This document shows, in pieces, positions 1 through 43,633 of a DNA stretch of 43,633 nucleotides. Made by a program: the position numbers and the translations under genes. The notes below the pieces were generated by a model. That model did not search any database. It had not been told where the DNA came from and was given only the letters and a program-made list of their open reading frames with translations. Positions within the stretch are counted from its first letter, which is position 1; each line of letters opens with the position of its first letter. Source of the DNA: Acidobacteriota bacterium (GTDB taxonomy: Bacteria > Acidobacteriota > Vicinamibacteria > Fen-336); contig JAJDNV010000023.1 in assembly GCA_022340545.1 (NCBI GenBank), forward strand, positions 1 through 43,633. The letters are read 5' to 3'.

Positions 1-254
1 TCCGCGCTGGCCGGCCCGGGCGAGTCCATCCCGACCGCCCGCACCCTCTCCCGGGCCACGCCCGTCCGCTCGAGGATCTCGTCGAAGCTCTGGGCCAGCG
101 CCTCCACCGCGATGCCCGCCCCTTCCTGCACCCGGCTCGGCCTCTCCACCATGGAGTCGACGAGGAACCGTCCCGACGGCTCGAGGACCGTCGCGTTGTT
201 CTTGTTCCCACCGTTGTCCAGCCCCACCACGACCCACTGGTCCCGCGTCGGCAT
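1..254 (-). CDS. ROK-family sugar kinase, N-terminal fragment
   Basis: The gene runs off the left edge of the window, so only about 84 N-terminal residues are visible. The start ATG follows a good AAGGAG ribosome site with a short spacer. The first residues (VVVGLDNGGNKNNATVLE) form the beta-strand plus phosphate-1 loop of the ASKHA/ROK fold, where a conserved Asp and a Gly-Gly turn precede the variable strand. A second strand ends in GMDSPGP, as in ROK kinases. ROK kinases phosphorylate glucose or other hexoses with ATP in the cytoplasm; some family members are regulators, but no N-terminal HTH is present here. The Asn-rich variant of the phosphate loop (GGNKNN in place of the usual GGTK) is unusual. 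Substrate cannot be told from the fragment. The glycoside hydrolase and sugar isomerase downstream suggest a carbohydrate context. Confidence 0.75.
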   Translation of the reverse strand, partial: MPTRDQWVVVGLDNGGNKNNATVLEPSGRFLVDSMVERPSRVQEGAGIAVEALAQSFDEILERTGVARERVRAVGMDSPGPASA

Positions 255-365
255 GAGCTCTCCTTACTGTGATCGACCGGCCGGGCCGGCCAAGAGACGG
301 AATTGTACCCGCCCTGCGTGTGGCGTCCAGGCGACGGCACCATGGTGCCGCGGGATCAGTCGTTT

Positions 366-371
366 TAGAAT
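366..371 (+). promoter_or_regulatory. -10-like element TAGAAT of a probably leaderless transcript
   Basis: TAGAAT ends exactly 7 nt before the A of the ATG at 378, the usual distance from a -10 to the transcription start. No Shine-Dalgarno sequence lies between. I see no convincing -35. The same layout recurs at 28876, 40319, 35041 and 31166. Confidence 0.45.
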
Positions 372-377
372 CGGGAC

Positions 378-1223
378 ATGGATCGGAAAGTCATCGAGCG
401 CAGGGCGTGTCGCGGAGCCGTCGTCTGCGTGTTGGCGACGGTGCTGGGCGCCTCGGGGGCGCCGGCGTCGGCCGGCGAGGTCGAGCTGGCCGTCCAGGTC
501 GGAAGGTCGTTGCCGTTCTACGAGCAGTCGTTCGCCCTCAACCCGGGCGACTTCGTGCCACCCGACTACCCCATCGAGACCTCCGGGGCGTTCAATCTCG
601 AGCTGGGGGGCGGACTGACGCTGTCCGGAGGCCTCACATGGCGGTTCTCGGACGTCGTCGGCCTCGAGGCGCGGGTGGACAGCGCCAAAGTGGAGCTGGA
701 GGTCACGGGGGGGCGGGTGAGCGGCGACCTTGGAGACCTCGTCCCCGGCGTGCCGTCGATCCCGGTATCGGGTGATCTCTCGGGCGAGACGCAGATCGAT
801 CGCCTCACACCCGTCTCGCTCAACCTCCAGGTGGGCGTCGGGGACCAGGTCCGCTTCGTGATCTCGGGGGGGGCGAGCTACATCCCCGCCACCACGGTGG
901 CCGCGACGGTGCAGGTCCGCCTCGGGGCGAGCGACATCCCGGGGCTCCCTCCGATCACGCTCCCGGGCCTGAGCGTCACCGCTGCCGCCACCCTGGACGG
1001 CGGCTTCGGAGGAAACCTGGGAGCGGGACTGCGGATCGCGGTGAGTCCCCAGGTGGCGTTCGTCGTCGAGGGGCGGGCCTTCGGCTTCCCCACGCGGGAG
1101 CTCCATTGGGGCTCGGGCAGCGGCAGCTCAGCGATCGAGGACGCCCTGGCCGACGCCCTGGATCCGATCGAGTTCCAGTACGGCTTCTTCCAGGCCACGG
1201 GCGGGCTCGCCATCACCTTCTGA
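378..1223 (+). CDS. Outer-membrane beta-barrel-like protein
   Basis: A 281-residue protein with a signal peptide (Arg-rich n-region, hydrophobic core VVCVLATVLGA, cleavage near ASAGE). The rest is made of alternating hydrophobic/polar strands rich in Gly, Val and Leu (LELGGGLTLSGGLTWRF, LNLQVGVGDQVRFVISGGASY, FGGNLGAGLRIAVSPQVAFVVEG), and the chain ends in ITF. A C-terminal Phe is the usual BAM recognition signal of outer-membrane barrels. These features resemble OmpW/OmpA-like small barrels, but I cannot assign a named family or ligand. A Pro/Gly-rich loop (residues about 195-205) interrupts the barrel. The gene probably has its own promoter just upstream and no Shine-Dalgarno site. It stands before the secreted glycoside hydrolase, so a link to uptake of glycan products is possible but unproven. 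Confidence 0.6.
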   Translation: MDRKVIERRACRGAVVCVLATVLGASGAPASAGEVELAVQVGRSLPFYEQSFALNPGDFVPPDYPIETSGAFNLELGGGLTLSGGLTWRFSDVVGLEARVDSAKVELEVTGGRVSGDLGDLVPGVPSIPVSGDLSGETQIDRLTPVSLNLQVGVGDQVRFVISGGASYIPATTVAATVQVRLGASDIPGLPPITLPGLSVTAAATLDGGFGGNLGAGLRIAVSPQVAFVVEGRAFGFPTRELHWGSGSGSSAIEDALADALDPIEFQYGFFQATGGLAITF

Positions 1224-1301
1224 GTCGGCGGTGTCTCGCCGGAGGCGTGTCGGCAGCGCCGGGCCTCCGACAGACGCTGCCGGCGGGACTGGAGGACGAT
1301 C

Positions 1302-3200
1302 ATGAAACAGCTTGCTCGCTTCGGCCTCACCGTTCTGCTGTCGGGACTGCTGGCCCCCGCAACCTTCGGCGCGCCGCACCCGGTCTCGGGTGACCGGGCC
1401 ACGTGGCATCCGCTCACCGTGACCCTCATCGGCCCGGACAGCAGCGAAACCGCCTCCCCCAACCCCTACCTCGACGTCCGCCTCTCGGTGCGCTTCGAGA
1501 ACGGCGAGGCGGCGTACGACGTGCCGGGCTATTACGCCGCCGACGGCACCGCCGCGGAGACGGGGGCGGAGGCCGGCAACGTGTGGAGGGTCCACTTCGT
1601 GCCAGATCGCGCGGGAGAGTGGCGCTACACGATCTCCTTCCGCACCGGTGAGGGGATCGCCCTGAGCGATGACCCCGATGCCGGCACCGCCCTGGAAGGC
1701 GACGGAGAGACGGGCTCGATCTCCGTCGAGCCGGACGAAGAGGCCCGGGGTCTCCTGAGATACGTGGGCGAGCGCTACCTGCGCTATGCGGGCAGCGGTG
1801 AGTGGTTCCTGAAGGCCGGGGCGGACAGCCCGGAGAACTTCCTCGCCTACGAGGGATTCGACGGCGAGAGAGGACGCTCGACCGCGGGCGAGGAGCGTGA
1901 GGGCGAGGCCGCCCTCGCCCCCCGGCACGTCTACGCGCCGCACGTCCCGGACTTCCGCGGCGGCGACCCCACCTGGCGGGGCAGCCGGGGAAAGGGCATC
2001 ATCGGCGCGCTGAACTACCTCGCGGGCAAGGGGGTCAACAGCGTCTACTTCCTCACCATGAACGTGGCCGGGGACGGGAACGACGTCTGGCCCTGGCGCA
2101 CGAGCGAGGAGCGCTTCCGCTTCGACTGCTCGAAGCTGGATCAGTGGGAGATCGTCTTCTCGCACATGGACCGCCTCGGCATCGCGCTCCATGTGGTGCT
2201 CACCGAGACCGAGAACGAGTCGCTCATGGAGCTCGAGGAGGGCGGGGTGTTCTTTGCCGAACGGCGCAAGCTCTATTACCGGGAGCTCGTCGCCCGCTTC
2301 GGCCATCACCGGGCGATTGTGTGGAACCTCGGCGAGGAGAACGGCTGGGACGATCGACACAAGGACTCCACGGCCAACGCCGGCCTGCCGAACTCGCACG
2401 AGCAGCGCAAGGCCTTTGCCGACCACCTTCGGGCGATCGACCCCTACGACCGGCCGATCGTCGTCCACACCCTCCCGGGCCGCCAGATGGATATCTACTC
2501 CCAGCTGCTCGGACACGAGTCGTTCGAGGGGGCCTCGCTCCAGATCAGCCCGGTCGAGCAGGTCCACGCCGAGACGATGAAGTGGGTCGAGCGGTCGGCG
2601 GAGAAGGGCCGGCCATGGGTCGTCAACCTGGATGAGATCGGGCCCGCCTCCGACGGGGTCCTCCCCGACGCCGACGACCCTGACCACGACGCGGTGCGAC
2701 ACCACGCGCTCTGGGGCAACCTGATGGCCGGGGGCGGTGGCTGCGAGTGGTACTTCGGCTACAAGTACCCACACAACGACCTGAACCTCGAGGATTTCCG
2801 CAGCCGCGACCGGATGTGGGACCAGACGCGCCACGCGGTGGAGTTCTTCCGGAAGCATCTCCCCTTCCCCGAGATGAGGTCGGCGGACGGGTACGTGATG
2901 CGGGACGGGGCCTGGGTCCTCGCGAAACCCGGAAGCGTCTACGCCGTGTACTTGCCCCCGACCCCGACCGGAGAGGACCCCCCGAGACCCGCGAACCTGT
3001 GGCTCCCCTCGGCCGAGTACGCCGTCCGCTGGTACGACCCGCGCAACGGCGGGGCGCTTCGGGAGGGCCCGGTGACCACCGTGAGCGGCCCCGGCTACCG
3101 ATCCCTCGGGCCTCCGCCCGGCGACCCAAGCGACGACTGGGTGACGCTGGTCACGCTCACCGGGACGGCACCGAAGGAGGTCCCGCCCCCACCGCGGTGA
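1302..3200 (+). CDS. Secreted glycoside hydrolase with DUF5060 N-terminal domain
   Basis: A 632-residue exported enzyme. Residues 1-24 form a signal peptide. Residues about 30-115 match the DUF5060 beta-sandwich found at the N-terminus of many putative glycoside hydrolases (YLDVRLSVRFENG, then VPGYYAADG, and WRVHFVPDRAGEWRYTISF). The middle forms a (beta/alpha)8 barrel of the GH-A type: VWNLGEENGW (Glu345/346) is the likely acid/base strand and VVNLDEIGP (Glu445) the likely nucleophile strand, about 100 residues apart as expected for that clan. The C-terminal 100 residues (WVLAKPGSVYAVYLP, then AVRWYDPRNGG) resemble the putative collagen-binding domain that often closes such proteins. Members usually act on polysaccharides in the periplasm or outside the cell; the substrate here is unknown. 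The ATG follows GGAGGACGATC, a good ribosome site. The gene starts 78 bp after the barrel protein and may be co-transcribed with it. Confidence 0.8.
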   Translation: MKQLARFGLTVLLSGLLAPATFGAPHPVSGDRATWHPLTVTLIGPDSSETASPNPYLDVRLSVRFENGEAAYDVPGYYAADGTAAETGAEAGNVWRVHFVPDRAGEWRYTISFRTGEGIALSDDPDAGTALEGDGETGSISVEPDEEARGLLRYVGERYLRYAGSGEWFLKAGADSPENFLAYEGFDGERGRSTAGEEREGEAALAPRHVYAPHVPDFRGGDPTWRGSRGKGIIGALNYLAGKGVNSVYFLTMNVAGDGNDVWPWRTSEERFRFDCSKLDQWEIVFSHMDRLGIALHVVLTETENESLMELEEGGVFFAERRKLYYRELVARFGHHRAIVWNLGEENGWDDRHKDSTANAGLPNSHEQRKAFADHLRAIDPYDRPIVVHTLPGRQMDIYSQLLGHESFEGASLQISPVEQVHAETMKWVERSAEKGRPWVVNLDEIGPASDGVLPDADDPDHDAVRHHALWGNLMAGGGGCEWYFGYKYPHNDLNLEDFRSRDRMWDQTRHAVEFFRKHLPFPEMRSADGYVMRDGAWVLAKPGSVYAVYLPPTPTGEDPPRPANLWLPSAEYAVRWYDPRNGGALREGPVTTVSGPGYRSLGPPPGDPSDDWVTLVTLTGTAPKEVPPPPR

Positions 3201-3217
3201 AGGAGGCCACCCACCCC

Positions 3218-3976
3218 CTAGAGAGCGCTCCGGATGCCCCAGGGGCGGGCCCAGCCGAGACCGTCGACGGTCCCGGCACGCGGGTGATACTCGCATCCGA
3301 CCCAACCCGGGAAACCCAGGTCGTCGATGAGGGCAAAGAGGCGTGGGTAGTCGATCTCCTGCGTCTCGTCCGGCTCGTGGCGGCCGGGCACGCCGCCGAT
3401 CTGGAAGTGGCCGATGACGTCGATGTTCGCCCTGATGGTCTCGGCGAGACCGCCTTCCATGATCTGCATGTGGTAGCAGTCGTACTGCAGGTAGACGTTG
3501 GACCTCCCCACCTGCTCGATGATGCGACGTGCCTGGGCAGATCCGGTCAGGAAGTACCCGGGGTTGTCCCGCGTGTTGAGCGGCTCGAGGAGGAGCCGAA
3601 CGCCGTCCGGCTCGGCCTGCTCGGAGGCCCAGCGCAGGTTGGCGACAAAGGTCGCCTCGGCGTCCGGGTGGTCGGTCGGCCCCGCCAGGCAGTGGAGCTG
3701 GCGGCAGCCGGCCGCCCGGGCATACTCGAGCGCCCGAGTCAGCGCCACTCGGAACTCGTGCTCGCGTCCCGGGATCGCACCGACCCCGGGCATGACGTTC
3801 ATCAACACCGCCGTCAGGTTGTGACGCCGCACCCGCTCGGCAACGTCCTCCTTCGACTCGCCATACGGCAGCTGGATCTCAACGCCGCGAAACCCCACGT
3901 GGGCCGCCAGCTCGAACCGATCGAGCAGGTCGACCTCGCGAAACAGCATCTCGACGCTCGCCGCCAGTCTGGGCAT
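3218..3976 (-). CDS. hyi: Hydroxypyruvate isomerase family protein
   Basis: A 252-residue protein of the xylose-isomerase-like TIM-barrel fold, close to the usual Hyi length of about 258. The start MPRLAASVEMLFREV and the stretch VGFRGVEIQLPY are typical of Hyi/OtnI. Likely metal ligands sit in LLLEPLN (about Glu143), YLQYDCYHMQ (about Asp178), GHFQIGGVPGRHEP and GCEYHP (about Glu240). Hyi interconverts hydroxypyruvate and tartronate semialdehyde in glyoxylate metabolism; OtnI, its close relative, isomerises 2-oxo-tetronates. I cannot separate these two from sequence alone. The ATG follows CGGGAG with a 7-nt spacer. The gene is convergent with the glycoside hydrolase, and no partner enzyme (glyoxylate carboligase or tartronate semialdehyde reductase) is adjacent. 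Confidence 0.85.
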   Translation of the reverse strand: MPRLAASVEMLFREVDLLDRFELAAHVGFRGVEIQLPYGESKEDVAERVRRHNLTAVLMNVMPGVGAIPGREHEFRVALTRALEYARAAGCRQLHCLAGPTDHPDAEATFVANLRWASEQAEPDGVRLLLEPLNTRDNPGYFLTGSAQARRIIEQVGRSNVYLQYDCYHMQIMEGGLAETIRANIDVIGHFQIGGVPGRHEPDETQEIDYPRLFALIDDLGFPGWVGCEYHPRAGTVDGLGWARPWGIRSAL

Positions 3977-4084
3977 CGTGTCACTCCCGGGTCATGACGA
4001 CAGAACATATCAGATGCGCTCGGGTCGGCTCACCGCGGGCACGAGAGCGGACTTGTGGTAGCGTCACCAGGCCCCGCGACACCC

Positions 4085-4162
4085 ATGAGGAACGAGATCT
4101 GCGCCATCTTCAGCATCCGGGGGATTCCCCTGGCCGCCTCCATCGGGGGCCCGAGGGGCTAG
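4085..4162 (+). CDS. Possible 25-codon small ORF upstream of apaH
   Basis: An ATG-started 25-codon frame (MRNEICAIFSIRG...) stops 2 nt before the apaH GTG. Nearly every third codon position is G or C, as in real genes of this window, and a -10-like TAGCGT lies at 4059-4064. It has no Shine-Dalgarno sequence and no recognised family. It could be a leader peptide coupled to apaH, a gene remnant, or chance. Confidence 0.25.
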   Translation: MRNEICAIFSIRGIPLAASIGGPRG

Positions 4163-4164
4163 CG

Positions 4165-4968
4165 GTGGCCACCTACGCCATCGGCGACGTCCAGGGTTGC
4201 CTCCGAACGCTCCAGCGGCTCCTGAGGCAGGTTCGTTTCGACGCTGCCGCAGACCGCCTGTGGCTGGTCGGTGATCTCGTCAACCGGGGCCCTCGCTCGC
4301 TCGAGGTCCTGCGGTGGGCCCGCTCGCTGCGCGAAGGGCTCACCGTCGTGCTGGGCAATCACGACCTGCACCTCATCGGCCGGGCTCACGGGACCCGGCC
4401 GCCCAAGCGTCACGACACGCTGGAAGCGGTCCTCGCGGCGCCCGACCGCGACGAGCTGATCGACTGGCTGCGGCGGAGACCCCTGCTGCACCGCGAGGGC
4501 TCCTTTGTCCTCGTGCACGCCGGGCTACTCCCGCCATGGACACTCGAGGAGGCGGCGACGCGGGCTCGTGAGGTCGAGGCGGCGCTCGGGGGCCCAAGGC
4601 CCAAGCGTCTGCTGAAAGCGCTCGCGACGAGAAAGCCCCCGGCCTGGCGCCAGGACCTCGACACGGCCGACCGCCTCCTCGTGGCGGTTCAGTCCTTCAC
4701 ACGCCTGCGCACCTGCCGCACGGACGGCCGGGTGTGCGAGAGGTTCACCGGTCCCCCGGAGGATGCGCCGGAGGGCTGTCTCCCCTGGTTCCAGCTCCGG
4801 GACGATCGGGCCGCCAGGACAACCGTCATCTGTGGGCACTGGGCCACCCTCGGGCTTCGAACGAGACCCGGCCTGTTGGCGATCGACACCGGTTGTGTCT
4901 GGGGCGGCCCGCTGACGGCGGTGCGACTCGAGGACCAGGAGGTCTTCCAGGAGCCGTTTGCGGATTGA
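4165..4968 (+). CDS. apaH: Bis(5'-nucleosyl)-tetraphosphatase (symmetrical) ApaH
   Basis: A 267-residue calcineurin-like phosphoesterase; E. coli ApaH has 280 residues. It splits diadenosine tetraphosphate into two ADP and controls levels of this stress nucleotide and of Np4-capped RNA. The dinuclear metal site is readable: YAIGDVQGC near the start (Asp8, and Gln where generic phosphoesterases have His, as in ApaH), then GDLVNRGP, GNHDLHL and LVHAGLLPPW, and near the C-terminus CGHWATLG. I chose the GTG at 4165 because the conserved ATYAIGDVQGC begins directly after it and GAGGGG lies 8 nt upstream; longer frames add only unconserved residues. The gene is followed by a 134-bp gap. There is no apaG, ksgA or folA beside it, unlike in enterobacteria. 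Confidence 0.9.
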   Translation: MATYAIGDVQGCLRTLQRLLRQVRFDAAADRLWLVGDLVNRGPRSLEVLRWARSLREGLTVVLGNHDLHLIGRAHGTRPPKRHDTLEAVLAAPDRDELIDWLRRRPLLHREGSFVLVHAGLLPPWTLEEAATRAREVEAALGGPRPKRLLKALATRKPPAWRQDLDTADRLLVAVQSFTRLRTCRTDGRVCERFTGPPEDAPEGCLPWFQLRDDRAARTTVICGHWATLGLRTRPGLLAIDTGCVWGGPLTAVRLEDQEVFQEPFAD

Positions 4969-5102
4969 CGGTGGCGGCGTGTCGGCGACTCGCGCCGATC
5001 GGGAGCGAATCCCAAATCACGTGCCCTCCCGACGTCCGAGGTGATAGCATCCCCCGCGCGTGAGTCGAAATCCGCCCGGCAGACCCTGCGAAGGAGCCTT
5101 CC

Positions 5103-8100
5103 ATGAGTCATAAGCACATGGCACTCATCCTGGCCACGACCCTGATGGCCGTCGGTCTTCATGCCGCGGAGAAGGCGACCGACGAGGACAAGGAGCTCCT
5201 CTCGGCCGAGACGTTCAAAGGCCTCGAGCTGCGGGGCATCGGACCGGCGGTGTCCTCGGGACGCATCGGGGACCTCGCCGTCCACCCAACGCGACACAGC
5301 ACGTACTACGTGGCGGTGTCCTCGGGCGGGGTCTGGAAGACCGTCAACTCGGGAACGACCTGGACGCCCCTCTTCGACGAGGAAGGATCCTACTCGATCG
5401 GCTGCGTGACCCTCGACCCCAACGATCCCCTCGTCGTGTGGGTGGGGACCGGCGAGAACAACTCCCAGCGCTCCGTCTCCTACGGCGACGGCCTGTACAA
5501 GTCCGTCGACGGAGGGACGAGCTGGGAGAACGTGGGGCTGAAGGATTCGGAGCACATCTCGAAGATCGTCGTCGATCCCCGGGACTCCGACGTCGTCTTT
5601 GTGGCCGCCCAGGGACCACTGTGGAGATCGGGTGGCGATCGGGGGCTCTACAAGACCACGGATGGCGGCAAGACCTGGAGCCACTCGCTCGACATCGATG
5701 AGGACACCGGCGTCACCGACGTCTGGATGGACCCCCGGAACCCGGACGTGCTCTACGCCGCCGCCTATCAGAGGCGGCGCCACGTCTGGACGCTGATCAA
5801 CGGCGGCCCCGGGTCCGGCATCTACAAGTCCACGGACGCCGGCGCCAGCTGGACGGAGATGACCAACGGCCTGCCCGAGGCGGACATGGGTCGCATCGGC
5901 CTGGCCGTCTCCCCCGCGAACCCCGACGTCGTCTATGCAATCGTCGAGGCCGCCGAGGAGGGGGGCTTCTACCGCTCCACGGACGCCGGGGTCAACTGGA
6001 AGAAGATGAGCGACTACATGTCGCAGAGCCCCCAGTACTACAACGAGATCATCCCCGACCCGGTGAAGGTGGACCGCGTCTACTCGATGGACACCTGGAT
6101 GCACGTCACCGAGGACGGGGGCGAGACCTTCAAGAAGGTCGGGGAGAAGTACAAGCACGTCGACAACCATGCCCTGTGGATCGACCCGGAGAACACGGAC
6201 TACCTCCTCGTCGGGTGCGACGGTGGGATCTACGAGAGCTTCGATCGAGGTGCGACGTGGAATTTCAAGTCGAACCTCTCGGTGACCCAGTTCTACCGGG
6301 TCTCGGTCGACAACGCCGAGCCCTTCTACAACATCTACGGCGGCACCCAGGACAACAACACCCTCGGGGGCCCCTCTCGCACCGCGACCGCCCACGGAAT
6401 CACCAACTCCGACTGGATCGTGACTGTGGGCGGCGACGGGTACGAGACGGTGGTCGATCCCGAGGACCCGAACATTCTCTACTCCCAGTGGCAGTACGGC
6501 GGTCTCGTTCGGTACGACAAGAAGACCGGCGAGACGATCGACATCAAGCCGAAAGCCGAGCCCGGCGAGCCGCCGCTCCGCTTCAACTGGGACTCACCCC
6601 TGATCATCAGCCCCCACTCGCGGACCCGTCTCTATTTCGCGGCCCAGCGGCTCTTCCGCAGCGACGACCGCGGTGACAGCTGGCGGGCGGTGAGCCCGGA
6701 CCTGAGCGCGCAGATCGATCGCAACACGCTCCCGGTCATGGGGCGGGTGTGGAGCGTGGACGCCGTGGCCAAGAACGCCTCCACGTCTTTCTACGGCAAC
6801 ATCGTCTCGCTCTCCGAGTCGCCGCTCGTGGAGGGGCTGATCTACGTGGGGACCGACGACGGCCTCATCCAGGTCACCGAGGACGGCGGCGAGACCTGGC
6901 GCAAGATCGAGGAGTTCCCCGGGATCCCGCCCAGGACCTACGTGTCGGACATCGAGACCTCCTTCCACGAGGCCGACACCGTCTACGCCTCCTTCGACAA
7001 CCACAAGATGGCCGACTTCAAGCCCTATATCCTCAAGAGCGCCGACCGGGGTCGGACCTGGACCCCGATCTCCGGTGACCTGCCGGAGCGCGGGACCGTG
7101 TATGCGCTGGCCGAGGACCACGAGAAGGCGTCGCTGCTCTTCGCGGGCACCGAGTTCGGCGTCTTCTTCTCGATCGAGGGCGGCGGTCGCTGGATCCAGC
7201 TCGAGGGGGGCATTCCCCCCATCGCGGTCAGGGACATCGACATCCAGAGGCGGGAGAGCGACCTGGCCCTCGGCACGTTCGGCCGGGGCTTCTACATCCT
7301 CGACGACTACTCCCCGCTGCGCCTGGTGAACGAGGAGATGCTGGAGAGTGAGGCCACGCTCTTCCCCGTGAAGAAGGCCTGGATGTTCATCCCCTCGACC
7401 CCCCTGAGCCTGCCCGAGAAGGGTGACATGGGGCACGCCTTCTTCACCGCGCCGAACCCGCCCTTCGGGGCCGTCTTCACCTACTACCTGAAGGAGAAGA
7501 TTCAGACCCGGAAGGAGAGGCGGCGGGAGGCCGAGAAGAAGATCGAGGAGGACGGGGGCGACGTCGCCTACCCGAGCTGGGACGAGCTGCGGGCGGAGGC
7601 CCGCGAGGAGAAGCCGATCGTATTGCTGACGGTGAGCGACTCGGAGGGCCACGTGGTCCGACGTGTGAGCGGGCCGGTCGAAGCGGGCTTCCACCGGGTG
7701 GCCTGGGATCTGCGATACCCGGCGGCGGACCCGACGGATCTCGAGCCGTCGACCGAGTACAGCCCATACGCCGAGCCCCCCATCGGACCGCTGGCTGCGC
7801 CCGGCACCTACCGCGTCACTCTCGCCAAGCGCGTGGACGGCGAGCTCACGTCGCTCGGCGAGACACAGACGTTCACGACCGAGACACTCGGCACCGGGAG
7901 CCTGCCTCCTCCGGACAGGTCAGCGCTGCTGGCCTTCCAGGAGAAGACCGGGCGCCTGCAGCGCGCCGTGCTCGGCGCCGTCGAGACGGCCGGCGAGGCC
8001 CGGAAGCGCCTCGATTACCTGAAGCAGGCCCTCGACGATACCCCGGCCGCGGACCCGGCGCTGGCCGACGAGGCCCGCGCGATCGAAGGACGGCTGAAGG

Positions 8101-8387
8101 ACCTCGAGGTGGCCCTGTCCGGCGATCAGGTTGTGGCCGGGTACCAGGAGCCGACCCCGCTGTCGATCGTGGCGCGAGTGCAGGGGATCGTCTCCGGCCA
8201 CTGGATGACGACCCAGGCCCCGACGGCCACACACCGGCGAGCCTACGAGATCGCGGCGGAGGAGTTCGCGGACGTTCTCGCCCGGCTTCAGGCATCGATG
8301 AACGACCTGCAGGCACTCGAGGCGAAGGCCGAGGCGGCGGGCGCCCCCTGGACGCCGGGACGCGTGCCCCGCTGGGAGCCCGAGTGA
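5103..8387 (+). CDS. Large secreted Asp-box (VPS10/sortilin-like) repeat protein
   Basis: A 1094-residue exported protein. Residues 1-22 form a signal peptide ending in LHAAEK. At least eleven Asp-box motifs (S/T-x-D-x-G-x-x-W/F) follow, for example VWKTVNSGTTW, LYKSVDGGTSW, LYKTTDGGKTW, IYKSTDAGASW, FYRSTDAGVNW, HVTEDGGETF, IYESFDRGATW, FRSDDRGDSW, QVTEDGGETW and LKSADRGRTW. They form one or two ten-bladed propellers like sortilin/VPS10 proteins. After about residue 740 comes a domain starting DDYSPLRLVNEEM, then a charged helix (LKEKIQTRKERRREAEKK), a beta-sandwich-like part (VVRRVSGPVEAGFHRVAWDLRYP) and a helical C-terminus. Relatives are common in Acidobacteria, Gemmatimonadetes and Bacteroidetes and are usually called glycosyl hydrolases, but Asp boxes alone do not show catalysis. 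AAGGAG lies 5-6 nt before the ATG, and a -10-like TAGCAT lies at 5045-5050. Confidence 0.85.
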   Translation: MSHKHMALILATTLMAVGLHAAEKATDEDKELLSAETFKGLELRGIGPAVSSGRIGDLAVHPTRHSTYYVAVSSGGVWKTVNSGTTWTPLFDEEGSYSIGCVTLDPNDPLVVWVGTGENNSQRSVSYGDGLYKSVDGGTSWENVGLKDSEHISKIVVDPRDSDVVFVAAQGPLWRSGGDRGLYKTTDGGKTWSHSLDIDEDTGVTDVWMDPRNPDVLYAAAYQRRRHVWTLINGGPGSGIYKSTDAGASWTEMTNGLPEADMGRIGLAVSPANPDVVYAIVEAAEEGGFYRSTDAGVNWKKMSDYMSQSPQYYNEIIPDPVKVDRVYSMDTWMHVTEDGGETFKKVGEKYKHVDNHALWIDPENTDYLLVGCDGGIYESFDRGATWNFKSNLSVTQFYRVSVDNAEPFYNIYGGTQDNNTLGGPSRTATAHGITNSDWIVTVGGDGYETVVDPEDPNILYSQWQYGGLVRYDKKTGETIDIKPKAEPGEPPLRFNWDSPLIISPHSRTRLYFAAQRLFRSDDRGDSWRAVSPDLSAQIDRNTLPVMGRVWSVDAVAKNASTSFYGNIVSLSESPLVEGLIYVGTDDGLIQVTEDGGETWRKIEEFPGIPPRTYVSDIETSFHEADTVYASFDNHKMADFKPYILKSADRGRTWTPISGDLPERGTVYALAEDHEKASLLFAGTEFGVFFSIEGGGRWIQLEGGIPPIAVRDIDIQRRESDLALGTFGRGFYILDDYSPLRLVNEEMLESEATLFPVKKAWMFIPSTPLSLPEKGDMGHAFFTAPNPPFGAVFTYYLKEKIQTRKERRREAEKKIEEDGGDVAYPSWDELRAEAREEKPIVLLTVSDSEGHVVRRVSGPVEAGFHRVAWDLRYPAADPTDLEPSTEYSPYAEPPIGPLAAPGTYRVTLAKRVDGELTSLGETQTFTTETLGTGSLPPPDRSALLAFQEKTGRLQRAVLGAVETAGEARKRLDYLKQALDDTPAADPALADEARAIEGRLKDLEVALSGDQVVAGYQEPTPLSIVARVQGIVSGHWMTTQAPTATHRRAYEIAAEEFADVLARLQASMNDLQALEAKAEAAGAPWTPGRVPRWEPE

Positions 8388-8433
8388 GTCCCTGGTTCCC
8401 TGGCGTGACGGAACGCTCGCCCCGGGGCCGACC

Positions 8434-9768
8434 CTACTCGACGTAGCCCAGCGACTCGAGCCGCTCGCGCAGCTCCGGCGAGATCGGTGCGGCCACCGCC
8501 CCGATCGACGGGCCCTCGGTGATCAGCTCGAGCTTGATCAAGCGGAGCTTCTCGGAGGTGCCCGGGAACTCTTCGGCCACGTCTTTGGTCTCTCCGGGGT
8601 CACGCGACAGGTCGAACAGGGAACGGCGGATCCGCTTCCATCCCGGACTTCGAATCGACGACCCACCCTCCTCGAGAACGCTCACTGCGTACGGGGCGGG
8701 AGCCGGCCCCCCGGCCGCGTAGAGGGTCAAGTCTGCACCTTCGAAGACGGTGGGTCGTGGCCGGTCCAGGGCGCCGAGCATCGTCGGCGCCACATCGAGC
8801 AGACGCACCTGGTCCGACAGCGTCTGCCCGGCGTGCCAGGAGTCCCGGTACTTGATCAGCAGAGGCACACGCAGGAGCTCGTCGTAGAGGGTGTGGCCGT
8901 GCCACCCGACCATCCCGTGCTCTCCGAACTCCTCCCCGTGGTCCGAGGTGAAGATGATTAGGGACTGCTCGTAGAGGTCGAGCCGGCGGAGCCCCTCGAC
9001 CAACGCGCCGAAGGCGGCGTCCACCGAGCGGATCTCGGCCTCATACGTGCTCTCGATGTGGCGCAGGTCTTCCGGAGTGATGGTGGACCGCTTCGTGTTT
9101 ATGGCGTTCAGGAGCTCGATCGAGATCTCCGATGGAAGGGGACCTTCGTAGTCGGCCTCCACCGCCGCGAGGTTCTCCGGAGACGGGGTGTACGGGTGGT
9201 GGTTTTCGTAGGTGTGCACGAACAGGAAGAACGGGTTCTGCCCGACCTGCTCGAGCCATGAGAGCGCCCTTGCGACGGTGGGCCGGAACTCGTCTCTGAA
9301 CGGCTCTCCCGGCCGATGACCGGGTGTCTCCCAGACGTCGAAGCCTTGACCAACGCCGAAGACGGCATCGAGCTGGCCGCCGCCGTGGAAGGCGGCGGTC
9401 TTGAATCCTTCGGCCCGCAGGACCTCGGCGACGGTCAGGTGGTCGGGGGCGAGGGACCGTCTCCGCTTGATGGAGGCCCCGTGGTGTTGAGGAAGGAGGG
9501 ATGTGAAGAGCGAGGCGTGGGACGACAGCGTGGACGGGGCCTGGGCGATCGTGAGCTCGAAGAGCACGGCTTCTTCGCGGAAGGCATCGATGTTGGGGGT
9601 GAACGAGGGTTCTCTTCCGTAGCAGCCGAGGCGGTCGGCGCGGAGGGTGTCGATCGAAACCAGGATGACGTTCTCGGCCGGGGCGGGCGCCTCTGCCCGG
9701 GGGCCCGGTCCGCAGGCCGCGACGGTGGCCGCCATCATCAACGGAACCCTCCCGATCCCTGCGGTCAT
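8434..9768 (-). CDS. Sulfatase-superfamily lipoprotein with Thr at the nucleophile position
   Basis: A 444-residue alkaline-phosphatase-superfamily enzyme. The N-terminus (MTAGIGRVPLMMAATVAAC) ends in a lipobox with Cys19, so the protein is probably membrane-anchored. Metal-site residues are clear: VILVSIDTLRADRLGCYG (Asp40), FTSDHGEEFGEHGMVGWHGHTLYDE with the late Asp-His pair. Where formylglycine sulfatases carry C/S-x-P-x-R, this protein has APSTLSSHASLFTS, placing Thr80 and His84 at the Cys and Arg positions. Thr is the nucleophile in phosphoethanolamine transferases and related phosphatases, so a phospho-substrate is possible. The tail RERLESLGYVE is frequent in such paralogues. The start at 9768 gives a proper lipoprotein signal; a stronger ribosome site (GGGAGG) precedes an internal ATG at 9738, but that start would leave only eight residues before the lipobox Cys. 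The aldo-keto reductase lies 76 bp upstream. Confidence 0.8.
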   Translation of the reverse strand: MTAGIGRVPLMMAATVAACGPGPRAEAPAPAENVILVSIDTLRADRLGCYGREPSFTPNIDAFREEAVLFELTIAQAPSTLSSHASLFTSLLPQHHGASIKRRRSLAPDHLTVAEVLRAEGFKTAAFHGGGQLDAVFGVGQGFDVWETPGHRPGEPFRDEFRPTVARALSWLEQVGQNPFFLFVHTYENHHPYTPSPENLAAVEADYEGPLPSEISIELLNAINTKRSTITPEDLRHIESTYEAEIRSVDAAFGALVEGLRRLDLYEQSLIIFTSDHGEEFGEHGMVGWHGHTLYDELLRVPLLIKYRDSWHAGQTLSDQVRLLDVAPTMLGALDRPRPTVFEGADLTLYAAGGPAPAPYAVSVLEEGGSSIRSPGWKRIRRSLFDLSRDPGETKDVAEEFPGTSEKLRLIKLELITEGPSIGAVAAPISPELRERLESLGYVE

Positions 9769-9844
9769 CCGTCCATCATACGGTGTCGCGTACCCGCTCT
9801 GCAGACGAGCAGGCCGGCGGCTGCTGGCCTGGGCGGCAGCAGGT

Positions 9845-10837
9845 TCACGCCTTCAGTACGGCGTCGATCTGCTGGAGCTCTTCGGCCGAGAGCTCAGGGG
9901 CCTTCAGGGAGTCGAGGTTCTGGTCGAGCTGGGCGACGCTGCTCGCGCCGACGAGGGCCGAGGTGACCACGGGCCGGCGCAGGACCCAGCGCAGCGCCAT
10001 CTGAGCGAGGCTCTGTCCGCGGGCCTTGGCGATCTCGTTCAGCTTCCGGGCCTTCTCAACGACCTCCCCCGTCACCTGCTCGGCACGCAGGAAGCCGTGG
10101 GGTTTGGCGGCGCGCGAGCCGTCCGGGATGCCGTTGAGGTACTTGTCGGTCAGGAGACCCTGGGCCAGCGGCGAGAACGCGATGGCGCCGATCCCCTCGC
10201 GCTCGAGCACGTCGGCGAGCCCCTCCTCGATCCAGCGAACGAACATGGAGTACTTCGGCTGGTGGATGAGGCACGGCGTCCCGAGGCTCCGCAAGATGGC
10301 CGCGGCCTCGGTGGTGGCTTCGGCAGGGTAGTTGGAGATCCCCGCGTAGAGGGCCTTTCCCTGTCGGACGGCCTGGGCGAGGGCCCCCATCGTCTCCTCG
10401 AGGGGGGTGTCGGGGTCGGGGCGGTGCGAGTAGAAGATGTCCACGTAGTCGAGACGCATGCGGAGCAGACTCTGATCGAGGCTCGCGAGCAGGTACTTGC
10501 GCGAGCCGAAGTTCCCGTACGGGCCCGGCCACATGTCGTACCCCGCCTTGGTGGAGACCACCAGCTCGTCCCGATAGGGGCGCAGATCGAGGTCCAGGAT
10601 GCGACCGAAGGCCTCCTCGGCCGAGCCCGGAGGAGGGCCGTAGTTGTTGGCGAGATCGATGTGGGTGACGCCGCGGTCGAAGGCGCGGCGCACGATGGCG
10701 CGGCCGTTCTCGAAGACGTCCACCCCCCCGAAGTTGTGCCAGAGGCCCAGGGAGACGGGAGGCAGCCGCAGCCCGCTGCGGCCGCAGCGGCGGTAGGTCA
10801 TCGCCTCGTAGCGATCAGGGGCCGGCGTGTAGTCCAT
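9845..10837 (-). CDS. gpr: Aldo-keto reductase, YghZ/L-glyceraldehyde-3-phosphate reductase type
   Basis: A 330-residue NADPH-dependent aldo-keto reductase (AKR14-like). Long stretches are almost identical to E. coli YghZ: LSLGLWHNFG-type start, HIDLANNYGPPPGSAEE, STKAGYDMWPGPYG, SRKYLLASLDQSLLRM, YVDIFYSHR and FSPLAQGLLTDKYLNGIP. The catalytic set Asp-Tyr-Lys-His lies in DLANNYG, STKAGYD and IFYSHR. The C-terminal VGASSVAQLDQNLDSL binds the NADP phosphate. YghZ reduces L-glyceraldehyde 3-phosphate and methylglyoxal, a detoxification role in the cytoplasm. I placed the start at the ATG giving MDYTPAPDRYEAMTYRRCG, which lines up with the YghZ N-terminus; longer frames overlap the HNH gene. It lies 46 bp after the HNH gene on the same strand. 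Confidence 0.9.
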   Translation of the reverse strand: MDYTPAPDRYEAMTYRRCGRSGLRLPPVSLGLWHNFGGVDVFENGRAIVRRAFDRGVTHIDLANNYGPPPGSAEEAFGRILDLDLRPYRDELVVSTKAGYDMWPGPYGNFGSRKYLLASLDQSLLRMRLDYVDIFYSHRPDPDTPLEETMGALAQAVRQGKALYAGISNYPAEATTEAAAILRSLGTPCLIHQPKYSMFVRWIEEGLADVLEREGIGAIAFSPLAQGLLTDKYLNGIPDGSRAAKPHGFLRAEQVTGEVVEKARKLNEIAKARGQSLAQMALRWVLRRPVVTSALVGASSVAQLDQNLDSLKAPELSAEELQQIDAVLKA

Positions 10838-10883
10838 GTCGTCTCGCCTCAGGGGTGTGGGGGTGGCGCCACTCCGACCGCCG

Positions 10884-11201
10884 TCACTTCTTCTCGGAGT
10901 AGTAGTGGCCCAGCAGCTTCCGGCTGTGCTCGTCCTCGTGACAGTACGCGCAGAGGTTCTCCCAGTTGGAGCCGTCGGGGGGGTTGTTGTCGTGGTTGCC
11001 GTCCTTGTGATGGACGGTGAGGAGGTGTCGGTTCGTGTGGTCGAAGCTCCGGGCGCAGCGGGCACACACCATACCGTGGATCGCGAGCGAGCGGTCCCGG
11101 TAGTTGCTCGACGCCATCCGCTTCTGACGGATCTCCTGGATCAGATCGTCGACGGGCACGTCGTTCTTCGGCCGGGTGGGGCCTCTCCTCCCCCGTCGCA
11201 T
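10884..11201 (-). CDS. YajD-type HNH endonuclease-fold protein
   Basis: A 105-residue basic protein. The core MVCARCARSFDHTNRHLLTVHHKDGNHDNNPPDGSNWENLCAYCHEDEH carries two CxxC zinc knuckles (CARC and CAYC), the HHKDGN catalytic His-His and a late N-x-L-C-x-x-C-H, as in the YajD family of HNH proteins. Family proteins are small stand-alone HNH nucleases of unknown cellular role; they are not linked to an intron or intein here. The N-terminal 30 residues are Arg/Lys-rich. The gene is followed closely by the aldo-keto reductase, and no partner methylase or toxin-like gene is adjacent. Function is inferred from the motif only. Confidence 0.8.
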   Translation of the reverse strand: MRRGRRGPTRPKNDVPVDDLIQEIRQKRMASSNYRDRSLAIHGMVCARCARSFDHTNRHLLTVHHKDGNHDNNPPDGSNWENLCAYCHEDEHSRKLLGHYYSEKK

Positions 11202-11342
11202 ATCTGCCTCCTGGCGCGACCCAGTCTACGCCGTTTCCTCCCGCGAGTCGGCCTTGCCCTTCCGGGCCGACACCCGGTCGGGAATCACGGAGCAGCGCTT
11301 CGGCCCGGCGTCTGCTCCCTCTCTACCCATGCCGGTGACGGA

Positions 11343-11543
11343 TCAACGCGGATCTTCGGGAAAGAAGATCTTCTCGACGGGCATGGCGAAGATTCGGCCG
11401 AGCCGGAAGGCCAGAGGCAGACTCGGATCGTATTTGCCGGTCTCGATCGCGTTGATCGCCTGGCGGGACACTCCCGCCTGGCGGGCAAGATCCTCTTGCG
11501 TCCAGTCGCGCTCGGCCCTCAGCACCTTGAGACGATTCCGCAC
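11343..11543 (-). CDS. Small XRE-family transcriptional regulator
   Basis: A 66-residue protein made almost only of a helix-turn-helix domain of the Cro/CI (XRE) type: RLKVLRAERDWTQEDLARQ, then AGVSRQAINAIETGKYDPS (helix-turn-helix), ending in VEKIFFPEDPR. It belongs to the very short YozG-like group, which usually sits beside a small membrane protein. The GTG at 11543 is preferred because GGAG lies 9 nt upstream and the conserved (M)RNRLKVLR begins there; longer frames run into the upstream gene. The spacing to the membrane protein stop is 20 bp, so the two form an operon. It probably represses this operon by binding the palindrome at 12003-12034. Confidence 0.85.
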   Translation of the reverse strand: MRNRLKVLRAERDWTQEDLARQAGVSRQAINAIETGKYDPSLPLAFRLGRIFAMPVEKIFFPEDPR

Positions 11544-11563
11544 GATACTTCGCTCCAGGCCCG

Positions 11564-11968
11564 TCAGCGGTAGCGCCACCAGGCGATCACGATCCCCATC
11601 AGGTACGCGACGATCATCACCGCCGGCAGGTCGCGGGGATCCATCCCCAGCGGGACGCCCTCGCCGGCGAAGAAGCTGACCCCGAACGCCGCGACGAGAG
11701 ACACCGGGAACGCGATCGACAACGCGAGCTCTTGTCGTTGCCGCTGGAACTCGTCGAGCGTCCGGGACAACCGCACGTAACCGGCCACCCACAGGCCGAA
11801 CGCCGCGACGAGAAGCCCCGTCACGAGCAGGCGCCACGGATCGCCGGGAGAGAGGTTTTCGCGAAGCGCGATGTGCACACACCAGAGCCCCGCAGTGGTC
11901 AACCCGCCCACCATCGCCGGCGCCATCGCTCGGAGCCCTTTGCTGGCCCCTGTTGTTGAAGAATTCAT
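11564..11968 (-). CDS. Small four-helix membrane protein
   Basis: A 134-residue protein with four predicted transmembrane helices: AMAPAMVGGLTTAGLWCVHIAL, LLVTGLLVAAFGLWVAGYV, LSIAFPVSLVAAFGVSFFA and VMIVAYLMGIVIAWW. A charged loop after helix 2 (SRTLDEFQRQRQELA) probably faces the cytoplasm. I do not recognise a named family, but such proteins are often paired with short XRE regulators. The ATG follows AGGAGGT with a 6-nt spacer, one of the best ribosome sites in the window. It is the first gene after a well-formed promoter overlapped by a palindrome, and the regulator follows 20 bp after its stop codon. Function unknown. Confidence 0.75.
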   Translation of the reverse strand: MNSSTTGASKGLRAMAPAMVGGLTTAGLWCVHIALRENLSPGDPWRLLVTGLLVAAFGLWVAGYVRLSRTLDEFQRQRQELALSIAFPVSLVAAFGVSFFAGEGVPLGMDPRDLPAVMIVAYLMGIVIAWWRYR

Positions 11969-12002
11969 CTCAGGACCTCCTGTTGGTCAGACAAGCTTTA
12001 CG

Positions 12003-12036
12003 GACAAAATGTAATGTATACATTACTTTTTGTCAA
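12003..12036 (-). promoter_or_regulatory. Promoter with embedded 32-bp palindromic operator for the membrane protein/XRE pair
   Basis: On the minus strand TTGACA (12036-12031) and TACATT (12013-12008) are separated by exactly 17 nt. An inverted repeat covers 12003-12034: its arms match at 15 of 16 positions and the central 16 bp (GTAATGTATACATTAC, 12011-12026) are perfect. A dimeric repressor bound here would cover both promoter elements. The first gene starts about 35 nt after the -10. The local AT content is far above the surroundings. The natural ligand is the XRE protein encoded in this operon; this is inference. Confidence 0.8.
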
Positions 12037-12101
12037 GTGCAGTTGATTCCCGGTCCCGCGAATCCTCGGGAACTTGGGCCTGGTCAGCGGGATCCGAGGC
12101 T

Positions 12102-12902
12102 TCACCCGCTCGAGTTGTAGAGGAGCCGCTCGGCGCTCTCGAGGGTGCAGACGACGTAGCCCCGCCGCTGGGCCAGCTCGCGCTCCCGGGCTCCGTTGTA
12201 GCCCCAGCTGGAGAGGGCGCAGCGGACACCGAGCGACGCGACGGCGTCGAGGTGGTTCACCTTGTCGTCGACGAACGTGATCTCCGGGAACGGGATCCCC
12301 AGCTCGCCCTGCAGATGTCGCAGGTGAGCGGCTTTGGTACGACCCGTCTCCTTGTCCATCAGGCGCTCGTCCGGAAAGAGGTCGCCGAGTCCGTGCTCCT
12401 CGAGGAGCAGCCGGACGGAATGCCGGTCCCTGGCGGTGGCAATGGCCAGCGCTGCGTCCGACGAGCGACGCCGGAGGAGCGTCACCACCTCGGGATAGGG
12501 GCCCTGGAGGGCGCGCCAGCGCTGCGGGTGCTCCTGCTGGAACCGGGTCCGCACCTCGTAGAACCGCACGTGGAAGGACTCCAGGAACCCGGTCGACACC
12601 CTGGCGCGCTCGTCGTCGTAGCGCTCCTGGTCGTCGACCCGCACGCCGCGCTCCAGGATGGAGAGCATCACCGCGTAGTCCTCGGCGCGGTTGCCGAGGG
12701 GCATCAGCTCGAGGAAGCTCCGATAGACAGGGTCAGCGAGGATCTCCTCCCGGGAGGCCCTGAAGCCGCCGCCCGGCGCGGGCAGCCGGCCACGGCCGGG
12801 TCGGGCCGGCCCGAGTTCCGCATACGTCCTGCGGGCGACCAGGTAGGCCTCGGGCGCGCTGTTGAAGATGACGCCGTCGAAGTCGAGCACCAGTGCGCGC
12901 AT
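12102..12902 (-). CDS. HAD-superfamily hydrolase
   Basis: A 266-residue protein. Motif I is LVLDFDGVIFNSAPEA (Asp7 nucleophile, Asp9 acid/base), motif II lies in ALAIATARD, motif III is the Lys in KAAHLRHL, and motif IV is EITFVDDKVNHLDA. A helical cap of about 110 residues (roughly 30-130) sits between motifs I and II, as in class C1 HAD phosphatases such as phosphoglycolate phosphatase-like proteins. The Thr-Ala-Arg-Asp of motif II (ATARDRHS) matches a subgroup in which the Ser/Thr is followed by Arg. Substrate is unknown. Its start ATG lies about 110 bp upstream of the divergent TauE gene. It is separated from the membrane protein/XRE pair by the palindromic promoter. Confidence 0.8.
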   Translation of the reverse strand: MRALVLDFDGVIFNSAPEAYLVARRTYAELGPARPGRGRLPAPGGGFRASREEILADPVYRSFLELMPLGNRAEDYAVMLSILERGVRVDDQERYDDERARVSTGFLESFHVRFYEVRTRFQQEHPQRWRALQGPYPEVVTLLRRRSSDAALAIATARDRHSVRLLLEEHGLGDLFPDERLMDKETGRTKAAHLRHLQGELGIPFPEITFVDDKVNHLDAVASLGVRCALSSWGYNGARERELAQRRGYVVCTLESAERLLYNSSG

Positions 12903-13015
12903 GACGGAACGGAGTGTACCTGCTCGACGACGTCCCCGCGCTACCGGGCCCCGCGGTCTATTGCCGGCCGGATCTCGCCCGTCGTAGGATCCTGGTGTCC
13001 TGGGAGGAGCTCCGG

Positions 13016-13816
13016 ATGCTGGAGGCAGTCCTGCTGTTCGCCGGAGGGGTCCTTGCCGGGAGCGTCGGCGGCCTGCTCGGGATCGGCGGCGGCATCATCC
13101 TGATGCCCCTCCTGCGTTTTCCCGTCGGGCTCTCGCCTGCCTACGCGGCGGGGACGTGTGTCCTGGCGGTGGCCTTCACGTCGCTGGGCGGGAGCTATCG
13201 GCACTACCGTCTCGGGCACGTGGGGCTCAGACCTCTCGTGTCCGTCATCACCGCCGGGGCCCTGGCAACGATCGTCTTTTCGGTGGCCTTCCAGTACCTG
13301 GCGACGCGCGAGCGCTGGCTCGATCTCGGCCTGGGGCTGGTGTTCTCGCTGGTCTCTCTGCGGATGATCATCGAGGTCCTCTGGAAGAAGACGTCGGGGC
13401 CCTCCACCGGCAACGCGGACTCCCGGGCCGGGCCCGGGCTCGGGGGCACGACCTTCCAGAAGGCCGTCATCGGGGCCACGGGCGGGATGCTGCCGGGATT
13501 GCTGGGGATCGGCACCGGGGTCATCCTCGTCCCCAGCTTCGCCTACGCTCTCGGCGCGCCGATCAAGGTGGCGGTGGGTTCGTCCCTCGCCTGCTTCAGC
13601 GTCAACGCGCTGATCAGTGCCTCCGCCAAGCTGGCCCAGGGTTTCGTCCGGCTCGACATCGCCCTGCCCGTCTGTCTTGGGACCCTGGTGGGCGCCAACT
13701 GGGGTGCGACCCTGAACAAGCGGTTCCCGTCGGCGCTGATCAGGCTCCTCTTCGGGGTCGTCTTCCTCTACGTTTCGTTGAAGTTCATCCTGACGTCCTT
13801 CGAGGTGCGGATATGA
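13016..13816 (+). CDS. TauE/SafE-family permease
   Basis: A 266-residue integral membrane protein with about eight helices in two homologous halves. Each half opens with the Gly-rich family signature: GVLAGSVGGLLGIGGGIILMPLL and ATGGMLPGLLGIGTGVILVPSF. The family (PF01925) exports or imports small sulfonates, sulfite, sulfoacetate or other organic anions; some members sit with metal or sulfur genes. The ATG at 13016 is preceded by GGGAGGAG with good spacing; upstream in-frame codons are not membrane-like and are dropped. A promoter candidate is TTGCCG (12961-12966) with TAGGAT (12985-12990), 18-nt spacer. The stop codon overlaps the start of the DUF364 gene (ATGA), which points to translational coupling and a joint function. 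Confidence 0.85.
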   Translation: MLEAVLLFAGGVLAGSVGGLLGIGGGIILMPLLRFPVGLSPAYAAGTCVLAVAFTSLGGSYRHYRLGHVGLRPLVSVITAGALATIVFSVAFQYLATRERWLDLGLGLVFSLVSLRMIIEVLWKKTSGPSTGNADSRAGPGLGGTTFQKAVIGATGGMLPGLLGIGTGVILVPSFAYALGAPIKVAVGSSLACFSVNALISASAKLAQGFVRLDIALPVCLGTLVGANWGATLNKRFPSALIRLLFGVVFLYVSLKFILTSFEVRI

Positions 13817-14607
13817 GCAAGGGACAACCAGAGCCGGCTCTCGAGAGGACCCGGGCGCCGTTCGCGCGGATCATCGAGGACCACGGGCTGCGGGGTGTCG
13901 AGGTCTCGGTGCTGGCCAGGCCGCTCACCCCGGAGGAGGCCATCGGGCAGCCGGGCCGCCGGGACTTTCCCATCATCGTCGGCAAGGAGCGCGTTCTGGA
14001 GGCCCGGGTGCTCGAGGCCCGTGGCCAGGCCTTTACCGACTCCGCACGGGAGTTCGTGGGGCTCCTGGACGCGGTGCTGCGTCTGGATCTCGCGACGAAT
14101 CAGAGCCGTGCCATCTACGTCGCCACCCTCAACGCGGTCCTCGCCCAGGTCGGGATCGTGAAGGCCACCGTGCACTGTCGGGACGACGACCCCGAGGCCT
14201 GCGGCCTGGAGATCGCGTCGGGTCTGCGCGAGAGGCATGGCCGGGTCCACGTCGGGCTCATCGGGTTCAACCCGGCTATCGCCGAGAGCCTGGTGACCGC
14301 CTTCGGCGCCGATCACGTCCTGGTGTCGGACCTCTACGCCGACAACGTGGGCCGGAGCCACTTTGGCGTCGAGATCTGGGACGGGAGGGAAGGGACCGGG
14401 GATCTGCTCGACGCCGCGGACGTGGTGCTGCTCACGGGAACGACACTGGTCAACGGGACGTTCGACTCGATCTGGCACGGCGCCCGGACCCGAGGCAAAC
14501 GCTGTCTGGTCTACGGAATGACGGCCGCCGGTGTGAGCGAACTCCTGGGTTTCGAGAGAATCTGCCCTCGCAGTCGAGAGGGGAAGTTGCGCCGGGACCC
14601 GGCCTGA
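13813..14607 (+). CDS. DUF364 (putative heavy-metal chelation) protein, first copy
   Basis: A 264-residue cytoplasmic protein. The N-terminal 130 residues resemble DUF4213, the enolase-N-like domain that precedes DUF364 (FPIIVGKERVLEARVLEARGQAFTD, then TNQSRAIYVATLNAVLAQ). The C-terminal half is a Rossmann-like DUF364 domain: VHVGLIGFNPAIAESLV, HVLVSDLYADNVG, DLLDAADVVLLTGTTLVNGTFD and KRCLVYGMTAAGVSELLGFERICP. The family name rests on a weak fold link to metal-chelating proteins; no enzyme activity is established to my knowledge. The start codon overlaps the TauE stop by 4 nt (ATGA). The motif GTTLVN is shared with the next gene. The N-terminal half is richer in conserved charged residues than the second copy, and there is a Cys in VHCRDDD. 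Confidence 0.75.
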   Translation: MSKGQPEPALERTRAPFARIIEDHGLRGVEVSVLARPLTPEEAIGQPGRRDFPIIVGKERVLEARVLEARGQAFTDSAREFVGLLDAVLRLDLATNQSRAIYVATLNAVLAQVGIVKATVHCRDDDPEACGLEIASGLRERHGRVHVGLIGFNPAIAESLVTAFGADHVLVSDLYADNVGRSHFGVEIWDGREGTGDLLDAADVVLLTGTTLVNGTFDSIWHGARTRGKRCLVYGMTAAGVSELLGFERICPRSREGKLRRDPA

Positions 14608-14696
14608 CGCGACGGGCCAGGCGGGGCGCCGGTGGCGGTGCCCGCCACGAAGAGGATTGGGGCGGCCGCGGGCTCCGGCGGTTCACCCGAAAGGCC

Positions 14697-15476
14697 ATGG
14701 TGATGACCACGATCGACCGACTGCTCGCGAGCATCCCTGCCGACGCGCCGGCGCGGCACGTCGTCGTCGGCGTCTTCTGGACCGCGGTCGTCCTCGACGG
14801 AGATCCCCCTCGCTGCGGGCTGGCCTCGAGTCTCACCGAGCCTCACCACCACTCGTCCGGTGAGCCACCGATCAGGCGGGCCGGAAACCTTCTCGAACAG
14901 AGCGGGAGGGAGCTGGCGGAGAACCTCCGCTCCTCCAGCCGACTCGAGGCGGGCGTCGGGATGGCCGCCTTCAACGCGCTCCTGGACGTCGAGGAGAGCC
15001 AATGTCGAGAGGCGAACGCAGAATCGCTCATCCTTCAGGAGGGCTCGGGGCGCCGCGTGGCCATTGTGGGGCATTTCCCGTTCGTCGAGCGGGTTCGCCG
15101 ACACGTGGAGGAGTGCTGGGTCCTCGAGCTCCGTCCCCTCCCGGGCGACGAGCCGGCGGACCGTGCCGCTGAGCTCATCCCCCGAGCCGATGTCGTGGCC
15201 TTGAGCGGAACCACCCTCGTCAATCACACGTTCGAGACCCTGATCGGGCTCTGCCGACCCGATGCCTTCGTCGTCCTCGTCGGGGCCAGCGCGCCGCTCA
15301 GCCCGGTGCTCTTCGGGTGCGGCGTCGACGCGATCTGCGGGACGCGGGTCGTCGCCGTGAACGACGCCATCCGGGCGGTGAGCCAGGGAGCGACGTTTCG
15401 ACAGATACCGGGCCGTCGCCCGTTGAGCATGCTCAGAGAGCCGCGCCGCTCCTCGGGCGCGCGCAGGAGACCCTGA
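14697..15476 (+). CDS. DUF364/DUF4213 protein, second copy
   Basis: A 259-residue paralogue of the preceding protein. The N-terminal part has HHHSSGEPP, a His cluster (three consecutive His near residue 51) that could bind metal, and VGMAAFNALLDVEE, the DUF4213 hallmark. The C-terminal DUF364 domain has RRVAIVGHFPFVERVR, ADVVALSGTTLVNHTFE, LVGASAPLSPVLFGCGVDAICGTRVV and AIRAVSQGATFRQI, the most typical DUF364 sequence of the pair. Start choice between ATG 14697 and ATG 14703 is uncertain; both follow a weak AAAGG. It begins 89 bp after copy one and is the last gene of the TauE-DUF364-DUF364 set. The next gene is convergent. A role in metal or metallo-ligand handling is suggested by family name and context only. 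Confidence 0.8.
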   Translation: MVMTTIDRLLASIPADAPARHVVVGVFWTAVVLDGDPPRCGLASSLTEPHHHSSGEPPIRRAGNLLEQSGRELAENLRSSSRLEAGVGMAAFNALLDVEESQCREANAESLILQEGSGRRVAIVGHFPFVERVRRHVEECWVLELRPLPGDEPADRAAELIPRADVVALSGTTLVNHTFETLIGLCRPDAFVVLVGASAPLSPVLFGCGVDAICGTRVVAVNDAIRAVSQGATFRQIPGRRPLSMLREPRRSSGARRRP

Positions 15477-15500
15477 AGGTGCCGCGATCGGAGAAGGCCA

Positions 15501-16448
15501 TCACCCCGGGCGGGAGGCAGGCGGCGTGGTCAGCCGTGCGCTGAACGGAAGCGCACATGCTGCAGTCACCACGCAGAGCGCGGTGTAGAAGGCGCTCGGG
15601 ACAGCGCCCGCCTCTCCGAGGTGGGCCAGGGCGAGGACCGCGCCCAGGCCCGCATTCTGCATGCCGACCTCGATCACGAGCGTTCGGCGCTGGACGGGCG
15701 GCCAGCGCAGGGCGGTGCCGGCCAGGAAGGCCAGGCCGTAGGCGCCAAGGTTGAGGCCGAGCATGGCGAGCGCGAGCTGCGGCCCCAGCGTCGCCAGGCG
15801 GTCCCGGTTGGTCGCCACCACCACGAGGATGATCAGGACGATGGCAACGGAGGCAATGAGGGTAGCCGCGCGATCCCACCGACGCGACAGCTCGCGTCGC
15901 CATGAGCGGAGGGCGATGCCGGTGGCCACCGGCAGAACGACCATCCACGTCGCATTCCAGGCCATGGCCCCGACGGGAACGTCGATGCGCGTGTCGGCCA
16001 GCAACGGGAGCCAGACCGCGATCACGAGCGGCGACAACAGCGTGGCGAGCGTCGTCATGGTGACGGAGAGGATCAGGTCCCCCCGCAGGAGGACAGTCAT
16101 CACGTTCGAGGCCATGGCCCCGGGCATGCAGCCCACGAGCACGATGCCCGTTCGGACTTGCGGGTCGTCGAAGAGGAGAGAGATGGCCCCGGCGGTGAGT
16201 GGCATGATCGTGTACTGCCCGGCGAGCCCCGACAGGGGCCTCAAGGGAGCTTGCGCGAATGTCCTCACCTGCTCGGGGCGCACCAGCGTGCCCACCGCGA
16301 GCATGGTGAGAGCGAAGGCCGGCTGGAGGGCCGGCCTCATCCAGAGAACGGACCCGGGCGCCAGGAAGGCGACGGCCCCCCCGACCAGAACGGCGATCAG
16401 GACCAGCACGGCGCGATCACGATCGGCGCGAGGCGCGACCCGCGGCAA
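15501..16448 (-). CDS. Bile acid:sodium symporter (BASS) family transporter
   Basis: A 315-residue membrane protein with nine to ten helices. Family marks are FALTMLAVGTLVRPEQV, VGCMPGAMASNVMTVLLRGDLILSVTMTTLATLLSPLV (the crossover helix with the first sodium site) and LVIEVGMQNAGLGAVLALAHLG (the second crossover helix, with the EVGMQNA signature). BASS proteins move bile acids, pyruvate, pantothenate or other organic acids with sodium; the substrate here is unknown. The frame opens with a TTG at 16448 preceded by GGAG only 3 nt away, so the true start may be a little further in, for example at the GTG of AVLVLIAVL. It lies 57 bp downstream of PIN-PhoH on the same strand and may be co-transcribed, though no shared role is evident. 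Confidence 0.85.
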   Translation of the reverse strand: MPRVAPRADRDRAVLVLIAVLVGGAVAFLAPGSVLWMRPALQPAFALTMLAVGTLVRPEQVRTFAQAPLRPLSGLAGQYTIMPLTAGAISLLFDDPQVRTGIVLVGCMPGAMASNVMTVLLRGDLILSVTMTTLATLLSPLVIAVWLPLLADTRIDVPVGAMAWNATWMVVLPVATGIALRSWRRELSRRWDRAATLIASVAIVLIILVVVATNRDRLATLGPQLALAMLGLNLGAYGLAFLAGTALRWPPVQRRTLVIEVGMQNAGLGAVLALAHLGEAGAVPSAFYTALCVVTAACALPFSARLTTPPASRPG

Positions 16449-16505
16449 CGACTCCAGGAAGGCACGAGGGCATTGTAGTGCCTTGCGCGCCCGCGAGCCG
16501 GTTGG

Positions 16506-17834
16506 CTAGAGCAGCGTGCTCGCCAGCTCGGCGAGCGGGCTTCGCTCGCCCTTCACCAGGTTGACGTGGGCGAACAGGTCCTGGTCCTTCATCCGATCGA
16601 TCAGGACGGTGAGCCCGTTCGACTGGCTGTCGAGGTACGGCGTGTCAATCTGGTGGATGTCCCCGGTGAAGACCACCTTCGATCCCTCTCCGGCCCGGGT
16701 GATGATCGTCTTCACCTCGTGAGGGGTCAGGTTCTGGGCCTCGTCCACGATGAAGAAGACGTGGTCGAGCGAGCGGCCGCGGATGTAGGCCAGGGGCGCA
16801 ATGCAGATCTTCTCGTGCTCGATCATCTCCGCGAGCGCCTTGTGCTCCCGGCTCTCCCGGGAGAAGCGATGGCGGATCACCGAGAAGTTGTCCCACAGGG
16901 GTTGCATGTAGGGGTCGAGCTTGCTCTTGATGTCGCCGGGGAGGAAGCCGATGTCGCGGTTTCCCATCGGAACGACGGGGCGGGCGAGGTAGATCTGGTG
17001 GTAGCTCCGCCGCTGCTCGAGGGCGGCGGCCAGGGCCAGGAGGGTCTTCCCGGTGCCCGCACGGCCGGTCAAGGTGATGAGCTGGACCTCGGGGCGCGTC
17101 AGCGCGTCGAGGGCAAAGATCTGCTCGGCGTTGCGCGGATCGACGCCGTACGCCGGGCGCTTGACGACCCGCTCGAGGGCCCCCAGGCCCCGGTTGTGGT
17201 GGGCGAGCGCGCTCAGGCTGCCGTTCTTCATGACGAGGTACTGGTTCGGGTGGAGCCGGGGCGCTGGACCGCCGAACGGCACCTCGGTCACGGGGAGGGT
17301 GTGGGGTTCCTGGTGCAGGCGGGCGATGGTATCGCTGGGAAGGCCCTCGAAGCAGACCGTCCCGGTGTAGAGCCGATCCACGTGCTCAACCTTGCCCGTG
17401 GTGTAGTCCTCGGCGACCAGGCCGAGTGACTTGGCCTTCATGCGAAGGTTGACGTCCTTGCTGACGAGGATCACCGGGCGTTCGGGATGCCGGGCCCGAA
17501 GCTCCTCCGCGAGCGCCAGGATCCGATGGTCGGGCTTGTTCCGGGAGAAGACCTGGTCTACCCGGGAGGACTCCGGCTCCCCCACCTCGATGAAGAGACG
17601 GCCCCGGCCGGGGCCCAGAGGCAGCCCGTCGCTCAGCGAGCCGTCCCCGGCGAGGTGATCGAGCTCACGAACGAACTCGCGGGCCTCGAAGTTGATCAGG
17701 TCATTACCGCGCTTGAAGCGGTCGAGCTCCTCCAGCACGACGATGGAGAGCGCGACGTCGTGCTCCTGGAAGTTGTAGATGCAGGTGTGGTCGAAGAGGA
17801 CCACGTTGGTGTCGACCACGAAGAGCTTCTTCAT
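16506..17834 (-). CDS. PIN domain-PhoH family ATPase (PhoH2/YlaK type)
   Basis: A 442-residue cytoplasmic protein. Residues 1-150 form a PIN ribonuclease domain: KKLFVVDTNVVLFD (Asp8), VVLEELDRFKRG (Glu), and VILVSKDVNLRMKAKSLG (Asp). Residues about 220-442 form the PhoH NTPase: LITLTGRAGTGKTLLALAAAL (Walker A), VFFIVDEAQNLTPHEVKTI (Walker B) and GEGSKVVFTGD (sensor). Mycobacterial PhoH2 with this layout is a sequence-specific RNA helicase and RNase; B. subtilis YlaK is similar. I chose ATG 17834 because the PIN core begins there; an in-frame ATG at 17858 adds eight residues. There is no small antitoxin gene before it, unlike mycobacterial phoAT-phoH2. A promoter candidate lies at 17980-18008. 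Confidence 0.9.
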   Translation of the reverse strand: MKKLFVVDTNVVLFDHTCIYNFQEHDVALSIVVLEELDRFKRGNDLINFEAREFVRELDHLAGDGSLSDGLPLGPGRGRLFIEVGEPESSRVDQVFSRNKPDHRILALAEELRARHPERPVILVSKDVNLRMKAKSLGLVAEDYTTGKVEHVDRLYTGTVCFEGLPSDTIARLHQEPHTLPVTEVPFGGPAPRLHPNQYLVMKNGSLSALAHHNRGLGALERVVKRPAYGVDPRNAEQIFALDALTRPEVQLITLTGRAGTGKTLLALAAALEQRRSYHQIYLARPVVPMGNRDIGFLPGDIKSKLDPYMQPLWDNFSVIRHRFSRESREHKALAEMIEHEKICIAPLAYIRGRSLDHVFFIVDEAQNLTPHEVKTIITRAGEGSKVVFTGDIHQIDTPYLDSQSNGLTVLIDRMKDQDLFAHVNLVKGERSPLAELASTLL

Positions 17835-17979
17835 TCTTCCTCGTTGACTCTCGCCCAATCGGGGATACGGACGCGCGAATCCCGGCCCGAGGGTCGGGAC
17901 GCACGACCAGAGAAGAGAGAGGAGGGGAAGGACGCGAGTGAACCGATCTTGGCCCGGGTGACTCGCTCAAGACACCCCT

Positions 17980-18008
17980 AGTGTAGGTTCTCAGCCCCAG
18001 GGTCGCAA
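17980..18008 (-). promoter_or_regulatory. Candidate phoH promoter in a 326-bp gene-free stretch
   Basis: TTGCGA (18008-18003) and TACACT (17985-17980) on the minus strand are spaced by 17 nt, each matching consensus at four of six positions. This would leave a leader of about 140 nt before the PIN-PhoH start. The gene-free stretch 17835-18160 between the divergent phoH and phosphoesterase genes otherwise holds an AT-rich patch (about 18008-18045) and a purine-rich tract (17908-17930); I see no RNA gene or repeat in it. Confidence 0.4.
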
Positions 18009-18160
18009 GTATGCTTTGTTGCTTATTTTCTGGTTGGATACAGGGGTGACGTCAGCACGACCTGGAAGCCCAAGCCCTGTGGCAGGACTCACTTGCCGGG
18101 ATCGGGCGCGGCCGGGCAGATCGCCTTGACCCGCGCCAGGCCCGGGAGCACAGTCGGGAC

Positions 18161-18820
18161 GTGCGGATCGTCTGCCTCTCCGACACCCACGGTCACCACG
18201 CCGCACTCGATGTCCCCGAGGGCGAGGTCCTCGTCCACGCCGGGGATGCGACGCTCGGGGGCACGGCCAAGGAGGTGACGGCGTTTGCGTCATGGTTCCG
18301 CGCCCTGCCTCACCCGCACAAACTCTTCGTCGCCGGAAACCACGACCGGCTCTTCGAGGACAGACCCGGAGAGGCCCGCCGTCTTCTCGGTGACGGGATC
18401 GTCTACTTGCAGGACACCGGCACGACGATCGAGGGGAAGCGCTTCTGGGGCAGCCCCTGGCAGCCCTGGTTCCTCGACTACGCCTTCAACCTCCGCCGGG
18501 GGAAGGCCCTGCAGGCGAAGTGGGATCTGATTCCCGAGGAGACGGACGTCCTCATCACTCACGGCCCGCCTCGGGGACTCCGGGACCGCGTCGAGGGGCC
18601 GGTCGCCCAGCTTCTCGGCCGGGTGCTCGGGCAGGGCCCCCACGCCGGCTGCGACGACCTGCGGGAGGCCGTCGCTCGGCGGCGCCCCATCCTCCACGTC
18701 TTCGGACACATCCACGAGGGCTACGGCCGCGAGACGATCGACGGCACCGCCTTCGTGAATGCCTCCGTCGTGGACGCCCGTTACCGTCCGGTGAACGCCC
18801 CGGTCGTCGTCGAGCTCTGA
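18161..18820 (+). CDS. Calcineurin-like metallophosphoesterase (MPPED-like)
   Basis: A 219-residue protein with the complete dinuclear metal site: MRIVCLSDTHGHH (Asp8, His10), VLVHAGDAT (Asp), FVAGNHDRLF (Asn, His), VLITHGPP (His) and HVFGHIHEGYG (His-x-His). The short length and the sequence KRFWGSPWQPWF match the MPPED1/2 (239FB-like) group of phosphoesterases, which hydrolyse phosphodiesters; bacterial members have no settled role. The start is a GTG directly before the conserved first strand. No clear Shine-Dalgarno site is seen, only GGGAG 25 nt upstream. The gene is divergent from phoH and convergent with the nucleotide-carrier-like gene. Confidence 0.85.
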   Translation: MRIVCLSDTHGHHAALDVPEGEVLVHAGDATLGGTAKEVTAFASWFRALPHPHKLFVAGNHDRLFEDRPGEARRLLGDGIVYLQDTGTTIEGKRFWGSPWQPWFLDYAFNLRRGKALQAKWDLIPEETDVLITHGPPRGLRDRVEGPVAQLLGRVLGQGPHAGCDDLREAVARRRPILHVFGHIHEGYGRETIDGTAFVNASVVDARYRPVNAPVVVEL

Positions 18821-18843
18821 GGACGCGGGCCCTTCCTCCGGTC

Positions 18844-18879
18844 GCGAGCAGCCCGGCCTGCTGCAGTCGGGCTACTCGC
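18844..18879. terminator. Hairpin between two convergent genes
   Basis: Arms 18844-18855 and 18868-18879 pair at 11 of 12 positions around a 12-nt loop. It lies between the stop of the phosphoesterase gene and the stop of the convergent carrier gene and even includes the latter's stop codon. There is no T-tract, so a bidirectional terminator is plausible but not typical. Confidence 0.4.
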
Positions 18880-21076
18880 CGTCGGATTCCTGTCCCTCGC
18901 CCTCACCTTCGCCCCGTCCCCAGGGTGGCCGTTCGAGACGGAGATTGACCGACGAGGCGCGCAGGTCCGCCGCGACCTGCGCCGCCGGCCGCGGGATCGC
19001 CTTCGACGGCGCCTCTCCTCCGCAGCGCTCCCGAAGCGGGAGAAAGACCTCGTCGGGGAGCACGGTGTCGAGATACTCGAGCGCGGTGCCGCGCAGCACG
19101 CGATCGCGACCGCGCAGCGCCGCCCAGGCAATCCGGAGAGGCTCGGGTTCGATGGCGAGAGACAGCAACGTGAAGGTGTGCGCCAGCTGGCGCTCACCCC
19201 GGGTCGGCCGCTCGAACTCGCTCCGGACTCTCTCGAACACCTCGTCGCGGGGCACGCTGATCTCGGCGTTTTGCTCGTGAAGAGCGGCCAGGGCGGCGGC
19301 CGCCGCGGCCCGGACCCCGAAGCCGGGATCATCGAGGGCGGCCTGCAGCCCGCTCGCGCAGCGTGAACTGGGACAGGCTTTCAGCACCCGGGGAATCCGG
19401 CGCCGGACCACGGGGTCCATCCGTCGGTCCAGAAGAGCATCGACGAGCTGGCCCGTCACCCGAGGAGCCACCCGGCGGAGGGCGCGCACGACCTCGGGAT
19501 ACAGCTCGTCTCTCGAGAGGAGCGGGATCAGACCCGAGACCAGCAGCGGGCCGGGCTCGGGATTCGCTTGCAGCACCTGCTGCACGCGCGTCCGGCGCGC
19601 GGAGCGCAGGGCCTCCAGATCTTCCATGAGGGGGTCCGCGGGAGGTTGCGGAACCGACGGACCGGCTCGTGAAGGGTCCGCGGCCGCCCCCGGCACCTTG
19701 CTCGGAGGCGCGTCGTCCGGTGCGGGTCCAGCCCCGCGCAGCGCCTCGATCTGGCTGAGCAGCGCGCCCCGCTCGATGACCCCGGTGTGGGCCAGCGTCA
19801 GCTCCGTCGTGCGGTCGTGAACGTCCGAGGAGTCGAGCCGCACCCGCCCGGCCAGGAGGCTCTGCTCGAGCGCCCGGACGTAGCCGAGGTGAAGCCGGCG
19901 CGAGAGGACGAGGCCGACGAGGGAGACGCCCGCGGCCAGGGCGAAGAGCGGCGGCTCCGCTCCAGCCGGGGCCAGTGCCAGCACCGCCGCCACGACTGCG
20001 CCCCCCACAAGGGTCCCCGCCTTGTCGACGGCGACGTCCACCACCGCCTTGACGCGTCGCTTCTCAGCCTCCGGCAGCGGGGTGTAGAGCAGCTCGTACC
20101 CGGATCGGAAGAGGGAGTTCGTCAGCGTCTCGTGGGCGCCCCGGGCCAGGGTGGCGGTTCCGAAGCGGGGCACCGCGGCACCGAGGAGGCCGGACACGAC
20201 GTCGACGGCCGGTCGGAGGGCCACGGCGCCGGCGAGGCCGAGGTGGTTCAGGGCCGGCCGGGCCAGCGTCCACTGGAAGAGCAGGCTCACCAGGCTCAGC
20301 CCGGTGTGGAACAGCGCGAAGACCAGCATCATCTGGCCCGCATCCACGAAGAGCTCCACGGTCTTCGCCTTGAAGAGGAAGTCGAACAGGGCGTCGCTCA
20401 CCGCGCCCAGCAACACGACCAGAGCCAGGGTGCGCAGGTACGGCTCGCGCGCGAGCAGGGGCAGGGACAGGGCCGGGGTCCTCTCCGCGGTGGCGGTCCC
20501 GACCGGGGCGGGTCCGCGGGCACGGAGGAGCGCCGCCGAGGCCAGGCCGTGGAGCGCGCTCAAAAGCAACAGCGTGGTGGGGACCGACAGCGCCCGCGAG
20601 GCCAGGAGGGCCAGCAGGCCCCCCGCCACTCCCCCCGCCGCTGCTCCCGCCGCGATGCGGCCGACCACCTGGCGCGCGGTGAAGGGGTCGAAGCGCTCGT
20701 TCACCAGGGACCAGAAGCCGGACACGAGCGCCCCGCCGAAGGTGGCGACGTGGAGGTAGACGACCACCGCCGCGATCTGCGGGGCGAACAGGCTGGCAAC
20801 CCACTCGACGACGAAGAGGAGGGCGGAGGCGGCCGCCGCGACCGGCACCACTCGGAACGGCGAGCGGCGGGCGAGGGCAACGGACATCACCTCGGCGCCG
20901 GCGAGGGCCAGCACCGCCGATGCCATCATCATCAGCGGCAGGGACTCGATGCGCAGCTCGGAGAGGAAGAAGGCGTCGCGGGTCGTGCGCCCGGCCACCT
21001 GCTGGGCGATCAGCAGGCCGGCGGCGACCGTCGCGGCCGCGACCGCCTTGCGGTCGTCCCTCTCGAAAGAGTCCAT
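18872..21076 (-). CDS. ATP/ADP-carrier-like membrane protein with C-terminal HEAT-like domain
   Basis: A 734-residue protein. Residues 1-420 hold about eleven or twelve transmembrane helices and look like the Npt1/AAA-type nucleotide carrier or MFS fold: RTTRDAFFLSELRIESLPLMMMAS, FGGALVSGFWSLVNERFDPFTARQ, DALFDFLFKAKTVE and SLFRSGYELLYTPLPEAEKRRVKAVVDVAVDKAG. The last motif is common to Npt-like carriers in free-living bacteria. Residues about 510-700 are soluble and helical, with HEAT-like repeats (VVRALRRVAPRVTGQLVDALLD, VRRRIPRVLKACPSS, VRAAAAAALAALHEQ) and a late GTALEYLDTVLPDEVF. The substrate is unknown; ATP/ADP exchange fits parasites but is unlikely in this genome. A Gly-Glu tail closes the chain. 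It is the last gene of a five-gene minus-strand run. An AGGA site precedes the ATG. Confidence 0.7.
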   Translation of the reverse strand: MDSFERDDRKAVAAATVAAGLLIAQQVAGRTTRDAFFLSELRIESLPLMMMASAVLALAGAEVMSVALARRSPFRVVPVAAAASALLFVVEWVASLFAPQIAAVVVYLHVATFGGALVSGFWSLVNERFDPFTARQVVGRIAAGAAAGGVAGGLLALLASRALSVPTTLLLLSALHGLASAALLRARGPAPVGTATAERTPALSLPLLAREPYLRTLALVVLLGAVSDALFDFLFKAKTVELFVDAGQMMLVFALFHTGLSLVSLLFQWTLARPALNHLGLAGAVALRPAVDVVSGLLGAAVPRFGTATLARGAHETLTNSLFRSGYELLYTPLPEAEKRRVKAVVDVAVDKAGTLVGGAVVAAVLALAPAGAEPPLFALAAGVSLVGLVLSRRLHLGYVRALEQSLLAGRVRLDSSDVHDRTTELTLAHTGVIERGALLSQIEALRGAGPAPDDAPPSKVPGAAADPSRAGPSVPQPPADPLMEDLEALRSARRTRVQQVLQANPEPGPLLVSGLIPLLSRDELYPEVVRALRRVAPRVTGQLVDALLDRRMDPVVRRRIPRVLKACPSSRCASGLQAALDDPGFGVRAAAAAALAALHEQNAEISVPRDEVFERVRSEFERPTRGERQLAHTFTLLSLAIEPEPLRIAWAALRGRDRVLRGTALEYLDTVLPDEVFLPLRERCGGEAPSKAIPRPAAQVAADLRASSVNLRLERPPWGRGEGEGEGQESDGE

Positions 21077-21128
21077 GTAATCCTGACGCCTCGGGATCGT
21101 GCGAAGCGGCGAGTGTACTACGCCCTGT

Positions 21129-22175
21129 TCAAGGCCTCAGCACGACCTTCGTGCACCCGTCCTGCCGGGCGTCGAACAGCGCATACCCCCGGGGGCCGTC
21201 CTCGAGGGGCAGCCGGTGAGAGATCACCGAGCGCCACGGGTGGCGACAGTCCCGGACCACCGGCAGGAGCTGTTCCATGTAGTGGCGGGCCGGGCAGCGA
21301 CCGCTTCGATAGGTCAGGTTCTTGTCGTAGGCCTCGACCGGAGCGAAGGCGAACTGCTCCTCGGTGTGAACGCCCACCGAGGCGACGACTCCCCCAGGTC
21401 GCACCAGGTCCACGGCCAGGCGCGTGGCGGCCGGACTTCCGACGACCTCGAGAACGGCGTCGGCTCCTCGGCCCTCAGTCACCTCGCGGATTGCGTCGAG
21501 AGGCGCACTGTTCTCGCGGTTCACCGCCACCGCCCCGAAGGCCTGCGCCAGCTGCAGGCGCTCGCGGACCGAGTCGATGGCGAAGACCTGCTCCGCCCCC
21601 CGACGACGGGCGGCCAGGACCGCCATGAGCCCCACCGGGCCGCATCCGACGACGGCGTAGACCCCGGAGGCGTCGACCCCGGCCAGATCCGCGCAGAACT
21701 CACCGGTGGACAACACGTCCCCGAGCAGCAGCCCGTCCTCGTCCGAGACGTCCTCGGGAAGCACCACGAGGGTCGTGTCCGCCAACGGCACCCTCACCCT
21801 CTCGGCCTGGGTTCCCTGAAGTCCTTCTCCTCCCTCGACCCACCCGAAGAGCTGACCCTCGATGCAACGACAGGTCAGGCCCCGCGCGCAGTAGAAGCAG
21901 CGCCCACAGCTGGTCGTGAAGGGGCTCGCGACGCGATCCCCCGGCTTCAGCGTCGTCAGGCTGCGGCCGATCTCCACGACCTCACCCACGAGCTCGTGGC
22001 CGAGCGTGGTGCCGACGTCGATCCCCTTCTCGCGCTCGTGATAGACGTGGAGGTCCGATCCGCACACCGCGGTCAGCCGCACCTCGACGATGGCGTCGAA
22101 GGGAGCGACGATCTCGGGCTCCGCCACCGACTCGAGTCGGACGCTCCTCCGCCCGGCGAAGGTGAGGGCCTTCAC
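21129..22175 (-). CDS. Zinc-dependent alcohol dehydrogenase (MDR superfamily)
   Basis: A 348-residue medium-chain dehydrogenase. The catalytic zinc site is ICGSD-like: LTAVCGSDLHVYH (Cys, with Ser-Asp), LGHELVGEV (His-Glu). The structural zinc loop is SCGRCFYCARGLTCRC, with all four Cys. The NAD(P) fold is VVGCGPVGLMAVLAARRRGA with Asp in FAIDSVRERL, which favours NAD. Substrate is unknown; similar proteins oxidise threonine, sorbitol or formaldehyde-glutathione adducts. The GTG at 22175 follows GAGGAG with a 6-nt spacer and starts VKALTFAGRRSVRLESV. Directly upstream lies a diverged 38-bp duplicate of this gene start, whose mini-frame stops inside the GTG (GTGA). It lies between the caspase-like gene and the carrier-like gene. 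Confidence 0.9.
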   Translation of the reverse strand: MKALTFAGRRSVRLESVAEPEIVAPFDAIVEVRLTAVCGSDLHVYHEREKGIDVGTTLGHELVGEVVEIGRSLTTLKPGDRVASPFTTSCGRCFYCARGLTCRCIEGQLFGWVEGGEGLQGTQAERVRVPLADTTLVVLPEDVSDEDGLLLGDVLSTGEFCADLAGVDASGVYAVVGCGPVGLMAVLAARRRGAEQVFAIDSVRERLQLAQAFGAVAVNRENSAPLDAIREVTEGRGADAVLEVVGSPAATRLAVDLVRPGGVVASVGVHTEEQFAFAPVEAYDKNLTYRSGRCPARHYMEQLLPVVRDCRHPWRSVISHRLPLEDGPRGYALFDARQDGCTKVVLRP

Positions 22176-22213
22176 CGGACACTCCTCAGACCGGTGAAGG
22201 TGAAAGCCCTCAC
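22138..22213 (-). repeat. Tandem 38-bp duplication of the dehydrogenase gene start
   Basis: Two adjacent 38-bp units (22213-22176 and 22175-22138) match at about 31 positions. The downstream unit encodes the real N-terminus VKALTFAGRRSVR; the upstream unit encodes VRAFTFTGLRSVR and then hits TGA. The upstream GTG overlaps the stop of the caspase-like gene (GTGA), and its own TGA overlaps the real GTG (GTGA). The result is a 13-codon mini-ORF (22213-22172) linking the two genes. The peptide sequence is better conserved than the DNA at wobble positions, so it may be translated. Confidence 0.75.
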
Positions 22214-22788
22214 AGGTACACCATCCGGAAGCCCAGCTGGCCGGAGAGGGCGCGCGTGTTCGCCCGGATGCTGCTCTCCGCCGTCTCCAGGCCATGGCGC
22301 GTCGTCGAGAACTTCTGCAGCTCGTTGATGGCGATGAGGTCGAGGGCCGTCGATTTCATCCAATCGGCGTCCGTCGTGTAACCACACACCGCCTTGACCC
22401 CCGACTTCCGGAGGAAGGCCTTGATCGGCCGCACGTTGCCCTGCAGGACGGAGCAGGCCCCGAAGTACACGACCCGCTGTCGCGGCCTCAAGGCGATGAT
22501 GTCCCCCAGCTCCTCGAGGGAAACCGTCGTGCGGCTGTCGATGATCAGCTCTCCCGGCCGTCCGTGGAAGGCCAGGTAGAGGATCTCGTACTCCGCGTAG
22601 CCCTTCTGCTGCCACTTCTCGACCAGGTACTCCATCTCGGCCCGGGTGGAGCAGTCACGGTAGATGTACTTGACGTCGGCGTTGATCCGGAGGAGCTCCA
22701 GCACGGGCTTGACCGTGGCGGTCCGGCTGAGCTTCTCCTCCCAGTTTCCCTCGATGCAGAAGACGCGCTTGGGATAGATTCGGCCCAT
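22210..22788 (-). CDS. Caspase/CHAT-fold-like protein of unknown function
   Basis: A 192-residue soluble protein. The core fits the caspase-haemoglobinase fold: strand plus His-Gly in YEILYLAFHGRPGELII (His75), strand plus Cys in RVVYFGACSVLQGN (Cys112), and a later VKAVCGYTTDADWMKS. His and Cys lie 37 residues apart, at the ends of adjacent strands as in caspases and CHAT proteases. The N-terminus RVFCIEGNWEEKLS and TRAEMEYLVEKWQQKGY recall a domain of unknown function (possibly DUF6642; from memory, not checked). No signal peptide or repeat domain is present. It follows a GT39 gene by 30 bp and is coupled by overlapping codons to the dehydrogenase. GAGGAGA precedes the ATG. Protease activity and targets are inference. 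Confidence 0.6.
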   Translation of the reverse strand: MGRIYPKRVFCIEGNWEEKLSRTATVKPVLELLRINADVKYIYRDCSTRAEMEYLVEKWQQKGYAEYEILYLAFHGRPGELIIDSRTTVSLEELGDIIALRPRQRVVYFGACSVLQGNVRPIKAFLRKSGVKAVCGYTTDADWMKSTALDLIAINELQKFSTTRHGLETAESSIRANTRALSGQLGFRMVYL

Positions 22789-22818
22789 CGTCCGAGTCTC
22801 CTCTGCTGCCAGGATCCG

Positions 22819-24402
22819 CTAGTGCGGCTTCTTGACCTCGAACACGTAGAGCAGCGGGGCCCCGAGCCGCTCGACGACGTGAACCACCCGGCCCGGCGTC
22901 CTCCGGTGATCGCCGCCCGACGTCGTCGCGAGGACGAGGTGGGGATCGCCGTGGATCGTGGTGGGACGAAAGCGCCGGCGCCGCTCCTTCGTTCGGCGCA
23001 GATCGTACGACACCTGCGTCAACGTCGCATGCCCGGCCACCCGGATCCGCTCCGTCACGTCGGGTCGCGAGTAGTGGTCGACGATCCAGTCGAGGCCCTC
23101 GCGATAGGTGGTGCACCAGTAGTCCGTCTCGTATCGCTGGGACGCTCGCGCGAGCCCCCCCGCCACCAGGCGGTTGAAGTACATCGCCTGGTAGGGGTGG
23201 AGCCTCACCATGTCGACGAGGGTCACGAGGAGCGACAGTCCCAGCACGACGGCACCCGCCACCCTCACCGGCCGTCGGATGCCGCCGCGCAGCCCGGCCG
23301 CGGCGGACACCCCCGCGAGGGCGGCGAGGCCGGGCACCACGAACAGGAGGTGGCGGTGCCCGTTGTAGAGGGGAGTGTGGTTCAGGACCACCGCGAGCAC
23401 CGGGCCGACGACGGTCGCGCCCAGCCACGTGAGCGCCAGGAGCCTCTCGGCGCGTTTCGGTTCGCGGGGCTGCTCGCGCCCGGAACCCAGGAGGCGCAGC
23501 CCGCCCAGCAGGAACGCCACGAGGTAGAACTCCGGGAGGGTGAGGGCGAACAAGCTCGGGATGTAGGTCCGGGGCAGCTGGCCCGACGGCACGATCTGAC
23601 CGTCGAAGAGGACCGGCATGCTGGTCCAGAATCGCGTGAAGACCGCGAAGGCCCGAAACGGGTTCCGGGCCGGGTCGAGCTGGGCCCAGGGCCAGAAGAG
23701 GACCATGACCCCCCAGGCCAGGACGAGCACTCCGGCGAGGGCCAGGCCCGGCCGGACCAGGTCGCTCGCCCGGAGCCGGCGCCCGCCACGGAGCCAGAGG
23801 AGGCCCAGCCAGAGCGCTCCCGCGAGGGGAACGAGCACCAGGCCGGCGACCCGCACGCCCGCCGCCAGCCCGACCACCACCCCCACCAACAGGACCTCGC
23901 GTGCACGGAGGCGGGGCAGGCGGTCCGACGCCCGAACGATGACGGCGGTGCCGAGGGCATACAGCGCAGCGAAGGGGATGTCCTTGGGGTTGTTGAAAGC
24001 GTGGCCGTAGTATGCGGGCGTCAGAGCGAGGAAGAGAACCGAGAGAATCCCGGCGAGGGGGCCCCCCAGGCGCTCGCCCAGGAGGAGAACGGCCACGAAA
24101 CCCCCGAAGCCGAACAGCACGTTGACCACGTGCCGCGTCTCGTAGACGCCGAGCGGGGACACCCATCGCGCGGCCTGGGCCGCGAGCTCGAAGAAGCCTC
24201 CATACAAGAAGGTGTCGTGCTGCTCGACCGCCGCGCGGTCCGCCCCGAGGCTCGTGTACCAGCGCACGAGCCGTCGACCGTAGCGGTTCTGTACCGGCTC
24301 GTCCGCGGTCATGCCGTAGTCGAGGACGGTGGCGAGCATCACCCCGAGCAGGGCCGCGAGCAGGATCCCCGCGAGGAGGTGCCAGCGCCTCTTGCTTGTC
24401 AC
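22819..24402 (-). CDS. Glycosyltransferase family 39-like membrane protein
   Basis: A 527-residue integral membrane protein with ten to twelve helices in the first 400 residues. The first periplasmic loop holds LDYGMTADEPVQNRYG, with the acidic DE pair that is catalytic in GT39/ArnT-type polyprenyl-phosphate-sugar transferases. Further marks are TPAYYGHAFNNPKDIPFAALYALG and a conserved HHLLF-like NGHRHLLFVVPGLAAL. The soluble C-terminus of about 120 residues (ETDYWCTTYREGLDWIVDHY onward) lies in the periplasm. Such enzymes move sugars or aminoarabinose from undecaprenyl phosphate to lipid A or proteins; the acceptor is unknown here. The GTG start overlaps the stop codon of the antiporter gene (GTGA), so the two are coupled. 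Many longer frames exist, but they only read the antiporter gene out of frame. Confidence 0.8.
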   Translation of the reverse strand: MTSKRRWHLLAGILLAALLGVMLATVLDYGMTADEPVQNRYGRRLVRWYTSLGADRAAVEQHDTFLYGGFFELAAQAARWVSPLGVYETRHVVNVLFGFGGFVAVLLLGERLGGPLAGILSVLFLALTPAYYGHAFNNPKDIPFAALYALGTAVIVRASDRLPRLRAREVLLVGVVVGLAAGVRVAGLVLVPLAGALWLGLLWLRGGRRLRASDLVRPGLALAGVLVLAWGVMVLFWPWAQLDPARNPFRAFAVFTRFWTSMPVLFDGQIVPSGQLPRTYIPSLFALTLPEFYLVAFLLGGLRLLGSGREQPREPKRAERLLALTWLGATVVGPVLAVVLNHTPLYNGHRHLLFVVPGLAALAGVSAAAGLRGGIRRPVRVAGAVVLGLSLLVTLVDMVRLHPYQAMYFNRLVAGGLARASQRYETDYWCTTYREGLDWIVDHYSRPDVTERIRVAGHATLTQVSYDLRRTKERRRRFRPTTIHGDPHLVLATTSGGDHRRTPGRVVHVVERLGAPLLYVFEVKKPH

Positions 24403-25661
24403 GCCGGATCCGGGAGGCGAGCCTGCGACGGCGCGCCGACGGCGCACCGCACGAGCGGGCGCAGCGTGAGGCCCTGGACGAGGATCGAGAACAGGACGAC
24501 GACGTAGGTCATCGGCACGAAGATCTGGCGGGCGGGACCCGGCGCCAGGGACAGGGCCAGCGCCACCGAGATGCCCCCCCGGACTCCTGCCCAGGTCAAG
24601 ATCTTCACCGCGTGCGGTGCGTACTGGCGCCAGCGCCCCAGGATGCGGATCGGGATCCCCACCGCGACGAAGCGCGCGAGGAGCACGGCGGGGATCATGA
24701 GGAGCGACGCGACCAGGCGCTCCACGCGGAACGTGAGAGTCAGGATCTCGAGGCCGATGAGGACGAAGAGAACCGCGTTCAGGATCTCGTCGATGAGCTC
24801 CCAGAAGGTGTCGACGTGCCTCTCCGTCGTCTCCGACATGGCGAACAGGCGTCCATGGTTCCCGATGAAGAGGCCGGCCACGACCATGGCCAGCGGGCCG
24901 GAGACGTGAAGTCTCGTGGCCAGGGCGTTCCCCCCCAGCACGAGGGCCAGCGTGAGGAGGATCTCCACCTGGTAGTGATCGATGCTGCGGAGCAGGAGGT
25001 AGGTGACGTAGCCCAGCACGAGCCCGAGGACAAGCCCGCCTCCCGCCTCTTCGACGAAGAGGAGCACCACGCCGCCCGGGTTCATCGCGCGCGTCCCCTG
25101 GGCGAGGCCCAGGAGCACGGCAAAGAGCGCGACGCCGACACCGTCGTTGAAGAGCGACTCTCCGGTGATCTTGATCTCCAGTCCTTTTGGCGCCTCCGCG
25201 GATTTGAGGATTCCCATCACCGCGATCGGGTCGGTGGGCGAGATCAGGGCCCCGAACACGAAGCAGTCGATGAGGCGAAGGGGAAGGCCGACGAGCCCGA
25301 GAACGAGCCACGCCGCCAGTCCCACGATCGCGGTCGAGGTCAACACCCCCACCGTCGCCAGCGTCACGATGGCATGCCGGCGGCTCAACAGGTGCGCGAG
25401 ATCGACGTGCAGCGCCCCCGCGAACAGGAGGAGCGACAGCATGCCCTGCATGAGCACGGCGGTGAAGTCGACGCTCGCCACCAGATGCTCCGCCTGCTGT
25501 GAGATCCCGCCGAAGCCCAGGCGGCCCAGGCCCACCAGGACCGTGGACAGCAGGAGCGCGATGCCCATGACCCCGATCGTGCTCGGGAGGCGAACGAACC
25601 TGTGGTTCAGCCACGCGAAGACCGCCGTGAGGGTCACGAGGAGGGCGGCGATGTCCAGCAT
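24399..25661 (-). CDS. NhaP-type sodium/proton antiporter (CPA1)
   Basis: A 420-residue membrane protein with about twelve helices. The ion-binding core is easily read: CFVFGALISPTDPIAVMGILK (the TDP unwound region, with the Asp-Pro pair), and ITGESLFNDGVGVALFAVLLG (ESLFNDG with the catalytic Asp). ILTWAGVRGGISVALALSL (the Arg-Gly-Gly helix) closes the site. CPA1 antiporters exchange sodium or potassium for protons in the inner membrane. The loops are short and there is no large cytoplasmic tail, unlike eukaryotic NHE. It heads the five-gene run and its stop overlaps the GT39 start. No strong ribosome site is seen before the ATG. Confidence 0.9.
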   Translation of the reverse strand: MLDIAALLVTLTAVFAWLNHRFVRLPSTIGVMGIALLLSTVLVGLGRLGFGGISQQAEHLVASVDFTAVLMQGMLSLLLFAGALHVDLAHLLSRRHAIVTLATVGVLTSTAIVGLAAWLVLGLVGLPLRLIDCFVFGALISPTDPIAVMGILKSAEAPKGLEIKITGESLFNDGVGVALFAVLLGLAQGTRAMNPGGVVLLFVEEAGGGLVLGLVLGYVTYLLLRSIDHYQVEILLTLALVLGGNALATRLHVSGPLAMVVAGLFIGNHGRLFAMSETTERHVDTFWELIDEILNAVLFVLIGLEILTLTFRVERLVASLLMIPAVLLARFVAVGIPIRILGRWRQYAPHAVKILTWAGVRGGISVALALSLAPGPARQIFVPMTYVVVLFSILVQGLTLRPLVRCAVGAPSQARLPDPA

Positions 25662-25747
25662 CAGGGGTTCAGGCTAGCAGCAGTCGCGCGCACCGGGCAA
25701 TGAGCGGAATCCGATGGCTCCACCGTGGGGGGCGGCGAAGCTTCCGG

Positions 25748-25888
25748 CTACTCGTGGTTGCGGGTGGTCTCGGTGATCAGGGTGCCACGGAGGTCGGGGA
25801 ACACCCGGTGGACGTGCGTCCTGGCCCTCCGGGTGCGGGCGGTGAGGAACTCGGCCGAGGCCTCTGTTGATTCGGCATGGAGGCTCAC
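25748..25888 (-). pseudogene. Short coding-like frame or gene remnant
   Basis: A 46-codon frame starting GTG (SLHAESTEASAEFLTARTRRARTHVHRVFPDLRG...) ends in ETTRNHE. Third codon positions are almost all G or C, as in true genes here, and the amino-acid mix is normal for a soluble protein. There is no Shine-Dalgarno site, and the upstream DNA is hairpin repeats. I do not recognise it. It may be the 3' remnant of a lost gene or a small protein. The rest of the gene-free stretch 25662-26033 holds only the repeats and terminator listed next. Confidence 0.3.
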
Positions 25889-25893
25889 CGCGC

Positions 25894-26008
25894 GCACTCT
25901 CGCGCCCGCGGACCGCGGGCGGGAGTGCGGGCAGGGGCCCGGCATCCGACCAGCATTCTTGCGCCCGCGGAACGCGGGTGGGAGTGCTGGGGGCCCGGCA
26001 TCCGACCC
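25894..26008. repeat. Two tandem GC-rich hairpin units of about 57 bp
   Basis: The units start at 25894 and 25953 and end with the same GGCCCGGCATCCGACC. Each holds an inverted repeat built on CGCCCGCG and CGCGGGCG with outer arms GCACTC/GAGTGC in unit one. Unit two carries several changes in the arms (CATTCT, GCGGGT) but keeps most pairing. They lie downstream of the RRM gene and may act in termination or mRNA end protection. Confidence 0.6.
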
Positions 26009-26028
26009 GGCGGCAAGAGCCGCCGGGT
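26005..26028 (-). terminator. Perfect 10-bp hairpin after the RRM gene
   Basis: Arms 26005-26014 and 26019-26028 (ACCCGGCGGC and its complement) pair perfectly around a 4-nt loop, 5 nt after the RRM stop codon. There is no T-tract. It probably ends the RRM transcript together with the hairpin units beyond it. Confidence 0.55.
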
Positions 26029-26033
26029 CTCGT

Positions 26034-26405
26034 CTACCAGATGCTGCGTTTGCGGGCGCGAGCGTTGCGCCGGCTGCCCTTCGGGCGCGGGGGCCGCTTT
26101 CCAGGCCGGGGTGGGCTCGCGAAGCGGTCCCCGCCGTACCCGCCACCAGGACCGCGACGCTCGTCCGTCGCCTCGTTCACACGCAGCTTGCGGCCGGCCA
26201 GCTCGAAGCCATCGAACTTCTGGATCGCCGCCGCCGCCTGCTCTTCGGACGTGAACTCGACGAACGCGAAACCACGCGGGCGACCGCTCATGCGGTCCGT
26301 CGGAAGGACGACCTGGACCCCGTCGCCGCCCTGCGCGAACAGATCCTGGAGCTCATCCGACGTCGTGTCGAAGCTCAGATTCCCTACGAATACCTTGGAG
26401 CTGAT
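26034..26405 (-). CDS. RRM-type RNA-binding protein with probable ATC start
   Basis: A 123-residue protein. One RNA-recognition motif (residues 4-82) has RNP2 SKVFVGNLSF and RNP1 RPRGFAFVEF, with the aromatic residues that stack on RNA bases. The C-terminus is Arg-, Gly- and Pro-rich (DERRGPGGGYGG, KRPPRPKGSRRNARARKR), as in bacterial Rbp proteins of cyanobacteria and others. These bind RNA and may act as cold-shock or localisation factors. No ATG, GTG or TTG exists in frame between the TAA at 26576-26574 and RNP2. The codon before SSKVFVGNL, where relatives have Met, is ATC, and GGGGG lies 5 nt upstream. Translation from Met39 would delete RNP2. So ATC is the probable start, or the base is a sequencing error. 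Confidence 0.75.
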   Translation of the reverse strand: MSSKVFVGNLSFDTTSDELQDLFAQGGDGVQVVLPTDRMSGRPRGFAFVEFTSEEQAAAAIQKFDGFELAGRKLRVNEATDERRGPGGGYGGDRFASPPRPGKRPPRPKGSRRNARARKRSIW

Positions 26406-26617
26406 CCGCTCCCCCTTCCTTGCGTTCCTGGCTGTCGCCGTGGCCAGGCCGCCCCACCGTGGCGAGGCCGGTTTCCTGTCATCTCGGAACGTCGCCTCGC
26501 CCCCGCGAGCCGCTCCGGGAGCGACGCCTCGGGCTGGGCAAAGCAGCGACCCACTCGCTTGGAGCGGAACAGCTTAGGTTACCGCATCCCGGAACAGGAT
26601 GACAGCGGCCGCCCTCG

Positions 26618-27067
26618 TCACCTGTAGGCGCCGACGCCACAGACCTGTCCGCCCGCCGGCTTCAGGAAGCTGATCTTGTCCTCGACCTGCTTCGAGACCG
26701 GATTCACCCACCGATACTCGAGCGAGCCCCCACCCCTCTTGGCGATCTCGATCATCTCTCGGCCGATCTGCTTGCCGTCCGGGTCCTTGAGGGTCGCCAC
26801 GTCGACCCCCCGCATGCCGACGTCGACGTGAGCGGTGATCTTGTACTCGGGACCCCAGCAGAAGACATAGAGGTCCCGGTCGACGAAGGGGCCTTGCCGG
26901 TCGTTGAAGATGGCCAGCGCCTTCTCTTCGCCCTCGCTCTGCACCAGGGCCACCGCCCGGTCGAGGAGAGCCTGAGCCTGTGCGGGTGTTCCCCTCTCCC
27001 CGGCCGACGCGACCGCCGTCACCAACAGACCCGCCACGAGCCACGTCTGGATTCGAGCGTGTCCCAT
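26618..27067 (-). CDS. Secreted single-Cache-domain protein
   Basis: A 149-residue protein with a signal peptide (IQTWLVAGLLVTAVASAG, residues 5-22). The mature part is one Cache-type sensor domain: AQALLDRAVALVQSEGEEKALAIFNDRQGPFVDRDLYVFCW (the long helix and first strand), then VDVGMRGVDVATLKDPDGKQIGREMIEIAK and GGSLEYRWVNPVSKQVEDKISFLKPAGG. This order is typical of single Cache (type 2) proteins that occur free in the periplasm or fused to receptors; ligands are often small acids. GAGGAGA precedes the ATG at 27067; upstream in-frame Met codons give no signal peptide. It stands alone between the fadL terminator and the RRM gene. Which receptor it could serve is unknown. Confidence 0.8.
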   Translation of the reverse strand: MGHARIQTWLVAGLLVTAVASAGERGTPAQAQALLDRAVALVQSEGEEKALAIFNDRQGPFVDRDLYVFCWGPEYKITAHVDVGMRGVDVATLKDPDGKQIGREMIEIAKRGGGSLEYRWVNPVSKQVEDKISFLKPAGGQVCGVGAYR

Positions 27068-27168
27068 TGTGGTCTCCTCTCCCGTCCGCGGCATCCCACC
27101 GGGCGTGCGCCTTGCGTCGACGTGCGTTCGCAGCATAGCACTGGCCCGATTCGGATCTCACCCCGCGA

Positions 27169-27202
27169 GCGGGGCTCTCTCCGGCATCCGGGAGAGCCCC
27201 GC
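27169..27202 (-). terminator. fadL terminator hairpin
   Basis: Arms 27169-27179 and 27192-27202 (GCGGGGCTCTC and its complement) form a perfect 11-bp stem, 11 nt after the fadL stop on the minus strand. There is no T-tract, as in the other hairpins of this window. Confidence 0.6.
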
Positions 27203-27213
27203 GGCGCATCCGA

Positions 27214-28647
27214 TCAGAACGAAAGCGTGTACTGGAGGCTCACGATGTTCACGGTTCCCGTGTAGGTCCCCACGAGGTTGCCCTTGAGGAGCTCCGTGGC
27301 ATTGGTGGGGTCGGCCACGAGGTTGCTCGAGGCGTCTTCGATGAACACTCGGGAGTAGCCGAGGTCGAGGCGGTTCTTCTCGTTCAGCCTCCACTCCAGC
27401 CCGCCCGCGGCCCAGATGCGCTTGTTGTCGGGAAGGCGCGGTGTGCGGAACTCGTCCTGCACCGGCGACTCTTCGTATGCGGCGCCAAGACGCAGCTTCC
27501 AGGCATCAGTCATCCTGAAATTGAGGCCCAGGCCCGCCCGCCAGCTGTCCTCGAAACGCAGGTTGAGGCTGGTGACATCTTCCCCGGCGTCATCCTGGAC
27601 GTCGAGGGACGGGATCGAGCTCCAGCCCGTCCTCGTCCAGTCGGCGAGGAGCTCTACCGTCTCGCCCTCCCAGGCCAGCGCGACGGAGAGGGTGTCCGGC
27701 AGCGTCACGTCCGCAGTGATCGGCCGATCAGCGAAGGCCGCGTTGAGGGCGGCGCCGATGGGCCCGATCGGGCCTTGCTCTATGAAGGTGGGCGCGCCCT
27801 GGAAAGTGACCGTGCCTTCGAGGGTGTGCTTGACCTCCGAGCGGTAGCTCACCGCCAGCTTCGTGCCCGCACCGAGCTCGATCAGGGCGCCCGCGTTCCA
27901 GCCCCAGGCGGTGCTGTCCCCGTCCAGCGTGGTCACCCCCTCCAGGGCCAGACCGGCGGGTCCGCCGAGCTGGAGCAAGATCCCGCCGGCCGCCGCCGCG
28001 CCGCCGGCCAGAAAGGCCGACCCGAACGCGGCCCCGCCGTAGGCGGTGTTCTGGGAGAGCTCGGCGTCGAACTGCTGCCAGTTGACGCCCGCGCCCAGCG
28101 AGAGCGACCCGACCTTGACCGCGACCGTGGGGTTGACGTTGATCGCGTGGATCGAGGACTTGGTCCCGTGGAACCGTCCCATCCAGTCGCTCTCCCACTC
28201 GGTGGTCAGACCGAAGGGGACGTTGACGCCCAGGCCGACCCACCAGGTCTCGCCCACCTGGTAGGAGAAGTAGCCGTTCGGCACCGGGGTCAGGCTCCCG
28301 GCGTCACCGCCGAGCCCGCCGAGGGGGATCCCCAGCGGGGGCACCCCGGGGAGGGGAGGAAGCGACGGAGCGGTGGATCCGCCGTCGCTGAACTCGTAGG
28401 AGGGAATGATGGGATCGACGGAGATCACCAGGTTCCCGCCCTCGAGTCCGGTGAGGGCGGCAGGGTTGAAGTAGATGGCGCTGGCGTCCTTCACGCCCGC
28501 GGCCTGTCCCGAGAAGGCGTTGCCGAGCCCGCTGCCGTTCTGCTCCATGAGCTGAAAGCCCGACGCCAGGACGGTGGCCGGTGAGAGCGCGAGGACGAAC
28601 GCGGCGGCCACCAACATCAACTTGTTGAGTGCAGCAAGACTATGCAT
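27214..28647 (-). CDS. fadL: FadL/OmpP1-family outer-membrane transport protein
   Basis: A 477-residue outer-membrane barrel. The signal peptide (residues 1-28) ends at VLASG, and the mature N-terminus begins SGFQLMEQNGSGLGNAFSGQAAG, followed by DASAIYFNPAALTGL. This is the hatch sequence that is diagnostic for FadL/TodX. The rest is a 14-strand barrel with Gly-rich loops, and the chain ends SLQYTLSF. FadL lets long-chain fatty acids and other hydrophobic molecules cross the outer membrane by lateral diffusion. A Gly/Ala-rich insert (SAFLAGGAAAAGGILLQLGG) sits in an extracellular loop or hatch region. GGAGGAGG precedes the ATG. It has a divergent neighbour (240-bp gap) and its own terminator. 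No fatty-acid degradation genes are beside it; substrates could also be aromatic compounds. Confidence 0.92.
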   Translation of the reverse strand: MHSLAALNKLMLVAAAFVLALSPATVLASGFQLMEQNGSGLGNAFSGQAAGVKDASAIYFNPAALTGLEGGNLVISVDPIIPSYEFSDGGSTAPSLPPLPGVPPLGIPLGGLGGDAGSLTPVPNGYFSYQVGETWWVGLGVNVPFGLTTEWESDWMGRFHGTKSSIHAINVNPTVAVKVGSLSLGAGVNWQQFDAELSQNTAYGGAAFGSAFLAGGAAAAGGILLQLGGPAGLALEGVTTLDGDSTAWGWNAGALIELGAGTKLAVSYRSEVKHTLEGTVTFQGAPTFIEQGPIGPIGAALNAAFADRPITADVTLPDTLSVALAWEGETVELLADWTRTGWSSIPSLDVQDDAGEDVTSLNLRFEDSWRAGLGLNFRMTDAWKLRLGAAYEESPVQDEFRTPRLPDNKRIWAAGGLEWRLNEKNRLDLGYSRVFIEDASSNLVADPTNATELLKGNLVGTYTGTVNIVSLQYTLSF

Positions 28648-28851
28648 GAAGAGGTCCTCCTCCGGAATCCGTCGCGATTCTGAAATGCCGCGAACGGACG
28701 TCGTCGCGGCGCCCGGCCCACGCCGCGGTGGGGCGGCGAGCCAAGCCTATGTGTAGCAAGTTTGTCGCGGGGGCGACTGAGCCATTCGTACTAGTTTCCC
28801 GGGCTCCCCCGGGCGCCGGGCGCGGCCGTTTCTTCGGTCGTCCTCGGCGGT

Positions 28852-28881
28852 TTGACCTCCCCACCCCCGTCGGGCTAGCGT
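28852..28881 (+). promoter_or_regulatory. Promoter of a probably leaderless gene
   Basis: TTGACC (28852-28857) and TAGCGT (28876-28881) are spaced by 18 nt. The last T lies 7 nt before the G of the GTG at 28888, so transcription would begin at the start codon. No ribosome site is present. This is the best-formed example of the leaderless layout in the window. Confidence 0.65.
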
Positions 28882-28887
28882 CGCGTC

Positions 28888-29766
28888 GTGCCGTTCTACG
28901 GACAGCCGTGCCCGTCCTGCGGTGGCAGGGAGCTCGTCCGCCGCCAGGGTGGCTTCGCATGTGCGTTCTGCGGCGCTCGAATCGTCCCCCGCCTCGAGCC
29001 CGGCACGCTCTGCGCCGACGCGGAAGGCGGATTCTGCTCGCACCCCGCCGAGAGCCTGTGCCGGGCCTGCAGCCGCCCCCTGTGCGATCGGCACAACGAC
29101 CCCCGGCGGCTGTACTGGCACGCCAAGCTGGACTGGAGCGTGCTCTGCCCCGGCTGGAAGACCACCGACCGCACCCAGTGGGCGCGCCTGAACGCCGCCC
29201 TGCCCCGCTTTCCGGCCCCGGACATCGAGCCGCCCTTCGAGTGGCACCGGTTCGAGAAGGAGTCGCGCCAGGCGGTGGGCGGTTTGGAGCACGAGATGCT
29301 GGAGGCGGTGCGCCCGCTGGCCCGGCGCTGGTCGGGCGACGCCACCGAGACGGGCTGCGTGTTCGACGGCGTGTGCGCGGAGTGCGTGCGCGAGGCCGAG
29401 CAGGCGGTGTCCGAGGTGGTGGCCGCGTACGTCGTGCGCTACCGGCAGGTCGCGCTGCGGGACCGCCTGGCCGCGCTTCGCAAGGAGTGCGAGCAGGGGC
29501 TGCGCTACGTAGAGGCGGTGCTGGGACGAGCACCGGCCGCCTCGATTCCCGACGAGGACGCGCTGCCCCCCCTCGACACGCTGGACGGGGCCAGCCCCCG
29601 TCTGGACTGGGACCGCTGGGGGATCCGCCTGCGGAAGCGACTCGAGGCCATCGACCGCTTCACGTCCCGCGTGGCCTCGTGCGGGTCCGAGAACGAGGGT
29701 GACGAACGGCGCCAGCCTGGGGATCGGCCCGCGCCCGAGGGACGCCACCCGGGAGGACCACGCTGA
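28888..29766 (+). CDS. Zinc-ribbon protein with B-box-like second zinc cluster
   Basis: A 292-residue soluble protein. The N-terminus is a zinc ribbon (CPSCGG, then FACAFCGA). A second cluster follows: TLCADAEGGFCSHPAESLCRACSRPLCDRHND, whose Cys/His order resembles B-box zinc fingers. Downstream is a helical region with WKTTDRTQWARLNAALPRFPAP, another CVFDGVCAECVREAE (CxxC) and a coiled helix (VVRYRQVALRDRLAALRKECEQGLRYVEAVLG). The polar C-terminus is disordered. I know no named family for the full chain. Six or more metal ligands suggest a protein or nucleic-acid binding scaffold. The GTG start sits 7 nt after a -10 and has no ribosome site. The next gene overlaps its stop (CTGA) and encodes a membrane protein, so they may form a pair. 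Confidence 0.6.
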   Translation: MPFYGQPCPSCGGRELVRRQGGFACAFCGARIVPRLEPGTLCADAEGGFCSHPAESLCRACSRPLCDRHNDPRRLYWHAKLDWSVLCPGWKTTDRTQWARLNAALPRFPAPDIEPPFEWHRFEKESRQAVGGLEHEMLEAVRPLARRWSGDATETGCVFDGVCAECVREAEQAVSEVVAAYVVRYRQVALRDRLAALRKECEQGLRYVEAVLGRAPAASIPDEDALPPLDTLDGASPRLDWDRWGIRLRKRLEAIDRFTSRVASCGSENEGDERRQPGDRPAPEGRHPGGPR

Positions 29767-30371
29767 CCACGTCTGACGAACACGAGCCCGGGGCCACGCC
29801 TCACCCTGCCTCCCCTCCCGATGATGGAGTGTGGGACCTCACCCTCGGCGCCCTCCTGCTGCCCCTGGCCGTCACGCTCGACCGGGGACAGATGCCGGTC
29901 CCGGCGATCCTGGCCGTCCCCGTCGTCGCCGTGACTCTCCGTTGGCTGATCACCCGTCCCCGTGTCGGGCCGGACGGGTTTCGTCGGCAGCTGGCGGCCC
30001 TGAAGCTCGGGCCGATGGGACTCCTCTGCCTGCTTGTCGTGGTTGGGGCGGTCGTGATCGGGGCCATGGCCCGCGACGGACGTGAGGCCTTCGAGCCGGC
30101 GCGCTCAGCCGCACCCGGCATCGCCGCGGCGGCGATCCTGGCCCTCGCCGTCCTGGCCGGCCTCCTGGGCGCGCGTCTCCGGTCCGCGCGCTTCGTCGCC
30201 TGGGCCGGTCTGGCGGTGGTGGGCCTGCTCCTCGAGCCGATCGCCGGGCCCGGTCCGCGGGTCTGGGCCCTCGGGATCCTCGGCGTCGTGATACTGGGCT
30301 TCGGCCTCCTCCGGCTCTGGCGCTTCGTCAGAGCCACCCCGACGACAGGGGGAGGCGGCACTCGCAGCTAG
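29763..30371 (+). CDS. Membrane protein paired with the zinc-ribbon protein, possible CTG start
   Basis: A 202-residue protein if started at CTG 29763, which overlaps the previous stop (CTGA) and follows GGGAGG with a perfect 6-nt spacer. The next alternative, GTG 29829, gives 180 residues but has no ribosome site. The polar N-terminus TTSDEHEPGATPHPASPPDDG would be cytoplasmic. About five hydrophobic helices follow: LTLGALLLPLAVTL, VPAILAVPVVAVTLRWLI, LGPMGLLCLLVVVGAVVIGAM, IAAAAILALAVLAGLLGA and FVAWAGLAVVGLLLEPIA, then a final VWALGILGVVILGFGLLRLW. No known family is recognised. Coupled translation suggests a physical link with the zinc-ribbon protein. Confidence 0.6.
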   Translation: MTTSDEHEPGATPHPASPPDDGVWDLTLGALLLPLAVTLDRGQMPVPAILAVPVVAVTLRWLITRPRVGPDGFRRQLAALKLGPMGLLCLLVVVGAVVIGAMARDGREAFEPARSAAPGIAAAAILALAVLAGLLGARLRSARFVAWAGLAVVGLLLEPIAGPGPRVWALGILGVVILGFGLLRLWRFVRATPTTGGGGTRS

Positions 30372-30376
30372 CGTTC

Positions 30377-30476
30377 TGTCACCGAAGTCGTGCGTATTCT
30401 CTGGAGCGTTGGGCGATCGGCGGCCACCCCGCCTGCGCGCCGTCATGCCCATCCCGTGAACACGACTTCGGCGACA
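30377..30476. repeat. 100-bp element bounded by 16-bp inverted repeats
   Basis: TGTCACCGAAGTCGTG (30377-30392) and CACGACTTCGGCGACA (30461-30476) are inverted copies with 15 of 16 matches. The 68-bp interior holds a small GGCGG/CCGCC stem. The element fills the gap between two convergent genes. It could be a miniature inverted-repeat element, although I see no clear target-site duplication, or a long-range bidirectional terminator. Confidence 0.5.
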
Positions 30477-30537
30477 TACCACTAGGAACCGGGGTCCTGG
30501 ATCCCGCGGGGGGGGCGCTTCAGGGTCCGACCAGCGG

Positions 30538-31071
30538 TCACCTTCTCGTGTAGATGCCGACGAAGGCGTCCGTCCAGCTCCGGCCGTCGTCGCTGGAGGT
30601 TCGCCAGTGTTGCTTCACCTGGCCCGTGGACAGCTTCTCCCAGCTGATCTCGTGACGCACGGTCGTTCCGTCGGGCTGCGTCATGTCCTGGCTCATCACC
30701 ATGCGTCCGTCCTTCAAGCCCCCGACGAGCTCGAGCAGGAGGCCTCCGTTGTCCACCCAGGTCTGGTGCCACTGGCCGTCGCGGCCGTAGACGTTGAAGC
30801 TGCGGCCCGCGTACGAGCGGGTGGCGGACGTCCAACTCTCCCGGAGGACGCAGCCCCCCAGGATGATCTCGATGCGGCTCGTCCCCGCCGGCGTCCCGTC
30901 GGGCTGGGTCACGTCCCAGTCGCCGACCCAGAAATCGAACTGACGGTGCTCGGGGCCGGAGCACGGCGGAGGTGCCTCCGTCTCCTGGGCCCGCGCGGGA
31001 GACACCGCGAGAAGAAGTGCGCCCGAGAGCACGTGGACGGCGACCCAGCGACACGACATCCCATTCTTCAT
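30538..31071 (-). CDS. Secreted DUF1579-like (lipocalin-like) protein
   Basis: A 177-residue protein with a signal peptide (WVAVHVLSGALLLAVSPARAQ, residues 9-29). The mature part opens with HRQFDFWVGDWDVTQPDG, the marker of a lipocalin-like group of small secreted proteins related to DUF1579. Conserved later parts are IEIILGGCVLRESW, GRSFNVYGRDGQWHQTWVDN and the tail. The family has no established function; members may bind small ligands. ATG 31071 has GGAGGGAG at the right distance; upstream codons do not form a signal. A -10-like TAGGAT lies at 31112-31107 on its strand, back to back with the promoter of the sulfatase fusion. Confidence 0.75.
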   Translation of the reverse strand: MKNGMSCRWVAVHVLSGALLLAVSPARAQETEAPPPCSGPEHRQFDFWVGDWDVTQPDGTPAGTSRIEIILGGCVLRESWTSATRSYAGRSFNVYGRDGQWHQTWVDNGGLLLELVGGLKDGRMVMSQDMTQPDGTTVRHEISWEKLSTGQVKQHWRTSSDDGRSWTDAFVGIYTRR

Positions 31072-31142
31072 GGACTCCCTCCGCCCGTGGGTGTTTGGAT
31101 GCCACCATCCTACCGGAATCGGTGGAAGAGGGGCGGGTGGCC

Positions 31143-31171
31143 TTGACGGTCGCTCACGGGGGCGCCAGAGT
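31143..31171 (+). promoter_or_regulatory. Promoter of the sulfatase/lactamase fusion gene
   Basis: TTGACG (31143-31148) and CAGAGT (31166-31171) are spaced by 17 nt. The -10 ends 10 nt before the ATG at 31181 and no ribosome site is present, so the transcript would have a leader of only about three bases. Confidence 0.5.
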
Positions 31172-31180
31172 TGGGTCGCC

Positions 31181-33337
31181 ATGCTGAGAACAGACCGCCT
31201 TTTTCTCGCCCTGGCGTGCCTCATCGCGGCGCCGCTCGCGGCCGAGGAGAGACCGAACATCGTCTTCATCCTCGTGGACGACCTCGGCTACATGGACATC
31301 GGGGCCAACAACCCCGACACGTTCTACGAGACCCCGAACATCGATCGTCTGGCCGCCACCGGGATGCGGTTCACCGATGGCTACGCGGCCAACCCCGTCT
31401 GCTCGCCGACGCGCTACAGCATCATGACCGGTCGCTACCCCACGCGGGTCGGGGCCACCAACTTCTTCTCGGGCACGCGCGAGGAGCGGTATCGGCCGGC
31501 CCCCCTCCACGATCGCATGCCCCTCGAGGAGGTGACCATCGCCGAGGCCCTGCGGGAGGCGGGGTACCGCACCTTCTTCGCCGGCAAGTGGCACCTGGGC
31601 CCCACGGAGGAGTACTGGCCGGAGGCGCAGGGCTTCGAGGTGAACAAGGGGGGGCACGCCGGCGGCGGCCCCTTCGGTGGGAAGAAGTATTTCTCCCCGT
31701 ACGGGAACCCTCGTCTGGAGGACGGCCCGGAGGGCGAGCACCTGCCCGACCGTCTGGCCAACGAGACGGTGGCGTTCATTAGAGAGCACCGTGCGGAGCC
31801 CTTCCTGGCCTATCTCTCCTTCTACTCGGTGCACACCCCGCTCCTGGGTCGGCCCGATCTGGTTGAGAAGTACGAGGACAAGGTCGAGCGGTTGGGCCTC
31901 GCGGATCAGGAGGAGTTCGCGGGGGAGGAGCAGGTCTGGCCGGTGGAGAAACCCCGGCGGGTCCGCATTCTTCAGAGGCACGCCGTCTACGCCGCGATGG
32001 TCGAGGCCATGGACCGGGCCGTGGGCAAGGTTCTCGACGAGCTGGAGGACCTCGGCCTCGAGGAGCGGACCGTTGTCTTCTTCATGTCGGACAACGGCGG
32101 GCTCGCCACCGCGGAGGGCTCCCCGACCAGCAACCGGCCCCTGCGTGGAGGCAAGGGCTGGCTGTACGAAGGAGGGATCCGCGAGCCCATGCTGATCCGA
32201 GCCCCCGGCCTCACCCGGCCCGGAAGCGTGTCGCGGGCGCCGGTGATCAGCACTGACTTCTACCCGACGATCCTGGAGCTCGCGGGCCTCCCCGCCCGCC
32301 CGGGACAGCACCGGGACGGCGTCTCGCTCGTGCCGCTTCTCGAGGGCCGGACGAGGCTCCCGCACGAGGCCCTGTTCTGGCACTACCCCCACTACAGCAA
32401 CCAGGGCGGCTTCCCGGGTGGCGCGGTGCGCGTGGGCCCCTGGAAACTGATCGAGCGTTACGAGGACGGCCGCGTTCACCTCTTCCATCTCGGGAACGAC
32501 CCCGCAGAGCAACGGGATCTCGCGGAGCACGAGCCGGGACGGGTCACGACGATGCGCGCGCGGCTCCACGAGTGGTACCGGGACGTGGGGGCACGCTTCC
32601 TCCGGCCTCGGGAGGGCGGTCCCAGGCCCTGGTCACCCGCCGCGGGGGCTCGACCCGTAGCCAGGCGCGAGGTGATCCGCGAGGACCTCGAGGTCGAGTG
32701 GCTGGCCGACGGCGTCTGGCGGCACATTTCCGGGCACGAGCTGGAGGATTTCGGCCGGGTCCTGGCCAACGGGCTGGTGGTCGTGTCGGGCGGCGAGGCC
32801 GCCTTCGTCGACACGCCCTGGACGGACGACCAGACCCGGACGCTGGCCGCATGGGTCGAAGAGCGGCTCGGTGCTCGTCTCACCACGGTGATCCCGACCC
32901 ACTCCCACGTCGATTGCATGGGAGGCCTCGCCGCTGCGCACGCGCTCGGTGCTCGCTCGTACGCCTTCCGGAAGACCGTGGCCTTCGCGAGGCGGGACGG
33001 GCTTCCGGTTCCCCAGGAGGCCTTTGACGGCGAGCTCGACATCCCGCTGGGCTCCCGGGTCCTCGAGGTCCGGTTCATGGGACCCGGCCACACGCTCGAC
33101 GTCGTCACCGTCTGGATTCCCGACGTCCGGCTGCTGTTTGGCGGAGATCTGGTGCGATCGGCGTCTGCGAGCTCGCTCGGCTTCACCCGGGAGGCCGATC
33201 TCGAGGGCTGGCCGGCCAGCATCGAGGCCCTCCGACGCGAGTACGGCGAGGCCGCCCTCATCGTCCCCGGCCACGGGCGTCCGGGGGGAACGGAGCTCTT
33301 CACCCACACCCTGGAGCTACTCGCCGAGCCGCGCTGA
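31181..33337 (+). CDS. Secreted sulfatase fused to a subclass-B1-like metallo-beta-lactamase domain
   Basis: A 718-residue single frame. Residues 1-21 are a signal peptide. Residues 24-480 form an arylsulfatase: PNIVFILVDDLGYMDIG (Asp33, Asp34), NPVCSPTRYSIMTGR with Cys74 as the formylglycine site (CSPTR), FFAGKWHLG, and FFMSDNGG with the late metal Asp-Asn. Residues about 498-718 match B1 metallo-beta-lactamases along their whole length: LVVVSGGEAAFVDTPWTDDQT, PTHSHVDCMGG (His574, His576, Asp578), GPGHTLDVVTVWIP (His637), LLFGGDLVRSASASSLG (Asp656 where B1 enzymes have the zinc ligand Cys) and IVPGHGRPGG (His698). So the zinc-1 site is intact and the zinc-2 Cys is changed to Asp. I know of no described protein with this combination. 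A linker rich in Pro and Arg joins the domains. Confidence 0.88.
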   Translation: MLRTDRLFLALACLIAAPLAAEERPNIVFILVDDLGYMDIGANNPDTFYETPNIDRLAATGMRFTDGYAANPVCSPTRYSIMTGRYPTRVGATNFFSGTREERYRPAPLHDRMPLEEVTIAEALREAGYRTFFAGKWHLGPTEEYWPEAQGFEVNKGGHAGGGPFGGKKYFSPYGNPRLEDGPEGEHLPDRLANETVAFIREHRAEPFLAYLSFYSVHTPLLGRPDLVEKYEDKVERLGLADQEEFAGEEQVWPVEKPRRVRILQRHAVYAAMVEAMDRAVGKVLDELEDLGLEERTVVFFMSDNGGLATAEGSPTSNRPLRGGKGWLYEGGIREPMLIRAPGLTRPGSVSRAPVISTDFYPTILELAGLPARPGQHRDGVSLVPLLEGRTRLPHEALFWHYPHYSNQGGFPGGAVRVGPWKLIERYEDGRVHLFHLGNDPAEQRDLAEHEPGRVTTMRARLHEWYRDVGARFLRPREGGPRPWSPAAGARPVARREVIREDLEVEWLADGVWRHISGHELEDFGRVLANGLVVVSGGEAAFVDTPWTDDQTRTLAAWVEERLGARLTTVIPTHSHVDCMGGLAAAHALGARSYAFRKTVAFARRDGLPVPQEAFDGELDIPLGSRVLEVRFMGPGHTLDVVTVWIPDVRLLFGGDLVRSASASSLGFTREADLEGWPASIEALRREYGEAALIVPGHGRPGGTELFTHTLELLAEPR

Positions 33338-33392
33338 AGGCGAGCGGACGACCCGTGACGTCTGGGCTAGACTGACGTCCAGGGAGGAGAGC

Positions 33393-33698
33393 GTGGCCGA
33401 CGACGACGCCCCGAAGACCGCCTACGAGATCGTCCTCGAGCGATTGAAGAAGCAGGACCGCGAGGAAGGTGTCGAGGAGCGGCCCCTCACCGACGAACAG
33501 AGGGCGGAGATCGCCGGTATCCGCAAGGTCTACGAAGCCCGGCTCGCCGAGCGCGAGATCCTCCACCGGTCGTCGTTGCGCAAGACCGACGACCCCGGCG
33601 AGCGGGAGGTCCTGGAGGAACAGTACCGACGCGACCGGGAGCGGCTCGGCTCCGAGCGGGACGGCAAGATCGAGAAGATCCGCGCTCGAGGATCGTGA
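33393..33698 (+). CDS. Small coiled-coil protein of unknown function
   Basis: A 101-residue, highly charged protein. It starts at GTG (ADDDAPKTAYEIVLERLKKQDREEG) after AGGGAGGAG with good spacing. Two long helices follow: LTDEQRAEIAGIRKVYEARLAEREILHRSS and PGEREVLEEQYRRDRERLGSERDGKIEKIRA. The heptad-like charge pattern predicts a helical hairpin or coiled coil. There is no Cys, signal peptide or membrane helix. I recognise no named family, though similar short charged proteins are annotated as hypothetical in deltaproteobacteria and acidobacteria. A -10-like TAGACT lies at 33368-33373. It is convergent with glgC and follows the sulfatase fusion by 55 bp. Confidence 0.7.
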   Translation: MADDDAPKTAYEIVLERLKKQDREEGVEERPLTDEQRAEIAGIRKVYEARLAEREILHRSSLRKTDDPGEREVLEEQYRRDRERLGSERDGKIEKIRARGS

Positions 33699-33728
33699 GG
33701 CTGTGACTCCAGGCGCGCGAGGGGACCG

Positions 33729-34982
33729 TCAGATCCGGGCGCCGTCGGGCACCACGCCCCCTTTGGGGACGATCACGATGCCGTCCCGGATGAAGTAGCC
33801 GTCCCCGTCCTCCTCCTGGACGCCTTTTTCGTTGACGATGTGCACACCGCGCCCGACCCGGGCGTTCTTGTCGACGATGGCCCGCTCGACGACGGAATCC
33901 CCGCCGACGCCCACCGGAGGGAGGCCCCGACGCTCGGCGCGCTCGATCTCCTTGATCGACTCGTAGAAGTCGGCGCCAAGGACCAGGCTGTCCCGAACGC
34001 GTGTCCCGTGGCCGATCCGGCTGCGGATCCCGATCACCGATCGCTCGATCTCGGCACCCATCAGGATGCAGCCCTCGGAGACGAGCGCGCTCCGCAAGGT
34101 GCAATCCTCGACCTTGGTCGAGGGCAGGAAGCGGGGGTGGGTGTAGACAGGTCGTTTCGCGTCGTGGAAGTCGAACGGGGGCACCGCCTCACACAGATCG
34201 AGGTTGGCCTGGTAGTAAGCGGCGATCGTCCCCACGTCCTCCCAGTAGCCTTCGAAGAAGTACGCCTGCACACGCATCTCGTCGATCGCCCACGGGATCA
34301 CGTGGCGGCCGAAATCGACCAGATTCGGATCGTCCACCGCCCGCCCCAGCGCCTCGCGGCCGAACAAGTAGATGCCCATCGACGCCAGGAAGGCCTTGCC
34401 GTGGCCGGGGACGTCGGACTCGAGATCGCCCAGCCGCTCGGGGCCCGGCTTTTCCTCGAAGTGCACGATCCGTCCGTCCCGGTCGATCTTGAGAATGCCG
34501 AAGCCCGAGGTCTGCTCGGCGGGCACCGGGATCACCCCCACGGTGGCGTCGGCACCGCTCTTCCGGTGAGTCTCGCCCATCTTCCGGAAGTCCATCTGGT
34601 AGAGCTGGTCGCCGGAGAGAATCAGCACATCCTTCGACCGGTGAGTGCGCAGGTGGCGCCGGACCTGCCGCACTGCATCCGCCGTGCCCTGGAACCACTC
34701 CGAGCGGTCCCCGGTCTGCTCGGCAGCGAGGATGCTGACGAAGCCGGGGCTGAAGTTGTCGAAGCTGTAGGTGAGGGAAATGTGCTTGTTCAGGCTCTCC
34801 GAGTTGTACTGCGTCAGGACGAAGATCCGCCGGAGGTTCGAGTTGAGGCAGTTGCTGATCGGGATGTCGATGAGGCGGTACTTCCCGCCGATCGGCACCG
34901 CCGGCTTCGAGCGCTCGTGGGTGAGGGGAAAGAGCCGGGTTCCCCGGCCGCCCCCAAGGATGACGGCGAGGGCATCGTCCAT
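33729..34982 (-). CDS. glgC: Glucose-1-phosphate adenylyltransferase (ADP-glucose pyrophosphorylase)
   Basis: A 417-residue enzyme close to the family length. It makes ADP-glucose from glucose 1-phosphate and ATP, the committed step of bacterial glycogen synthesis. Marks are AVILGGGRGTRLFPLTHERSKPAVPIGGKYRLIDIPISNC (nucleotide loop and allosteric site), LILSGDQLYQMDFRKM (catalytic Asp), FGILKIDRDGRIVHFEEKP (substrate Lys region) and a left-handed beta-helix C-terminus (SEGCILMGAEIERSVIGIRSRIG). The Arg/Lys of the N-terminal allosteric region are present, so regulation by sugar phosphates is likely. Spacing to the divergent EI24 gene is 73 bp. No ribosome site is seen before the ATG; a TTGACA/GAGAAT promoter at 34992-35022 would give a very short leader. 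No other glg genes are in the window. Confidence 0.95.
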   Translation of the reverse strand: MDDALAVILGGGRGTRLFPLTHERSKPAVPIGGKYRLIDIPISNCLNSNLRRIFVLTQYNSESLNKHISLTYSFDNFSPGFVSILAAEQTGDRSEWFQGTADAVRQVRRHLRTHRSKDVLILSGDQLYQMDFRKMGETHRKSGADATVGVIPVPAEQTSGFGILKIDRDGRIVHFEEKPGPERLGDLESDVPGHGKAFLASMGIYLFGREALGRAVDDPNLVDFGRHVIPWAIDEMRVQAYFFEGYWEDVGTIAAYYQANLDLCEAVPPFDFHDAKRPVYTHPRFLPSTKVEDCTLRSALVSEGCILMGAEIERSVIGIRSRIGHGTRVRDSLVLGADFYESIKEIERAERRGLPPVGVGGDSVVERAIVDKNARVGRGVHIVNEKGVQEEDGDGYFIRDGIVIVPKGGVVPDGARI

Positions 34983-34991
34983 GGCGGGCGC

Positions 34992-35022
34992 ATTCTCCCA
35001 CGTGGCCGCGTCGCGGTGTCAA
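34992..35022 (-). promoter_or_regulatory. glgC promoter candidate, nearly leaderless
   Basis: A perfect TTGACA (35022-35017) and GAGAAT (34997-34992) are separated by 19 nt on the minus strand. The -10 ends 10 nt before the glgC ATG. The long spacer makes it weaker than ideal. It overlaps the control region of the divergent EI24 gene. Confidence 0.45.
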
Positions 35023-35040
35023 GCAAACGTGCGTTTCTGG

Positions 35041-35046
35041 TAGGCT
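35041..35046 (+). promoter_or_regulatory. -10-like TAGGCT before the EI24-domain gene
   Basis: TAGGCT ends 10 nt before the ATG at 35056 and there is no ribosome site. A -35 is not evident. It sits back to back with the glgC promoter in a 73-bp region. Confidence 0.4.
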
Positions 35047-35055
35047 GAGCGCCCC

Positions 35056-35835
35056 ATGTCGGAGCCACCCCCCCGCCCCGGTCTGGTGCGACGCGTCGCC
35101 GCCGGCGCGTGGCACGTGCCCGCCGGGTTCGCCATCCTCGTGAGGACCCCGCGGCTCTGGCCCCTCGCCGCGGTTCCCGTGGTCCTCGCGGCCCTCCTCG
35201 TGTTCCTCGGGGCGGTGCTCGGCATCTTCCTCATCCCCCGGGTCGAGGCGCAGGTCGGCCCGACCCCGGGGGCGTATCCGGTCTGGATCGAGCTTCCGGC
35301 GAGCCTTCTCCTCTGGACGGCAATGATCGGGACCGGCGTCTTCCTGGGCCTCGGCGTCGCCCTGCTGCTGGCGACACCGGCTCTCGAGCAGCTCTCGCGA
35401 CAGGTCGAGGTCCGTGTCCGGGGCGCCCCGGTCGACTCCAGTCGCAGTCTCGTCTGGGAGCTCGCCCAGTCGCTCCGGGGAGGTTTCTACTTCCTGCTGG
35501 CCGCGCCCGGCGTCTTCCTGCTCGGGTTGATCCCGGTGATCGGGCCGCTCTTCTCCGTACTCTGGGGAGGACGGGCAGTCGCCCTTCAGATGACCGACCC
35601 CGCGCTGACCCGCCGGGGCCTCTCGCTGCGCGATCGCTGGCGCTGGCACCGGGAGTGGCTTCCGGAGAGCCAGGGGTTCGGCCTCGCCGGGATGATCGGC
35701 CTCCTCGTCCCCTTCGCCAACCTGCTGCTCGGTCCCGCCCTCGTCGCGGGCGGGACCCTGATGGTCCTGTCCCTGGAGTCGCTGGGCTCACCGGAGGCCC
35801 CCGAGACTCCGGCGCCCCGGGACACTACAAGCTGA
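35056..35835 (+). CDS. EI24/CysZ-like membrane protein
   Basis: A 259-residue membrane protein. The opening RRVAAGAWHVPAGFAILVRTPRLWPLAAVPVVLAALLV is the typical first part of EI24-domain proteins (a short re-entrant helix, then the first long helix). A long second hydrophobic part (PASLLLWTAMIGTGVFLGLGVALLLATPALEQLSRQVE) is followed by a paired helical region (GGFYFLLAAPGVFLLGLIPVIGPLFSVLW) and RDRWRWHREWLPESQGFGLAGMIGLLVPFANLLLGPALVAGGTLM. E. coli CysZ, the best known member, takes up sulfate; many EI24 proteins have no known function. No cys genes are nearby, so I do not use that symbol. Its end overlaps the convergent PDZ gene by 11 bp. Confidence 0.8.
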   Translation: MSEPPPRPGLVRRVAAGAWHVPAGFAILVRTPRLWPLAAVPVVLAALLVFLGAVLGIFLIPRVEAQVGPTPGAYPVWIELPASLLLWTAMIGTGVFLGLGVALLLATPALEQLSRQVEVRVRGAPVDSSRSLVWELAQSLRGGFYFLLAAPGVFLLGLIPVIGPLFSVLWGGRAVALQMTDPALTRRGLSLRDRWRWHREWLPESQGFGLAGMIGLLVPFANLLLGPALVAGGTLMVLSLESLGSPEAPETPAPRDTTS

Positions 35836-36781
35836 CCCCGGCTCCGCGCCGGCGGATCATCGTCGGCTTCTCTAGCTCGGGCAGGGTGACCTCGACGTCC
35901 AGCGCCTTCCCGTCCCTCTGCAGCTTCATCGTCTTCGCGCTTCCGCCCTCGGCCTCCCGAACCTGCTTGCGGAGCTGAGCCCCGTCACGGATTGCCGTCC
36001 CGTCGAACTCGAGAACGACGTCACCGGCCTTGATCCCGGCCTTCGACGCCGGGGTGTCCGGCTCGACCGCGGTCACGAGGACGCCCTCGTCGGAGGCCAG
36101 GCCGAAGTACTCGGCGAGCTGGTCCCCGAGGTCGATGTAGCGGATCCCCAGCCGCGGCCGCCAGGGGCCCAGGCTCATCGTGAAGTCGTGACCATCGTCG
36201 CCGTGCCACCGAAAGACGCGGGGGCCCGCCCCGGGCGGCAGCCCCGGCACCACCTCGAAGTCGAAGTCCTCGATGTCGAGGTCCTCGATCTCGGGAACGA
36301 CCACCTGGCCCGGCCCGACGGAGAGCCCATGAGGCCAATTCCCGGCGTGGGGCAGGTGATGACGGCGGGTGAGCGTCGCGGTGAGCGTCCGCGCCGCGCC
36401 GTCGCGCTTCACCTCGATGTCCACTTCGCGGCCGGCCGGCGTCTCGCGCACGAGCCGCGCCAGCTGCCGTGCACTCCGCACGTCCTCCCCGTCGAAGCGG
36501 ACGATGACGTCGCCGTCCTCGAGGCCCGCCTTCTCCGCCGCGCTGTCGGGCTGCACGGTCTGAACCTTTGCCCCTCGCACCGCGCCCTCGGGGTCTTCGA
36601 GGCCGACGCCCAGGTAGCCGCCGCTCCCAGCACCGCCGATCTCGATCCTCTCCGTGATGATCTTCCTGCTGCGCTCCTCGTCTTTGTCCTTCTCTTCGGC
36701 GCGGACACGGCCCGTGCCGGCCACGAGCACGGCCAGCAGGAAGCAGCAGACGCCCAGTACCAGAGTGGCCGAACGCTTCAT
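35825..36781 (-). CDS. Exported double-PDZ protein
   Basis: A 318-residue periplasmic protein with a signal peptide (residues 1-28, ending VRAEE) and two PDZ domains. PDZ1 (about 54-138) has GGYLGVGLEDPEG, AAEKAGLEDGDVIVRFDGEDV and the helix SARQLARLVRE. PDZ2 (about 210-305) has LAEYFGLASDEGVLVTAVEPDTPASKAGIKAGDVVLEFDGTAI and an equivalent helix. The carboxylate loop of PDZ1 is YLGV. There is no serine-protease domain as in DegP/HtrA, so it would be an adaptor or sensor that binds C-termini. A Gly/His/Pro linker (RRHHLPHAGNWPHG) separates the domains. AAGGAGG precedes the ATG. The gene is followed by the convergent EI24 gene with overlapping stops; the 126-bp repeats lie upstream. Confidence 0.85.
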   Translation of the reverse strand: MKRSATLVLGVCCFLLAVLVAGTGRVRAEEKDKDEERSRKIITERIEIGGAGSGGYLGVGLEDPEGAVRGAKVQTVQPDSAAEKAGLEDGDVIVRFDGEDVRSARQLARLVRETPAGREVDIEVKRDGAARTLTATLTRRHHLPHAGNWPHGLSVGPGQVVVPEIEDLDIEDFDFEVVPGLPPGAGPRVFRWHGDDGHDFTMSLGPWRPRLGIRYIDLGDQLAEYFGLASDEGVLVTAVEPDTPASKAGIKAGDVVLEFDGTAIRDGAQLRKQVREAEGGSAKTMKLQRDGKALDVEVTLPELEKPTMIRRRGAGVSL

Positions 36782-36845
36782 GAGACCTCCTTGCAGCTTG
36801 CCGTCGACACCCCTTGGACGCAGCCTGCCCTCAGAAGGTCGGACT

Positions 36846-37133
36846 ACCAGGCCCGGGCTCGCCCCCGTGTCCTCTCCCTGGGGACACGGGGGCGTAAAGG
36901 GCCTATCCCAAGCCTTTCCCTCCCCCTACGTGGGGAGGGTTAGGGAAGGGGGTCGATGAATGACTGTGCACACCCGGCCTAGGCTCGCCCGCGTGTCCCT
37001 TCCCTGGGGACACGCGGGCGTACAGGCCCTATCTCAAGCATTTCCCTCCCCCTACGTGGGGAGGGATAGGGTGGGGGGTCGATGAATGATTGTGCACACC
37101 AGGCCCAGGCTCGCCCCCGTGTCCCCTCCCTGG
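36846..37133. repeat. 126-bp tandem repeats with two hairpins each (2.3 copies)
   Basis: Units start at 36846, 36972 and 37098 (exact 126-bp spacing); the third stops at about 37133, 8 bp before the next gene's stop codon. Each full unit has hairpin one (unit 1 arms 36860-36872 and 36882-36894, 13 bp perfect; unit 2 arms 36986-36998 and 37008-37020) and hairpin two (CCCTCCCC/GGGGAGGG around CTACGT, 36918-36939 and 37044-37065). In hairpin one the pair C36865-G36889 of unit 1 is G36991-C37015 in unit 2, a compensatory change that keeps the stem. This fills the 359-bp gap between the PDZ gene and the Lon-N-like gene. The hairpin-two sequence recalls intergenic palindromes of other GC-rich bacteria. 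Confidence 0.85.
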
Positions 37134-37140
37134 TGCGACG

Positions 37141-37779
37141 TCAGTGAACTGCGGTGCTGCCGCCGGCCGGCCCCTCGAGGATGTGGAACTCCAGGATCTC
37201 GATGAGCCGCGTGTAGCGGGTCTCCAGCGTGTGGCAGTCGAGGAGCGACTGCTTCTCTACCGGGCGCAGGCCGAGGCTCTGGCTGAGTGCGTTGACGAGC
37301 AGCTCGTGTGGCAGCTCGCCCTGCAGCACCAGGCTCTTCGGGCCGTCCGCCGCCCGCGCGATGGTGGCCAGGACCCTCTTGCGCAGGCCGTCGAGGGCCT
37401 CGGCGTCTCCCGCTCCGTCGGTCAGGGTCTCGACCGTAGCGAGCCGGTACGGCTCCCCCTCGTGCTCCTCCAGCACCCGAAAGCGCGACTGCGCCCGGAG
37501 GACGATGTTGTAGCGACCGTCCTCGAGACGCTCGTGCTGGGAGATGACCCCGGAGCACCCGATCGAGTAGATGGGAGGCCGCCCTTCGTAGCCCTCCTCC
37601 CAGCCCGGCTTCAGCAGGGTCATCCCGATGGTGCGCTGCGTCCCGAGCACGTCCTCCACCATCTTGCGGTAGCGCGGCTCGAAGATGTGGAGGGGCAGGG
37701 GCATCCCCGGGAAGAGGACCGTGTCGGGGAGGGGAAAGAGAGGAAGAAGCAGGGACGGGCCATCAGGCATCTTGGCCAT
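37141..37779 (-). CDS. Lon N-terminal (LAN) domain protein
   Basis: A 212-residue cytoplasmic protein consisting only of the Lon substrate-binding (N-terminal) domain: LLPLFPLPDTVLFPGMPLPLHIFEPRYRKMVEDVLG is the signature, followed by GCSGVISQHERLEDGRYNIVLRAQSRFRVLE and a helical C-terminus. The AAA and protease parts of Lon are absent, and the length is normal for stand-alone LAN proteins. Such proteins are widespread, and their function is not settled; a chaperone or adaptor role has been suggested. GAGGAG precedes the ATG. It lies 39 bp downstream of erpA on the same strand and is probably co-transcribed. The repeats end just beyond its stop. Confidence 0.88.
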   Translation of the reverse strand: MAKMPDGPSLLLPLFPLPDTVLFPGMPLPLHIFEPRYRKMVEDVLGTQRTIGMTLLKPGWEEGYEGRPPIYSIGCSGVISQHERLEDGRYNIVLRAQSRFRVLEEHEGEPYRLATVETLTDGAGDAEALDGLRKRVLATIARAADGPKSLVLQGELPHELLVNALSQSLGLRPVEKQSLLDCHTLETRYTRLIEILEFHILEGPAGGSTAVH

Positions 37780-37818
37780 TCCCTGCTCCTCGATCGACGG
37801 AGGCGGACCCGGGGTCCG

Positions 37819-38181
37819 TCAGTGCTTCGCGCCCTCCGGCTGCGGCTCGCCCTCCCCCGGGGTGAACGAGTGCCCGCAGCCGCACGTCGACTGGGCGTTG
37901 GGGTTCTTGATCGCGAACCCACCGCCCATCAGGTCTTCCTTGTAGTCCACCTCGGCACCCTCGAGATGGCGCAGGCTCATCGGGTCCACGATCACCTTGA
38001 CGCCCTCGGCCTCGATGACCTGGTCGCCTTCGCTGATCTCGTCGAGGACCATCCCGTACTGGAAGCCGGAGCACCCACCTCCCTGCACGTAGATCCGGAG
38101 CCCGCCCTCGGGTAGATTCTCCTTCTCCTGCTCGAGAATGCCCTTGACCTTGTCGGCCGCCTTCGTGGTCAGCGTGATCAT
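37819..38181 (-). CDS. erpA: A-type iron-sulfur cluster carrier ErpA/IscA
   Basis: A 120-residue protein of the HesB/IscA family. The three cluster-binding cysteines are Cys37 ([12 protein letters not shown]), Cys100 and Cys102 (STCGCGHSF). The segment [21 protein letters not shown] and the tail FAIKNPNAQ are typical. It carries 2Fe-2S or 4Fe-4S clusters to target proteins. A C-terminal extension of about 15 polar residues ([13 protein letters not shown]) is longer than usual. ErpA and IscA/SufA are hard to tell apart by sequence; no isc or suf genes are in the window, so the symbol is tentative. AGGAGA precedes the ATG. The promoter upstream contains a palindrome (38260-38275), and the orphan NuoF-like gene is divergent. 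Confidence 0.88.
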
Positions 38182-38255
38182 GCCTGCGTCTCTCCTGTTC
38201 TGCCTTGAGATGCCGACGACCCAGCCCGAACGGCCGAGCCCCGGGTAGTCCTTCT

Positions 38256-38284
38256 ATCCTAGTCCATCTGGACTAATTTGTGAA
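38256..38284 (-). promoter_or_regulatory. erpA promoter with palindromic operator in the spacer
   Basis: On the minus strand TTCACA (38284-38279) and TAGGAT (38261-38256) are 17 nt apart, giving a leader of about 68 nt before erpA. The spacer holds TAGTCCA-TC-TGGACTA (38260-38275), a perfect 7-bp inverted repeat. A related half-site, AAGTCCATT, lies near 38325-38333. The position implies repression. An iron-sulfur sensing Rrf2/IscR-type regulator is the likely binder by context only. Confidence 0.65.
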
Positions 38285-38347
38285 GATTCAAGCGAGATTG
38301 GGGCCAGCATCCGCTCGGTCCCCTAAGTCCATTACAATGAGGACCCT

Positions 38348-39562
38348 TTGGAAGCTTCGATCCCATTGTCTCCGACCGACCCAGCCCACCCGTCCCCCGA
38401 CCAGCTCGTCGATCGCCTCCTGGCCTCGGGCCTGCGCGGGCGGGGCGGCGGGTGGTTCCCCGCCGGTCTCAAGTGGAAGGCGGTCCGCGCGGAGGAGGGC
38501 GAGCCGGTGGTGATCGCCAACGGAGCCGAAGGGGAGCCGGGCTCGTTCAAGGATCGCTACGTGATGGCGAAAAGGGCGGACGACGTCGTGCGAGGGCTGC
38601 GCCTCGCCGCCCACGCGGTCGGCGCCCGGGAAGCGATCGTGTTCCTCAAGGGTTCCTACAACCGGCCCGCCGACGCGCTCGAGGCCGCCCTCGCCTCGGC
38701 GGGGCTCGACGGTCTCGCCGTGTCGCTCCGGCGGGGAGACGACAGCTACATCGCCGGGGAGGAGACGGCGGTCCTCGAGGTGCTCGAGGGGCGACGCGCC
38801 TGGCCCCGGCCCAAGCCCCCGCGGCCCTCGGCCGTCGGCCTCGAGGGGCGACCCACTCTCGTGCAGAACGTGGAGACCCTGGCCCGGGTGCCGGCCGCCG
38901 TGGATGATCCCGAGGCCTATCGCGCCACCGAGACGACATTCGTGACGATCTGGGGGGACGTCAGACGGCCCGGCGTCTGCGAGGTGCCCCTGGGAACACC
39001 CATTCGGGACCTCATCGAGAAGCAGGGGGGTGGGACCCCGGACGGTGTAGGCCTCGTCTTTCCCGGGGGCCCGGCCGGGCCCCCGCTCGGCCCCGACGAG
39101 ATCGACACCCCCCTCGACCCCGACGCGCTGCGCGCCGCCGGCACCACCCTCGGTGCCGCCACTCTTCTCGTCGTCGGATCCTCGGCGTGTCCGCTGGCGG
39201 TGGCGGCGTCGGTCGCGGGTTTCTACGAGCGGGAGAACTGCGGGCAGTGCCCGCCGTGTGCGGTGGGCACCGCCAGCCTCGCCCGCATCCTCCGAAGCCT
39301 GGAGAGCGGCGGGGCACGGCCGCGTGATCTCCGCGACCTCGGCGACGTCGCCGGCTTCATGTCCGGCCACGGCTACTGCGCGCACTGCCGCGCCGCCGCC
39401 GATGTGGCGACCGGACTCGCGCGGCGTCTCGCCGACGCGGTCGAGGCCCACATGACCTCCGGGGGCTGCCCGGAGCCGGGCCGGAGACATCCCGATCCAT
39501 TCGCCCCGGCGTCGACCGAGCGCGCCGTGGTTGAAGCCGCAGCGACGGAGCAGCTCCGTTGA
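38348..39562 (+). CDS. Orphan NuoF-like (51-kDa) flavoprotein
   Basis: A 404-residue protein like the NADH- and FMN-binding subunit NuoF/HoxF, somewhat shorter than the usual 430. The FMN/NADH site is LRGRGGGWFPAGLKWKAV and NGAEGEPGSFKDRYVM; RGDDSYIAGEETAVLEVLEG matches the conserved GEETAL region. The N3 cluster ligands are Cys298, Cys301 and Cys304 (ENCGQCPPC), with the fourth in GYCAHC (Cys344 or Cys347). No nuoE, nuoG or ferredoxin gene is beside it. Start is TTG 38348 with GAGG 5 nt upstream; an ATG at 38337 is out of frame. The next gene overlaps its stop (TTGA). It may serve a separate NAD(P)H-linked electron-transfer enzyme rather than complex I. Confidence 0.8.
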   Translation: MEASIPLSPTDPAHPSPDQLVDRLLASGLRGRGGGWFPAGLKWKAVRAEEGEPVVIANGAEGEPGSFKDRYVMAKRADDVVRGLRLAAHAVGAREAIVFLKGSYNRPADALEAALASAGLDGLAVSLRRGDDSYIAGEETAVLEVLEGRRAWPRPKPPRPSAVGLEGRPTLVQNVETLARVPAAVDDPEAYRATETTFVTIWGDVRRPGVCEVPLGTPIRDLIEKQGGGTPDGVGLVFPGGPAGPPLGPDEIDTPLDPDALRAAGTTLGAATLLVVGSSACPLAVAASVAGFYERENCGQCPPCAVGTASLARILRSLESGGARPRDLRDLGDVAGFMSGHGYCAHCRAAADVATGLARRLADAVEAHMTSGGCPEPGRRHPDPFAPASTERAVVEAAATEQLR

Positions 39563-40275
39563 GAAACGACATCATCGTCCTGATCCTCGCGACCGTCGTG
39601 TCGTTCCCCCTGGGCCTCGCCATCGGACAGCCCTGGCTGCTGCCCGTGCTCAACGCGCTCCCCGCCTACATCGTGCTCGTGCACCGGCTCCGAAAGGGCG
39701 AGCGGGGCGGGGCGGTTCGCACGGCGCTCTGGTGGGCGGCGACGCTGGCCATCGCGGGGACGGTCTGCTTGATGGTCTGGCCGGCCGAAACCGACGCGCT
39801 CATCCTCAACGGCCCCGAGTTCCGGACCTACATGCTGGACTGGATCCGCACCGGCCGGGGGACGGAGAGCAGCCTGAGCCTCTTCCTGCCGCGACAGCTC
39901 CTGCAGCTCGCCGTCTTCGCCGCGCTGAGCCTGGCCACGGCGAGCGCCCTCTCCATCGTCATGGGCGCGGTCCTCCTCAACTACATGTCGTTCTACGTGG
40001 CCTCGCTCCTGACCGCGGGGGCCCCGTTGTGGGCGGTGGCCCTTCTCGGGTGGCAGCCCTGGACGATCTCACGGATGGCCGCGTTCTGCACCCTCGGTGT
40101 CGTCCTTGCCGAGCCGCTCGCCTTCCGGATCTTCCCCACCGCCCGGCGGAACCTCAAGGTCGTCGGCCGGATGCCGTACTACATCGCCGCCCTCAGCGGG
40201 ATCGTCGCGGGCTGGGTGCTGCAGGCCACGCTCGCCCCGTTCTGGGGTGCGTGGCTGCGGGCGCTCCTGCCCTGA
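39559..40275 (+). CDS. Membrane protein coupled to the NuoF-like gene
   Basis: A 238-residue integral membrane protein with six or seven helices (IIVLILATVVSFPLGLAIG, LLPVLNALPAYIVLV, ALWWAATLAIAGTVCLMVW, LLQLAVFAALSLATASALSIVMGAVLLNYMSFYVASLL, WTISRMAAFCTLGVVLAEPLAF and YYIAALSGIVAGWVLQATLAPFWG). I do not recognise the family. No Cys or His pattern for haem is obvious. The start is TTG, overlapping the NuoF-like stop by 4 nt, so the proteins are probably made together. An electron-transfer or membrane-anchor role is a guess from this context. RecQ follows 58 bp later with its own promoter. Confidence 0.6.
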   Translation: MRNDIIVLILATVVSFPLGLAIGQPWLLPVLNALPAYIVLVHRLRKGERGGAVRTALWWAATLAIAGTVCLMVWPAETDALILNGPEFRTYMLDWIRTGRGTESSLSLFLPRQLLQLAVFAALSLATASALSIVMGAVLLNYMSFYVASLLTAGAPLWAVALLGWQPWTISRMAAFCTLGVVLAEPLAFRIFPTARRNLKVVGRMPYYIAALSGIVAGWVLQATLAPFWGAWLRALLP

Positions 40276-40318
40276 ACCGGCGGCCCGGGTTCGGTCCTCT
40301 CCTGCCCCGGTCCGTCCC

Positions 40319-40324
40319 TAGAAT
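40319..40324 (+). promoter_or_regulatory. -10-like TAGAAT before recQ
   Basis: TAGAAT ends 10 nt before the recQ ATG at 40334 and no ribosome site is present. The -35 is unclear. It matches the element at 366-371 exactly. Confidence 0.4.
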
Positions 40325-40333
40325 GGGCCTCTG

Positions 40334-42262
40334 ATGATTGATGGCTTCACTTCCCAGTCGTCCTCGTCCGCCGAGCTCACGTCCGCCGACCTCGACCGCG
40401 GCCTGGCGCACCTCGGCTACGCCGCCTTCCGCCCGGGACAGCGCCAGTCGATCGAGACGCTCCTCGCCGCGGGGCGGCTGCTCCTCGTGGCGCCGACCGG
40501 CGGGGGAAAGAGCCTGACGTACCAGCTTCCCGCGACCCTCCTCCCTGGGACGACGCTCGTCATCTCGCCCCTCATCGCCCTGATGAACGACCAGGTCCGG
40601 GCGCTCGAGAGCCGGGGCGTGCCCGCGACCTTCCTCTCCGCCACCCTCGACGGCGACGAGGTGGGTCGGCGCATGGCCCGGCTGGCCTCGGGCGCGTTCA
40701 AGATCGCCTACGTGGCGCCCGAGCGGCTCGTCTTCCCGGGCTTCCGCGGGCTCCTTCGGGACATCGAGATCCCGCTGGTCGCCGTGGACGAGGCTCACTG
40801 CATCAGCGAGTGGGGTCACGACTTCCGTCCCGATTACATGCAGATCGGCGAGCTGATCGCCGAGCTTCGACGGGCCCGCGTCCTCGCCTGCACCGCGACC
40901 GCCACCCCCGTCGTCCGCGACGAGATCCTGGCGCGGCTGGGGCTCGGTTCGGACACGCCCCAGATCGTCCGCGGCTTCGCACGTCCCAACCTGGCCCTCC
41001 GCGTGGTCGAGCTGGCTCATGCCCGGGACCGGACGGCGCACGTCGACAACCAGCTCGCGGAGGCCCTGGGACGACCCGGCGCCGGCCGGGGCGTCGCCAT
41101 CGTCTATTCACCGACGCGCCGGGGCGCCGAGCAGGAAGCGGCCCGTCTCGAGGGCCGGGGCTGGCGAGCCGCGTCCTACCACGCGGGGCTCGCGGCCGCC
41201 GACCGCGCGAGGACCAGCCGCGCCTTCGCCGAGGGCACCGTGGAGGTGATCGCGGCGACGGTGGCGTTCGGCATGGGGATCGACCGACCCGACGTGCGGG
41301 CGGTCGTCCACCTCGCACCGCCCGGCTCGATCGAGGCCTACTACCAGGAGGTCGGGCGGGCGGGCCGCGACGGCGCCCCCGCGTGGGGCCTGCTGCTCCT
41401 GTCGCCCGGAGACATGGCGTTGCGACGCCGTCTGCTCGACAGCGGTGAGGGCGTCGAGCCGGCGGTCCTGGAGCACAAGTGGAGCCTCTTCCTCGAGCTG
41501 ATGCGCTGGGCGGAGGGCGGCAGCTGCCGCCATGATGCCATCCTGCGCTACTTCGGGGACGAGGCCGAGACGCTGTCGGGCTGCGGCCGATGCGACGCCT
41601 GCCAGAGGCTCTCCGAGGGCCCCGACACCGAGGACACGGAGGAGGTCACCCTCATCGTGCGCAAGGCCCTGAGCGCCGTCGCGCGCGTTCACGAGCGCTT
41701 CGGCCTGACCGCCGCGGTCAAGCTCCTGCGCGGAGCGAAGGACGAACGCCTCGCCCGCGCGGGCCTCGACCGCACGCCCACCTGGGGCGTGCTCCGGGAG
41801 CACCCCGAGGAGTGGCTGCTTCGGCTGCTACGCCGGTGCGTCACCGCCGGCTGGGTCGACTTCACCTCCGGGGACCGACCCATGGTGCGGCTGACGAGCG
41901 CGGGCCGGGCGGTGATGAAGGCCGAGAGGCCGCCGCGCCTCCTCCTTCCATCAACCGCCGCCTCGCCCCGTCCGGCGCCGCGGGCCCGCCGGAGGGTGCC
42001 TCCGCTCGAGGAGAACGGGGTGGACGAGACGCTCTTCGAGGCACTGCGACGGCACCGTCTCCGGCTGGCGCGCGCGCAGGGCGTGCCCCCCTACGTCGTC
42101 GCCGGCGACCGAACGCTGCGCGAGATCGCGGCCACGAAACCGACCACCCTCGACGAGCTGTGCGCCCTCTACGGCATCGGCCCCACGAAGGCGGAGAGGT
42201 ACGGCCAGGGGCTGCTCGAGGTCGTCGCTCGGGCGGCGAACACCCCTTCTCCATCGGAGTGA
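40334..42262 (+). CDS. recQ: RecQ-family ATP-dependent DNA helicase
   Basis: A 642-residue superfamily-2 helicase with 3'-5' polarity expected. Motif 0 is YAAFRPGQRQSIETLL, Walker A APTGGGKSLTYQLP, Walker B VAVDEAHCISEWGHDFRPDY (DEAH plus the aromatic-rich loop), motif III ACTATATP, motif V VAFGMGIDRPDVRAVVH and motif VI YYQEVGRAGRDG. The RecQ-Ct zinc site is CRHDAILRYFGDE, then CGRCDAC. The C-terminal HRDC domain (LFEALRRHRLRLARAQGVPPYVV to ALYGIGPTKAERYG) completes the bacterial RecQ layout. It resolves recombination intermediates and acts in the RecF pathway. A charged Pro/Arg linker lies before HRDC. No recF or recJ gene is nearby. Confidence 0.95.
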   Translation: MIDGFTSQSSSSAELTSADLDRGLAHLGYAAFRPGQRQSIETLLAAGRLLLVAPTGGGKSLTYQLPATLLPGTTLVISPLIALMNDQVRALESRGVPATFLSATLDGDEVGRRMARLASGAFKIAYVAPERLVFPGFRGLLRDIEIPLVAVDEAHCISEWGHDFRPDYMQIGELIAELRRARVLACTATATPVVRDEILARLGLGSDTPQIVRGFARPNLALRVVELAHARDRTAHVDNQLAEALGRPGAGRGVAIVYSPTRRGAEQEAARLEGRGWRAASYHAGLAAADRARTSRAFAEGTVEVIAATVAFGMGIDRPDVRAVVHLAPPGSIEAYYQEVGRAGRDGAPAWGLLLLSPGDMALRRRLLDSGEGVEPAVLEHKWSLFLELMRWAEGGSCRHDAILRYFGDEAETLSGCGRCDACQRLSEGPDTEDTEEVTLIVRKALSAVARVHERFGLTAAVKLLRGAKDERLARAGLDRTPTWGVLREHPEEWLLRLLRRCVTAGWVDFTSGDRPMVRLTSAGRAVMKAERPPRLLLPSTAASPRPAPRARRRVPPLEENGVDETLFEALRRHRLRLARAQGVPPYVVAGDRTLREIAATKPTTLDELCALYGIGPTKAERYGQGLLEVVARAANTPSPSE

Positions 42263-42389
42263 GGCGGAATCGCGGGCCCTTCTCGTGACAGAATGACTGC
42301 ACCATCGCAGCTCGCCTCGTCTCGTCGGCTGTCGCGACTCGAGCGGAACTCGACCATCTGCCACTCATGCACGAAGGAAACGCGAAGAC

Positions 42390-42761
42390 ATGAAAATCCA
42401 CTGCGCACGCTTTCTCATGATCCTGCTCGCCGCCGTCGCCATCGCCACCCCGCTCGCCTTCACCGGGGACGCACCGACGTTCCTTGGCGTCTGGGACGCC
42501 GTCGCCATGACGCCCAACGGCGAGATGGCCTCGGTCATCACGATCGCCGAGAAGGACGGCTCCCTCGACGTCGAGATGACCCTGGAGGGCCTGGAGAAGC
42601 GGGTCACCCGGGAGAAGCTGGAAGGGGACGTCCTCAGCATGACGGTCCATCACAACGGCGTTCCCTACGACGTCGAGGTCAAGGTCGAGGGCGACACCAT
42701 GACCGGGACCTGGTCCGGACCGGACGCCACCGGGACGCTCGAGGGGAAGCGTCAGCCGTAG
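42390..42761 (+). CDS. Small secreted beta-rich protein of unknown function
   Basis: A 123-residue protein. Residues 1-25 form a signal peptide (FLMILLAAVAIATPLAF). The mature part is made of alternating short strands: FLGVWDAVAMTPNGEMASVITIAEKDG, DVEMTLEGL, LEGDVLSMTVHHNGVPYDVEVKVEGDTMTGTWSG. The pattern F-x-G-x-W at the start and TMTGTWSG at the end suggests a small lipocalin-like barrel, as in several secreted domains that occur after hydrolases. I do not assign a family. There is only a weak purine-rich stretch (ACGAAGG...GAAGAC) before the ATG; a CAGAAT lies at 42289-42294. The next gene is convergent, with a hairpin between. Confidence 0.65.
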   Translation: MKIHCARFLMILLAAVAIATPLAFTGDAPTFLGVWDAVAMTPNGEMASVITIAEKDGSLDVEMTLEGLEKRVTREKLEGDVLSMTVHHNGVPYDVEVKVEGDTMTGTWSGPDATGTLEGKRQP

Positions 42762-42779
42762 CTGCGCACCTGAACCGCA

Positions 42780-42821
42780 CGGGTCCGGCCGGAGGCGCAG
42801 CAAGCAGGGGCCCCGGACCCG
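42780..42821. terminator. Hairpin between convergent genes
   Basis: CGGGTCCGG (42780-42788) and CCGGACCCG (42813-42821) form a perfect 9-bp stem with a 24-nt loop in the 68-bp gap between two convergent genes. No T-tract follows on either strand. Confidence 0.4.
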
Positions 42822-42829
42822 AGCGGCGG

Positions 42830-43468
42830 CTACTCCTCGGTGAGCTTGCCGTAGCGCACGATGGCGTTGAGCAGCGACTGACGCTGCTCGATGCTCAAGC
42901 GCTCCACGTCCAGCTCCAGGCTCCGGCCGTCGGTGAGCACGAAGGACATGGAGCGCCAGTCGGGCAACTCCGTGAAGTGCAGCGTCGTGGCCTGGGGGTT
43001 CGGCCCGAACCCCGGGGCCATCTGACCCCTCTGCCATTCGAACCCGCTGACCTCCAGGGTGTCGATCGTGCCCCAGGGGATGTCCACCGCATCCGCGGGG
43101 GGCACGCTGACGTGCAGGCCACTGTCGATCCTGACCTCCACGCGGTATCCGGTCACGGTGACCAGGCCCTGATAGAGAAGCCACGCCCCGACCGCCAGCA
43201 GGACGGCGGCCAGCACCTTCGGCACGGTGCCGCCCACGGAGAAGTAGAGCCAGAGGGCAACGACCAGGAGGAGGCCCGAGCGGCCGAGCACGATGGCCCA
43301 GTTGAAGCCGCTGTCGAAGTGGTAGGCGATGTCCTCGGGGGCAGAGTAGCCACTGCCCACTCCAGGTAGCCTCTGCGGCATCTGACCGGTCTGGTCGGAG
43401 ATCATGCAGCCGGCCAGGGCCACGGTCACGAGGAGGGCGAAGACGAAGACCCCGCGGGAGGTGCGCAT
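42830..43468 (-). CDS. Lipoprotein with inner hydrophobic helices, function unknown
   Basis: A 212-residue protein. The N-terminus has a lipoprotein signal (FVFALLVTVALAGC, Cys20). Two hydrophobic helices follow in the first half (WAIVLGRSGLLLVVALWLYFSVGG and VLAAVLLAVGAWLLYQGLVTV), then a soluble domain (YRVEVRIDSGLHVSVPPADAVDIPWGTIDTLEVSGFEW and TTLHFTELPDWRSMSFVLTDGRSLELDVERLS) that looks like the PH-like fold of membrane-associated bPH or YdbT-type domains. The last helix is QRQSLLNAIVRYGK. AAGGAGG precedes ATG 43468, and longer frames lack a signal. The combination of lipobox and internal helices is unusual, so the first helix might instead be a plain membrane anchor. Function unknown. 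Confidence 0.65.
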   Translation of the reverse strand: MRTSRGVFVFALLVTVALAGCMISDQTGQMPQRLPGVGSGYSAPEDIAYHFDSGFNWAIVLGRSGLLLVVALWLYFSVGGTVPKVLAAVLLAVGAWLLYQGLVTVTGYRVEVRIDSGLHVSVPPADAVDIPWGTIDTLEVSGFEWQRGQMAPGFGPNPQATTLHFTELPDWRSMSFVLTDGRSLELDVERLSIEQRQSLLNAIVRYGKLTEE

Positions 43469-43600
43469 GGAATAGCCTCCTTGACGAGCGGCGCAAGCCA
43501 TCTGGTTCGATTCGACGGCGGCATTGTCGGCGTCGGGACGAGCGGGCGTCAAGGTGCTCCAGCGACTCTCGGGAGCCTGGCCTTCGGCCCGGGGATCCGA

Positions 43601-43633
43601 TAGGTTCAGCGAGGAGGAGGAGGCCGCTATGGA
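43601..43633 (+). CDS. Start of a truncated gene at the right edge
   Basis: A strong purine-rich ribosome site (GGAGGAGGAGG) is followed by ATG at 43629, with only five bases visible. A -10-like TAGGTT (43601-43606) lies upstream. The product cannot be seen. Confidence 0.35.

Follow-up and report, generated by a model that had tools for sequence, protein, structure and literature searches.

The direct repeats found in the window (the whole stretch of 43,633 nucleotides analysed here) belong to a real, structured, genome-wide family that is apparently undescribed in the open-access literature text. The reading we favour, with a probability of roughly two in three, is that its units are non-autonomous mobile repeats, a species-expanded family of short interspersed palindromes resembling REPs, REPINs and ERICs in behaviour and belonging to none of these groups. 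Most short palindromic repeats that bear a family name belong to Proteobacteria, with a few other phyla making up the rest, and RAYTs or terminal inverted repeats often accompany them. The structured repeat described here, present in about a hundred copies in an Acidobacterium, has neither.

The array and the plan of its units

The array occupies a 359-bp spacer leading from a PDZ-domain gene, whose start lies 64 bp away, to a LON-substrate-binding-domain gene (Table 1). Two complete units, 88% identical, follow each other directly at a spacing of exactly 126 bp (TRF score 471), and a third is cut in its hairpin-1 loop, 7 bp from the stop codon of the latter gene. An earlier sequence-only reading had described three units of this period with two hairpins in each, a C-G pair in the long stem replaced by G-C in the second unit, and a third unit broken off in its first hairpin beside a stop codon, and the analysis bore it out on each of these points. 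Each unit follows one plan, in which an outer stem (AGGCC/GGCCT) encloses the long hairpin 1, followed by hairpin 2 and a G-rich tail; below, hairpin 1 is termed module A, and hairpin 2 together with the tail module B. Arms of hairpin 1 are 100% complementary (36860-36872 with 36882-36894 in unit 1, 36986-36999 with 37007-37020 in unit 2), and the folding z-scores of the complete units are low (-5.35 for unit 1 and -4.00 for unit 2, with 0 shuffles as good). The reverse strand of unit 1 gives z = -4.30, so that energies lie far under those of shuffles on both strands.

Table 1. Positions of the repeat units, their structural elements and the adjacent genes in the window
Feature	Position	Strand	Remark
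Repeat unit 1	36846..36971	+	model core 36846-36964; 134.3 bits
Outer stem AGGCCC/GGGCCT around hairpin 1, unit 1	36849..36904	+	GGCC and GGCCT almost invariant in family
Hairpin 1, unit 1	36860..36894	+	swapped pair C36865-G36889
Hairpin 2, unit 1: CCCTCCCC CTACGT GGGGAGGG	36918..36939	+	near-invariant in family
G-rich tail ending TCGATGA-ATGA, unit 1	36932..36964	+	quadruplex motif 36932-36952
Repeat unit 2	36972..37097	+	model core 36972-37090; 143.8 bits, rank 2 in genome
Hairpin 1, unit 2	36986..37020	+	pair G36991-C37015
Hairpin 2, unit 2: CCCTCCCC CTACGT GGGGAGGG	37044..37065	+	same as unit 1
G-rich tail ending TCGATGA-ATGA, unit 2	37058..37090	+	quadruplex motif 37058-37078
Truncated unit 3, first 36 bp, ending in hairpin-1 loop	37098..37133	+	
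Neighbour gene, two PDZ domains	35825..36781	-	
Neighbour gene, LON substrate-binding domain	37141..37779	-	

The plan is not followed by all copies. About 18 of them hold an additional module C of ~85 nt within the 5' arm of hairpin 2, and at several loci units stand head to tail in twos or threes, which together make the family a mosaic. In this long variant (18 copies, including L089, L090, L099, L109 and L111) the extra hairpin module, CTCGGGGTCGACGCTCGTCTCGCAAGCTCGACTTCGCGTCCCCCGAG, is highly uniform, and perhaps younger than module A because it is the more uniform of the two. A function as a quadruplex was considered and set aside: the motif recurs in 55 of 63 copies, yet is frequent in the background of the GC-rich window too (15 in 43 kb).

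Covariation and the folding strand

Evidence for a maintained fold comes from hairpin 1. In 30 copies aligned with MAFFT, independently of the covariance model, 8 of its 14 pairs show double changes, amounting to 19 cells against 4.4 in shuffles and 1-3 in slid controls; the copies are related, so that neither these counts nor the wobble counts given below represent independent events. With 91 copies aligned to the model, an alignment that leans to structure, double changes appear in 12 of the 14 pairs, and the whole structure contains 116 such cells compared with 22 in shuffles. Two units differing by one swap would have been weak ground for claiming covariation, and it is the genome-wide set that justifies the claim. 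The earlier proposal that the folded form is maintained thus stands for hairpin 1, but not for hairpin 2, which offers no evidence of covariation, being identical in both window units and near-invariant across copies (99% conserved per column, with 98% for GGGGGGTC behind it). Since hairpin 2 and the tail are conserved and hairpin 1 covaries, module B is constrained as sequence and module A as structure.

The pattern of wobble pairs points to the folding strand. Among the one-sided pairs that the 66 best copies show in stem 1, G-T(U) outnumbers A-C by 55 to 8, an excess coming mostly from the two most variable columns (19:6 without them), and at unpaired sites C-to-T (55/591) and G-to-A (56/457) changes are about equally frequent. 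A G-T pair on the + strand corresponds to A-C on its complement, so that folding probably takes place in the + strand, either as RNA or as single-stranded DNA. Template-switch correction of imperfect palindromes could also produce paired changes without selection, yet it would show no preference for G-T.

Distribution in the genome and in relatives

In the 5.04-Mb genome from which the window comes (a draft of 406 contigs, 94% complete), blastn located the repeat at 45 places. A covariance model built from 30 copies gave about 132 matches at E<=0.001, 70 of them above 84 bits, a match count that is approximate, 150 of 4182 first-look candidates having been scored. The sequence-only reading had suggested such a search of the genome and its relatives, naming a lack of other copies and of a transcript as the sign of a chance local event; other copies abound. 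Pairwise identity among them averages 82%. For unit 2 the figure is 92% with a copy on contig C200, 91-92% with several others and 87% with unit 1; because this unit is nearer to dispersed copies than to its own neighbour, the array did not arise by a simple recent duplication. Pairs from different loci seldom exceed 95% identity, which leaves no clear sign of recent movement. Viral contigs compared with the family pattern gave no match.

After merging, 66 strong loci remained above 84 bits, and not one of the 66 shares over 25 bp with a called gene at a coding density of 0.86 (genes were called by a codon-usage caller trained on the genome's own contigs). Among the 57 strong loci that could be classified, 25 are convergent, 28 co-directional and four divergent, as against 8%, 65% and 27% of the intergenic bases of the window, a background drawn from one 43-kb contig. 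Copies are thus concentrated between convergent genes and near stop codons: of 45 cases with a converging gene, 20 have the right tip of the element no more than 12 nt from that gene's stop, and in five the host stop codon is provided by the last 12 nt of the element (on the opposite strand, ATC ATT CAA TGA or a similar sequence). Where the following gene is on the same strand, the terminal ATGA supplies its called start codon in about 7 of 16 cases, and most copies in this genome are not at start codons. An orientation bias was also considered, the 3' neighbour converging in 43 of 57 cases, and was discarded as mostly due to the symmetric convergent class, the co-directional ratio of 18:10 not being significant. 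A short palindrome, GGCCTGAA...TTCAGGCC (about 32 bp with a variable loop), adjoins several copies (L087:1755, L098:1777, L115:1968, L119:1755, L138:1761 and 3056), and is possibly terminator-like or a second repeat family.

The family has 0 copies in the congener G001, a 100% complete genome. At the site orthologous to 36824-37153 of the window (L188, G001:C172 33057-33168), this genome has a 112-bp spacer occupied by an unrelated palindrome, GGGGTCAGGTCTTG...CAAGACCTGACCCC, and ends of this type flank both of its Y1 transposase genes. A GGGGGTCAGGTC remnant also occurs in G001 at the site that corresponds to C379:28119. Further loci of the window's genome are also element-free in G001, with spacers that align poorly. 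The dispersed copies, the element-free orthologous sites and the absence from the congener support one of the two identities put forward in the sequence-only reading, that of a mobile or expanding intergenic element.

Module B has a wider distribution, matching at E<=1e-6 in 4 of 193 genomes of the class, all of one family. In G003 (a Vicinamibacteria MAG), G010 (Acidobacteria AA29) and G009, which represent three related genera, it occurs alone and in 2-4 copies, often ending exactly on a start codon, which in G010 and G003 belongs to unrelated genes. From their first residues, we take the genes starting at module B to be kdpA-, dapF-, cinA- and nuoD-like genes and a glycosyltransferase gene. 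At four junctions (L037, L040, L187 and L033, in two of the three related genera) module B has ATGA on both sides and a G-rich run, similar to a Shine-Dalgarno sequence, that precedes the ATG by 7 nt; each junction is presumed to be a former stop/start overlap. Between nuoC and nuoD module B is present in G003, and the site is empty in G001, G006, G007 and G009, the empty overlap reading GAATGAGC in G001 and CAATGGCTAG in G009. In the window's own genome, [AT]TGA stands at the left end of 5 of 38 solitary copies against a background expectation of about 2, so that target duplication cannot be claimed there; when a target-site duplication was sought across the copies of this genome, the only 4-mers in common were those of the terminal repeats of the element itself.

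The ATGA stop/start junctions in relatives are the family's most unusual and least secure trait. They raise the tentative, and on balance doubtful, idea of a site-selective repeat that would insert at the ATGA stop/start overlaps of operons, leaving ATGA on both sides and furnished at its two ends with a stop codon and with a run resembling a ribosome-binding site plus a start codon, so that the operon would be split without damage to its genes, by means of a non-Y1 enzyme recognising single-stranded hairpins. If the ATGA junctions hold, they offer a testable target rule and a way for a repeat to enter tight operons without breaking them.

Mobility and competing explanations

Under the favoured reading of a non-autonomous mobile repeat, copies would be mobilised in trans by a putative transposase-like enzyme, which may recognise the + strand hairpins as single-stranded DNA and may either cut next to ATGA or duplicate 4 bp. 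Of the two modules, B would be the older and serve as the recognition end, and A may have been added to it in the lineage of this species before multiplication. Copies at gene 3' ends would be retained because their insertion does no harm there, helped perhaps by in-frame TGA stops at the element ends and, on the other strand, by the G-rich ribosome-binding-like run with its ATG.

The foremost alternative, itself unlikely, is a functional RNA: bidirectional 3'-end structures kept for termination or for protection of mRNA 3' ends. The strong enrichment in convergent spacers, the closeness to stop codons, the very stable folds and the tolerance of G-U in stem 1 are all consistent with it. However, intrinsic terminators (GC-rich hairpin plus T run) number 0 in 36700-37250, the array having no U-tract or terminator-like site, Rfam covariance models found no match in the window at the gathering threshold, and in the congener the spacer of this gene pair is free of the element. 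Folding strand and transcribed strand do not coincide preferentially (among co-directional copies, 10 the same and 18 opposite), which would favour a single-stranded DNA intermediate over a function at mRNA 3' ends. A structured RNA family, the second identity offered by the sequence-only reading, is accordingly not established, since a fold specific to one strand is equally compatible with RNA and with single-stranded DNA, and the neighbours read the element in either direction.

A mobile repeat invites comparison with families already described. REPINs of Pseudomonas fluorescens are REP doublets that form hairpins, dispersed between genes as non-autonomous elements, many per genome, with common compensatory changes (PMC3116915). 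The present family is likewise dispersed, extragenic, of high copy number and endowed with a hairpin kept by compensatory changes, but it consists of two different stem-loops head to tail, with unrelated sequences and no inverted REP pair, in a genome (94% complete) that has no RAYT. REPs tagged with GTAG or CGTC lie beside the 3' ends of ORFs, in spacers of the convergent and unidirectional kinds, and tolerate G-T pairs in their stems, the CGTC class having no associated transposase either (PMC3733652). All three of the former traits recur here, yet units measure 119-126 bp against 20-40 bp and carry no tag at the stem foot; in the 30-copy consensus, CTAC/GTAG occurs only inside the hairpin-2 loop and CGTC is absent.

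It is from this resemblance that a rather improbable alternative draws, namely a REP/REPIN family moved by a RAYT (Y1 transposase) that has since been lost or lies in the unassembled part of the genome. REPs and REPINs are known to show compensatory stem changes, G-T pairs, intergenic sites and a clustering of copies no more than 20 bp from 3' ends (PMC3116915, PMC3733652), and the ATGA at both junctions in relatives recalls the tetranucleotide targets of elements of the IS200/IS605 type. The consensus just described speaks against this, as does the distribution of the enzyme: Y1_Tnp (PF01797) was found in none of the four carriers (G000, which is the window's genome, G003, G009 and G010), although controls were detected, and the Y1-bearing members of the taxonomic family, G001 and G005, have 0 copies of the repeat. 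Targets of IS200/IS605-type elements are fixed tetranucleotides. The palindrome that borders the Y1 genes of G001 is a different one, and the RAYT-associated palindromes of this congener, GGGGTCAGGTC...GACCTGACCCC, fill the same intergenic slot as our repeat, from which they differ in their unrelated sequence and in sharing their ends with the flanks of the Y1 genes. No gene family recurs beside copies in the window's genome as an autonomous partner would, and terminal inverted repeats are absent, the ends ACAGGTGCGG... and ...TCATTGAATGA not being complementary.

Other known systems match in part. ERIC and RU-1 (127 bp) are intergenic elements with stable stem-loops that may be fused to gene ends, giving stop codons (PMC2759123). 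Our repeat resembles them in length, intergenic placement, stable stem-loops and the stop codons given to genes, but it lacks terminal inverted repeats, and no duplication of TA was seen. Its sequence is presumably unrelated to theirs. As in bacterial interspersed mosaic elements (BIMEs), modules (A, B and the inserted C) are combined in a mosaic with head-to-tail arrays, although these are not made of REPs in alternating orientation. Integron attC sites, defined by R'/R'' core sites and an integron integrase, were considered as well; the copies here are solitary and lie between ordinary genes instead of forming cassette arrays.

Very improbable is a cis-regulatory 5' element, in which the G-run of module B before an ATG would govern how the following gene is translated, through alternation among hairpin 2, pairing with GGCCUAUCUC and a quadruplex. 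The near-invariant tail, the start codons of unrelated genes met in G010 and G003 and the roughly seven such copies in the window's genome would suit it, but the genes differ, the single site compared is not conserved between genomes, most copies lie away from start codons, and quadruplex motifs are common in the window. A single event of local tandem duplication combined with chance changes, for which the exact 126-bp period might speak, can be dismissed in view of the genome-wide matches and the closeness of unit 2 to other loci.

Two observations concern sequences at the borders of the family. The exact core CCCTCCCCNTACGTGGGGAGGG also occurs in Tabrizicola, in an Ardenticatenia MAG and in an alphaproteobacterial MAG, where the core CCCTCCCC(C/G)TACGTGGGGAGGG recurs (L043, L044, L047, L049); the flanks of these matches differ, and they were treated as separate repeats and not as members, which may have arisen by convergence or by exchange. 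At L178 (G002:C141), a hairpin similar to module B adjoins a CCCTATCCCTCTCCCCGTGAGCGGGGAGAGGGGAG palindrome, which suggests a wider class of C-run/G-run palindromes in this family.
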